From Deltaproteobacteria bacterium (GTDB lineage: Bacteria; Desulfobacterota; Binatia; Binatales; Binataceae): a DNA stretch of 42,313 bases. The stretch lies in assembly GCA_003135135.1 (NCBI GenBank), contig PLDK01000011.1:1-42313 (forward strand), read 5' to 3'. Under the pieces are notes generated by a model. The model searched no databases, had not been told where the DNA came from, and saw only the letters and a list, made by a program, of their open reading frames with translations. Shown one piece after another: positions 1 through 42,313 of this stretch (its first letter is position 1; each line of letters opens with the position of its first letter). A program made the position numbers and the translations under genes.

Positions 1-330
1 CGATCGATCGCGCCCGACCCGCTAGCAGATCGTTGGACCACCGATACGCACGGGCGGTCGCGTTGAGCAGCGGTAGATCGACGCGGGCCGTTGATGTGGA
101 GTCACCGTCTATGATCAGCCGCATCTCAACGCCGCGCCGCTTCATCCGCATCGGGACGAATCGAGCTAGCGCAAGTTCGTTCGGAGTCGCGGCATCACGC
201 CCTTCATTGGATGGGACCGGCAATTTGATGGAAACGTGGATGCCGTTCTGCTTGAGCCCAACGCGTTCGATCAGCCGGACAAGCGCGGATGCAGCTTCCT
301 GTCCCTTCTCAAAACCTAATCCGGGCGCAC
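1..330 (-). pseudogene. Serine site-specific recombinase, C-terminal fragment
   Basis: The minus-strand frame reads from about 330 to the window edge without a stop. It contains residues typical of the C-terminal region of large serine recombinases: a helix ending LVRLIERVGLKQNGI, then MKRRGVEMRLIIDG, then a LNATARAYRWSNDLLAGRA segment. The family cuts and rejoins DNA through an N-terminal serine domain, which is absent here, and no start codon belonging to the fragment is evident. The same frame stays open upstream into an integrase fragment, which I take as chance in GC-rich DNA or a deletion junction. The piece runs off the window, so its true C-terminus is unseen. Assignment rests on remembered family resemblance. 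Confidence 0.6.
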
Positions 331-787
331 GGAGGCGCAAAGGGGTTGCCCGGACGGCTCGCGGCGGCTCGGTTGAGTTCGAGGTGTCAGCCCTATCATG
401 GACCGGTGTGATGAACTCTGGCGCAACGTGCACTAACGCGACGTCGTGAGTCGCGCTCGGATGCGAGCATTGCGACGCCCTAGCTTGATGCGGCGGACTT
501 CGTATCAGAAGAGCCGCCCCAGAACGGTTATTCAGCGCTCTCCTTGAGCCGCCGGGCACGGAGGCGACCCGACGCGCGCGATGCGTCACGCCTCGATCGC
601 GCTGAGCGGACCGCAGAACAATTCCTCGAGCGTTTACGGCGGAGTGTTGATAGCCAAGGCCGCGACCGAGCCCAACACGTACCGTCGCAATCTGCGCAGC
701 CGCGGATTGCATCAGCTCGTCCCAATATGACTGAACATGCAGGCGAGCGTGTCGCCTCGACCGCTCCTCGTAATACTGGCTTAACGC
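331..787. other. Open but unassigned stretch between recombinase and transposase fragments
   Basis: No gene is recognised here. The minus-strand frame shared by the two flanking fragments has no stop across the stretch, so it could be read as one fused ORF of about 428 codons from 1285. The translated text is arginine-rich and shows none of the DDE catalytic motifs expected after the transposase N-terminus. It may be divergent 3' sequence of the same insertion element. Confidence 0.4.
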
Positions 788-1285
788 ACTGGCTTGATTG
801 CGAAGAAAAGTCCGCCACGACTGTGTTGGTCGTCTGCTTCGTGTAGGCATGTAGCGTGACACGGTGGCTTGAGAGACGCTGAAACCGAGCATGCGAAGCT
901 CGCCATGGATCCGTGGCGCACCCCAGAGAAAATTCTCACGGGCCATCCGCGTGATCAGACCGCGGATCTCGCGAGAAACCCTTGGACGCCCGCCTCGCCA
1001 GCGACCACCTGACCGATACTTCCGCATTGCGGACCACCCTTTTCGGCGCCACCGCAAGGCCGTTTCGGCCTGGACGATCACCAGGCTTTCGCGCCAGTCC
1101 GACCACCAGCGCGACAGCAAGATCCAGAAGAGCCGATCAAAGCTACGGAAGCAGGGGCGACGAGTTCGGCTGCGCTCCAGCACTGCAATTTGATGGCGCA
1201 GCGCGATCGATTCCAACAGCAGCGCAGTGCGGGTTCGGGGTTCGCTTCGGGCGACCGGGACCGCTCCGCTTGTCGCCGTCGCCAT
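788..1285 (-). pseudogene. Integrase-type transposase, N-terminal fragment
   Basis: An ATG at 1285 lies four codons after an in-frame TAG. It opens a frame with the hallmarks of integrase-core (rve) transposases: the leader motif LLLESIALRHQIAVLER, the segment FDRLFWILLSRWW, then a helix-turn-helix region with GRPRVSREIRGLI, NFLWGAPRIHGELRMLG and SQATVSRYMP. Homology fades after residue ~166 (WRTFLRNQA). The catalytic DDE domain that should follow was not found, so this is a non-functional remnant. Family placement (IS481/IS3-like) is inferred from the motifs. Confidence 0.75.
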
Positions 1286-1482
1286 GGCTGCAGGCTATCG
1301 CCAAGAGATCGAAACCACCAACGAATTCGAGTGGATTAAGTTTTGAGGAAGGACACCACGATCGCAACGTAAGCGCTACTCGTTCTGACCGCAGTACAAC
1401 TAAAAAGCGTCGAAATCGCTTCCCCATGATCGTCCCGTTGATAAAGCCTAGACAGTAAAACGGAACTGCAAACGGTGCGTAG

Positions 1483-1719
1483 CTACAAACCCTGCTTCCT
1501 GCGCTCCTTCCAACGCTTCTTCATCGCTATCGACAACCGCCTTCTGCCCGCCGGAGTTATACCGCCGCGCTTCTCAGGCTTCGCGGTTGCTCCTCTTGGA
1601 GCGGTTATCTTCTTCTTCCGAACCACCTGGGTCCCGTCCAACCCCATCAAAGCTGCGATCGCCCGGCTGATCTTTTCTCCTTCACTCTTTAACTCTGCAA
1701 TCACCACTTCTAGGTCCAT
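1483..1719 (-). CDS. Small basic hypothetical protein (78 aa)
   Basis: A 78-residue protein. The N-terminal half is an amphipathic helix (VVIAELKSEGEKISRAI). The C-terminal half is very basic, with a GRRRLSIAMKKRWKERRKQ tail that resembles short nucleic-acid-binding tails common in unannotated small bacterial proteins. A strong Shine-Dalgarno (AAAGGAG, about 6 nt before the ATG at 1719) supports expression. It stands alone next to transposon debris, so it may be cargo of a former mobile element. No function is claimed. Confidence 0.75.
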   Translation of the reverse strand: MDLEVVIAELKSEGEKISRAIAALMGLDGTQVVRKKKITAPRGATAKPEKRGGITPAGRRRLSIAMKKRWKERRKQGL

Positions 1720-2151
1720 ACTTTGCTCCTTTAGGTCGATAGTCGGCTAGTTTCTGGGCAAGCTCTCGCATAGTCGCGCTGCGTATTCTGTCAGCAGCCA
1801 TTTGATTTCGTAATTGCGGGCCAGCGATCGCCTTCTAAGAGAGACCACCAACGGACGATTCTACCGGCGCTGCAATCTCGCAAACGCAGACGATCAACGA
1901 CCTTCGGATCTGTTTCGACTGAGACGCTAGGTCACCCAACTTTCGAGGGCGTTGGGCCGATTGTTTCAGATCGGGGCGGTGATGGGTTGAAGTTCAACGA
2001 TTGTTGCCGATGGATCCTAAGCATGAAGCGCTTGGAATCGAAGATCAGTCCTCAACCGAAGAAGCGATCCGTCACCACTTGTTTCCGGCGGAGAGCAGTG
2101 GAAACGCGCCAGACTTTTCAATCCTTTCGGAACTTCTGGCAGGGACATGGA
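1720..2151. other. Intergenic region, no convincing gene
   Basis: Nothing is firmly recognised. A 39-codon minus-strand ORF starts near 1803, overlaps the start of the 78-aa gene out of frame and lacks a ribosome-binding site, so it is not called. The plus-strand ORFs entering from 1987 are antisense to the MaoC gene. Confidence 0.4.
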
Positions 2152-2598
2152 TCACGGTGCTGCATCCGGTGGGAACTCGACGAGCGCCTCGCCGGTTACG
2201 ACCTGTTCGTCGCGCTGGTTGCGCACCTCCACGTCGATCACGACCCAGCGCGACTTGGCGGTCACGTGCTTGAACTTCACGCTCCCGTGCGGCCTAATGG
2301 TGTCGTCAGGCTTGACGGGGACCAGCCAGCGCGTCTCGAGGCGGCGATGCACCGCGTTCTCCGAGTAAGCCCAATCGGTCAGCATGCGTGTGATCAGGCC
2401 GAAGTTGGTCATCCCGTGCATGATGATGCCGCCGAAATTCGTCTTGCCGAAGCTGCCCGTCATGTAGGCGTCGTCGATGTGTAGCGGATTGTAGTCGAGT
2501 GAGGCGTCGCAGAAGGCGCGGATGCTCTCACGGGAGATACCAAATTCCGTACCCTCAATCCGGTAGCCCGCCACCAGTGTGTCAAAGAATTTGCTCAT
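2152..2598 (-). CDS. MaoC-family (R)-specific enoyl-CoA hydratase, catalytic subunit
   Basis: A 148-residue single hot-dog-fold protein. It carries the (R)-hydratase motif D-x-N-P-x-H in DYNPLHIDDAYM, with Asp35 and His40 as the expected catalytic pair, followed by GIIMHGM on the hot-dog helix. The family adds water to trans-2-enoyl-CoA, or removes it from 3-hydroxyacyl-CoA. It lies 10 bp downstream of a second hot-dog gene lacking the catalytic His, the arrangement of heterodimeric dehydratases such as mycobacterial HadAB/HadBC. A GAGG about 9 nt upstream supports the ATG at 2598. The exact acyl substrate cannot be read from sequence. Confidence 0.88.
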   Translation of the reverse strand: MSKFFDTLVAGYRIEGTEFGISRESIRAFCDASLDYNPLHIDDAYMTGSFGKTNFGGIIMHGMTNFGLITRMLTDWAYSENAVHRRLETRWLVPVKPDDTIRPHGSVKFKHVTAKSRWVVIDVEVRNQRDEQVVTGEALVEFPPDAAP

Positions 2599-2608
2599 GC
2601 TAATCGCC

Positions 2609-3079
2609 TCACATCGGCCGGATGGTCCAGCCGCGGCCGGAGCAGATCACGTCACCCTGCTGATTGAAGAAGACGTTGTCGTGAATGACGAAGAGGCGCT
2701 CTCTCTTGATGAACTTGTCAAGCGCCCGAGCCTGCAGTGTGATCGTGTCGCCCGGGCGCGCGGGACAGTTGTAGCTCCACGATTGGCCGGCATTCACCGT
2801 ACCGGGGCTGCGCATCCAGTCATCTGCCGGTATGCAGGCGAACATCAGCAGGATGTGGATCGACGGCGGGGCGATTAGGCCGTCATAGCGACTCCTGCGC
2901 GCGTATTCCTCGTCGAAATAGAGCGGATGGAGGTCACCTACGGCACGGCAGTAGCGCTGGATTGCCTCTAGAGTCAGCGTATAAGGGATCGTCTTGCGCG
3001 GCTCGCCGGGAACGATGTCGTCCCAGATCTTTCGGCGTTCGGCGTCTTTCCAAAAGTCTGCTTCGAAGTCTTGCTGCAA
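2609..3079 (-). CDS. MaoC-like dehydratase, non-catalytic partner subunit
   Basis: About 156 residues, FAS1-like/MaoC N-terminal type. The active-site-equivalent segment reads GDLHPLYFDEEYA, so the usual Asn and His are replaced by His and Tyr. This is expected for the structural half of a dehydratase heterodimer that helps form the acyl tunnel while the partner (2152-2598) does chemistry. No ATG is available. An in-frame TTG at 3079 sits 6 nt after a good GGAGG, whereas the TTG at 3085 abuts it, so I chose 3079. It is the first gene of a two-gene operon. Confidence 0.82.
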   Translation of the reverse strand: MQQDFEADFWKDAERRKIWDDIVPGEPRKTIPYTLTLEAIQRYCRAVGDLHPLYFDEEYARRSRYDGLIAPPSIHILLMFACIPADDWMRSPGTVNAGQSWSYNCPARPGDTITLQARALDKFIKRERLFVIHDNVFFNQQGDVICSGRGWTIRPM

Positions 3080-3160
3080 GCGCAACCTCCATTAGATTTT
3101 TCGCCGGACGAATTTACCGAGTCGCGCCGTTCGGAGCAATGAGCAAAGATAGCGGAGCCT

Positions 3161-3211
3161 GTGTGTGGCGAATTGCTGATTCTGGGGAAATCAGTAATTC
3201 GTCATACACAC
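3161..3211. repeat. Long imperfect inverted repeat
   Basis: Arms 3161-3181 and 3188-3211 flank a 6-nt CTGGGG loop. GTGTGT, CGAATT and CTGATT on the left pair with AATCAG, AATTCG and ACACAC on the right, with a few mismatches. It lies downstream of the YceI gene and upstream of the MaoC pair. It could be a terminator-like structure for the long minus-strand operon, although no T-run follows, or an operator for the MaoC pair. Confidence 0.6.
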
Positions 3212-3224
3212 TATGGCGACCCAT

Positions 3225-3272
3225 CCCAAAACTCTAGACTTTTCGCTGCCTTCGAAGTTTTTTGTAGGCACA
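3225..3272 (-). repeat. Solo IS-end-like repeat, copy A
   Basis: Read on the minus strand it starts TGTGCCTAC, continues with an AAAAAACTTCGAAGGCAGCG core and ends AAAAGTCTAGAGTTTTGGG. It matches three other intergenic copies (15549, 18087, 37686). Copy at 15549 precedes an integrase fragment, so these look like terminal repeats of one IS family. No transposase accompanies this copy. Confidence 0.65.
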
Positions 3273-3305
3273 GGCGATTAGGATAGTAGGCATTGGCGGA
3301 GCGTT

Positions 3306-3920
3306 CTACTTGTGGAAACTTCGGGCCCAGTCACCTGTCCAGACGACAGATCCTGCAGTGGCGATGTCGATATCAACTTGCTTCGCGACGGTGAGCAATA
3401 GAACGCTCGGGTCTTCCAAACCCCAATCGACGTACGGCACTGAAAAATGAGACTTGGCAATCAGGCTGTTTCCGACTAGCCGACCCTTAACCTCCATAAC
3501 GAATTGGTGTCCCGCCCCGTGAAGTGTCAGCACTCCTCGCAGCTTTGCTTGAAACTGACCATCTGTTCCTAGCTGACCGGTGACCTGCTGAGGCGTGAAA
3601 GTGATTTCCGGATACTTTTGAACTTCGAGAACGCTGTCTTTCATCCGGTTATCACGCGCACCCAAGCCACTCCCGCCGCTTTTGGCATCGACAGTGATGG
3701 AGCCGCCGGCTTCGCCGGTGCCCGGATCGGCTTTGATGATCCCATGCTCAAGCTTGAATGTTCCGTGCGTAGTATGGAGCGCGCCCGGCAAGCGAAACTC
3801 AATCAGTGTTTTTGACGGGTCAAGCTCCAGCGTTCCGGACCGCAATTGCGCCGCCGCCGCCTGATGCACAATGGCCGCCATGGCGAGCACGAATACGAAC
3901 GCGCGAATACTAAATGACAT
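3306..3920 (-). CDS. YceI-family periplasmic protein
   Basis: 204 residues with a cleavable signal peptide (hydrophobic stretch about residues 7-22 ending QAAAAQ). A YceI lipocalin-like barrel follows: LELDPSKTLIEFRLPGALHTTHG near the start, then RDNRMKDSVLEVQKYPEITF, LRGVLTLHG and a final VDIDIA strand. YceI proteins bind isoprenoid or fatty amphiphiles inside a barrel in the periplasm. Its ATG overlaps the end of the aminotransferase gene by 11 bp, so it is translationally linked to the polyketide operon. A role in carrying the lipidic product across the periplasm is my inference. The last gene of the operon. Confidence 0.88.
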   Translation of the reverse strand: MSFSIRAFVFVLAMAAIVHQAAAAQLRSGTLELDPSKTLIEFRLPGALHTTHGTFKLEHGIIKADPGTGEAGGSITVDAKSGGSGLGARDNRMKDSVLEVQKYPEITFTPQQVTGQLGTDGQFQAKLRGVLTLHGAGHQFVMEVKGRLVGNSLIAKSHFSVPYVDWGLEDPSVLLLTVAKQVDIDIATAGSVVWTGDWARSFHK

Positions 3921-5274
3921 TTATGACGCGGCGTGCCATGCCCAGAGCTTCAGTCCAGAAGCCGGTCGAGGCATGCATCGAATCGACGATCACCTCCATC
4001 GCGTCAACGAACTCATCCAGCTGCGATTCGTTTATCACCAGCGCAGGCGCGACCTTGAGCACCATAAAGTTGTTCCCGCAGATTTGGCTGTATATCGCCT
4101 TATCGCGGAAAAGCCGCATCACCAGCACCTGCCCGAACATCGCGGGATGAATTCTCGAGAATGCTTCGAACAGAATTCTGAGGCGAAATTTTTTGGGCGG
4201 ACGGAACTCGATGCCGGACATCATTCCAAGTCCCCGGATCTCCTTGACCATGTCATAGTGCGACAGCCGCGAGATTAACTTCTCGCGAAGTTGTCGTCCT
4301 AATCGTGCGCCGCGCTCGCCCAGGTTGCCGTCCGCGAGCACGTCCATCGTGGCGAGGCCGGCCCGCATCGATAGGCTGTTCTCGCTGTAAGTCGATGTGT
4401 GAATGATCGAACGTTTGAACGAAGTGTAGACGGAATTGTAAACCGCATCCGACATCAGGACCGCCCCTGACGGAATCAGGCCGCCGCTAATCGCCTTTGC
4501 AAGGATCACCATGTCGGGTTCCACCCTGAAGTGGTGTGCCGCGAGAAACGGCCCCGTCCGATACATGCCGGTCTGCACTTCGTCCAGCACGAACAGCGTG
4601 CCATGGCGCCGACATAGCGACTGCGCCTGTTCCAGATAATTTGGCGGTGGAATCAAAACTCCAGCTTCGGCCTGAATCGGTTCTATGACAAACGCCGCGA
4701 ACTTCCTGGACGACAAATGCTTCTCCAACTGCCCCAGATCTCCGAACGGAACTGCCTGGGTCTCAGGAAGCAGTGGGCCAAATTCTGTGGTCCAGAATGG
4801 ATTGTCCATCAGGGACAGCGCGCCGCAGGTGAGTCCGTGAAAGCCGCCTCCTGCGTACAAGATGCCGGCGCGCTTGGTGTTAGCGCGGGCAAACTTGATG
4901 ACGGCTTCGACGCCTTCGCTTCCGGAACTGCAAAAGAACGCTTTCGACAATCTCCCGCCGGCTTGCGTGCATAGCCGCTGCGCCAGCTCGCCGGCCAATT
5001 CCGGCACGTGCCCTTGCAGCATCGCGGGTCCGTTGCGGTCGAGCTCCGCCTTGATGGCGCGTACTACTCCGGGATGATTGTGCCCCACGTTATGAACGCA
5101 GTAGCCGGAATTAAAATCCAGAATCCGCCGGCCATCATCAGTGAAAAGTTCGGAGCCGAGACAGCTCGTGTAATGCACATTCATCCCGAGCACATCGAGC
5201 AGCCGCACCCACTGTGGATTGACGTATTTTTCGTACAGCGGCTGCTGTGCGGATGAGTTTTTTGCCTCTGACAT
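3910..5274 (-). CDS. Class III PLP-dependent aminotransferase
   Basis: A fold-type I, class III (ornithine/4-aminobutyrate-like) aminotransferase of about 454 residues. Visible motifs are the N-terminal YVNPQWVRLLDVLGM, the PLP phosphate-binding FCSSGSEGVEAVIKFAR, the LFVLDEVQTGMYRTG segment with the cofactor-contacting Asp, and ILAKAISGG with the Schiff-base lysine. The N-terminal signature recalls hopanoid-linked (HpnO-like) and similar lipid aminotransferases, but this is from memory. An ATG at 5274 is chosen. A GTG at 5307 would add 11 residues with no better ribosome-binding site. Inside this operon it probably installs an amine on an aldehyde or ketone made by the upstream enzymes. Substrate unproven. 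Confidence 0.85.
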   Translation of the reverse strand: MSEAKNSSAQQPLYEKYVNPQWVRLLDVLGMNVHYTSCLGSELFTDDGRRILDFNSGYCVHNVGHNHPGVVRAIKAELDRNGPAMLQGHVPELAGELAQRLCTQAGGRLSKAFFCSSGSEGVEAVIKFARANTKRAGILYAGGGFHGLTCGALSLMDNPFWTTEFGPLLPETQAVPFGDLGQLEKHLSSRKFAAFVIEPIQAEAGVLIPPPNYLEQAQSLCRRHGTLFVLDEVQTGMYRTGPFLAAHHFRVEPDMVILAKAISGGLIPSGAVLMSDAVYNSVYTSFKRSIIHTSTYSENSLSMRAGLATMDVLADGNLGERGARLGRQLREKLISRLSHYDMVKEIRGLGMMSGIEFRPPKKFRLRILFEAFSRIHPAMFGQVLVMRLFRDKAIYSQICGNNFMVLKVAPALVINESQLDEFVDAMEVIVDSMHASTGFWTEALGMARRVINVI

Positions 5275-5352
5275 AAGGTTGATCACTTTCTCACTTGGAA
5301 GATTCACTTCGTGATGGGTTACATCGCACTAAGGTGGCTCGAATTGATCGAA

Positions 5353-5802
5353 TCAATGTGCAGATACTGCGGGCTGCGAAGCCCACTTCAGGAGCGCCTG
5401 CTTTTGGTCATCGGTCAGGCGCGCCGAGTGATCGAGCGCCGTGTAATCTCCCGGCGGCATCGAACCAGCGCTGATGGACCGCTCGATATTCTTCAGTGCT
5501 TCCGCTCTTTTCTGCTCACCGTAAGTTTGCCAATCAGAAAAATTCAGCACTCTGCGCGCGGAGTTGGCAGCGAGGTGCGTCGGCGAAACAGCCGCGTACC
5601 ATGGTGCGCTTCCTCCGGTCGAATGGCACTCGTAACACGATTGCTGAAGGATCGCGTTCACTTGCGGGTCAGTACTAACTGCGTTCGTAGAACTCGAAAC
5701 TGTAGCCTCGGAAGTGGCCGTCTCCTGGGAGCCTGAACATCCCACGATCAAGACAGCCAGACCAACAAGCCATGCTATTGGAAGTGGAATCTTCAACATC
5801 AT
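5353..5802 (-). CDS. Haem-binding domain lipoprotein
   Basis: About 149 residues beginning MMLKIPLPIAWLVG, with a lipoprotein signal whose lipobox ends VGC. The lipidated protein has one c-type haem motif, CYECH, and a C-terminal SISAGSMPPGDYTALDH block with Met as possible axial ligand, as in small haem-binding domains (PF14376 type). It would sit lipid-anchored in the periplasm and move electrons. The ATG at 5802 is preferred because it has GAAGGTG just upstream and lies 8 bp after the permease stop. A longer reading overlapping the permease is a shadow. Its place in the export/biosynthesis operon suggests redox support of a periplasmic step. Confidence 0.82.
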   Translation of the reverse strand: MMLKIPLPIAWLVGLAVLIVGCSGSQETATSEATVSSSTNAVSTDPQVNAILQQSCYECHSTGGSAPWYAAVSPTHLAANSARRVLNFSDWQTYGEQKRAEALKNIERSISAGSMPPGDYTALDHSARLTDDQKQALLKWASQPAVSAH

Positions 5803-5810
5803 CACACCTT

Positions 5811-7502
5811 CTAGTCGTCGAGGCTCACGAAACGGATGAGTCCGGCGCCGAGGAAAATCATCCCGATGCCCACCGTTGCCGCGAATGGCCACAACGCCGC
5901 CGACGGCGGTTGGCTGCGAATCATCAAATCGTTGAACGCCTGCATGGTCCATGTCGTCGGCATCCAGCGGGCGAGTTCGCGCATCCATCCCGGCTCAAAG
6001 TCCAACGGCCACCAGCATCCGCCGATCGCCGCCATCGCCATGCTGATCGTCACGCCCAGCGGCATCACGGAATCGTGAGCGCGCGAAATCGACGCGACCA
6101 CCAGTCCCAGCGCAGCGGCCGCGAAAGAGATTCCTACCGTCGGTATGATCAACGCGATAGGATTGCGTCCAAGCGTGATTCCGAACAGCGCCCATCCGAC
6201 TGCGAACAGCAACACCATTTGCACAACCCCGACGATGAAACGCGCGAATAATTTTCCGAGCAGAAGACCGGTAAGCGGAGCGCCGCTGACCTGGAGGCGC
6301 TTCAAGGTTCCCCAATCGCGTTCATCAAAGAGCGTCAGCGCAATTCCGAGCATCATGCCAATCAGCAGAAACGTGACGCCGAATCCTGGGACGTACTGAT
6401 CGAAGGCATTCACAGTCACGGCCTCGCCCACTACCGCGGGTTGCTCGACGAATCCGAGGTCTCCGGGGAGCGTGAGCGCCTGAGGCGCCTGGAAGGGCTC
6501 GAGGTCGCCGATCAGATTGCCGTCGCGCAACTCGGGTCCCTTCGGAATCTTGATCGAAAATGCAGCCACCGAAGCCGTTGCGGGAAGGGTTGGATCGAGC
6601 TTGGGCGCAGTCACCGGCTTGGCAAGTTCCGCCAGCTCAGTCTCAGAGATGGGCCTGGGAAAAGAGGGCGGCGGCGGAATATCCGACGCGTGGCTGCCCG
6701 CCATTGTCTTCAGCTTCGCGAGCCAATCTTCGAAAGCGCGATGACTCGACTGCAATTGCGTCAGGTAGTTCTGAATCTTCAGCAGTATCGCCTGGCGCTG
6801 GGAGAGCTGCTGTTGCACGTCCGCCCAGGCTTGGCGCTCGCGCGTTTTTATTGTTGCTTCAGTCGCATCACTGACTTGTTTGATTGCGGCGGCGATCTGC
6901 GTGCGAATCGAAATTTCCAGCGCGGTCTGGGTTCGGGCGATTTGCGAGCGGATCTCCGATTGCTCCGATGCGATCTCTGCCGAGAGCCGTTTGATTTTTT
7001 CGCGCAGATCCTTGCCAGAGGCCTCGATTCGCACTTGCGCCGTCGCCCGCGCTTGGTCGGTGACTCTTCGGCACAATTCGTCGATACGAAGTTCGAGCGC
7101 GTTGACCTCAACCCGCCTGACGGGATCGACGAATAGAATCAGCCGAGGCTGGCGGCCTGCGGCGACGGCCGTGCTGGTTCCGGCCGGAATCACCATCGCA
7201 ATGGGCGTCCGGTCGCGTTGACTTACGAGGCGTCGCGCTTCACCCGGGTCATCGAGCATTTCCAAAGTGACGGCGCGCTCCTGGCGCAAAGCCTGAATTA
7301 TTCCATCCGCCAGTTTCCCGTGATCCAGGTTGATCACGGGCAGGCGAAAGGAATTCGCAGCACCACCGTACAGACTACCGAGCGAATATCCCGCGACCGT
7401 GATGATTACGACCGGCGCGAACAGCAGCATGAACAGAACAATCGGATCCTTGACTAGGAGCCGAGCCTCATTTTGCACAGTGAGCCATATTGCACGAAGC
7501 AT
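5811..7502 (-). CDS. ABC-2 type transporter permease with large extracytoplasmic domain
   Basis: 563 residues. One membrane segment near the N-terminus (about residues 22-45), a long soluble region of roughly 320 residues, then about five membrane segments from residue ~372 to the end. The soluble region contains a predicted coiled coil (residues ~165-270, rich in Ala, Gln, Arg, Glu) followed by a proline-rich stretch. This matches the ABC2_membrane_3 layout (YhgE/Pip- or DrrB-like exporters) that move lipophilic molecules or work with periplasmic partners. It follows its ATPase by 11 bp. The exported substrate is most plausibly the product of the polyketide operon. Confidence 0.85.
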   Translation of the reverse strand: MLRAIWLTVQNEARLLVKDPIVLFMLLFAPVVIITVAGYSLGSLYGGAANSFRLPVINLDHGKLADGIIQALRQERAVTLEMLDDPGEARRLVSQRDRTPIAMVIPAGTSTAVAAGRQPRLILFVDPVRRVEVNALELRIDELCRRVTDQARATAQVRIEASGKDLREKIKRLSAEIASEQSEIRSQIARTQTALEISIRTQIAAAIKQVSDATEATIKTRERQAWADVQQQLSQRQAILLKIQNYLTQLQSSHRAFEDWLAKLKTMAGSHASDIPPPPSFPRPISETELAELAKPVTAPKLDPTLPATASVAAFSIKIPKGPELRDGNLIGDLEPFQAPQALTLPGDLGFVEQPAVVGEAVTVNAFDQYVPGFGVTFLLIGMMLGIALTLFDERDWGTLKRLQVSGAPLTGLLLGKLFARFIVGVVQMVLLFAVGWALFGITLGRNPIALIIPTVGISFAAAALGLVVASISRAHDSVMPLGVTISMAMAAIGGCWWPLDFEPGWMRELARWMPTTWTMQAFNDLMIRSQPPSAALWPFAATVGIGMIFLGAGLIRFVSLDD

Positions 7503-7513
7503 AGCCGATACTT

Positions 7514-8470
7514 TCAGAGCACTTGGTCACGCAGTGTGTGGCCCGTCAGCGCGATGAAGGCGTCCGACAGATTCGGGCTATGTAAGTTGAAATCGATAAC
7601 ATTCACGTCCAAGCCGCGAAGCCCGTACAGCACTTCGGCGACCTGGGCGAGACTGTTCATCTCGAGGGTTGCTTTGCCTTCGATTCCGGCCGCGCCTATC
7701 TCTCGCACACCCGCGAGGCTACCGAAGCGCCCTTTCGGCAACTGCCCGCGATAGGTCAGTTCGATCCGAGGCCGGCCGCCTCCGAGCGAAATCACTTTTT
7801 CGAGGTTGCCCTCGGCGATTAGTTTGCCGCGATCAATAAGCAGCACGCGATCGCAAATGCGTTCCGCTTCTTCCATGTAATGGGTACTGTAGATTATCGC
7901 CGCGCCCGCATCCGCGTAGCGTCGAATCCGCATCAATATCTGTTCGCGCGATTGGAGATCGACGCCGACCGTCGGTTCGTCCAACAGCAGCACAGGGGGC
8001 CGATGAACAATTCCACAGGCGAGGTTGAGAAGGCGCTTCATGCCTCCGGAGAATGCATCCATAGGATCGTCGGCCCGGACGCTGAGGCCCACCTCTTCCA
8101 GCACCCGCTTGCAGCACTCCGTCCCGTCGTCGCGCGAGAGTCCCTGCATACGGGCGAAATGCCATACGTTTTGTGCTGCGCTAAGAGTCGGGTAGAGCGC
8201 GAGCGATTGCGGCACCAGCCCAAGCATGCGTCCCAGCCCGTGCCCGTTGGTTTTTGGCGGCTTACCATTGATCAGAATACGACCGCTATCGGGTCGTAGC
8301 AGGGTGGCGAGGATCGAAAGCGTTGTGGTCTTACCCGCGCCATTGGGTCCCAGCAACCCGGCAATTTCACCGGGCCTCAGTGCGAGGCTGACGTTGTCGA
8401 GTGCGAGACGAGTACCGTAGCTCTTTGAAATCTCGATCGCCTCGAGGATTGGCGCCTCAGCCGGACTCAT
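7514..8470 (-). CDS. ABC transporter ATP-binding protein (DrrA/CcmA type)
   Basis: 318 residues, a single nucleotide-binding domain plus a C-terminal extension of about 90 residues as in DrrA-like drug/lipid exporters. Walker A is GLLGPNGAGKTTTLS, the Q-loop follows at LVPQSL, the signature is FSGGMKRLLNLACG (FSGGM in place of LSGGQ), Walker B is VLLLDEPTVGVD and the switch His is in YSTHYMEEAERI. It powers the adjacent permease. The start is 4 bp after the preceding gene's stop, so the two are co-translated. Confidence 0.93.
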   Translation of the reverse strand: MSPAEAPILEAIEISKSYGTRLALDNVSLALRPGEIAGLLGPNGAGKTTTLSILATLLRPDSGRILINGKPPKTNGHGLGRMLGLVPQSLALYPTLSAAQNVWHFARMQGLSRDDGTECCKRVLEEVGLSVRADDPMDAFSGGMKRLLNLACGIVHRPPVLLLDEPTVGVDLQSREQILMRIRRYADAGAAIIYSTHYMEEAERICDRVLLIDRGKLIAEGNLEKVISLGGGRPRIELTYRGQLPKGRFGSLAGVREIGAAGIEGKATLEMNSLAQVAEVLYGLRGLDVNVIDFNLHSPNLSDAFIALTGHTLRDQVL

Positions 8471-8474
8471 TGGG

Positions 8475-9629
8475 TTATTGTGCCGCCCTCACCATAATTC
8501 GCATCGCGCCGCTCATCAGTGCGCTGAATGCTCCCGGATGCCGCATTAGCGAGTTGATTATTGTTCGCCGGGCGCGAGGATGACGCGCGATCATTAACAA
8601 TCCGTTGGTGACGAGCCAGTAGCCGCGATAGACCCGACGCGCCTCACGTTCGTAAGCTTGCATACTCTCCTGCGTGGCCCCGCGCTTTAGAATTTCAGGC
8701 AGATGCTTGCCGAGCATCAGCGCCGAGTTAAACGCGATCGACAGTCCGTCGCCGGAGATTGAATCTACGAATCCTGCTGCGTCACCGACCAGCACCATGC
8801 GATGGCTGTTGCGACGAGTCACGCCGTGGGCCATCGGCCCGGCTCCTTTAACCGTTGAAATCGCCGGGGCGTTCCCGAGACGCGCCAGTAGGGCCGGAAA
8901 GCGGCTCGCCAGAACGGGTATTTTCGGCTGTTCGATGACTCCATCTTCCCAGACAAAATTGATTCCGACGCTTTTGTCAGAGACCGGAGTCACCACCGCT
9001 TCCCCCTTGTCGTCCACGTAGACTTCGACGAAGTCGGTCCAAGGGCGAATTTTATAATGCTGACGTAGCGCGAACCGGCGCCGGGAGTTCGGAGCCGCGT
9101 CGAGACCCGATGCCTTTCGGAGCGACGAGTGAAGCCCGTCTGCCGCGACGACCAACCTCCCGAATATTTTACCCTCGGTCGTGTACACGACCGCTTCGCT
9201 CGAGGTTGCCTTGTAGCCATTGACCGAGCATCGATGACGTAATACCGCCCCGAGTTCCTCCGCCCGGCGCGCCAGCGCCTCGACCAATACCGTGCGCCTG
9301 ATGCCCATCCCGTGAGAGGGCATGAGCGCTTGCGCCGCGGAGCCGTTTTCCTGGATGAAGCGAATTCCGGCGAATGGAAAAGATGTCGAATGATCAAAAC
9401 GATCGGCGATCCCCAGGCGCTGGAGAGCTTTCACGCCCGGCGGCAGCACGCCTTCGCCGCAAGCCTTATCCGGTGGAAAATCGCGGCGCTCGATTACTAC
9501 GACGGAGAGACCCTGTTCCGCCGCAACAATTGCGACGGCAAGCCCCGCCGGTCCACCGCCGACTACAACGAGATCCCGTACCTTGCGCGCTGGAACCGAT
9601 ACATAGCTTGCGGCGAGAGTGCTAGCCAT
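8475..9629 (-). CDS. FAD-dependent oxidoreductase, geranylgeranyl-reductase-like
   Basis: 384 residues. The N-terminal Rossmann motif is VVVGGGPAGLAVAIVAAEQG, followed by an acidic ERRDFPPDKACGEGVLP block characteristic of the geranylgeranyl reductase/FixC superfamily. A second FAD motif, MVLVGDAAGFVDSISGDGLS, is present near residue 275. Members reduce isoprenoid double bonds or oxidise aromatic and lipid substrates. Enzymes of this type are often found next to type III polyketide synthases, where they are thought to tailor alkyl-resorcinol or pyrone products. It lies 6 bp after the polyketide synthase stop. Confidence 0.88.
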   Translation of the reverse strand: MASTLAASYVSVPARKVRDLVVVGGGPAGLAVAIVAAEQGLSVVVIERRDFPPDKACGEGVLPPGVKALQRLGIADRFDHSTSFPFAGIRFIQENGSAAQALMPSHGMGIRRTVLVEALARRAEELGAVLRHRCSVNGYKATSSEAVVYTTEGKIFGRLVVAADGLHSSLRKASGLDAAPNSRRRFALRQHYKIRPWTDFVEVYVDDKGEAVVTPVSDKSVGINFVWEDGVIEQPKIPVLASRFPALLARLGNAPAISTVKGAGPMAHGVTRRNSHRMVLVGDAAGFVDSISGDGLSIAFNSALMLGKHLPEILKRGATQESMQAYEREARRVYRGYWLVTNGLLMIARHPRARRTIINSLMRHPGAFSALMSGAMRIMVRAAQ

Positions 9630-9635
9630 TCAGCA

Positions 9636-10751
9636 TCACCATTGCAGCAGAACCAACTCGCCGCAGAAGCCGGGACCCACCGATAGCAGCATCCCGTAAT
9701 CACCCGGACGCGCGATATTCGACTCCAGAAAGTCAGCCGCGACAAACAGCACCGATGCGGAGGACAAATTTCCAATCGACGCAAGCGATTTCCATGTCCG
9801 AGCGAGAGCGCATCGCGGAATTTCGAGCGCCGCCTCCATGGCCTGCAGCACTTTCGGTCCACCAGTGTGAGCGATCCAATGCTTGATATCGCGCCGCGAC
9901 AAACCCTGGTCGCTGAGGAAGGAATCCACGCCTTGGCGCAGTTTGTTGCGGACCAGGTCCGGAACCCCAGCCGACAGCACGATCTCGAAGCCGGCGTCCC
10001 CTATGTGCCAGCCCATCATTTGCTCGGTGTCGTGAAAGAAGATCGATCGGGAGGCGATTGTCCTCGGCCAGTGCGGCTCGTTGTTTTTCTCTCCGCCGTT
10101 TACGATCACCGCTGCGGCTCCATCTGCAAAAAGCCCCGATGCGATAACGTTGGCAACCGACTGATCCTTTAGCTGCAGCGTGAGCGAGCAAAGTTCGACG
10201 GAAACAAGGAGTGCGGTATGGCTCGGGAACGCGCGCAGATAGTCGGCGGCTCGTGCGAGGCCGGCTGCTCCGCCGACGCAACCGAGCCCGAAGATGGGAG
10301 TCCGCTTTATATCTGGTCGCATCGACATGCGGTTGATCAGCTTGGCGTCGATGCTGGGAGATGCGATCCCCGTAACCGTCGTGAAGAAGATATGATCGAT
10401 ATCGGTGGGTACAAGACCGGCCTGGCAGAGCGCGGATTCGACGGCTTCTTCGCCAAGTTCGGTCGCGCGTTCGATCCACTTGTCGTTCATCTTCGAGAAC
10501 GAATCGAGTGCGCGGTAATCCTCCATCGGGAGCGCCAGATGACGTCCGCGAACACCAACGGAGCGATGGAGCCGCTCGAAGCGAGCGCGGCCTGCGTCGC
10601 TGCCGTCCCATTCTTTCCAAAGCGCCGCGGAAATCACTTCCTGCGGATAGTAGTTTTGCGGTAGAGCGCGGCCGATCGATCGCAATACCGGGTGCTTCGT
10701 GGCTGAAAGCTGATGCCTTGCCGTGCTATCTATCTTAATCGGGATTTCCAT
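9636..10751 (-). CDS. Type III polyketide synthase
   Basis: A 371-residue homodimeric ketosynthase of the chalcone/stilbene synthase fold. The catalytic Cys-His-Asn triad is visible: Cys158 in GLGCVGGAAGLARA, His295 in HWIAHTGGPKVL and Asn328 in SIGNLSSASVLF. The C-terminal GPGFCGELVLLQW is also typical. Such enzymes extend a fatty acyl starter with malonyl-CoA to alkylpyrones, alkylresorcinols or related lipids. An ATG at 10751 follows GGAAA by 6 nt. The in-frame TTG at 10763 would add four residues. Neighbouring desaturase, reductase, aminotransferase and exporter genes point to a membrane-lipid-like product. Confidence 0.92.
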   Translation of the reverse strand: MEIPIKIDSTARHQLSATKHPVLRSIGRALPQNYYPQEVISAALWKEWDGSDAGRARFERLHRSVGVRGRHLALPMEDYRALDSFSKMNDKWIERATELGEEAVESALCQAGLVPTDIDHIFFTTVTGIASPSIDAKLINRMSMRPDIKRTPIFGLGCVGGAAGLARAADYLRAFPSHTALLVSVELCSLTLQLKDQSVANVIASGLFADGAAAVIVNGGEKNNEPHWPRTIASRSIFFHDTEQMMGWHIGDAGFEIVLSAGVPDLVRNKLRQGVDSFLSDQGLSRRDIKHWIAHTGGPKVLQAMEAALEIPRCALARTWKSLASIGNLSSASVLFVAADFLESNIARPGDYGMLLSVGPGFCGELVLLQW

Positions 10752-10774
10752 TCGATTTTCCAAACATGTGCTTG

Positions 10775-11572
10775 CTAGGCAGCGCGTGTAATAGCGCGCT
10801 TTTTCAGTGCGCTCTTCATCTCTTCGCGGCTGATCTCCAGCGCAGTTAACAGCGGCCAGACCACCCGCGCGAGAAATACCCGGGGGCTTATTCCGGCCCC
10901 CGAACTCGCCAGCCTACGGCGATAATTCGGAATCAGACCGTCGCCGGGCATCTTGAAGTTCGAAAGGACGTAGGCCAGATCGGCCAGGGTTTCCTCGCCG
11001 TCGTTGCTTAGCTCCAACTGGAGCATGGCCCGGTAGAAGCCGGCGTGCGCCGCCTCGTCCCGGCCGACGTAGAGGAAGATCGCCTCCAGCACCTCATCGC
11101 CTGCATCGCGAGCCTTGTTTCTCTGCAAGTTGTAAGCGGCAAAGGTTGCACCCTCCTGGAGCGCGGCGTAGCACGCCATTTGGCGAGCCGTCTGAAACGG
11201 CAGTTGCCACTGCTTTGAAAACGTACCGGTCTCCAATGCCTCGAACTGCGCCGGCGAACGAAGACCGGAGCGGGTCAGGTATTCGCGAAAGACCAACCCA
11301 TGCCTGGACTCTTCAAAGGCCCAATAAGTCAGGAACCACGCCGTTCCAAACATCGAGCGCGACAAATCGAGTCCTTGAGAACTATAGTCCGGTACGTAGA
11401 GTTCTTCGGTGCAAAATATCTCCACGCACTCTCCGACTTCGTCAGTGGCTCTGCCGGTATCCAACTTGTCCCATGGCACGTCGTTGAAAATATTCCAACG
11501 CCGCTTGTTCTCGGCGGTCTCGATGAAATCGAGATAAATCCGATAAGCCTGCTCGCGCATCGTTAAAGGCAT
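10775..11572 (-). CDS. Acyl-ACP desaturase-like di-iron protein
   Basis: 265 residues of the ferritin-like soluble acyl-ACP desaturase family. All six expected iron ligands can be placed: Glu56/57 in CTEELYVPDY, Glu88 and His91 in FEESRHG, Glu140 in LQEGATF, Glu173 and His176 in RDEAAHAGFY. The family introduces a double bond in an acyl chain on ACP using O2 and reduced ferredoxin; some members oxidise other acyl or amine substrates. As first gene of the operon, directly before the polyketide synthase, it may supply an unsaturated starter. Shorter than plant enzymes (about 360 residues mature), like many bacterial forms. Confidence 0.86.
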   Translation of the reverse strand: MPLTMREQAYRIYLDFIETAENKRRWNIFNDVPWDKLDTGRATDEVGECVEIFCTEELYVPDYSSQGLDLSRSMFGTAWFLTYWAFEESRHGLVFREYLTRSGLRSPAQFEALETGTFSKQWQLPFQTARQMACYAALQEGATFAAYNLQRNKARDAGDEVLEAIFLYVGRDEAAHAGFYRAMLQLELSNDGEETLADLAYVLSNFKMPGDGLIPNYRRRLASSGAGISPRVFLARVVWPLLTALEISREEMKSALKKRAITRAA

Positions 11573-11659
11573 TGTTTCTCTCGTCTTTCGCTCGAATTCG
11601 ATCGGCGCCGCCAGACTGTCGGTATTCTGAGCAGACAGTTTCCTCAGCCGGGATTCGCG

Positions 11660-12262
11660 CTACTGGGTGACGAGACCCGTGACAGTCACCGAGAATGAAT
11701 TGGAGGCCTTGACGGTCTTGCCCGTAAAGGTTCCCCATCCGGACGAGTTGGGACTCGACACGGTTTCGTCCAAGCCCCATCCTCCCCCAAGGGAGTTGCC
11801 CACGTTGTTTCCCGACGGGTTGGTCTTCGAGATTCCCGTGACCGTCTTGCAGACGACTCCCAGCAGATTGGCCGCCTCTGATTTGCTGGAGGTGGTGACG
11901 TTGAAGGCGGCGTACAGCGCGCCGCACGAGGGAGTGGGACCTCCGCCAACGGTACTCCCCACCGCAGGATTCAGGTTGCTGTCAACCGTGACGAAGAAGT
12001 CGGTGACCGTCTGGCCCTTGCTGACCTTGGCGGGCATAAACTGGATGCATGTGCAGCCGGTGTCGGCCGAGCAGCGATCGACCCAGGGGTTGGAGGTCTG
12101 GACGCTGCCGCAAGCGCCGCCCGTGCCGCTTCCCGTTACGTCGGAACCTGTTCCCGCGATGGTGATCGAGGCCGTGTGAGTAAGGAGACTGCTCTTTGCG
12201 CGGGCCGGCGCCACGCTCAAAAGAATCGCGCCCAGAAAAATTGCCACTGAAGTTTTGTACAT
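11660..12262 (-). CDS. Secreted hypothetical protein
   Basis: 200 residues from the ATG at 12262, which has GGGAG 7 nt upstream. A signal peptide (YKTSVAIFLGAILLSVAPARA) ends in an Ala-Arg-Ala cleavage site. The mature part is Gly/Ser/Thr-rich with six Cys, four of them clustered between about residues 50 and 70, and beta-type sequence throughout. No known domain is recognised. It is the first gene upstream of the polyketide operon on the same strand, 87 bp before the desaturase, and lies opposite the two-component regulators. A candidate sigma-54-like promoter/dyad sits about 160 nt upstream. Confidence 0.78.
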   Translation of the reverse strand: MYKTSVAIFLGAILLSVAPARAKSSLLTHTASITIAGTGSDVTGSGTGGACGSVQTSNPWVDRCSADTGCTCIQFMPAKVSKGQTVTDFFVTVDSNLNPAVGSTVGGGPTPSCGALYAAFNVTTSSKSEAANLLGVVCKTVTGISKTNPSGNNVGNSLGGGWGLDETVSSPNSSGWGTFTGKTVKASNSFSVTVTGLVTQ

Positions 12263-12420
12263 CTTGAATCTCCCGTTGTTCCTCCGCTTGCTCCTGCGCA
12301 TCATGGATATGTGTCTCAAATGTTCTTCGCTTGGACCTTCAGGGCGCGATTCGTGTCGTCCGCGTGTAGAGGCGATGTTCTTGGTATGAAGCAAAGCGCC
12401 AGCGACAGTTTCACGATCCT

Positions 12421-12436
12421 AGCAAGCCGCTTGCCA
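12421..12436 (-). promoter_or_regulatory. Candidate sigma-54 -24/-12 promoter or dyad operator
   Basis: On the minus strand the sequence TGGCAAGCGGCTTGCT fits the sigma-54 consensus TGGCAYRNNNNTTGCW with one mismatch (A for Y). The same bases also form a near-perfect palindrome (GCAAGC-C-GCTTGC on the plus strand), so it might instead be an activator site. It lies upstream of the secreted protein gene, with a leader of about 150 nt. The adjacent sigma-54 activator makes the assignment plausible. Found by eye. Confidence 0.45.
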
Positions 12437-12567
12437 TCCGTTTACGCTAGTATCAACAGGCAATCGCAAGGCTTTTCATCTCCACACCTCCACGACCGTG
12501 GCGGTTGTCCGAACATTTGAACGCGATAGGAAAGCTTACGTACAAACTTTTGAACGAAATGAAGTGG

Positions 12568-12586
12568 GGCTCATGAAATCTGAGCC
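12568..12586. promoter_or_regulatory. Inverted repeat, possible activator-binding dyad
   Basis: GGCTCA and TGAGCC form a perfect 6-bp dyad around a 7-nt spacer. It lies about 27 bp upstream of the plus-strand sigma-54-like element and could be an enhancer for the neighbouring NtrC-type regulator. No second copy was seen. Confidence 0.3.
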
Positions 12587-12612
12587 ATCGTCAAAAGAAT
12601 TCAATCACAAAA

Positions 12613-12628
12613 ATGGCGGCATCGCATT
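12613..12628 (+). promoter_or_regulatory. Candidate sigma-54 promoter for the kinase/regulator pair
   Basis: CGGCATCGCATTTGCT matches TGGCAYRNNNNTTGCW except at the first base and the R position, and keeps the invariant GG and GC at the right spacing (10 bp between). It lies 35 nt upstream of the kinase ATG, so transcription would start shortly before the gene. Suggests autoregulation by the encoded activator. Confidence 0.35.
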
Positions 12629-12662
12629 TGCTCATATCGATCCGTCGCGCCGCTGACCAAAG

Positions 12663-13964
12663 ATGACTGAGCATAAACCGAGCAAAAATCTCTGGGCGCT
12701 TAGTTCCCTCGCAGCCACGATGGGGGATGGCGCTGCCGATTTCGCCGCCGACGATCACGAATCTTTTCGCCGGCAAGAATTCGTCTTTGCCTCTCTCAAT
12801 CTCCTGCTGATCGGGGCGCTGTTGGCGCTGCAGGCAATCTCAAGGTTCGTCCGCGGGAAACCTTCAGCATCGGTCATCGTTGTTCTGGCGGTTGGTTTGA
12901 CAGTCCAGGCAGCTCACCTCATCTGGCTTCGCAAGAGAAACGCGACAATTTCTCGACGGACCCGGCGGTGGCTCACGTTCTGGTCTCTCGGATTCAACTC
13001 GACGCTCGCGTTGGTGCTCACTTCGTTAACCATCAGAGGAGATACTGCGTACTACGCCCTGATGCTTCTTCCGGTACTCGAAGCGTCGTTCAGGCTCGGT
13101 CTCGGCGCCACGATCGCAGTGGTCGTGCTGGCGGACTTCATCAGCTTCATGGGCGCCTATGGCCTGAAATTCGGCGAGTACATGGAAGCAGGCGCAATGT
13201 CGGTAATTTACAGCGTGATGGGAGTGCTGGTGTGGCTCCTGGTCAACAATCTTCGCACGCGCGAGGCCAGGTTCGTACGCAATCTCGAGGAACTCGAGCG
13301 CACCCGTCAGCAATTGCTCTCTGAAGAGAAGCTTGCCGCGATCGGCCGATTGTCCAGAGCGATCGCACATGAGATCCGAAATCCTGTTGCGATGATTTCC
13401 AGCTCGCTGGCAACCGCCGCCCGGCCGGGTCAGGACGAAACAGAACGAGAAGAAATGTTCTCGATCGCGGCGAAAGAAGCCGAGCGTCTCGAGCGGCTCA
13501 CCACCGACTTCCTGGTCTATGCGCGTCCGCGCGCCGTACAGATCGCGCGGGTAAACCTCGCCGACACGCTGAACTACGTCGCTGCTGTCGCCCGCGCGCA
13601 CGCGGCCAATGAAGGTGTAAAGATCGAGGGGGCCGTCGACAGCAACCTTGAGGGCAAGTTCGATGCAACCCAGATGCATCAGGCGCTCTTAAACCTGGCG
13701 TTGAACGCTATCGATGCATGCGATCGGGGTGACTTGGTGAAACTCAACGCTCAGATGAACGGACATGGCACGATCCGAATCGACGTAGTTGATCCGGCTG
13801 GACCGATCTCCGCTGAAATTGTGGCGCGCATTTTCGAGCCACTGTTTACTACCAAGCAGAGCGGCAACGGACTTGGTCTCGCGATCGCGCGCAATATCGC
13901 GCGCGCACGGCAGCGATATCACATTGAGAATCAACGAAACGAGGCGGGTATGCTTTTCCATTGA
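12663..13964 (+). CDS. Membrane sensor histidine kinase, frameshifted near its C-terminus
   Basis: 433 residues as read. Five to six hydrophobic segments lie between residues ~41 and ~195, then a short coiled coil and the HisKA domain with phospho-acceptor His236 in SRAIAHEIRNPVAMIS. The HATPase domain shows the N box (LNLALNAIDACD), a weak G1 box, and FEPLFTTKQSGNGLGLAIARNI. After this the frame turns to unrelated ARQRYHIENQ, while another frame continues with the expected RAHGSDITLRINETRR and ends at 14004, 10 bp before the regulator. Restoring one GC unit in the GCGCGCGC run near 13900 rejoins them. Either a real slippage mutation or a sequencing error. Confidence 0.85.
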   Translation: MTEHKPSKNLWALSSLAATMGDGAADFAADDHESFRRQEFVFASLNLLLIGALLALQAISRFVRGKPSASVIVVLAVGLTVQAAHLIWLRKRNATISRRTRRWLTFWSLGFNSTLALVLTSLTIRGDTAYYALMLLPVLEASFRLGLGATIAVVVLADFISFMGAYGLKFGEYMEAGAMSVIYSVMGVLVWLLVNNLRTREARFVRNLEELERTRQQLLSEEKLAAIGRLSRAIAHEIRNPVAMISSSLATAARPGQDETEREEMFSIAAKEAERLERLTTDFLVYARPRAVQIARVNLADTLNYVAAVARAHAANEGVKIEGAVDSNLEGKFDATQMHQALLNLALNAIDACDRGDLVKLNAQMNGHGTIRIDVVDPAGPISAEIVARIFEPLFTTKQSGNGLGLAIARNIARARQRYHIENQRNEAGMLFH

Positions 13965-14014
13965 GATACCGGCACACTCCCCGAGCCAATCTTCTCTCAG
14001 ATAGGGGCCAGACT

Positions 14015-15421
14015 ATGGGCAAGATACTTGTTGTAGATGACGAACCGCACCTGCGGCGAATACTCATCTCCAATTTGAAACAGGAACATCACGAAGTAAT
14101 CGAGGCTGCCGGTGTCAACGATGCGCGAGGCGCGCTTGCCGAGCACACATTCGACGCTGTCATAACCGACCAGAAGATGGGGGATGGTGAAGGATTGGAC
14201 GTCCTGGCCGCGGCGCGGGAAGCCGATCCGAATCTATCCGTCCTTTTTCTGACCGCATTTGCGACAATTGAACTCGCGGTGGAAAGTATGCGCCGCGGCG
14301 CATTTGATTTCATTACGAAGCCCTTCGTTCCTGAAGTTTTGCTGGCATCAGCCACGCGCGCGATGGAGCACACGCGCCTTGTGCGTGAGAACGGCAGGCT
14401 CCGCGACACGGTGGTCCGCCTTGAAGGCTCATCAGAGATCAGCGGGCGCAGTCTCGCAATTCGCCAACTTCGCGAGAAAATTGCGCGCGTTGCACCAACC
14501 AACGCTACCGTCCTCGTCACTGGAGAAACCGGAACCGGCAAGGAGCTGGTTGCCCGTGCAATTCATCGCAGCAGCCTGCGTGCCGAAAAGACACTGATCG
14601 CCGTCAATTGTGCGGCGTTTACCGAAACCCTTCTGGAAAGCGAGCTGTTTGGGCACGAGCGGGGAGCCTTCACCGGTGCCGACCGAGCACGCGAGGGAGT
14701 CTTCGAGGCAGCACACGAAGGTACTCTCTTTCTCGACGAGGCCGCGGAAATGTCGCTGGCCGCACAGGCCAAGCTACTGCGGGTGTTGACGGACGGGCTG
14801 ATTACCCGGCTCGGATCAACCAAGCCCCGGCACACCGATGTGCGGCTGCTGGTCGCGACCAACAGAGATTTGAAGCGGCGGGTAGAAGAGGGCCTCTTTC
14901 GCGAGGACCTGTACTACCGGCTGGCCGTAGTTCCGCTCACGGTTCCTCCGCTGCGCGATCATCGCGAGGACATACCCGAGCTTTGCGCTCTCCTCCTGGC
15001 GCAAGCCGTGCGCGACCTGAATACGCCGCCTCGCAGAATCAGCGCCGAAGCGATTCGCACGCTTGTCAGCTACGATTTTCCGGGGAATATCCGCGAACTT
15101 CGTAACCTCATCGAGCGCGCATGCATTCTCTCGGCCGCGGAGGAAATCACCCCGGAGAACTTCCCGGTGTCAACGCCTCGCAGCGCAAACGGCCTCGCGC
15201 CCCGCAATTCCGCCGAGATCACTCCCGACCAGATCGCCGAAATGATGCCCGAGACGCACAACCTTCGAGACTTTCTGGCCTCCCTGGAAAAGGCGGTCAT
15301 CCAGCGCGCGCTAAAAATAACCGATGGCGCCCAGGCGGAAGTCGCGCGCCGGCTTGGAATGTCGCGGAGCGATCTTTCATACAAGCTCGGCAAACAGCGC
15401 ATCAAAGATGCGCCTGGTTGA
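14015..15421 (+). CDS. NtrC-family sigma-54-dependent response regulator
   Basis: 468 residues from the ATG at 14015, preceded by AGGGG. The receiver domain has the acidic pocket VVDDE, phospho-acceptor Asp52 in ITDQKM and Lys102 in FITKPF. The AAA+ domain has Walker A GETGTGKELVARAIH, the sigma-54 contact loop ERGAFTGADRA and Walker B LFLDEAAEM. The C-terminus is a Fis-type helix-turn-helix (VARRLGMSRSDLSYKL). It is the partner of the upstream kinase and activates sigma-54 promoters by ATP hydrolysis. It is divergently oriented to the secreted-protein gene and polyketide operon, its likely targets. Confidence 0.95.
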   Translation: MGKILVVDDEPHLRRILISNLKQEHHEVIEAAGVNDARGALAEHTFDAVITDQKMGDGEGLDVLAAAREADPNLSVLFLTAFATIELAVESMRRGAFDFITKPFVPEVLLASATRAMEHTRLVRENGRLRDTVVRLEGSSEISGRSLAIRQLREKIARVAPTNATVLVTGETGTGKELVARAIHRSSLRAEKTLIAVNCAAFTETLLESELFGHERGAFTGADRAREGVFEAAHEGTLFLDEAAEMSLAAQAKLLRVLTDGLITRLGSTKPRHTDVRLLVATNRDLKRRVEEGLFREDLYYRLAVVPLTVPPLRDHREDIPELCALLLAQAVRDLNTPPRRISAEAIRTLVSYDFPGNIRELRNLIERACILSAAEEITPENFPVSTPRSANGLAPRNSAEITPDQIAEMMPETHNLRDFLASLEKAVIQRALKITDGAQAEVARRLGMSRSDLSYKLGKQRIKDAPG

Positions 15422-15455
15422 AAGTCTTGGTTAACAAGTGTGGCAGGAGAGGCAA

Positions 15456-15560
15456 ATGACATCTGGTTCGAAACAAATCGAAAGGACAGGCGCGCGCTGG
15501 ATGATACTCGCAGCGTCCCTGCTTGCGGTCGTTTCGTTTGCGACCCCGTGTGGCTACTGA
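15456..15560 (+). pseudogene. Start of a secreted protein gene cut by an IS
   Basis: An ATG at 15456 with a strong AGGAGAGG upstream opens a reading frame that begins with a basic N-terminus and a hydrophobic stretch (WMILAASLLAVVSFATP), a clear signal peptide. The frame ends at TGA after 34 codons. The last few codons (from 15549) belong to the IS-end repeat. The original gene was evidently interrupted by the insertion and its remainder is not recognised downstream. It follows the response regulator by 34 bp. Confidence 0.6.
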
Positions 15561-15596
15561 AAACTCCGAACGCGGCGAAAAGTCTAGAGTCTTGAG
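15549..15596 (+). repeat. IS-end repeat, copy C (next to integrase fragment)
   Basis: Starts TGTGGCTACTG, then AAAACTCCGAACGCGGCGAA and AAGTCTAGAGTCTTGAG. It precedes the ATG of an integrase-type transposase fragment by 24 bp, which identifies this repeat family as the left terminal sequence of that IS. The TGT terminus is usual for integrase-core elements. Confidence 0.7.
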
Positions 15597-15620
15597 AATC
15601 ACCGCCATAGTGTCGCCGGC

Positions 15621-15767
15621 ATGCATACGCTCGTGCGATCGATCGTCTCTCGGCTTGGACGCCGATTCCGTAGTCGGATGGTTCTGGAACTAGAGAACCT
15701 GGCGCTCCGTCGCCAGCTATGCGACGGCGAAGGACGCCGTGGACTGAATACCCGGGCGCACCCTTGA
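15621..15767 (+). pseudogene. Integrase-type transposase, N-terminal stub
   Basis: The frame from ATG 15621 encodes MHTLVRSIVSRLGRRFRSRM followed by VLELENLALRRQL, the conserved N-terminus of rve-type IS transposases. Similarity stops after about 33 residues and the frame ends at 15767 in unrelated sequence. The rest of the transposase is deleted, so the element is dead. The stretch 15768-15905 holds nothing else I recognise. Confidence 0.7.
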
Positions 15768-15905
15768 AAAGACAAGCCACTTGGCCTAAGTCCGTGAAAT
15801 GTCCCTGAGGCAAAACGGAAATTCCGGTTTAGATCGACCTCCAGGCGCAATCCAATTGGGTGTTTTTCCATCGGAGCTGCGACCTTGCCCGGAGGATCTT
15901 GCATA

Positions 15906-17564
15906 GTGAAAGTCACCAGCCTGAATGCGGCCCATCTGCTCGTGCGATGTCTCGAGAATGAGGGCGTAAAATATGTGTTTGGCATTCCCGGCGAGGAAAA
16001 CATCCACTTCGTTGACGCGCTGAACGGTTCGTCGATCCGCTTCATCCTGGTACGCCACGAGCAGGGCGCCGCATTCATGGCAGACATGTATGGGCGGGTT
16101 ACCGGTCGGGCCGGGGTCTGCATCGCGACGCTGGGCCCCGGCGCGATCAATCTGCTGCTCGGCGTCGCCGACGCGCACACTGACAGCGCCCCTCTGGTGG
16201 CGATCTCGGCGCAAGTCGCGCTCTCCCGAATTTACAAGGAGTCGCATCAGGGTGTGGACCTTGTGGCGATGTTTCGTCCGATAACCAAATGGGCCGAGAT
16301 CGTGCTGAGGCCCGAAGCGATCCCGGAGATGGTCCGCAAGGCGTTCAAGGTCGCGCAGACTGAGCGGCCGGGCGCGGTGTACCTGGCGGTGCCGGAGGAC
16401 GTCGAGCAGTTTTCGGCGCCGCCTGATGCCGCGCCGCTCGCCATTAACGTCGTGTACGACATGGCGCCGTCGGCCAGCCAGATCGAACGTGCCGCAGAGG
16501 TGCTCAAAGGCGCCAGGTCTCCGATCGTCCTGGCTGGGCACGGGGCCGCGCGCAACGGCGCAAGCGACGCCCTCGTGCGATTTTCCGAGCGGCTCGGCGT
16601 TCCGGTGGCCACTACTTTCATGGGGAAAGGCGTCTTTCCCGACGATCATCCCAACGCGCTGGGTGCGCTGGGCTTCATGCGCCATGACTACGCCAACTTC
16701 GGCTTTGACCACGCCGATGTGATCGTGTGCGTGGGCTACGATCTGCAGGAGTACGCGCCTGAGCGGATCAATCCCGACGCCCGCAAGAAGATCATCCACA
16801 TTCACCGCTATCCCGCCGAGGTCGATGCTCACTACCACGTTGCAGTCGGAATCGAAGGAAACATCCCGCAGTCTCTCGATGCGCTCGCGAAGGCGGTGAA
16901 GAAATCGCGAGGCCCAGCCGCGGCCGGCGCAAAGATCCATGCCCTGCTGCGCAAGGAGCTTGACCGTGGCGCAAACGATGACTCGTTTCCGGTAAAGCCG
17001 CAACGGTTGGTCGCTGACATCCGCCGCGCGATGGGCCGGAACGACATCGTGCTGGCAGATACCGGCGCAGTGAAAATGTGGATGGCGAGGCTGTACCCGA
17101 CCTACGCTGCGAATACGTGTCTGATTTCGAACGGGCTTGCGACCATGGGCTTTGCGCTGCCCGGTGCGATCGCAACCAAGCTCGCGCAGCCGGACCGCAA
17201 GGTACTCGCGGTGATGGGCGATGGGAGCTTCCTTATGAATTCGCAGGAACTGGAAACCGCGGTGCGCGAGAAAATCCCGTTTGTCGTGCTGGTGTGGGAG
17301 GACAGCGCCTACGGGCTTATCAAGTGGAAGATGAACCTGGAGCTTGGGCGAGACTCCAACTGCGACTTCACGAACCCTGACTTTGTGGGATACGCCAAGA
17401 GTTTTGGCGTGAAGGGATTTCGAGTCCGCACCGCTGCCGAACTCCTGCCGACACTGAACCGCGCACTTTCCGATGATTCAGTGTCGCTGGTGGTGTGCCC
17501 CGTTGACTACTCGGAAAACCTCGCCCTGACGAAGATGCTCGGCGAGGTCACCGACCCCTTCTGA
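15906..17564 (+). CDS. Acetolactate synthase-like thiamine-diphosphate enzyme
   Basis: 552 residues in the usual three-domain order: PYR domain with the catalytic Glu52 in RHEQGAAFMAD, central domain, and PP domain with the cofactor motif GDGSFLMNSQELETA. The Asn that normally coordinates magnesium at the end of this motif reads Glu in VWEDSAYGLIKWK. The C-terminal VDYSENLALTKMLGEV resembles catabolic AlsS-type enzymes, which join two pyruvates to acetolactate. No regulatory small subunit follows. GTG at 15906 was chosen because GGAGG lies 10 nt upstream and the protein then begins with the usual (M)KVTS. Other 2-oxoacid carboligase substrates are possible. Confidence 0.88.
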   Translation: MKVTSLNAAHLLVRCLENEGVKYVFGIPGEENIHFVDALNGSSIRFILVRHEQGAAFMADMYGRVTGRAGVCIATLGPGAINLLLGVADAHTDSAPLVAISAQVALSRIYKESHQGVDLVAMFRPITKWAEIVLRPEAIPEMVRKAFKVAQTERPGAVYLAVPEDVEQFSAPPDAAPLAINVVYDMAPSASQIERAAEVLKGARSPIVLAGHGAARNGASDALVRFSERLGVPVATTFMGKGVFPDDHPNALGALGFMRHDYANFGFDHADVIVCVGYDLQEYAPERINPDARKKIIHIHRYPAEVDAHYHVAVGIEGNIPQSLDALAKAVKKSRGPAAAGAKIHALLRKELDRGANDDSFPVKPQRLVADIRRAMGRNDIVLADTGAVKMWMARLYPTYAANTCLISNGLATMGFALPGAIATKLAQPDRKVLAVMGDGSFLMNSQELETAVREKIPFVVLVWEDSAYGLIKWKMNLELGRDSNCDFTNPDFVGYAKSFGVKGFRVRTAAELLPTLNRALSDDSVSLVVCPVDYSENLALTKMLGEVTDPF

Positions 17565-18086
17565 GCGCGCCAAGGTTGTTGCGCCAGCTCAGACCCTGTC
17601 TATTGGCGATGCGGACCGCCGGGAATCGCAACTGCCGCGATGTCGCCGAGCCGTGAAGTACGACCGAGGACCAGCACAAGAGCATTTCTTCGGCGGCCGA
17701 GGGTACCAGAGACTCAGCGACGCCGAAACGAACCGTCGCCGCCAGATCGAGCGTGCGGACTAGGTTTTGAGGAGCGACCCGCGCCGGCGGGTCCATCTGG
17801 CCAGCTTTGTTACAAGCCCATCCGATCCACTCTGCGTACTTCTCGGATAGCTCAGCTCTTCCGAAGGATGTGGGCGAGGTTCTTCGTTCACAGATCTATT
17901 GGCTCGCACCCTCGTCTAACGAAACGGGCTCCGTGGCACCCACAACCGCCGAGGCAAGTGCTGCGGCGCAACAGGCTGGAATAATGATGCAGGATCGTCC
18001 CCCCATATCATTTTCAGTCCGAATCGACAGCCAAGAACAGCAGCGATAATACGCGCGAGCGTGCCGGGAATACGACGGCGGACCAT
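17565..18086. other. Gene-free stretch of about 520 bases
   Basis: No gene is supported. Short overlapping ORFs occur on both strands without ribosome-binding sites or recognisable motifs. It lies between convergent genes, so readthrough terminators would be expected, but no clear hairpin with a T-run was found. May be decayed coding DNA. Confidence 0.4.
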
Positions 18087-18134
18087 ACCAAAACTATGGA
18101 CTTTTCGCTGCTTTCGGAGTCTTTAGTAGCCTCA
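18087..18134 (-). repeat. Solo IS-end-like repeat, copy B
   Basis: On the minus strand it reads TGAGGCTACT, then AAAGACTCCGAAAGCAGCGA and AAAGTCCATAGTTTTGG. It aligns with the copies at 3225, 15549 and 37686 over the full length, with scattered substitutions. No transposase remains nearby. Confidence 0.65.
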
Positions 18135-18169
18135 GCGCAGATGCGGGCACACCGGCGACTCTTGAAAGC

Positions 18170-19645
18170 TCAGCGCACGGTTCTGCCGGCGTTGCGCATC
18201 AGGTGCCACCTGTAGAGCCTTTCGAAGACGATGCGGAGGCTGGCGGGACCGAGATAGGGCAGCTTGTGATTCACCACGAACAATTCGGTGAATTCGCTTT
18301 GCTCGCCCGCAATCAGTTCGGAGATGATGCGTCCCGCAGTCTGCGTGAATGCGACGCCTTCGCCGTTGTAGCCGACTCCATAGAAGATGTTCTTGTGATC
18401 TCCCATCACGCCTACTGACGGCGTGAAATCCATCGTGAAGCCCATCGTGCCGCCCCACGCATGATCGATTCGCAGTCCTTCCAGTTGCGGAAACGTCGTG
18501 AACAGGCTGCGGGTGAGTAATTCGAGGGCCGGCCGGTAGTTGCCGGAACTCGGCGCGTCGCCGGCGAAGTAGGGAGCGTCCGAACCGCCGATCACGATGC
18601 GCCCGTCAGCGGTCGGACGCTGGTAGTCGAAGAGCACCCGCAGGTCGGAGAGGCCCTGGCGGCCCTTCCAGCCTATCGATTCCCACTGCGCCTTGGTCAA
18701 CGGCTCGGTGGCGATCACATAGCTGCAAAGCGGCAACACGCGATCGCGGAAGAAACCAAGCCTCGGCGAGTATCCGTTGAGGGCGAGCACCAGCACCGGT
18801 GCGCTGATGTCGCCCATTTCAGTTTCGACCCGGTGCACCTTGCCCGGAGTCACACGCATCACCAGGGTCCGCTCGCGAACCTCGACGCCAGCGCGCTCGA
18901 CTAATGGCTTGATGCCGCGCGCCAGCTTCGCCGGGTTGAGAATGCCGCCGTAGGGGAACTTGAGGGCGGCGAGGTAACGCGGCGATCTGATTTCGGCCTC
19001 GAGTTCTTTGCCCTGCAGCAGCGCGGCGTCCAGCCCCATCGACTTGTAGCTCCGAAGCTGGTGTTCGAGCTGGGCGGCTTGCTCGTCGTCGATGGCGGCT
19101 TCGAGCACGCCGTTTTCCTCGAAGTCGCAGGCCACGCCATGTTCCTTCACCAGCCGCTTGATGTGTCCGATGCCGTAGAGGCTCGCGTCGAAGGCCTTGC
19201 GGCCGAGCTCCGGGCCTACCTTGTCCACCCACGCCATCAGCCCGGAGAAGCCCGCGTCGCAGAAGCCCCCGTTGCGGCCGCTGGCGCCGTATCCGCAGCA
19301 GGCGCCTTCGAGCAGCACGATATGCTTGTTGGGAAATCTGCGGCTTAGATGGTAAGCGGAGGAAAGCCCGGTGAAGCCGCCGCCGACAATGACGATGTCG
19401 GCCTTGTGGCTGCCCTTGAGGGGGGCGTTTATCTGCTGGTGTTCGAGGTCGGCCGCCTCGAACCAGAAATTGTCGAGAAAGTATTCGTACAGTTGCGGCG
19501 GTTTCGCCGGATCGTCGCCGAGCTGTTCAAGGCCGTGGGAGACGGCCCATGCGCCGGCCGCGCCAGCGGCAGCGCCGCCCAGGAATGCGCGTCTGGACAC
19601 TTTCCTCGCGCCGCGCGGCTTCGCACCGCTAGGACTTCCGCTCAT
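18170..19645 (-). CDS. Tat-exported FAD-dependent amine/amino-acid oxidase family protein
   Basis: 491 residues. The N-terminus carries a twin-arginine signal (SRRAFLGGAAAGAAGAW), so the folded flavoprotein is probably moved to the periplasm. The D-amino-acid oxidase-type FAD site is DIVIVGGGFTGLSSAYHLS, followed by GYGASGRNGGF, a segment common in glycine/sarcosine oxidases. Near the C-terminus FYGVGYNGEGVAFT provides the second flavin contact. The family oxidises C-N bonds, giving an imine and H2O2 or passing electrons on. The substrate is unknown and the gene stands alone. Confidence 0.88.
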   Translation of the reverse strand: MSGSPSGAKPRGARKVSRRAFLGGAAAGAAGAWAVSHGLEQLGDDPAKPPQLYEYFLDNFWFEAADLEHQQINAPLKGSHKADIVIVGGGFTGLSSAYHLSRRFPNKHIVLLEGACCGYGASGRNGGFCDAGFSGLMAWVDKVGPELGRKAFDASLYGIGHIKRLVKEHGVACDFEENGVLEAAIDDEQAAQLEHQLRSYKSMGLDAALLQGKELEAEIRSPRYLAALKFPYGGILNPAKLARGIKPLVERAGVEVRERTLVMRVTPGKVHRVETEMGDISAPVLVLALNGYSPRLGFFRDRVLPLCSYVIATEPLTKAQWESIGWKGRQGLSDLRVLFDYQRPTADGRIVIGGSDAPYFAGDAPSSGNYRPALELLTRSLFTTFPQLEGLRIDHAWGGTMGFTMDFTPSVGVMGDHKNIFYGVGYNGEGVAFTQTAGRIISELIAGEQSEFTELFVVNHKLPYLGPASLRIVFERLYRWHLMRNAGRTVR

Positions 19646-19918
19646 CGCACCTTCCTCCCTTATTGGAATCCCGGGGTTTTATCGCGTGCACGTGACGGTT
19701 CAAAACTCTCCGGTCTCTGCACCGCTCGGCCGGGGCGTGGTGGTTTTGGATAATTCTTCAGTGTCGCCACTAAAAATTCCACCTGAACCAGGGCTCGATC
19801 GGCTGCGAGAATCGCTATCGAATTGATGCGGTCAAATGAGACGGGCTGCGATCTGAACCACAAGCGGCTCACCCCTGATCGCCTGCCTCAACGCGCGGGG
19901 AGAATGCGTCGTTTCACG

Positions 19919-20872
19919 TCAGGAATCCTTGACGCGGATGACGTTTGCGCGGTTGGGCTGCTCCTCGCGGGGCGCCTGGCTGTAGTCGCCGAAGGCGCCG
20001 TCTCGCGTGGCGACTGCACCCGACACGCCCTCGCGCTTGGCCAGCTCGATGAAGCGGTGAGCATCGGGGGTGTTGCGCATGAGCCCGTCGAGGATCGGCC
20101 CGAGCGTCTGGATGGAGGCCAGGCCCATGTTCTCGTAGGCTTGGTTGACGATGAGCTTCATCGCGGCGAGTTGCGATAGCGGAATCGACGCCAAATCGCG
20201 CGCCGCGCGGTGCACCTCATCCTCAAGGCGCTCGAACGGCACCGCTGCGTTGATGAGCCCGATCTCCGCAGCTTTCGCACCCGACAGCGGTTTACCGGTT
20301 AGCGCGTACTCCTTGGCCTTGGTGAGGCCGAGGCGGTAAATCCACATGCCGCTCAGGTAGCAGCCCCACATCCGGGAGTAGGGGGTCCCGATCCGCGCAT
20401 CCTCGCTGGCGATCACCAGATCGGCGCACAGCGCCATGTCGCTGCCGCCTCCCACGCACCAGCCGTGGACCTGGGCGATCACCGGCTTGGGAGAGCGCCA
20501 CATGCTCATGAACTTCGGCACAGCTCCAAGGCCGAAGCCGGCAGCGGCCCCGACGAAGTCCTTGCCCGGATCCCACTTGCCATCGGTGGTCAACTGGTCG
20601 TCCCACTGATGAAAGCCGCCGCCGAAGTCGAACCCGGCGCAGAAAGCGCGTCCAGCCCCGCGCATCACGATTACCCTGACCGTGGCATCGGCGACCGCGC
20701 GATGAATAGCGGCTTCAATCTCATCGGGCATCGGCGGCACGATCGTATTGAGCCGATCCGGGCGGTTGAGAGTGATCGTCGCAATCGCATCGTCGACGCG
20801 GTACAACAACGTCTCGTAGGCTGTGTGAGTAGGTCTCGGAGTCTTGCTCCGAGGTTCCTTCCTTCGCTTCAT
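19919..20872 (-). CDS. Enoyl-CoA hydratase/isomerase family protein
   Basis: 317 residues of the crotonase fold. Oxyanion-hole segments are AFCAGFDFGG and HGWCVGGGSDMALCADLV. Of the two glutamates that classical hydratases use, the first position reads Asp (GGGSDM) and the second Tyr (IGTPYSR), so simple hydration is doubtful and isomerase, hydrolase or lyase chemistry is likely. An insert rich in Gly/Asp (residues ~85-110) follows the first motif. The ATG at 20872 has an excellent GGAGGAGG upstream; a longer reading is unsupported. It is divergent from the acyl-CoA mutase genes. Confidence 0.88.
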   Translation of the reverse strand: MKRRKEPRSKTPRPTHTAYETLLYRVDDAIATITLNRPDRLNTIVPPMPDEIEAAIHRAVADATVRVIVMRGAGRAFCAGFDFGGGFHQWDDQLTTDGKWDPGKDFVGAAAGFGLGAVPKFMSMWRSPKPVIAQVHGWCVGGGSDMALCADLVIASEDARIGTPYSRMWGCYLSGMWIYRLGLTKAKEYALTGKPLSGAKAAEIGLINAAVPFERLEDEVHRAARDLASIPLSQLAAMKLIVNQAYENMGLASIQTLGPILDGLMRNTPDAHRFIELAKREGVSGAVATRDGAFGDYSQAPREEQPNRANVIRVKDS

Positions 20873-21240
20873 CTGGGTCCTCCTCCGGCGGATAGCGGCC
20901 GTGATCGTGATCGTCGCGACACGCTCGGTCACTTCCACTTTAAGGAATTCATAATCGCCGCAATCGATAGCCGTGATGGCAAAACCTTCTCGCTATTTTG
21001 GCGCAATGTATACAACGGCGGGCGACGGCATGCCTAACCCGTGGTCCTGAAGTTCGTTGATCGGTAAGTGGAGCCGGGACCGCGATCGCCCGAATCACTG
21101 CCGCGCGAGGCATAGCAGGGCAGCGCTTGCGTTGGTCGAAGCGGGATTCTATAGGTCAACTACCGAATATCGGAAAAGTGAAATCAATTCTCACGCGGCG
21201 ACTGGTGGTCCGTGGTGCCGTGATGCGAGGAGGGGATGTC
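20873..21240. promoter_or_regulatory. Divergent intergenic region, presumably holding both promoters
   Basis: About 370 bases between divergent crotonase and mutase genes. No cobalamin riboswitch, strong hairpin or clear dyad was recognised. Only the two ribosome-binding sites (GGAGGAGG at its left edge, GAGGAGGGG at its right edge) are evident. Confidence 0.4.
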
Positions 21241-22836
21241 ATGCCGACCGACGCAAATGCGGGAAAGCCCTACTACCGGCCCGAGGACATTTCTGGAATC
21301 GACTACGCCACCGATCTCAACGATCCGGGAGCCTACCCCTACACTCGCGGCCGCCGGACTCAGCCACGGCATGATGCGAACTCCTGGATTCTTCGCGAGC
21401 TGTCGGGCGAAGGCTCGCCGGCGCATTCAAACCGCCAGTTCCGCGATCTAATCGCCAGGGGAGCAGTCGGTCTCGACGTCATTGGCGATGCGCCCAGCGT
21501 GGGTTGCCTCGATCCCGATCACCCGTTCGCGCGTGCGGCAGTCGGTACGCAGGGCGTCTCGATTTGCCGCCTTCAGGATTTTATCGAGCTATACGAGGGT
21601 ATTCCTCTCGACCGCATCACACTCTCTCATTCGCTTCCATCGTGGTTCACGGTCGCCTGCCTTTATCTCCTCGCGCGCAATCACGAGGTTGCCCCGGGCG
21701 CGCTGCGTGGATCGGTAATCCAAGCGCCGCTGTACGGGGAAGATTACTGCTATGCCGTCCATATGCCGGTTGAACTCCGGCTGCGGCTCACGCTCGATTC
21801 CATTGAATTCTGTACTCGCGAGATGCCCCGGTTTCACTCCTTCGTTGAAGACACTTACTTTGTGAGCGATGGTGGCCCCGACGTTGTCGACGAAATGGCG
21901 CTCGGGTTCGTGGAGATCCGAAAAGTAGTTCGCGAGCTCATGAAACGCGGTCTCAATATCGACAGCTTCGGTCCGCGCATCGCCATCCTGGTGAACTGCC
22001 GCATGGGTTTTTTCGAAGAGATCGCCAAGATCCGCGCGTCGCGGCGAATCTTTGCACGCATGATGCGGGAGGAGTTCGGAGCGAAGGACTCGCGTTCCTG
22101 GTCGGCCAACATTACTGCGCATACTGCGGGTAGCGCATTGACTGCCCAGCAGCCGGCAAACAACGTCGTCCGCGGCGCGGTTCAGGCCGTGGCGCTCGCG
22201 CTCGCCGGGGTACAGGCGATGGAAATCTCGACATTCGACGAGGCGTATCGGACGCCCAGCCGGGAGGCCCATCTCCTCGCACTTCGGACCCAGCAGATCG
22301 TCGGGCTTGAAACCGACTGCAGCAAAGTCGCCGATCCCCTGGGCGGCTCGTATTATGTGGAAAGTCTCACTAACAAGGTGGAACGCCGGATCGCGGACCG
22401 CATCCACGAGATCGAGGCTCTGGGGGACCCGGTGGATCTGAGCAACAGAGGTTATTTCCGGCGCCTCCTGGAGCAGGCCATGATAACGCGTGCCGCCGAG
22501 ATCCAGAACGGATCGGTTGCGAAGGTTGGCGTGAATGTCTGTCAGATCCCGGAGGAAGAGGACACCATGCTCCGGGAGGTCGTCGAGACGAAGATCGAGC
22601 CGTGCCTGGATCACATCGAGCGCATCCGTGAGTTCAAGCGAACGCGCGACCAGGCACGTGTCCGCAGCACCCTGACGGAGATCCGGTCGCGCGCCGCCGA
22701 CCCCAAAGAATCGTTGATCGTGCCGGCGATCTCAGCGCTTGCGGCGGACGCCACGATCGGCGAGATCTCAGGCGCGATGCGGATGGCATACGGGATGCGC
22801 TACGATCCACTCTCCGGCACGCCCGCTCCCTTCTAG
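21241..22836 (+). CDS. B12-dependent acyl-CoA mutase, large subunit, unusual active site
   Basis: 531 residues matching the substrate-binding barrel of methylmalonyl-CoA mutase-type enzymes: YPYTRG near the N-terminus, a GLDVIGDAPSVGCLDPDHP stretch, LSHSLPSWFTVACLYLL and VADPLGGSYYVESLTN. Aligned by eye, the residues that fix substrate type differ: the Tyr89 equivalent is Leu54, the Arg207 equivalent is Gln161 (as in isobutyryl- and hydroxyisobutyryl-CoA mutases), and the catalytic His244 equivalent is Phe207 (MPRFHS...TYFVSDGG). The ATG at 21241 follows GAGGAGGGG. The B12 subunit is encoded 8 bp downstream. Probably rearranges an uncarboxylated, perhaps bulky acyl-CoA; substrate unknown. Confidence 0.88.
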   Translation: MPTDANAGKPYYRPEDISGIDYATDLNDPGAYPYTRGRRTQPRHDANSWILRELSGEGSPAHSNRQFRDLIARGAVGLDVIGDAPSVGCLDPDHPFARAAVGTQGVSICRLQDFIELYEGIPLDRITLSHSLPSWFTVACLYLLARNHEVAPGALRGSVIQAPLYGEDYCYAVHMPVELRLRLTLDSIEFCTREMPRFHSFVEDTYFVSDGGPDVVDEMALGFVEIRKVVRELMKRGLNIDSFGPRIAILVNCRMGFFEEIAKIRASRRIFARMMREEFGAKDSRSWSANITAHTAGSALTAQQPANNVVRGAVQAVALALAGVQAMEISTFDEAYRTPSREAHLLALRTQQIVGLETDCSKVADPLGGSYYVESLTNKVERRIADRIHEIEALGDPVDLSNRGYFRRLLEQAMITRAAEIQNGSVAKVGVNVCQIPEEEDTMLREVVETKIEPCLDHIERIREFKRTRDQARVRSTLTEIRSRAADPKESLIVPAISALAADATIGEISGAMRMAYGMRYDPLSGTPAPF

Positions 22837-22844
22837 GACGCACA

Positions 22845-23267
22845 ATGGAAGCTGAAGCTCGAAACGGTAAACGGGTACGAGTGCTGATCGCGATTCTCGG
22901 CCTCGACCAGCATGAGACGGGAGCTTTGGCTGTCAGCGCGATGCTTCGCGATGCGGGCGTGGAGGTGATCTATCTCGGCCGGTTTGCCTCGCCCGAATCG
23001 GTCGCTGCGGCTGCGGTTGAAGAGTCGGCTGACGTAGTCGGCATCAGCTGTCATTCGTGGGAGTACATTCATTATCTGGACGACCTTCTCCGAGCCTTGG
23101 AACGAGGAGGTGAACGCATCCCACTCATGATCGGCGGGTCGGTTATCAGCCCTTCCGACAAGGCGCGCCTCCTCGAAAAGGGTGTGTCCGCAGTCTTCGG
23201 CGCAGGAACGTCGAGCGACGATATCGTCGCGACAGTTCGAAAGCTTGCCGGGGCTTTTGGTTCATGA
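22845..23267 (+). CDS. Acyl-CoA mutase small subunit, B12-binding domain
   Basis: 140 residues forming one cobalamin-binding Rossmann-like domain. The base-off His-on motif DxHxxG is present as LDQHETGALAVSAMLRDAG, with VVGISCHSWEY and LMIGGSVISPSDKARLLEKG supplying the Ser and Gly-Gly contacts to the nucleotide tail. It forms the mutase holoenzyme with the preceding gene, in the two-subunit arrangement of isobutyryl- and hydroxyisobutyryl-CoA mutases. No MeaB-type G-protein chaperone gene follows. Confidence 0.93.
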   Translation: MEAEARNGKRVRVLIAILGLDQHETGALAVSAMLRDAGVEVIYLGRFASPESVAAAAVEESADVVGISCHSWEYIHYLDDLLRALERGGERIPLMIGGSVISPSDKARLLEKGVSAVFGAGTSSDDIVATVRKLAGAFGS

Positions 23268-23417
23268 CCCAGAACCCGAATTTCCTCTTGAGTCTCCGAT
23301 TTCATCAACCCGTAGCGATTGGTTCCTTTGCCGAGGTTCCCGTCCGCTCGAAACACTCAGCCGCGGCGCGAAACGCACCCGCTGCGCGCTCGAACGGGTC
23401 GAAGCGCCCGAGTGCTT

Positions 23418-23454
23418 CCGTTCGCATCAGAGCCGACCTCTCTGATGCGAACGG
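23418..23454. terminator. Perfect 15-bp hairpin after the mutase genes
   Basis: CCGTTCGCATCAGAG and CTCTGATGCGAACGG pair without mismatch around a 7-nt loop. It lies 150 bp after the small subunit and before the thiolase operon. No T-run follows, so it may be a factor-dependent terminator, an mRNA-stabilising structure or a protein-binding site. An ORF overlapping it (from 23264) is not considered coding, and the rest of 23268-23593 shows no gene. Confidence 0.55.
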
Positions 23455-23593
23455 CATCATGTCCGGGCCGGCGATTAGGGTGCTTAAATCGAAATGTTAA
23501 TTGCCCAGCAGTACGGGTCCATCTCACCATGCCCATGGCATAGCGGTTGCATTTAATTACTCTTACCCAAAAATAGCTCGCTGGAGGCTTAAA

Positions 23594-24721
23594 ATGATTG
23601 ACAGTCCCAATGTGTGTGTGATCGGAGTCGGAATGTCGGCGTTCGGACGGCACCCGGAGGAATCCTTCGAGGATTTCGGTAAGGAAGCGATTGATGCCGC
23701 CTTAGCCGATGCGGGACTCGACTATTCGGCGATCCAAATGGCCTGCTGCGGCCACGCGATGCAGGGGATCACGGCCGGCCAGCGGCTCCTCAATCGCGTC
23801 GGTGCCACCGGCATCCCAATCATCAACGTGGAGAATGCGTGCGCGACCGGTTCGACCGCATTTCACCAGGCGGTGATGGCGGTGCGGGCCGGCGTGGTCG
23901 ATGTGGCTCTGGCGGTGGGATTCGAGAAGATGCAGCGCGGGCCGCTGGCTGCCGACCCGCGACTCGCGGCGCCATCGCAAGCTAAACGCTCGGCGCCGAT
24001 GCCCGAGATGTTTGCCGAGGTCTTCCGCGCGCACAGCAAGAAGTACGGCACCACGGTCGAGCAGATGGCGATGGTATCGGTGAAGAACCATCGCAACGCC
24101 TCGCGCAATCCCAAAGCGCAGTACGGGATCGAGGTCGGGGTGGAAGACGTCCTGGGCTCCCGCATGGTCGCCGATCCGCTGACCCTGATGATGTGCTGTC
24201 CGACCAGTTCGGGAGCGGCCGCCGCGATCGTAGCGCGCGCGGACTTCGCGCGGACCGCGCCCCGCAAGGCCGCCACCGTCGTCGCCTCCGTGCTGCAATC
24301 GGAGCGCGCCGCAAGCGACCCGCTCGCGTTCGTGACCGAGATAAACACGCGCACGGCGTCGCTCGCCTATCAGCAGTCCGGCCTCAAGCCCGACGACCTC
24401 GACGTGATCGAACTGCACGACTGTTTCGCGATCGCCGAAATCGTCCACTATGAAAACCTTGGACTGTGCGAACGTGGTGAAGGCGGAAAGTTTGTCGAAC
24501 AGGGGTTGAGCGCCATCAACGGACGGGTGTCCGTGAGCAGCTCCGGCGGGCTGCTCGCCAAGGGCCATCCGCTGGGCGCAACTGGCGTCGCGCAGATCGT
24601 GGAAATCGTCGAGCAACTCAGAGGCGAGTCCGGACCGCGCCAGGTACGCGATGCGAAGATCGGCCTGGCGCATTGTCAGGGCTTCGGCGGCGCCGCCTGC
24701 ATCCACATTCTGGCGGCATAG
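23594..24721 (+). CDS. SCP2-type thiolase (lipid-transfer protein family)
   Basis: 375 residues. The nucleophilic Cys lies in VENACATGSTAFHQA, and the C-terminal half shows ELHDCFAIAEI, GGLLAKGHPLGATG with the catalytic His, and a final CQGFGGAACIHIL. These are features of SCP2/Ltp-type thiolases, which cleave or condense 3-oxoacyl-CoA and branched or steroid side-chain thioesters. The ATG at 23594 has TGGAGG 6-7 nt upstream. It is first in an operon with acyl-CoA ligase, nitroreductase, acyl-CoA dehydrogenase and MaoC genes, so a beta-oxidation-like role is likely. No DUF35 partner protein is seen. Confidence 0.9.
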   Translation: MIDSPNVCVIGVGMSAFGRHPEESFEDFGKEAIDAALADAGLDYSAIQMACCGHAMQGITAGQRLLNRVGATGIPIINVENACATGSTAFHQAVMAVRAGVVDVALAVGFEKMQRGPLAADPRLAAPSQAKRSAPMPEMFAEVFRAHSKKYGTTVEQMAMVSVKNHRNASRNPKAQYGIEVGVEDVLGSRMVADPLTLMMCCPTSSGAAAAIVARADFARTAPRKAATVVASVLQSERAASDPLAFVTEINTRTASLAYQQSGLKPDDLDVIELHDCFAIAEIVHYENLGLCERGEGGKFVEQGLSAINGRVSVSSSGGLLAKGHPLGATGVAQIVEIVEQLRGESGPRQVRDAKIGLAHCQGFGGAACIHILAA

Positions 24722-24728
24722 GAGAACA

Positions 24729-26315
24729 ATGGCTGACGAATTCTTCTCATTGGCAAACACCCTGCGGGAGAAGGCCGCAGCCGATCCCGACAAGGTCTTC
24801 CTGCGGTTCGAGGATCAGCAAATCACCTACGGCCAGCTCAACCAGCGCACCAACCGGGTTGCCAATGGGCTTACCGGACTAGGTATCAAGCCGCGCGACG
24901 CTATCGCGATCATGGTGCCGAACCGGCCGGAGTTCCTCGATGCGTTCTTCGCCACCCAGAAGCTCGGCACCTACGCGGTTCCGGTCAATATCGCGCTCAA
25001 GGGCGAGGGCCTCGCGTACATTCTGAATCACTCGGAAGCAAAGGCGCTGTTCATCTCGGCCGATTTGGTCGAGTCGCTGCTGCCGATTCGCGGGACCCTT
25101 CCTGCGATCAAGCATCTAATCGTGGACACGATTGAAGCGCCTGCGGGCTTCGCGATGCCGCCCGGCGCAATCACGCTGGCCGAACTGGCGAAGGCGCCGG
25201 CCGACGAGCCCCATGTCACGCTCGACGCCGACGCGATCGCGGCGCTGCTGTACACGTCGGGCACCACTGGGCTGCCCAAGGGCGTGGTTTTTCGGTATCG
25301 CGGGTTCGGGATGTTCGCCGCAGCCGGCGCGGGCTACCAGCCGGGCGACATCCTCTATACTTGCCTGCCGCTGTTTCACGCCAACGCTCTGTTCCTGAGC
25401 GTGATGCGCGGGCTGGTGGCAGGCTACGTGGTCGCGCTCGGACGCCGCTTCAGCGCGAGCCGCTTCTGGGACGATATCCGCCGCTACCGCGCGACGACTT
25501 TCAACGCGCTCGGCGCTATGATTCCGATCCTGCTCAAGCAGCCGCCGCGCCCCGATGACGCCGACAACACGGTGCGGATCGTCTTCAGTGCCGCGACTCC
25601 GGCATGGGCATGGGCGGAATTCGAGAAGCGCTTCAACCTGACCGTGTGGGAAGGCTACGGAGCGGTCGATGGCGGCGGATTCAGCCTGTTCAACGCGGGG
25701 ACTTCACCCAAGGGCTCGATGGGCAAAGCACCGCCGGGAATCCAGGCCAAGGTGGTCGACGACAACGGCGCCGAATGCCCGGTCGGAGAAGCGGGCAACC
25801 TTATCTTCAAAATCGACAACCTTGATGCGCGCCGCGTCGAGTATTTCAAGAACCCCGACGCCACGGACGCCAAGATCCGCGATGGATGGCTGTACACCGG
25901 CGACATGGCGTACTGCGACGCCGATGGCAACTATTTCTTCGCCGATCGCAAAACCGATTCGATGCGCCGGCGCGGCGAGAATATCTCATCCTACGAAGTC
26001 GAGAAGATCGTCAACCAGCATCCCGCGGTGCTCGAATCGGGCGCCTTTGGCGTGCCGTCCGAGCTGGGCGAGGATGACGTGATGGTCGCGGTGGTGCTGC
26101 GCCCGGGGCATAGCGTGGCGCCCGCGGAACTGCGCCGCTTTTGCGAGGAGCGGATGGCGAAGTTCATGGTGCCACGCTACCTCGACTTCCGCGAAAGCCT
26201 GCCCAAGACCGAAACCCATCGGGTCCAGAAAGCGGTGCTCAAGAAACAGGGTGTGACCGCCACGACCTGGGATTATGACAAGGCCGCGGCGCCGTCGCCG
26301 GCCCGCGCCAGCTAA
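24729..26315 (+). CDS. Acyl-CoA synthetase (AMP-forming)
   Basis: 528 residues of the ANL superfamily. The phosphate-binding loop is LLYTSGTTGLPKGV, the A5 motif is EGYGAVDGGGFS (in place of the usual YGMTE), the A7 motif is GWLYTGDMAYCD with its adenylate-binding Asp, and the hinge DRKTDSMRRRGENISS follows. The C-terminal PKTETHRVQKAVL carries the catalytic Lys region. It activates a carboxylic acid to its CoA ester. The start overlaps the ribosome-binding site with the thiolase stop (TAGGAGAACAATG), so the two are co-translated. Confidence 0.92.
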   Translation: MADEFFSLANTLREKAAADPDKVFLRFEDQQITYGQLNQRTNRVANGLTGLGIKPRDAIAIMVPNRPEFLDAFFATQKLGTYAVPVNIALKGEGLAYILNHSEAKALFISADLVESLLPIRGTLPAIKHLIVDTIEAPAGFAMPPGAITLAELAKAPADEPHVTLDADAIAALLYTSGTTGLPKGVVFRYRGFGMFAAAGAGYQPGDILYTCLPLFHANALFLSVMRGLVAGYVVALGRRFSASRFWDDIRRYRATTFNALGAMIPILLKQPPRPDDADNTVRIVFSAATPAWAWAEFEKRFNLTVWEGYGAVDGGGFSLFNAGTSPKGSMGKAPPGIQAKVVDDNGAECPVGEAGNLIFKIDNLDARRVEYFKNPDATDAKIRDGWLYTGDMAYCDADGNYFFADRKTDSMRRRGENISSYEVEKIVNQHPAVLESGAFGVPSELGEDDVMVAVVLRPGHSVAPAELRRFCEERMAKFMVPRYLDFRESLPKTETHRVQKAVLKKQGVTATTWDYDKAAAPSPARAS

Positions 26316-26331
26316 GAGGGAGAAGCACGCA

Positions 26332-27183
26332 ATGGAACTTAAACAGGCTATCGGAATCAGGCGCACGATCCGCTTCTATAACCCGTGTCGCCCGGTCGAG
26401 CGCGAAAAGATCCAGAAGATGCTCGAGGCGGCGCGGATAGCCTCGTTCTGGGGCAATGTGCAGGCGCTGCGCGCGATCGTGATGGTCCGCGGAGAATCGC
26501 CGCCGGAGAAATGGGACGCGCTGGTTGCACCGCTTGGGACCTCGCAGTTGAAACACGCACCGGTTGTGATTCTCTGGTACTGGGTCGAGGAAGCAATTTT
26601 CGATCGCAAGACCGGTCACGCCACTCAGGGCGACCGCCTGCATGAGTTGACCGACGCGCGCGTGATGGGTCTGGATCCCGCAGTCGAGCATCAGTTCCTC
26701 GACACCGTGGTCATCCCCTACTTCAAGCAGAACTACGATGGGATCATGCAGACGGGGCTCACCGACATGGACTGCGGACAGGGCATCGCGCAGGCGACCC
26801 TGGTCGCCTACGACGAGGGGCTCGGCACCTGCTGCATCGGCACCGGCTCGCTCGACGGCCCGCGCGAGAAGAAGATGCGCAAGATCTTCAAGCTCCCCGA
26901 CTCCGCCCATCTGCTGGTGCTGATGACGGTCGGGTACCCGCTCGAGAGCCGCGAGGCCGGCGGCCAGCGCCCCAAGCTTCCCTTCGAGCAGCTCTACTTC
27001 GTCAACGAGCACGGCAATCCGTTCGAGCGCGACCTGCGGGTGGTCGAGGAGCTCAAGCGCGACGGCATGATCCAGGCGTCCGCGCCGCTCGAGTACCGGC
27101 AGAAAGAACTGGAATTCCTGCACAAGGCGCTCGAGATAGTCCCCAACTTCGTGCCTCCCGCGCCCAACGCCAACAAGGATTGA
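26332..27183 (+). CDS. Nitroreductase-family flavoprotein
   Basis: 283 residues. The N-terminal GIRRTIRFYNP with paired arginines is the FMN-phosphate site of nitroreductases, and GLTDMDCGQGIAQATLVAYD plus LGTCCIGT form the helix and strand lining the flavin. A long insert between residues ~85 and ~130 sets it apart from typical 200-residue forms. The family transfers hydride from NAD(P)H to nitro groups, quinones or enones. Here, between an acyl-CoA ligase and an acyl-CoA dehydrogenase, reduction of an unsaturated acyl-CoA is conceivable but unproven. Confidence 0.86.
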   Translation: MELKQAIGIRRTIRFYNPCRPVEREKIQKMLEAARIASFWGNVQALRAIVMVRGESPPEKWDALVAPLGTSQLKHAPVVILWYWVEEAIFDRKTGHATQGDRLHELTDARVMGLDPAVEHQFLDTVVIPYFKQNYDGIMQTGLTDMDCGQGIAQATLVAYDEGLGTCCIGTGSLDGPREKKMRKIFKLPDSAHLLVLMTVGYPLESREAGGQRPKLPFEQLYFVNEHGNPFERDLRVVEELKRDGMIQASAPLEYRQKELEFLHKALEIVPNFVPPAPNANKD

Positions 27184-27213
27184 ACCCGCAATAGACAAAG
27201 AGGAGCAGGCGCG

Positions 27214-28455
27214 ATGGAGACTTATCTGGAACTCGACGTCGATTTCCCCCCGGAGATCGCGGAACTCAAGGACGCGGTTCATCGCTTCGCGAAAAATGTG
27301 CTGCGCCCCGCGGCGATCGCGCTGGACAGCCTCGCCGACCCGCAGCAAGTGATCGCGCCTGACTCGATCCTGTGGAAGTTCTACAGGTCGGCTTACCAAC
27401 TCGGCTATCACGCGGCGATGATTCCGACGGAGTTTGGAGGCCTGGGGCTGCACGGCCTTGGAATGCACGTTTTCCTCGAGGAATTAGGATGGGGCAGCGC
27501 AGGCCTCGCGATCAGCCTCGGGGTTGCCGGCTTTCCGTTCGAGGCGCTCGCGGCCACCGGCAATCGCGAGCTGATAGATCGATACGTCAAGCCGTTTGTC
27601 GCCGATCGCGAGGCCAAATACATCGGATGCTGGCCGGTCACTGAGCCGGCGCACGGCTCCGATTGGGGTTCCTCGATCCTCGACGACGGGGATCCGACCA
27701 ATCGCGGAGGCCGCGTCATCACGCGCCGCGAGGGCGACGATTACGTCATCAACGGTCAGAAGGCGGCGTGGGTATCCAATGGCACCATCGCGACCCACGG
27801 ACTGACCTACCTGATGGCGGCATCAGACAACGGCCAACCGCGCGCCGGCGCCGCGGCTTTCGTTCCGTTCGACTTGCCGGGAGTGTCCAAGGGCAAGCCG
27901 CTTAACAAAATTGGACAGCGTGCGCTCAATCAAGGCGAAATCTTCTTCGACAACGTTCGCATTCCCGCTCGCTACATGCTTGCCGAGCCGGGCAACTTCG
28001 AACTGTTCGGGATGCAGGTGTTGACGAAGGCCAACGGCACGATGAGCGCCGTGTTCACGGGCGTCGCGCGAGCCGCCTTCGAGGCGGCGCTGGACTACTC
28101 AAAGCAACGGATCCAAGGCGGCAAGCCGATCTGCGAGCATCAGCTGGTTCAGAAGCGTCTGTTCGAAATGTTTACCAAGGTTGAGGCCTGCCGACGCCTG
28201 TCGCGTGCGGCGATGGAATACAACGACGCCGCGGCCATCCCGGCACTCGAGTACGCGATGGCGGCGAAGGTTTTCTGCACTCAGGCAGCCTTCGAAGTCG
28301 CCAGCGATGCTCTGCAGGTGTTTGGCGGCAACGGGCTGAGCAAGGAGTATGGGATCGAGAAAATCTTCCGCGATGCCCGTGCCTCGCTGATCGAGGACGG
28401 CACCAACGACATGCTGAGCCTGGGCGGGATGCAGCTCGTGCTGTTGCGGGCGTAA
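27214..28455 (+). CDS. Acyl-CoA dehydrogenase
   Basis: 413 residues with the three-domain acyl-CoA dehydrogenase fold. FAD- and substrate-binding segments are CWPVTEPAHGSDWGSS and VINGQKAAWVSNGTIA, followed by QVFGGNGLSKEYGIEKIFRD near the C-terminus. The catalytic base is probably the Glu in SLIEDGTNDM, the position used by short- and medium-chain enzymes. It oxidises an acyl-CoA to the 2-enoyl-CoA and passes electrons to ETF. It has GAGGAG before its ATG and lies 30 bp after the nitroreductase gene. Confidence 0.92.
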   Translation: METYLELDVDFPPEIAELKDAVHRFAKNVLRPAAIALDSLADPQQVIAPDSILWKFYRSAYQLGYHAAMIPTEFGGLGLHGLGMHVFLEELGWGSAGLAISLGVAGFPFEALAATGNRELIDRYVKPFVADREAKYIGCWPVTEPAHGSDWGSSILDDGDPTNRGGRVITRREGDDYVINGQKAAWVSNGTIATHGLTYLMAASDNGQPRAGAAAFVPFDLPGVSKGKPLNKIGQRALNQGEIFFDNVRIPARYMLAEPGNFELFGMQVLTKANGTMSAVFTGVARAAFEAALDYSKQRIQGGKPICEHQLVQKRLFEMFTKVEACRRLSRAAMEYNDAAAIPALEYAMAAKVFCTQAAFEVASDALQVFGGNGLSKEYGIEKIFRDARASLIEDGTNDMLSLGGMQLVLLRA

Positions 28456-28486
28456 CCGGAAGTCGCCACAGAAACACGAACAGCGC

Positions 28487-28930
28487 ATGCCGGACCAGGT
28501 AAAGCAGCAACGCTTCTCGCTGATCACGGAGAAAGGCCTCGCCGACTTGCGCCAACTGATCGGCGTACCGATAGAAGATACGCTCGAGCCATGGTGCCAC
28601 GAGGCCACGCGCGACAACATCCGCCATTGGGCACACGGAATCGGCGATGATAATCCATTGTGGTGCGACCCGGCATATGCGGCGAAGTCGCCATATGGAC
28701 GGTTGGTGGCGCCACCGTCGTTCATCTATCCGCTCAATCGCGTGTTCAGCGGATATGTCGGTGGACTGCCTGGCGTGCACGCGATGTTTGCCGGGATGGG
28801 CATCACCTGGCATAAGCCGATGCGGCACGGCGACGAGTTCACCACCAAGGTATGGCTAAAGGACCTGGTGGAGCACCAGACGCGATTCGCGGGACGATCA
28901 ATCCGGCAAATCTATCGCTGCTCTATTTAG
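28487..28930 (+). pseudogene. MaoC-like dehydratase subunit, 3'-truncated
   Basis: 147 residues, a FAS1-like/MaoC N-terminal domain with GDDNPLWCDPAYA where the catalytic His is Trp, that is, the non-catalytic half of a dehydratase heterodimer. The last strand begins HQTRFAGRSIRQIY, then ends abruptly as RCSI and a stop. Homologues go on for some 15-25 residues. From about 28917 the DNA changes to an AT-richer palindrome-rich sequence, so the gene was cut by an insertion and its catalytic partner, expected downstream, is missing. A slightly shortened product might still fold. Confidence 0.7.
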
Positions 28931-29300
28931 TTCCCTGATGTCGTCGGAAATTTCGCTGTTCTTCAAAATTATTTCCCTGTTCCGAACTTCAGGGAATTTC
29001 TGAAAAAAGCGCCGGTGGTTACCGCGGTTTCCTACCTCGCAGACCTCAAACCAGGCCCGAAGTCGAAGGATTCCCCTGTATTTTCCCTGATTATCAGGGA
29101 ATTTTCCTTGCGGAGAGCAGTTCGCATCGGACTGCGTCATCCGCCAGCCGGTCAGCGGCTTTCGCGTTCTGTGCGGGAAGATCGGAAATACTGCGCACGG
29201 TCGCCAGGACATCGCCCTTCTGCGCGAGCAGGCACAGCGCATCGGAGACGGACAGACCAGCGCGAATCTTGCGCGCGCGGCGGAAAGACTAGACGAGTTA
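28931..29300. mobile_element. Palindrome-rich inserted sequence, no gene
   Basis: This stretch repeats the motif TTCCCTG/CAGGGAA. There is one perfect palindrome at 29083-29101 (9-bp arms, 1-nt centre), one looser pair around 28974-28996, and single copies near 28932 and 29072. Its composition differs from the neighbours and it truncates a MaoC gene. I recall similar TTCCCTG-rich segments near mobile DNA in other Proteobacteria, but cannot confirm the family. No transposase or integrase ORF is present. Probably the end of an island or a non-autonomous element. Confidence 0.5.
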
Positions 29301-29319
29301 TATGTGCTGGAGAGGATCC

Positions 29320-29353
29320 GGGGCGGCCACGAGGTAAAACTCGCGGCCGCCCC
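29320..29353 (-). terminator. GC-rich hairpin after the beta-propeller gene
   Basis: GGGGCGGCC and GGCCGCCCC form a perfect 9-bp stem, with an inner GAG/CTC pairing. It begins 20 bp after the stop of the large minus-strand gene. No T-run follows on that strand, so the terminator call is tentative. Confidence 0.45.
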
Positions 29354-29373
29354 GCTGCTTAGTGCTTACACAA

Positions 29374-32300
29374 TCAGAACGCCACAACGACATTCGGCGT
29401 AAAGGAACACTCGTCCATGGTAAATCTGACGGCCTTGTGCTTGGTCTTCTTGCCGACCTTGAGATAGACCTTGACCCGGTAGTCGCCTAACTTGAGCTGG
29501 CGGGGGTTGCTGACACCGCCAAATTCCGCGTTGAACTGGAACGAAGGGCACGGCGCCACGCCGGTTACCGTCTGCAAAGTCGCGTTCTTTATGGTCTGTA
29601 TTGTATGTTCGTCTCCTTCCGGCTGTTCCGGGCCATACGCGTTTTGCAGCGAGATTTTCTTCACCGTCGACACCGGCACTCCGCCCAGAGTTACCAGCAC
29701 GCGTACGCCGCGATCGACGGCCTCGCCGCAGAACGGCACCGCAGTGGTAACGGTGGCGCCCGTAATCGGATCGTTGACAAAAGTGAAGTTCACGTTACCC
29801 GTACTCTCGCGGGCGAGAGTGAATGGCTCGAAGACCACGTCCAGGTCGCCATCGCCAAGTTGATCGCCCGGCGCCAGCGTTACCGGCAAGCCCGGAAGTC
29901 CGGTCAGCGAGTAATCAGCCGGTGAACTCGTCTGGGTGAGAGTAACGGAGTTGACCTTCACCGGACATGCGCCGCCGTCCGTGACCGGAACACCCATCTG
30001 CAGAGGGCACGCAGCTTCCTGCTGAATCACCGTCGGTGGGAAGGTGAGTCCCGCCGGGAACGTCAACGATGCGGACCCCAACGGCGTGGTCGCCGTGAGT
30101 GGAATAACGACCACGGGATTGATCGGGTCGTTGCTGGTGATCGTGAGAGTGCACGACTTTGGTCCTGCCGAGGTCGGCATGAAGTTGACGCCGATGTCGA
30201 GTTCCGAGTCCGGACTGATCGTCGCCGGGAACTCAGTCGGGTTCACCAGCGTGAAGTCAGGACAGGAGATAACCGCCGACGTTACGTTGAGGTTGCAGAG
30301 GCCGGTGTTGTTGACTTTCAGCGTCTGCGGCGGAGCCTTTCCTCCGCAAACCGAAGTGCCGAAATTGCCGCTGCCGGTTACGTTGATTTTCCCATTTCCC
30401 TCTTCACCGCTGAGAGGAACAGTGACCACCGGATTGACCGGGTCGTTGCTCGAGATCGTGAGATTGCACGACTGTGGTCCTTGTGATGTCGGCGAGAAGT
30501 TGACGCCGACGCCGAGACCCGAGTCCGCACTGATCGTCGCCGGGAACTCAGCCGGGTTCACCAGCGTGAAAGCGGAGGAACAGCCGGTGAGAGCGGCCGA
30601 CGCCACATTGAGGTTGCAGGCGCCGGTGTTGTCGATTTGCAGCGTCTGCGTTACACCCGTTCCACCGCTGCAAACCGAACTGCCAAACACCCCGGAGCCG
30701 CTCGTAGTGATGTGCCCTGGCGGCGCAGTCCCCGTCACGCTCACGTTCATGTTGCCGCTCGGGTTGTTGCTGCTGTCTACCGTGATGGTGCCGGATTTCG
30801 ACCCGGTGCTCAGCGGCTCGAACACCACCGGCACCGCCAGCGAATTTCCGGCCTGCACTGACAGCGGATAGACCAACGTGCTCGGTGCCAGGAAGTCCGC
30901 ATCCGAAGAGGTGATGTTGCTGATCAGCAGCGGGCACGTCCCGCTGTTCGCGATCGTCAGGTTGAGGTCGGCCAACGCACCAACGCAGACGTTGCCGAAG
31001 GCGCCGCCGCTGGCGATCACCGTGCTGCCCTTGGGCGCCCCTACCGTCGCCGTGTAGGTTACGTCCTGGCTCGGATTGACCACGCTGTTGCTGTCGATCT
31101 GGAAGGTCGCCGTCTCGGTTATCCCTTCATTCGCCAGCGTCGGGTTGTACTGAATCGTGAAATCAACCTCAGCGTTCGGACTGATCGTCACCGGAAAGCC
31201 CGGCCCGCTAATCGTGAAATCGGGACTCGCCGCAGTCAGGTTGATGCTCGAAATGGTCAAGTCCGTAGTCCCCACGTTGAACAACTGCAACAGTTCGGTT
31301 GGCGTCTGTCCCGGGCAAAGCGTGCCGAAGTTCAAAGTGCTGTTGGTCGTCAGCAGCGGCCCCGTCGGCGCAGCCAATTCAAAAGCACTGCGCCCGTAGG
31401 TGCCGATGCGCAACAGCGACGGACTGGCGCTGGAATCCAGCGCCACCGCGTTCACGCCGACCGTCGGCAAGCCCACCCCGAGCACCTGCCAGCTTGCGCC
31501 GTCGTCCGTGGTTTGGAACACGCCAGCGTCGCCGCCAACGATTACCGTGCGCGGATTGGTGCTCGTGCTGGGATCGATCGCGAGCGTGTGAAAGGGCAGG
31601 TCCGGCAGGCTGTCGGGGCCGGTGCCGGTGATATCGGTCCAATTGGCGCCGCTGTTGATAGTCATGAAGATATGCTGACTCGGAGACGTGCCGTTAACCC
31701 CCGGATAGGCCACGAATACCGTGGTGCTGTTGTTCGGATCGATCGCGAGCCCCTGCACCTGCTGCACGTTCGGGCCGCTCGGGCCCGGATTCGGGATCGC
31801 GGTCCAGGTCGACGAAGTGCCGAGCAACGCGTTGCTGCTGAAGGCAAGGCTGCCGTCGTTGCGGCCGATCCAGACCGTGTTGGGATCAAGCTTCACGGTG
31901 GCGATCGCCGACACCTGGGTGCCGCCGGTCAGGGGGAGCACCTGCGTGTAAGTATTGCCGTTATCGGTGCTCTGATAGAGCCCGTAGGTGGTCGGAACCA
32001 GTGCCGGTGGGGGGGGAGGTGGCGGTGGGTAAACGTCCGTATCGGGGATGTTGAGTCCCGCGTAAACCGTGCTGTCGCAGGTCTGGTCGAAGGCGTAAGC
32101 GGTGCCGTTCACGGCGAAACTCGGCTCTGTCGGTGTCGGCAACACCGTCACGGTGCCGCTCCAACCCCCTGCGCCTCCGGTGGTAGTCTGGTTATAGCCG
32201 CTGTCGTCGCTGGTAATCGCATGCAGCGGATTGCAGGGATCCACCGTCATCGGACCGCCGTCACCGTCTTGGTCAAGCTGCCAGGTGTTGCCGGTATAGC

Positions 32301-33717
32301 CCGTGCCGAATTGCGCGTTGCCGGTGTCCTGAAAGCCGGCATAGGTCCACTGCCGGTTGGCGCTCGAGCCGCGTCCTATATCCATCTTATAAATCAGATT
32401 GGTGGCGATCCCGCCGTTGGCGAAGGAGGTCGTGCCGTTGATGGCGTTCCAGGTGCTGCCGCCGTTGGTGGTGCTCGCTATGCCGCCGTCCGAACCGGAA
32501 TAAAAGGTCTGCGCGGTCGGGTCATGCGGGCTGAAGACGAACGCGTGTTGATCCCAATGGACCAGACCGGCGGTAATTGCGCTGGCGCCGAAGCTGGCGC
32601 CGCCGTTGGTCGATTTCCAAACCTCCTGGAATCCGATATAGACCGTTTGATCGGTCGTCGGATCGACCGCGATCTGCTGATCGTAACCGCACTGGCATCC
32701 GGTGCCGTTATTGCCGTCGGCGTTGCCGGCGATGGCGGTGAGGCTTGCGCCAGCCTGAAAGCTCCAGGTGCTGCCGCCGTTGGTTGAAACCCACATTCCC
32801 AAAAATCGGCTCGGCGCCGCTGTTGTAGGCGTGTTGTTACCGACCGTCGTGTAGATTGTCTGTCCGGGTGGGTTCACGCCGCCGATAGTGGACTGCGCGA
32901 AAGTAATCCAGCCGACACTGCCCTTAGTCACGACAACGTTCTGGAGGGGCGAGCCGTTCGTCGCGCTCCACAGGTTGGTGAAGGTTGGAGTGGGGTCGCC
33001 GATATCAGTCGAAACGAAGATTCCCGCCGTAGGTATCGAGACGCGCACCGTGGTGCTCGGGTTCTGAGTATCGAGGCGAATATCCTCGACCTGGTTGCCG
33101 GCTGATCCAAAAACAGCCAACTGCGTGAAGTGAGCGCCGGCGTCTTGCGAGCGATAGAGCCCGCCGGTGGTGGCAACCAGCAGCACACCGGGCGCCGGAA
33201 AGACTATCCGTTCGATCGCAACGCCAGTCGGGCTGTTCGGCAGCAGCGCCCAGGTATTGCCGCCGTCCAACGACTTGTAGATACCGACGGCCTCAAAGTT
33301 ACATGCTGGACAATCGCCGCCGAAGGCCGGATTGTCGGTGCCCATATAAACGATCGACGGATTACCCGGATCGAGCGCCACCGCGCCGGTCGAAAGTGTG
33401 AGCAGGCTGTCGGTTTTCGGCGTCCAGCTGTTGCCCGAATCGGTCGACTTCCAGATCCCGCCGCTGCCTGCCGCGATATAGATCGTCGAATCGGTCGTGC
33501 CACTCGGATCGATTGCGATGTCGACCACCTCGCCCGAATCCGGTCCCGCGCCCTGAAAGTTCTGGTTGACATCGATCTGAAGCGGGGCGGGGCCAATTTG
33601 CACCCATTGCACTCCCGTCAAGCCCGTTGCATGGGCTCTTACCAGATACGTCCCAACCGCGGCGACCACCATCGCGATTGCTACGAGACCCAAAAGCGGA
33701 CGGCTTTGTCGGCTCAC
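29374..33717 (-). CDS. Very large secreted beta-propeller / HYDIN-repeat protein (1447 aa)
   Basis: A hydrophobic N-terminal segment (residues ~8-25) acts as signal or anchor. Residues ~35-790 hold at least nine Asp-box/BNR motifs of the form S-x-D-x-G-x-x-W (for example GGIWKSTDSGNSW, GLYQSTDNGNTY, GVFQTTDDGASW), typical of sortilin-type beta-propellers, with an eight-proline run near residue 560. Residues ~810-1330 hold about five beta-sandwich repeats of the choice-of-anchor-D/HYDIN type (motif like FTIQYNPT...GITETATFQI). The start is GTG at 33717 after GGGGAGGGA. Probably a surface or extracellular binding protein; no catalytic residues are recognised. Confidence 0.88.
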   Translation of the reverse strand: MSRQSRPLLGLVAIAMVVAAVGTYLVRAHATGLTGVQWVQIGPAPLQIDVNQNFQGAGPDSGEVVDIAIDPSGTTDSTIYIAAGSGGIWKSTDSGNSWTPKTDSLLTLSTGAVALDPGNPSIVYMGTDNPAFGGDCPACNFEAVGIYKSLDGGNTWALLPNSPTGVAIERIVFPAPGVLLVATTGGLYRSQDAGAHFTQLAVFGSAGNQVEDIRLDTQNPSTTVRVSIPTAGIFVSTDIGDPTPTFTNLWSATNGSPLQNVVVTKGSVGWITFAQSTIGGVNPPGQTIYTTVGNNTPTTAAPSRFLGMWVSTNGGSTWSFQAGASLTAIAGNADGNNGTGCQCGYDQQIAVDPTTDQTVYIGFQEVWKSTNGGASFGASAITAGLVHWDQHAFVFSPHDPTAQTFYSGSDGGIASTTNGGSTWNAINGTTSFANGGIATNLIYKMDIGRGSSANRQWTYAGFQDTGNAQFGTGYTGNTWQLDQDGDGGPMTVDPCNPLHAITSDDSGYNQTTTGGAGGWSGTVTVLPTPTEPSFAVNGTAYAFDQTCDSTVYAGLNIPDTDVYPPPPPPPPALVPTTYGLYQSTDNGNTYTQVLPLTGGTQVSAIATVKLDPNTVWIGRNDGSLAFSSNALLGTSSTWTAIPNPGPSGPNVQQVQGLAIDPNNSTTVFVAYPGVNGTSPSQHIFMTINSGANWTDITGTGPDSLPDLPFHTLAIDPSTSTNPRTVIVGGDAGVFQTTDDGASWQVLGVGLPTVGVNAVALDSSASPSLLRIGTYGRSAFELAAPTGPLLTTNSTLNFGTLCPGQTPTELLQLFNVGTTDLTISSINLTAASPDFTISGPGFPVTISPNAEVDFTIQYNPTLANEGITETATFQIDSNSVVNPSQDVTYTATVGAPKGSTVIASGGAFGNVCVGALADLNLTIANSGTCPLLISNITSSDADFLAPSTLVYPLSVQAGNSLAVPVVFEPLSTGSKSGTITVDSSNNPSGNMNVSVTGTAPPGHITTSGSGVFGSSVCSGGTGVTQTLQIDNTGACNLNVASAALTGCSSAFTLVNPAEFPATISADSGLGVGVNFSPTSQGPQSCNLTISSNDPVNPVVTVPLSGEEGNGKINVTGSGNFGTSVCGGKAPPQTLKVNNTGLCNLNVTSAVISCPDFTLVNPTEFPATISPDSELDIGVNFMPTSAGPKSCTLTITSNDPINPVVVIPLTATTPLGSASLTFPAGLTFPPTVIQQEAACPLQMGVPVTDGGACPVKVNSVTLTQTSSPADYSLTGLPGLPVTLAPGDQLGDGDLDVVFEPFTLARESTGNVNFTFVNDPITGATVTTAVPFCGEAVDRGVRVLVTLGGVPVSTVKKISLQNAYGPEQPEGDEHTIQTIKNATLQTVTGVAPCPSFQFNAEFGGVSNPRQLKLGDYRVKVYLKVGKKTKHKAVRFTMDECSFTPNVVVAF
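30121..30570. repeat. Tandem 135-bp DNA repeat pair inside the HYDIN region
   Basis: Segments 30121-30255 and 30436-30570 are near-identical, offset by 315 bp (105 codons). They encode adjacent HYDIN-type modules. The high DNA identity indicates recent duplication or gene conversion and makes the locus prone to repeat-number change. Confidence 0.8.
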
Positions 33718-33804
33718 TTTTCCCTCCCCAAAATTCTGTCGAACGGCTCACTGCCCGCGAGTCTGCGCGAACCACGGCCCGCGCGCTCTTCGCGGATGGA
33801 TCGG

Positions 33805-34128
33805 CTATTTGGTTGAGGCGGGCGACGCTGCGCCAACCGGCTTGGCCCCAATATACGGCGCCACTTTCATTTGGCGCGCGTGCTCGATGCCTCTGACGTA
33901 AGCCTTAGGGTCGACTTTGCCCGAGGCATCGGAGTGCTCACGGACGTATTCCTTCTGCATCTCCCGACGCTCTTCCTGCTCGTTCCCGAGGCCCTCGCGC
34001 TCCTCCGGCCGCACCGACTCACCGGCCGGATCGGCGCGCACCACTGCCGGCATCGAGAACACCAGGGCGGCAAAGGCAGCCACAAGAATAAATCGGAGGC
34101 GGACAACGCTATTGGCAACTCTTTGCAT
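33805..34128 (-). CDS. Small secreted protein with DPKAY motif
   Basis: 107 residues from the ATG at 34128, preceded by AGGGG. The signal peptide (residues ~8-32, ending AVVRA) is followed by a highly charged helix (RPEEREGLGNEQEERREMQK) and GKVDPKAYVRGIEHARQMK, then an Ala/Pro/Ser-rich tail. The function is not recognised. The segment DPKAY recurs in the secreted protein encoded at 34506-34859, so the two may be related. It sits 87 bp upstream of the giant beta-propeller gene on the same strand. Confidence 0.75.
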   Translation of the reverse strand: MQRVANSVVRLRFILVAAFAALVFSMPAVVRADPAGESVRPEEREGLGNEQEERREMQKEYVREHSDASGKVDPKAYVRGIEHARQMKVAPYIGAKPVGAASPASTK

Positions 34129-34505
34129 CTCAGAATCCCCTGTATGCGAGATCAGCTCGGACGGAAGCGACATTGACCAAAAGCCACTCTTGCGTCAATG
34201 CAGCGAATTATTGGGCACTGGTTCAGTTTCGGTGAAGGGGATGAACTATTCAGCCTGCCCCCGCCGGATGTGGCGTGCTATGCCTACGCTATGGTCAATC
34301 GCCAGGATGTCCCGTACTTGCTGCCCTCGCCCGAAATCGGGCGACACCAGCCTGCGGCAGAAATAGTTTTTGTCGGAACAAAGCTAGCCATAGAGCGGAG
34401 CCGTCCCAAAACCACTACGGATGGTATGAATTGCTCCGGGAGTATGTACTTAACGCAATTCCGGCGGACTAGGCCGGATCAGCCGAGACGAAGCGGGACG
34501 GTTCT
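34129..34505. other. Intergenic stretch, no gene seen
   Basis: About 375 bases between two minus-strand small secreted genes. Plus-strand ORFs here lack ribosome-binding sites and recognisable motifs. The DNA presumably holds the promoter for the 34128 gene, but no clear -35/-10 or dyad is identified. Confidence 0.4.
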
Positions 34506-34859
34506 CTACTTCCCTTTGAGGCGCGGATCGTCGGAAGCGATACAACCAGCGTGGTGAGCGGCATCAGCCAAGGCAGACTTCAAAACGGTCAACTGCTTGT
34601 CCCATTTTTGTGCCTCGACCGGATCGCTTGGTCGGGAGCCTAATTGATAGGCTTTAGGATCAATCTGCAAAGTCTTTGCGGTGAATGAACGAAGTTTCCC
34701 CATGTCGTTTTTACATTCAGCGATGGAGTCAAACACGTCCATTGTGTGCCATTGGTCGAATGTGGCATCAGGAAGCGCCTTTGGGGGTACACCCACGACC
34801 GGCGGCATTATGAGATACCAGCCCACAAGCGCGAGCGCAGCAGCGTGGCGGAGATTCAT
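34506..34859 (-). CDS. Small exported protein with IDPKAY motif
   Basis: 117 residues from the ATG at 34859. A hydrophobic N-terminal segment (NLRHAAALALVGWYLIMPP) is followed by a soluble part with DSIAECKNDM, LQIDPKAYQLGSR and a final CIASDDPRLKGK; the two Cys may form a disulphide. Its ATG overlaps the stop of the upstream 50-codon gene as ATGA, which fixes the start and shows translational coupling. A longer reading from 34928 overlaps that gene and is rejected. Function unknown. Confidence 0.78.
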   Translation of the reverse strand: MNLRHAAALALVGWYLIMPPVVGVPPKALPDATFDQWHTMDVFDSIAECKNDMGKLRSFTAKTLQIDPKAYQLGSRPSDPVEAQKWDKQLTVLKSALADAAHHAGCIASDDPRLKGK

Positions 34860-35008
34860 GATGTCTCTTTCGGCCATCCGCCGACAGGACGCTTTCTGGA
34901 AATCAACTTTCGCATCGCGTCTTTCCAATTGCCCTCGATTTTCAGAACTTCAGCTTTCGCGCCGGGCGACTCGCGGCCGATAGAGAAATGCTCGAGCTCG
35001 GCGCTCAC
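34856..35008 (-). CDS. 50-residue protein from a GTG start (easily missed)
   Basis: A GTG at 35008 opens a 50-codon frame reading SAELEHFSIGRESPGAK, then AEVLKIEGNWKDAMRKL, then ISRKRPVGGWPKETS. The first third overlaps the end of the BlaI-like gene in another frame, and its stop overlaps the next ATG (ATGA). This nesting, plus a well-formed charged and aromatic composition, supports translation. I associate the NWKDAM...GGWPK pattern with short conserved hypothetical proteins, but cannot name the family. AAGGG lies about 10 nt before the GTG. Confidence 0.65.
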   Translation of the reverse strand: MSAELEHFSIGRESPGAKAEVLKIEGNWKDAMRKLISRKRPVGGWPKETS

Positions 35009-35192
35009 GCCTTACCAACCCTTTCAAGCGAAGTCGATCAAGAACCTTGGCAATCGTCGTATAGGCAAGGCCGTCAGTTTGTCGAACCCGCAAATGAACG
35101 TCGCGAGCAGAAGCTGCGTTAAGTTCGCACAGAGCTAAGAGCACGGCGTATTCGAGGTCGCCACCGGGAAGCCGCAAGGACGGGTCTGACAC
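34950..35192 (-). CDS. Short BlaI/MecI/CopY-type winged-helix regulator
   Basis: 80 residues covering only the DNA-binding winged helix of BlaI/MecI/CopY repressors: LEYAVLLALCELNAASARDVH, then GLAYTTIAKVLDRLRLKGLV, then a basic wing ending FLYRPRVARRES. Full-length relatives are around 120 residues and dimerise through the missing C-terminal helix, so this one is short or dimerises differently, perhaps with the overlapping 50-residue product. It is divergent from the TonB receptor gene, which it may regulate together with its own operon. Confidence 0.82.
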   Translation of the reverse strand: MSDPSLRLPGGDLEYAVLLALCELNAASARDVHLRVRQTDGLAYTTIAKVLDRLRLKGLVRRERRARAFLYRPRVARRES

Positions 35193-35304
35193 TGGACCTC
35201 ATTACAACCAATTGCCCGTTAATTCAAGCTCTGTCTGCTACACGGCCGCAGCCGGAGCACGCTACAGTCTGCGGGTTATGCAGCGGGAATACATCGGGTG
35301 TGTA

Positions 35305-35352
35305 TTACTACGTTCGTCGCAACCATCAGTGCATATACGACGAGCGTAGTAA
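35305..35352. promoter_or_regulatory. 15-bp inverted repeat between regulator and TonB receptor
   Basis: TTACTACGTTCGTCG (35305-35319) and CGACGAGCGTAGTAA (35338-35352) are inverted with one mismatch and an 18-nt spacer. The outer half-sites TACTACG/CGTAGTA resemble the TACTACA/TGTAGTA halves of BlaI-family operators. It could be the operator of the adjacent BlaI-type protein or an RNA hairpin in the receptor leader. Confidence 0.55.
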
Positions 35353-35469
35353 GTCGGAGAGCTACTGTTTGTGCATTGAGCCAATACATCTCATTGACAT
35401 ATGAGTGATAAATCGTTTATGACTCCGTCGTCAGCGATTCCCGTGCTTCTGGATGTTAGGAGGCGACTC

Positions 35470-37659
35470 ATGCGTAGCTTGTACATTTCTGCACTCCTCT
35501 CAGCCGGCATGCTTTGTAATCTCTTAACTTCAGCTATCGGCTATGCTGATCCGCAACCTTCCGCGGCCGCGACCTCAACACCGTCAACGCAATCTCCAGC
35601 TGCGACTTATACTCTGCCGCCTGTCGTGGTGACTGCTACCAGGACAAGTATCACCCCGGACAATTCGACCAGCTACTTGGCGCTGTTCACGCACGAGGAC
35701 GTCGAGCAAACGCCGGCCCTGGCGGTGGACGACGCGCTGCGCGACATTCCAGGCTTCAACACATTTCGGCGCTCAAGCAGCCTCGTGACGGCACCCGCCG
35801 ACGATCCTGAGGCGCAAGGCATAACACTCAGAGGAGTCGGTCCCGGCGGCGCCAGCAGGGCGCTGGTATTGCTCGACGGAGTTCCTGTCAACGATGCTTT
35901 TGGCGGATGGATTTATTGGGACGAGATACCGCTCAACAGCATTGATAGGGTCGAGGTTGTCGAAGGTGGGGGTTCCGACCTTTGGGGTGACGGGGCCGAG
36001 GGTGGCGTAATTAATATAATTAGCAAGCAGCCCTCCAATTCCAACAACCTGCAGGTTCAAGGCTCTTACGGTAACCGTGATACTACCCAGGACGCAGTGT
36101 CAGGAGATTACTTATTGGGACCGATAAAGGTGAGTTTAGAGCAAGACCTCTTCAACACCGACGGTTGGGACATTGTGAAGTCCGGCTTCAGAGGGCCGGT
36201 GGACCACGCCTCCTCCTCTATTCATGATTTATCTGGTGCGCGGCTCGAATTTGATCCCGGTAATGGGATTTCGACCTTTCTAAGAGGTAGCTTTTACCAG
36301 GAATATCGCGACCTCGGCACCGCATTTCGAAGCGCGAGCGCAACGCGTGGCTTCATCGATGGTGGCGGATCCTATGATGACAACGCCGGCGATCTGTTCA
36401 ATACCAGCGTGTACGCTCATATTTCGACTTACCACGAGACTTTTTCTATGGAGAATGTCGCTCGAACGGCCGAGACTCCTTCGCAGACCCAGAGCGTTCC
36501 CTCGACCGACGTAGGTGGGCTTCTCAGCTGGACGCGCACCTTTCTCAAGTATCATACAATCGCTGCCGGCGGTGACTTTCGCCTTATCGACGGCACGTGC
36601 TACGACAATTTCTATAACACGTCGGGCACCGCCATCGACGATCGCCGGCAGAGCTCCGGCAAGCAGCAGTTCTTCGGCGCATATCTCGAGGATTTGTATC
36701 GCCCGCTCGAACAACTGGAAATTGATGTATCCGTCAGAGGTGACGTCTTTACCAATGTTGACGGCAAAATCGTCGACACGCCGACAACTGGTCCCGCCAC
36801 AACCCAAACCTTTCCCGATCACGCACGTACTGCGACCAGCCCCAGATTGGGTGTTCGTTACGAACCATGGAAATGGTTGACGCTTCGCATGGGGTTATAC
36901 GAAGCCTATCGCGCACCCACACTGGCGGAACTCTACAGGCAATCCAGTGTCGAAGATCTGATACTGCTCCCCAATCCGAAGCTTAGCCCCGAGTTTCTGG
37001 AGGGAGGCGAGATCGGCGCTCAGTTCAGGGGAGTTTCCGGTTTGACCTTGGGTTGGACGGGCTACTGGGACTATCTGCACAATCCTATCAACAACGTCGT
37101 GACTTCCGTTAATCCGGTTACGGGTGCCGATGCGGAGCGGACGCGCGAGAACCTCGGGCGGGCGCGCATTCGCGGCTACCAGGCAGATCTTCAGTATGAC
37201 TTTGACTGGATCAATTTGTGTCAGTGGTCCCGGTACCACCCCGGGCTGAGCCTTACCGCTAACTATCTACGGTCTGAAGCGACCTTGACCAGCAGCCCTC
37301 CCGATCCGACCCTGGTAGGCAGGCGCCTGGCTCTCGTGCCATGGGATACTCTCAGTATAGGCCTACGCTACAGCGATTCCCTGCTTGGCGAAGTCTGGGT
37401 CCAGGAAGAGTATCAAGGTAAGCAATGGGAAGATTCTGACAATCACGACCTTCAGCCCTCCTACTGGGTTACGAACTTGACTTGGTCCCGGTCTCTCCCA
37501 CATCTTTCCAATGCCTCCTGGCTGGACGCGAGTACCGCTTATTTGAAGGTTCAGAACATGTTTAACAACCAATATGTTATCGACCTCGGCGGGGACATAC
37601 CAAAAATCGGTACTCCAATCATGGTTGTGGGCGGTCTCACGGTTCCCTTGAGCTTGTAA
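35470..37659 (+). CDS. TonB-dependent outer-membrane receptor
   Basis: 729 residues from the ATG at 35470, chosen for the perfect TAGGAGG 6 nt upstream and the signal peptide that follows (SLYISALLSAGMLC...IGYA). The TonB box is PPVVVTATR, the plug domain shows ALRDIPGFNTFRRSSS, GITLRGVGPGG and VLLDGVPVNDAFGGWIYWD with VEGGGSDLWGDGAEGGVINI, and a 22-strand barrel ends in a hydrophobic GLTVPLSL. Such receptors import scarce ligands (siderophores, cobalamin, metals, glycans) using TonB energy. The plug is CirA/BtuB-like but the ligand cannot be read. No riboswitch or Fur box was noticed upstream. Confidence 0.93.
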   Translation: MRSLYISALLSAGMLCNLLTSAIGYADPQPSAAATSTPSTQSPAATYTLPPVVVTATRTSITPDNSTSYLALFTHEDVEQTPALAVDDALRDIPGFNTFRRSSSLVTAPADDPEAQGITLRGVGPGGASRALVLLDGVPVNDAFGGWIYWDEIPLNSIDRVEVVEGGGSDLWGDGAEGGVINIISKQPSNSNNLQVQGSYGNRDTTQDAVSGDYLLGPIKVSLEQDLFNTDGWDIVKSGFRGPVDHASSSIHDLSGARLEFDPGNGISTFLRGSFYQEYRDLGTAFRSASATRGFIDGGGSYDDNAGDLFNTSVYAHISTYHETFSMENVARTAETPSQTQSVPSTDVGGLLSWTRTFLKYHTIAAGGDFRLIDGTCYDNFYNTSGTAIDDRRQSSGKQQFFGAYLEDLYRPLEQLEIDVSVRGDVFTNVDGKIVDTPTTGPATTQTFPDHARTATSPRLGVRYEPWKWLTLRMGLYEAYRAPTLAELYRQSSVEDLILLPNPKLSPEFLEGGEIGAQFRGVSGLTLGWTGYWDYLHNPINNVVTSVNPVTGADAERTRENLGRARIRGYQADLQYDFDWINLCQWSRYHPGLSLTANYLRSEATLTSSPPDPTLVGRRLALVPWDTLSIGLRYSDSLLGEVWVQEEYQGKQWEDSDNHDLQPSYWVTNLTWSRSLPHLSNASWLDASTAYLKVQNMFNNQYVIDLGGDIPKIGTPIMVVGGLTVPLSL

Positions 37660-37685
37660 GCAGTCCGCGGGACGAAGATGTACCT

Positions 37686-37736
37686 TGTGCCTGCCAAAAC
37701 TCCGAAAGCGGCGATAAGTACCTGAGCGCCGCCGGC
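37686..37736 (+). repeat. Solo IS-end-like repeat, copy D
   Basis: Begins TGTGCCTGCC, then AAAACTCCGAAAGCGGCGAT and AAGTACCTGAG. It matches the copies at 3225, 15549 and 18087 at most positions but is the most diverged at its inner end. It lies 27 bp after the receptor gene. The rest of 37737-37928 shows nothing recognisable. Confidence 0.6.
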
Positions 37737-37928
37737 AGCTATGTTCTGAACGGCCGATTTCGCCTTGTCCCTGCTCAACACCTTATCTGCGCGAGCGCGA
37801 ACCCGATTGGTCGATCTGGCCGGGCCCGAAGAATAATAGCGTTTAGGTATTTGGACGCGAGCGTCAACCACCGCGTGTCAACCGCCGTATGAAGCGACTA
37901 GCCTTGGCTGCGCTCAGTTATGCCGAGC

Positions 37929-38405
37929 TCATTTCCGGCCGCTTTTGCTCGACGGCCGCCATAGCTTCTGCAAGTTTTTGAGGCCATCCTCGAGCGTCTT
38001 GCGCAATTCCCTGGTTTGCTTGAGAGCCTCCTCGCCGAGGCCACTGTCGCGAATCGATTGCATGAAGGACTCGTTCGCATTGCGCCACGTCTGGAGCCAC
38101 GCTTCGATTTGGCTGGCCGGAGCCTTATAGTCGCTCTTCGACTCCTTTGCGGAGGAGGATGACTGCGCGCGAGCCATCGTCTGGCGAATCCGCCGCTCCC
38201 AAATGGCGAAGCCCTGATCGATTGCCGCTACGTAGCCGTCCTTGGCCGCGCGGGCAATTCCGATCCAGTGCTCCATCTGCCGTTCGCCGTCGGGTATGCG
38301 GCGCTTGGCGAGGTCAGCAATCGCGCCGCCGATCGTTGAGAGGCCGTCAACATATGCTTGTGTTATGTCGCGCAGCACTTTGCCAATTCCGGTCGAGTCA
38401 GCCAT
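37929..38405 (-). CDS. Helical phasin-like hypothetical protein
   Basis: 158 residues, almost entirely predicted helix with little Cys or Pro: an N-terminal amphipathic helix (VLRDITQAYVDGLSTIGGAI), a middle helix with Trp-rich stretches (MEHWIGIARAAKDGYVAAID) and a C-terminal coiled coil (QTRELRKTLEDGLKNLQKLW). This layout resembles phasins and PhaE-like proteins that coat lipid or polyester granules, though no signature motif is present. GGAG lies 7 nt before the ATG at 38405. It is the last gene of the fixC-led operon, 35 bp after its neighbour. Confidence 0.75.
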   Translation of the reverse strand: MADSTGIGKVLRDITQAYVDGLSTIGGAIADLAKRRIPDGERQMEHWIGIARAAKDGYVAAIDQGFAIWERRIRQTMARAQSSSSAKESKSDYKAPASQIEAWLQTWRNANESFMQSIRDSGLGEEALKQTRELRKTLEDGLKNLQKLWRPSSKSGRK

Positions 38406-38440
38406 GGATCAACTCCACTTCGAACACCGCCCCGCGTCGC

Positions 38441-39796
38441 TCAGGCGACCTTGCGCATCTTCGCCGCGCCCGCATGCCACTTGCGCATGTGATCCTTGTG
38501 GCTCTTGAGATAGGCGGGGCCATCGTAATACTTGTCGTAAAATTCAAGCTCGATGTGCTGCGCCTGGATGTAGACGTAGAGCACCGCCGGCGGCGCGAAC
38601 GCGGGGAAGGTGCCGAACGTATCCCAGACATAGCGGCAGGTCTCCTTGCAGATCTGGATGGTCTTTTCCGGCGTGTGCGGTACCTGGCGCAGGAAGTCTG
38701 CGCGGTTCTTGTACGGCACCGGCTTTTTCGCGAACGGGTTGAAGGTGCCGTTGGGGCCGAACTTCTTCGCCACCACCGCATCGACCGCCGCGTCCATGTC
38801 CTTGTAGTAGGGCGGCCGGAAGGTCTCGAACTGGCCGTCGATTCCGACCGGAGCTGCGAAGGCGTCAGGATTCTTCGGGTTCGACTCGAAGCGAAAGCCG
38901 AGTCCGCAGCCGGTCGGTGTACCGCCCATGACCACAAGGCTATTCATTCCGCCATACAACCATCCGCCCAGCCCCAGCGCCTGCTCGGCCAGCAGTATGT
39001 TGTGGCCGATGAACGCGCCCTCAGCGCCGGCAGTGGCAAGCATCATTTGGCTCTCGAACATCGAGAGCGGCACCGGCGTGTCAACCCAGCCCTCGCGAAT
39101 CCAGCGCTGGTCGATGCAGGGACGCATATTGTTGCGATCATCGACGACGTATTGGCCGAGATCCGCCTGCAACATCACGGCATTGATCATTTCCTCGGTG
39201 ATGTCGGTCACCGGCATGAACAGAGTGGTGCCGGGCATGTTCGCGTTCCAGAGATTGAATGACATGATCGCGCCGGTATTGCGCGGGACATCGAGCCGGC
39301 CGTCGAACAGCTTGACGCGGTTCTGGCGCACGAAATCGAGCAGCCGATCGCGATCGCTCCTGGAGGCGACCTCCTGCAAATGCACCGGTTGCACGTCGCG
39401 CAACTTCATCAGGTAGACACCCTCGTCATTGGTATAGAAGAGTTCGGTGCCGTGATTCCCGCACGGGCTCGCCCAGGTGCGCCCCACATGCTCGACCATC
39501 GTGTTGCACATCCCGTCCCAGTTCTGGACGGCATCGAGATTGTCCGGGCGCGGCGTATGCGGCATGTCGGCCAGGTTGAGGCCCGAGACCCCGGTGCCGG
39601 CCGCGATCAGGATCGCTTCCTCGACTTCATCGAGCGGCAGCGGCGGGTGCTGCGACTTGTGCTTGTTGGGGCCCTCCTTGATCTCCATGCCCAAGCCGAA
39701 GCGGCGCGAGCGGCGGTTGAAGATTGCGTCGAAGAGCGGGAAGTTGAACGCCTCGTCGACCTGTTCGAGTTCCGACAGTTTGATTTCATCAGCCAT
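38441..39796 (-). CDS. Nitroreductase-like protein of about 451 residues, uncharacterised
   Basis: The N-terminal region FDAIFNRRSRRFGLGMEI followed by LPLDEVEEAILIAAGTG resembles the FMN-phosphate and first-helix motifs of nitroreductases, but the protein is twice as long. The middle and C-terminal parts (residues ~150-451) contain LLAEQALGLGGWLYGGMNSL, a nitroreductase-like helix, and a Pro/Tyr-rich tail with several conserved-looking Trp and His. The start at 39796 follows AGGAGG by 8 nt. Encoded with FixC, FixX and two small proteins, it probably exchanges electrons with them. Function unknown. Confidence 0.78.
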   Translation of the reverse strand: MADEIKLSELEQVDEAFNFPLFDAIFNRRSRRFGLGMEIKEGPNKHKSQHPPLPLDEVEEAILIAAGTGVSGLNLADMPHTPRPDNLDAVQNWDGMCNTMVEHVGRTWASPCGNHGTELFYTNDEGVYLMKLRDVQPVHLQEVASRSDRDRLLDFVRQNRVKLFDGRLDVPRNTGAIMSFNLWNANMPGTTLFMPVTDITEEMINAVMLQADLGQYVVDDRNNMRPCIDQRWIREGWVDTPVPLSMFESQMMLATAGAEGAFIGHNILLAEQALGLGGWLYGGMNSLVVMGGTPTGCGLGFRFESNPKNPDAFAAPVGIDGQFETFRPPYYKDMDAAVDAVVAKKFGPNGTFNPFAKKPVPYKNRADFLRQVPHTPEKTIQICKETCRYVWDTFGTFPAFAPPAVLYVYIQAQHIELEFYDKYYDGPAYLKSHKDHMRKWHAGAAKMRKVA

Positions 39797-39827
39797 GTCA
39801 ATATCCTCCTGCGCTTGCCAACGCGCT

Positions 39828-40121
39828 TCAGTGCGGTTTCGGTGCCGGCGCGGGCGCGGCGGCTTGCGCAGCGGGCGCAAGGCGTCGGCGGCGATCTTCT
39901 TCTACCAGGCCGGCCAAATAGCGGAAGGCGAACAGCGCGGCGAAGTCGACTATCTTGGCGCTGACCTTCATTGTGCCCAGCATCGCCCGCAGCTCATCGA
40001 CGCTGAGCATGGTCTTGGCCGACCACACTCCCATCTTGCCGGTCATTACGAGTTCGCCGTCCTCTACCCCCACGTCCTCGATCGTCATATTGAAATTTCC
40101 GGCGCGCGATTTGATTCGCAT
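39828..40121 (-). CDS. Small hypothetical protein in the fixCX operon (97 aa)
   Basis: 97 residues from the ATG at 40121, with GAGGAG 8 nt upstream. It starts with a beta-rich segment (RIKSRAGNFNMTIEDVGVED), then GELVMTGKMGVWSAKT, a helix with VDELRAMLGTM and VDFAALFAFRYLAGL, and ends in an Ala/Pro-rich tail. No known domain is recognised. It lies between FixX and the 451-residue nitroreductase-like protein, so it may be an accessory or scaffold of that complex. A longer ORF reading from 40229 overlaps fixX and is not supported. Confidence 0.75.
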   Translation of the reverse strand: MRIKSRAGNFNMTIEDVGVEDGELVMTGKMGVWSAKTMLSVDELRAMLGTMKVSAKIVDFAALFAFRYLAGLVEEDRRRRLAPAAQAAAPAPAPKPH

Positions 40122-40138
40122 CTTCCGATCTCCTCGTT

Positions 40139-40495
40139 TCAGCCGTAGCGGTAGGTCATGCCGAATCCGCCACTTGGGTATCGCCACGAGATGTTTTGGA
40201 ACGGGCAGATGATCCGGCAGGTGCCGCACTCGATACAGCTGCTCCAGTAAATCGTCGTGTGACCGTTGTCCTCGACTTTGTAGTTTTCAACCGGGCAGGT
40301 CACCGTGCAGGGTTTCTCGATGCATTTGAGGCAGACCCCCTGATCGATGATCTTCAGGTGCGGATTTCCTTCGTCCACCTTTATCACCAGGGTCGCGAGT
40401 TTGTCATCGCGGCCGAGCAACTTGGGCGGGCCCAGGAAGTTCGCCAACCCGGTGGGATTGGCAATGTCGGATGGGCTTTTGACGTTCGCTGCCAT
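40139..40495 (-). CDS. fixX: FixX-like ferredoxin
   Basis: 118 residues with two [4Fe-4S] motifs: CLKCIEKPCTVTCP (C-x2-C-x4-C-x3-C-P) and CIECGTCRIICP (C-x2-C-x2-C-x3-C-P). The spacing in the first is that of FixX proteins, the ferredoxin partner of FixC and the equivalent of the cluster domain of ETF-ubiquinone oxidoreductase. An N-terminal extension of about 45 residues is present. It passes electrons between FixC and an ETF or quinone. It lies 32 bp after fixC. Confidence 0.93.
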   Translation of the reverse strand: MAANVKSPSDIANPTGLANFLGPPKLLGRDDKLATLVIKVDEGNPHLKIIDQGVCLKCIEKPCTVTCPVENYKVEDNGHTTIYWSSCIECGTCRIICPFQNISWRYPSGGFGMTYRYG

Positions 40496-40527
40496 TGCAA
40501 CCGGTGCTCCTTTCCCGGTCTGCGCCC

Positions 40528-41853
40528 TTAGAACATGGCCGCCTTGGCGGCATCGAGAAGGTCCAGGCCGAGGCTCATCAGCCCGAGCTCGGCGAGCACG
40601 TGGTCCGCCACCGCCAGCTCAAGCGCGCGCTTGGGCACCTGCATCCCGTCATCGGTGGGCACCACAGAAAACAGCTTGCGCGCGAGCTTGATGAATTCGT
40701 AGGGATATTTGTTGAAGAACTGGGGATGGGTCTCGGCCATCCGCGTCAGCCCCAGATAGCGATCGTAATCCTGCCACGCGAAGCTCTCGCGAAGCCGGCT
40801 CGGGTAGGACTCGAGCGCCTTGGCCGAAAAGTTGCCCGCCTTGTGCGCCTGGAGAATCGTCTCGGCCGCCATCACGCCCGAGGCCATCGCCATATTGGTG
40901 CCCTCGTGGAATAGCGGGTTCGCATTTACCAGCCCGGCGGCGCCGCCGATTACGACAATCCCGTCGCCCACGAAATGCGGCAGATCGTGCGGCGTCATCT
41001 CCGGAATCAGATGCGCCGAGTACTCCTCCGGCGTGGTGCCGCGCAGCAGACGGCGCACCACCGGATGCATCTTGAATTCGTTCAGCAGTTCGTCGGGCTG
41101 GACGCCCAGCGTTTTGAGTGCGCCAAGCGGGATCCCATAGCCCACGGAAATCGTGTCGCGGTTGGTGTAGAGGAAGCCCGCCCCCATCGCGCCCCGCACC
41201 GCGCCGCCGCCGAGATACTCGTACGCCGCGCCTTCATCTCCTTCCAGCGAAAAGCGATCCTCAATGACTTCGCGCGGCAGGGAGACCACCTCCTTGACGC
41301 CGAGGATCACCGACAGCGGAAGCTCGCCGCGAAGCCCCGCCGACTGCGCGATCAGCGAATTGGCGCCGTCGGCGGCGATCACCACGTTGGCGAGCACCTC
41401 GCCACCCTCGCGCCGCGCGCGAACTCCCACCACCCGGCCTTCACTGGCGATTACCTCGTCGACCACCGTCTGAGTGACCAGCACCGCGCCCGCCTCTTCG
41501 GCCTTTTTGGCCAGGTAGCGGTCGAATATCGCGCGCAGGGCCGTGAACGAATGGTTGTAATATGGAGGCTCGAAATCGAGGAACTTGAACGAGAGCGCAA
41601 CCTCATCACTCTCTGAAAGCATCGAGAAACGCTTTTCGATGACGTGGCGCTCGACGCAGTTTGCTCCCGGAAAGTCCGGGAAGTACTTGCTGAGCACGGT
41701 CGTGTAGAGCACACCACCGAACATCGCCTTTGAGCCCGGGTAGTCGCCGCGCTCGAACATAATCACTTCGAGCCCGCCCTTGGCGAGAATGTATGCGGCA
41801 ATCGAAGCGCCCGGCCCGGCTCCAACGATCGCTACGTCACAGCGTTCGGCCAT
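40528..41853 (-). CDS. fixC: FixC-like flavoprotein (ETF-quinone oxidoreductase family)
   Basis: 441 residues. The N-terminal FAD motif is VAIVGAGPGASIAAYILAKG, followed by MFERGDYPGSKAMFGGVLYT, characteristic of FixC/ETF-QO. A second FAD contact GDGIVVIGGAAGLVNANPLFHEGTN occurs near residue 295, and LPREVIEDRFSLEGDEGAA lies between. It probably moves electrons between an electron-transfer flavoprotein and quinone. The ETF subunits (FixA/FixB) are not in the window. ATG at 41853 follows CCGGGGG; a GTG at 41880 would add nine residues. First gene of a five-gene minus-strand operon. Confidence 0.94.
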   Translation of the reverse strand: MAERCDVAIVGAGPGASIAAYILAKGGLEVIMFERGDYPGSKAMFGGVLYTTVLSKYFPDFPGANCVERHVIEKRFSMLSESDEVALSFKFLDFEPPYYNHSFTALRAIFDRYLAKKAEEAGAVLVTQTVVDEVIASEGRVVGVRARREGGEVLANVVIAADGANSLIAQSAGLRGELPLSVILGVKEVVSLPREVIEDRFSLEGDEGAAYEYLGGGAVRGAMGAGFLYTNRDTISVGYGIPLGALKTLGVQPDELLNEFKMHPVVRRLLRGTTPEEYSAHLIPEMTPHDLPHFVGDGIVVIGGAAGLVNANPLFHEGTNMAMASGVMAAETILQAHKAGNFSAKALESYPSRLRESFAWQDYDRYLGLTRMAETHPQFFNKYPYEFIKLARKLFSVVPTDDGMQVPKRALELAVADHVLAELGLMSLGLDLLDAAKAAMF

Positions 41854-41970
41854 GCGACCCCCGGCAGTTTTGCTGAGCACAACCGGAAATTGCAGCGCAC
41901 CCAGCTTGTCACGACGGTCTAACGCTTAGCGCGGATGTGCCGATATGCGCAAACAGCGCCGCTAATCGAG

Positions 41971-42124
41971 CTATCGGGCGATCCACCCGCCGTCGACGAC
42001 CAGCAGATGGCCCACGATGAACCGGGCCTGATCTGAACAGAGGAACAGGACCGCCGCAGTCAGCTCCTCGACCTTGCCCATCCGGCCGATCGGAAACAGC
42101 TTGCCCGCCTGCTCCGGCGCAATC
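41971..42124 (-). pseudogene. Short-chain dehydrogenase, C-terminal fragment
   Basis: The minus-strand frame upstream of the TAG at 41971 encodes IAPEQAGKLFPIGRMGKVEE, then LTAAVLFLCSDQARFIVGHL and LVVDGGWIAR, the hallmark C-terminus of SDR oxidoreductases (PxGRxGxxEE...ASxxAxfitGxxLxVDGG). The coding sequence stops at 42124, where IS6-type terminal sequence begins, so the N-terminal Rossmann domain and catalytic Tyr-Lys are separated or lost. Too short to be functional. Confidence 0.85.
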
Positions 42125-42142
42125 GGAAGTGTTGCAACTTTG
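42125..42142. repeat. IS6-family terminal inverted repeat
   Basis: GGAAGTGTTGCAACTTTG resembles the IS6/IS26 end GGCACTGTTGCAAA. It marks the exact boundary between the SDR fragment and the insertion sequence, about 47 bp from the transposase stop, a normal spacing. The other end and any target duplication are outside the window. Confidence 0.75.
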
Positions 42143-42188
42143 AAAACGGTGACGGAGGAGGCCCCGAGCGGAACTGGGCGGCGAGGTC

Positions 42189-42313
42189 TCAGGCAGCCAG
42201 ATCGAACAGCTGGTCGATGAACTGATTCTGTTTGCGAACATCATTGCCGCAGACCCAGCGCGCCTGCCCCTTCCGGATCATGTGCATTGCCTCTGGCCTG
42301 CACCCCGAAAACT
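42189..42313 (-). mobile_element. IS6-family transposase, C-terminal part
   Basis: The minus-strand frame running in from the window edge reads EAMHMIRKGQARWV, then CGNDVRKQNQFIDQLFDLAA and a stop at 42189. The MHMIRKGQ...FIxxLFxLAA ending is diagnostic of IS6-family DDE transposases. The rest of the gene is beyond the window, so whether the element is complete is unknown. Confidence 0.88.

Follow-up and report, generated by a model that had tools for sequence, protein, structure and literature searches.

Lipid polyketides are known products of type III polyketide synthases (PKSs). Operons that join a methyltransferase, a FAD-dependent oxidoreductase and a type III PKS are on record for hierridin (hidABC) and for Planctomycetes, and parts of PMC10896814 describe their products as long-chain alkylresorcinols. 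Pks11 of Mycobacterium tuberculosis is a long-chain alkylpyrone synthase, according to part of PMC6274091.

We analyzed a window of 42,313 nucleotides (the whole stretch of DNA, contig PLDK01000011.1, positions 1 to 42,313) from a soil-dwelling member of Binatota, an uncultured phylum, with a gene cluster that belongs to Candidatus Binataceae. Genome comparison shows that genes predicted to encode a class III aminotransferase (AT), a type III PKS, a FAD enzyme and a YceI protein are kept side by side, or split into complementary halves, in several phyla. It also shows that a predicted ABC-2 exporter, usually together with a haem lipoprotein, joins them in Binataceae, and that some clusters of this family lie behind a sigma-54-like site next to a kinase/NtrC pair. 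We tentatively regard the locus as the form that a conserved pathway for lipid polyketides takes in Binataceae, and its product is best read as a long-chain polyketide lipid that carries an amine. A bacterial lipid of a kind not yet described may be widespread.

Layout and predicted control of the cluster

The cluster contains eight open reading frames without internal stops, all on the minus strand and closely packed, and all eight matched named Pfam families above the cut-off (Table 1). From upstream to downstream, the gaps are 11, 6 (between PKS and FAD genes), 4, 11, 5 and 45 bp, followed by an 11-base overlap; the 45-bp gap grows to 78 bp if an inner ATG is taken as the AT start. Coordinates and Pfam matches thus bear out the initial annotation, which had described eight minus-strand genes with gaps of 4-78 bp or overlap. 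Upstream of the boundary drawn there, we found a ninth gene on the same strand, separated by a gap of 87, and a sigma-54-like site. The ninth gene is missing from the cluster of the sister genome (L034).

Table 1. Genes and promoter-like site of the cluster region, positions in the window
Feature	Position	Strand	Evidence
Histidine kinase gene, divergent from cluster	12663..13964	+	HisKA 42 bits, HATPase_c 50 bits
NtrC-family response regulator gene	13961..15421	+	Sigma54_activat 230 bits, Response_reg 83, HTH_8 39
Sigma-54 (-24/-12) promoter-like site ATGGCAAGCGGCTTGCT	12421..12437	-	11/13 consensus positions
200-aa putative secreted protein, no known family	11660..12262	-	no Pfam match
Acyl-ACP-desaturase-like di-iron protein	10775..11572	-	FA_desaturase_2 64.4 bits (cut-off 22.7)
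Type III PKS	9636..10763	-	Chal_sti_synt_N/C (PF00195/PF02797) 79.1/61.4 bits
FAD-dependent oxidoreductase, geranylgeranyl-reductase superfamily or group A monooxygenase	8475..9629	-	FAD_binding_3 81.8 bits
ABC exporter ATPase	7514..8470	-	ABC_tran 109.5 bits
ABC-2 type permease	5811..7502	-	ABC2_membrane_3 107.6 bits
Haem_bd putative lipoprotein	5353..5805	-	PF14376 98.5 bits, CYECH
Class III PLP aminotransferase, PigE-like subfamily	3910..5307	-	Aminotran_3 281.7 bits
YceI-family protein, putatively periplasmic lipid carrier	3306..3920	-	PF04264 68.3 bits

The haem gene had been annotated as part of a co-oriented operon. Its membership in the set stood, but its orientation is private to the window genome: relative to L034, the haem gene region is inverted over 468 bp, and in all relative loci (11/11, ten genomes) the gene lies on the strand opposite to the permease.

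Homologues of the kinase and the NtrC regulator also adjoin the cluster in L034, L062, L067, L075 and L085. The regulator combines receiver, sigma-54 activator and Fis-type HTH domains. Together with the -24/-12 site and RpoN (Sigma54_DBD), encoded in the genome at C39, this NtrC-type activator gene completes the elements of a predicted sigma-54-dependent two-component operon. Scored against what we take to be the -24/-12 consensus, a sigma-54-like site precedes a cluster gene in 6/6 Binataceae loci with a directly adjoining kinase/regulator pair, compared to a background of 0.0074 such sites per 300 nt. In L085, the site emerged from a whole-locus scan and precedes the FAD gene, at a place where the end of a decayed PKS continues in frame; a narrower scan upstream of genes found none in this locus. 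The link between pair and site is not general, since there was no site in L065, where the pair lies about 3.5 kb from the FAD gene, nor before the PKS, ABC ATPase or AT genes of five non-Binataceae loci with both kinds of gene in their stretch (L108, L109, L113, L146, L153). The divergent pair and the site, overlooked in the initial annotation, likely control the cluster, and we count the sites in favor of a conserved lipid-polyketide pathway.

Conservation of the gene set across genomes

Seven genes (YceI, FAD, type III PKS, ABC pair, haem lipoprotein and AT) are kept across genera of Candidatus Binataceae, and a kernel of AT, PKS and FAD genes reappears in Acidobacteriota, often with YceI, and in Alphaproteobacteria, where YceI is missing. 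This co-occurrence within the family and across phyla upholds the earlier view that the genes form a set, and gene order is not private to the window genome, but conserved in relatives.

A scan of named genomes with the single PKS sequence found no relative. They were rescanned with an AT alignment, because conservation is higher for the AT (62-69% identity between genera), and the best 80 of 209 AT loci were considered. Neighbours were labelled by tblastn and a second clustering; the first had split the PKS family. Acidobacterial counts refer to loci with a downstream flank of 5.5 kb or more (19/65 were dropped because theirs was shorter), L095 (Proteobacteria) was counted with the Alphaproteobacteria, and the Binataceae group was set by hand.

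In the 46 scorable acidobacterial loci, the AT was accompanied by FAD in 40, by YceI in 42 (at most 8 kb from the AT) and by PKS in 21 cases. All six alphaproteobacterial loci had PKS and FAD, and none had YceI. We count both results in favor of an aminated polyketide lipid, as we do the six acidobacterial genomes in which the kernel is divided over two loci in complementary halves (AT and YceI versus PKS and FAD in three genomes, AT and FAD versus PKS and YceI in two, AT versus PKS, FAD and YceI in one). The seven Binataceae loci (L084, L085, L086, L089, L094, L099, L104), which lie in family genomes already counted and are not additional, had PKS in 6/7, FAD in 5/7, YceI in 5/7, and ABC pair and haem gene in 6/7, which we likewise count in favor. 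Of the named loci that could be scored, only those of Binataceae had the ABC pair alongside the kernel.

The lower acidobacterial count for PKS than for FAD and YceI also fits a different and fairly unlikely explanation, namely that AT, FAD enzyme and YceI act on another lipid (for example an isoprenoid, or a ketone or aldehyde derived from an acyl chain), with the PKS as an optional supplier of substrate. Of 28 AT loci listed as PKS-less, we searched the genomes of 25 for a PKS (L085, L156 and L105, which does have a PKS, were left out). In 11/25, assemblies of unstated completeness, none was found; these genomes keep AT, FAD and YceI (10) or AT and YceI (1), which speaks for an optional PKS and against an aminated polyketide lipid. 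In addition, two of the three PKS-less loci sampled in the FAD tree (L087 and L096, but not L091) grouped with L093 and L110, which have no PKS within their own stretches. However, 14/25 genomes hold a PKS elsewhere, six of them in the complementary splits with FAD or YceI, and the alphaproteobacterial loci dispense with YceI rather than with the PKS.

In the window's own family, the AT was detected (E <= 1e-140) in 14/41 genomes, all 14 with a PKS match, which lay within a few kb in 12; this counts in favor of an aminated polyketide lipid. Conversely, 19/33 genomes with a PKS match had no AT at this threshold. This weakens the case for an aminated polyketide lipid and strengthens that for an optional PKS. 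In the window genus, only 2/7 genomes have the AT, and one genome (G005) has a window-type PKS-FAD pair (L035) and no AT at the threshold. Pairs of PKS and FAD with no AT nearby (L035, L038, L039, L049 and L051, from the window's genus, family and class), as well as the recorded operons with PKS, FAD and methyltransferase (parts of PMC10896814), would also suit an ordinary alkylresorcinol or alkylpyrone cluster, with AT, haem and ABC genes as neighbours of separate function. The linkage of AT, PKS and FAD across at least three phyla, complementary splits included, makes this very improbable.

Predicted enzymes and product

The PKS has an intact Cys-His-Asn triad (C162, H299, N332), as previously annotated, and the triad was invariant in 16 sequences. 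Its closest solved relative is Pks11 (PDB 4JAP; 302 bits with the single sequence, 399 with the alignment), and its kinship with Pks11 and CylI counts in favor of a polyketide lipid. Identity as DpgA was rejected (189 bits against a cut-off of 425). A Trp (252) aligned by eye with the cyclisation switch of ArsB/ArsC. A call between pyrone and resorcinol from this residue was rejected, since the pyrone former Pks11 shares it.

The FAD protein had been called a reductase. It is a FAD enzyme, but reduction is only one option, as the sequence fits a monooxygenase too. Among NCBIfam models, that of the geranylgeranyl reductase superfamily scored best (TIGR02032, 128.5 bits, below the cut-off of 158.8), and its nearest solved structures are halogenases and monooxygenases. 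The latter would suit a redox-active lipid of the alkylquinone type, in which a FAD monooxygenase hydroxylates an alkylresorcinol, and haem lipoprotein and YceI handle lipid or electrons in the periplasm; the haem gene, coding for CYECH and a lipobox-like cysteine, accompanies the exporter in 11 Binataceae loci. We consider this improbable in view of the NCBIfam match and because none of the 46 acidobacterial and 6 alphaproteobacterial loci showed a window-like haem gene close to the kernel.

Phylogenetic trees (without the repeats L084, L086, L089, L099 and L104) placed both PKS (98/99 in the free tree) and FAD enzyme of the window outside the respective AT-linked clade. Constraining the window-genus FAD with the AT-linked FADs gave an AU p of 0.010, for groups named after the first tree had been seen, with acidobacterial rows sampled and L085 (Binataceae) counted among them; this test supports replacement of the FAD gene. 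The corresponding constraint for the PKS, with 20 further rows thinned out, was not rejected (AU p 0.198, or 0.20), so that its replacement taken alone is not significant and not proven. Taken together, the PKS and FAD genes of the window genus are probably replacements from another PKS-FAD lineage. Since they and the AT-linked genes are probably not orthologous, relatives are a weak guide to the product.

The AT (Aminotran_3, 465 aa) contains K271 in the motif LAKAISGG, invariant in 10 sequences and predicted from the motif to be the PLP lysine. The nearest named AT is PigE and the best solved match is 4ppm, which we take to be PigE, the prodigiosin MAP aminotransferase. The score against the PigE model NF053554 was 387.1 bits, far below the cut-off of 850, and the best stretch spans positions 373-728 of 837, short of the two-part full length. 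No sequence feature indicates the acceptor of the amine, which we count against an aminated product.

Initially, the product of all eight genes was thought to be a single lipid, both unsaturated and aminated, with the desaturase as the integral first step of its synthesis. The desaturase gene points the same way as the PKS gene at a distance of 11 bp, lies downstream of the sigma-54-like site, and could shape the acyl starter in this genome. Yet it adjoins the cluster in the window genome only, L034, the sister cluster, lacks it, and in 24 other of 58 genomes it is encoded, always on contigs without a PKS match. It is therefore not part of the set, the product need not be unsaturated, and an eight-gene pathway seems quite improbable; the desaturase says little about the conserved product. 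Five of the six iron ligands annotated for this protein (E88, H91, E140, E173, H176) aligned with residues of the castor desaturase that we presume to be iron ligands; the first falls outside the alignment, with E56 and E57 as candidates. Matches to solved desaturases were weak.

The ABC ATPase has Walker A (GPNGAGKT), FSGGM and LLLDEP motifs, scored 229.8 bits against the DrrA drug exporter model TIGR01188 (below the cut-off of 312.45), and is kept with the adjoining permease in Binataceae clusters.

For an aminated long-chain polyketide lipid, the PKS would add malonyl units to a long-chain fatty acyl thioester, giving an alkylpyrone, an alkylresorcinol or an open-chain beta-keto lipid, which the FAD enzyme would reduce or hydroxylate. 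The PLP enzyme would aminate an aldehyde or keto carbon, the ABC pair would move the lipid out of the inner membrane, and YceI would carry it in the periplasm. The desaturase, a private addition, may alter the starter chain. A more far-reaching and rather unlikely proposal is that Acidobacteriota, Alphaproteobacteria and Binatota share a class of amino-polyketide membrane lipids that has not been described. A PigE-like AT, a type III PKS and a flavoenzyme would make these lipids and YceI would handle them; in Binataceae, a dedicated ABC pair would export them and, in some members, the kinase/NtrC pair would switch the pathway. The PKS-FAD half would be exchangeable and would have been swapped in the window genus. 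An envelope lipid bearing an amine, should this be the product, would represent a new type of lipid for bacteria, in this case soil bacteria that are mostly uncultured. The complementary splits, PKS-less lineages and apparent PKS-FAD swap offer a natural experiment on the enzymes that set the product.

Comparison with known systems

In the open-access literature, we found no description of an AT-bearing type III PKS set kept across several phyla. PigE resembles the window AT as its closest named and solved relative, but the window AT is shorter and matches the model in part. Pks11 (4JAP) is similar as the closest solved PKS sequence. We know of no AT/FAD/YceI set in the Azotobacter ars operon. 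Like the window, this operon has long-chain type III PKSs, which make alkylresorcinols or alkylpyrones for the cell envelope, but there the PKSs (ArsB/ArsC) are coupled to the fatty acid synthase ArsA (parts of PMC6274091).

The hid and planctomycetal operons share with the window a type III PKS adjoining a FAD-dependent oxidoreductase in a short operon, and the 'S. ferox' operon also encodes a lipoprotein as well as a protein that binds lipids or isoprenoids (parts of PMC10896814). The words 'aminotransferase' and 'YceI' are absent from the main text of that paper. Pfam identified no methyltransferase in the eight genes, in the upstream ninth or in the two genes downstream, and identity with a hid-type operon was rejected on this ground. 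Unlike the hid and planctomycetal operons, as far as they are described in parts of PMC10896814, the cluster lacks the methyltransferase and has a class III AT, YceI, an ABC pair and a haem lipoprotein.

Gene content and conservation of the cluster

All eight genes named in the initial annotation were found in the window (contig C18 of a 3.73 Mb genome with 98% completeness), uninterrupted and as tightly spaced as claimed. In transcript order, they encode a desaturase, a type III polyketide synthase (PKS), an FAD enzyme, an ABC ATPase, an ABC permease, a haem lipoprotein, a class III aminotransferase (AT) and YceI. The nearest relative, a cluster from a sister genome of the same genus (L034), has the same gene order and a PKS with 93% identity. 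The window's family probably corresponds to Candidatus Binataceae, a family within Candidatus Binatota, since a cluster of this type is also present in locus L094 of Candidatus Binataceae. Seven loci (L061, L063, L064, L068, L070, L071, L072) carry YceI-FAD-PKS in one direction and ABC ATPase-permease-haem-AT divergently; in L061, L064 and L071, the AT was cut off or not found.

A PKS match was present in 49 of 96 genomes, the window's genome included. At E <= 1e-140, 14 of 41 family genomes had the AT, as against none of 55 genomes from other families of the class; within the window's genus, only 2 of 7 genomes have it. All 14 AT-bearing family genomes had a PKS match, and in 12 of them the two genes lie a few kilobases apart. 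The converse fails, with 19 of 33 PKS-matching family genomes lacking an AT at the same threshold.

In a tree of 79 PKS sequences, all AT-adjacent PKSs except those of the window and L034 fell into one 48-row clade (98/99), which also includes some PKSs without a nearby AT and leaves out the window's genus. A topology test did not reject placement of the window's genus inside this clade (p 0.198). The FAD tree gave the same pattern, and here such a placement was rejected (p 0.010). Unlike the window's PKS and FAD enzyme, its AT groups with most Binataceae and with Alphaproteobacteria. A further genome (G005) has a PKS-FAD pair of the window's type (L035) but is missing the AT. The simplest reading is that the PKS-FAD pair was replaced in the window's genus.

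Features of the window and its probable control region

The initial annotation had treated the eight genes as a unit for making and exporting a polyketide lipid, with a role for the desaturase. The core idea gained support, but the eight-gene unity and the desaturase's role gained none: about 1.58 kb with the desaturase and a 200-aa protein gene is missing from L034, which aligns on either side. Desaturase relatives occurred in 25 of 58 genomes searched, including the window's, and in the remaining 24 the gene is on contigs without a PKS match. The window's genome has a second copy on contig C8. The 200-aa protein had no Pfam match.

Compared with L034, the window's haem gene is an exact single-gene inversion of 468 bp. 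Permease and haem gene lie on opposite strands in all 11 other Binataceae loci having both (ten genomes); the inversion may be either genuine or an assembly error.

Coordinates of features in the window and in related loci
Feature	Locus	Coordinates	Remark
Histidine kinase and NtrC-family regulator genes	window	12663-15421	divergent from cluster
Sigma-54-like site, ATGGCAAGCGGCTTGCT	window	12437-12421	between kinase/regulator pair and cluster
200-aa putative secreted protein	window	11660-12262	several cysteines; accompanies desaturase, absent in sister cluster
Haem gene	window	5353-5805	
Haem gene	L034	14008-14457	
Two tandem MaoC/FAS1_DH-type dehydratase-like genes	window	2152-3085	same strand, 220 bp 3' of YceI
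Second type III PKS of the genome	L033 (G000:C36)	9501-10580	identity about 55%
FAD reading frame	L085	2311-3570	opens with final type III PKS residues (...CSELILLRW)
TPR-like gene	L073	10350-11234	
TPR-like gene	L087	9936-10760	
AMP-binding ligase, Haem_oxygenas_2 iron enzyme, short-chain-dehydrogenase-like gene (motif only)	L105	5345-8462	upstream of Methylocystis AT-PKS-FAD

No close relatives of the dehydratase-like pair were seen adjoining the relatives' clusters. The second PKS lies near an ICMT-family methyltransferase gene; its locus looks like an ordinary PKS-methyltransferase locus, and close counterparts of it turn up in several of the genus's genomes.

The window's genome encodes RpoN, and the site next to the kinase/regulator pair agrees at 11 of 13 positions with the sigma-54 consensus. 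L034 has an equivalent site 161 bp 5' of its PKS. In all six Binataceae loci (six genomes) with a directly adjoining pair (window, L034, L062, L067, L075, L085), a sigma-54-like site precedes a cluster gene within the intergenic region. None was found before PKS, ABC ATPase or AT in nine pair-less loci (L061, L063, L064, L068, L070, L071, L072, L073, L094). In the named loci, 2.59 million strand-nucleotides contained 64 such sites, a background of 0.0074 per 300 nt; genome-wide, the pattern occurred twice, equal to the reversed control. The association between pair and site is not general, because no site was found in L065, where the pair is about 3.5 kb away, or in five non-Binataceae loci with both gene kinds in the stretch. 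Since two extra genes (desaturase and 200-aa protein) separate the window's site from the PKS, the transcript likely comprises nine genes.

The gene kernel beyond the family

The AT alignment was used to scan named genomes, and the best 80 of 209 relatives were retained; neighbours were counted where the locus had a flank of 5.5 kb or more. Among these best 80, the 46 acidobacterial loci had FAD in 40, YceI in 42, PKS in 21 and any of these in 45, and all six alphaproteobacterial loci had PKS and FAD, none YceI. Exporter and haem gene near the AT were confined to Binataceae loci (6 of 7). As a rough control, the other cluster genes were unmatched at E < 1e-20, which short YceI or haem matches could escape, in ten loci fetched with the desaturase.

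The AT is frequently followed by a TPR-like gene whose product begins with a signal-like stretch (21 loci, mostly acidobacterial); one of two proteins tested had a sub-threshold TPR match. The genes upstream in L105 possibly represent a fuller form of the pathway.

For 25 AT loci without an adjoining PKS, the genomes were searched for one. It was found elsewhere in 14, and its neighbourhood was retrieved for 13. AT loci and separate PKS loci were exactly complementary in 6 of these 13 genomes. The splits were AT+YceI/PKS+FAD (L130/L174, L128/L176, L117/L177), AT+FAD/PKS+YceI (L157/L179, L154/L180) and AT alone/PKS+FAD+YceI (L114/L182). AT-FAD-YceI with PKS alone elsewhere was seen in L160/L183, L152/L184 and L149/L185; in L101/L175, L120/L181, L159/L178 and L139/L186, a member was common to both loci or the PKS was distant. 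Such complementary splits are the best evidence that AT, PKS, FAD and YceI act in one function. That no PKS was found in 11 of the 25 genomes searched counts against this view; 7 of these 11 PKS-less loci are from Bryobacterales, Solibacteraceae or Terriglobia.

A comparable Binataceae case is locus L085, which retains AT, FAD, YceI, exporter and just the tail of a PKS, as if the PKS had decayed to its 3' end; its genome (G026) has a PKS at L058.

Putative chemistry and known operons

The window's PKS is nearest to M. tuberculosis Pks11, with CylI second. Pks11 accepts long acyl-CoAs and forms pyrones, and a Trp/Gly switch directs cyclisation in ArsB/ArsC, according to PMC6274091. Aligned by eye, W252 occupies the switch position; the ring type is not assignable from it because the pyrone-making Pks11 also has Trp. 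By profile, the AT is nearest to PigE. For the FAD protein, the geranylgeranyl reductase superfamily gave the highest score, one below the cut-off; among solved structures, halogenases and monooxygenases come closest to it. Product and order of steps are thus inferred.

We found no description of this gene combination in the open-access literature. Type III PKSs of cyanobacteria have been surveyed, and a term search of that survey's main text gave no hit for aminotransferase, YceI or desaturase (PMC8086630). The three Binatota gene clusters reported from Antarctic soil in PMC8692599 are two NRPS and one terpene. The cluster is a genuine, conserved set that belongs with type III PKS lipid clusters but differs from those known, and its lipid product is putative. 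Among the described operons examined, its nearest counterparts are hidABC and the planctomycetal methyltransferase-oxidoreductase-PKS operon, both alkylresorcinol makers, the latter with one variant that adds lipoprotein and lipid/isoprenoid-binding protein genes (PMC10896814).
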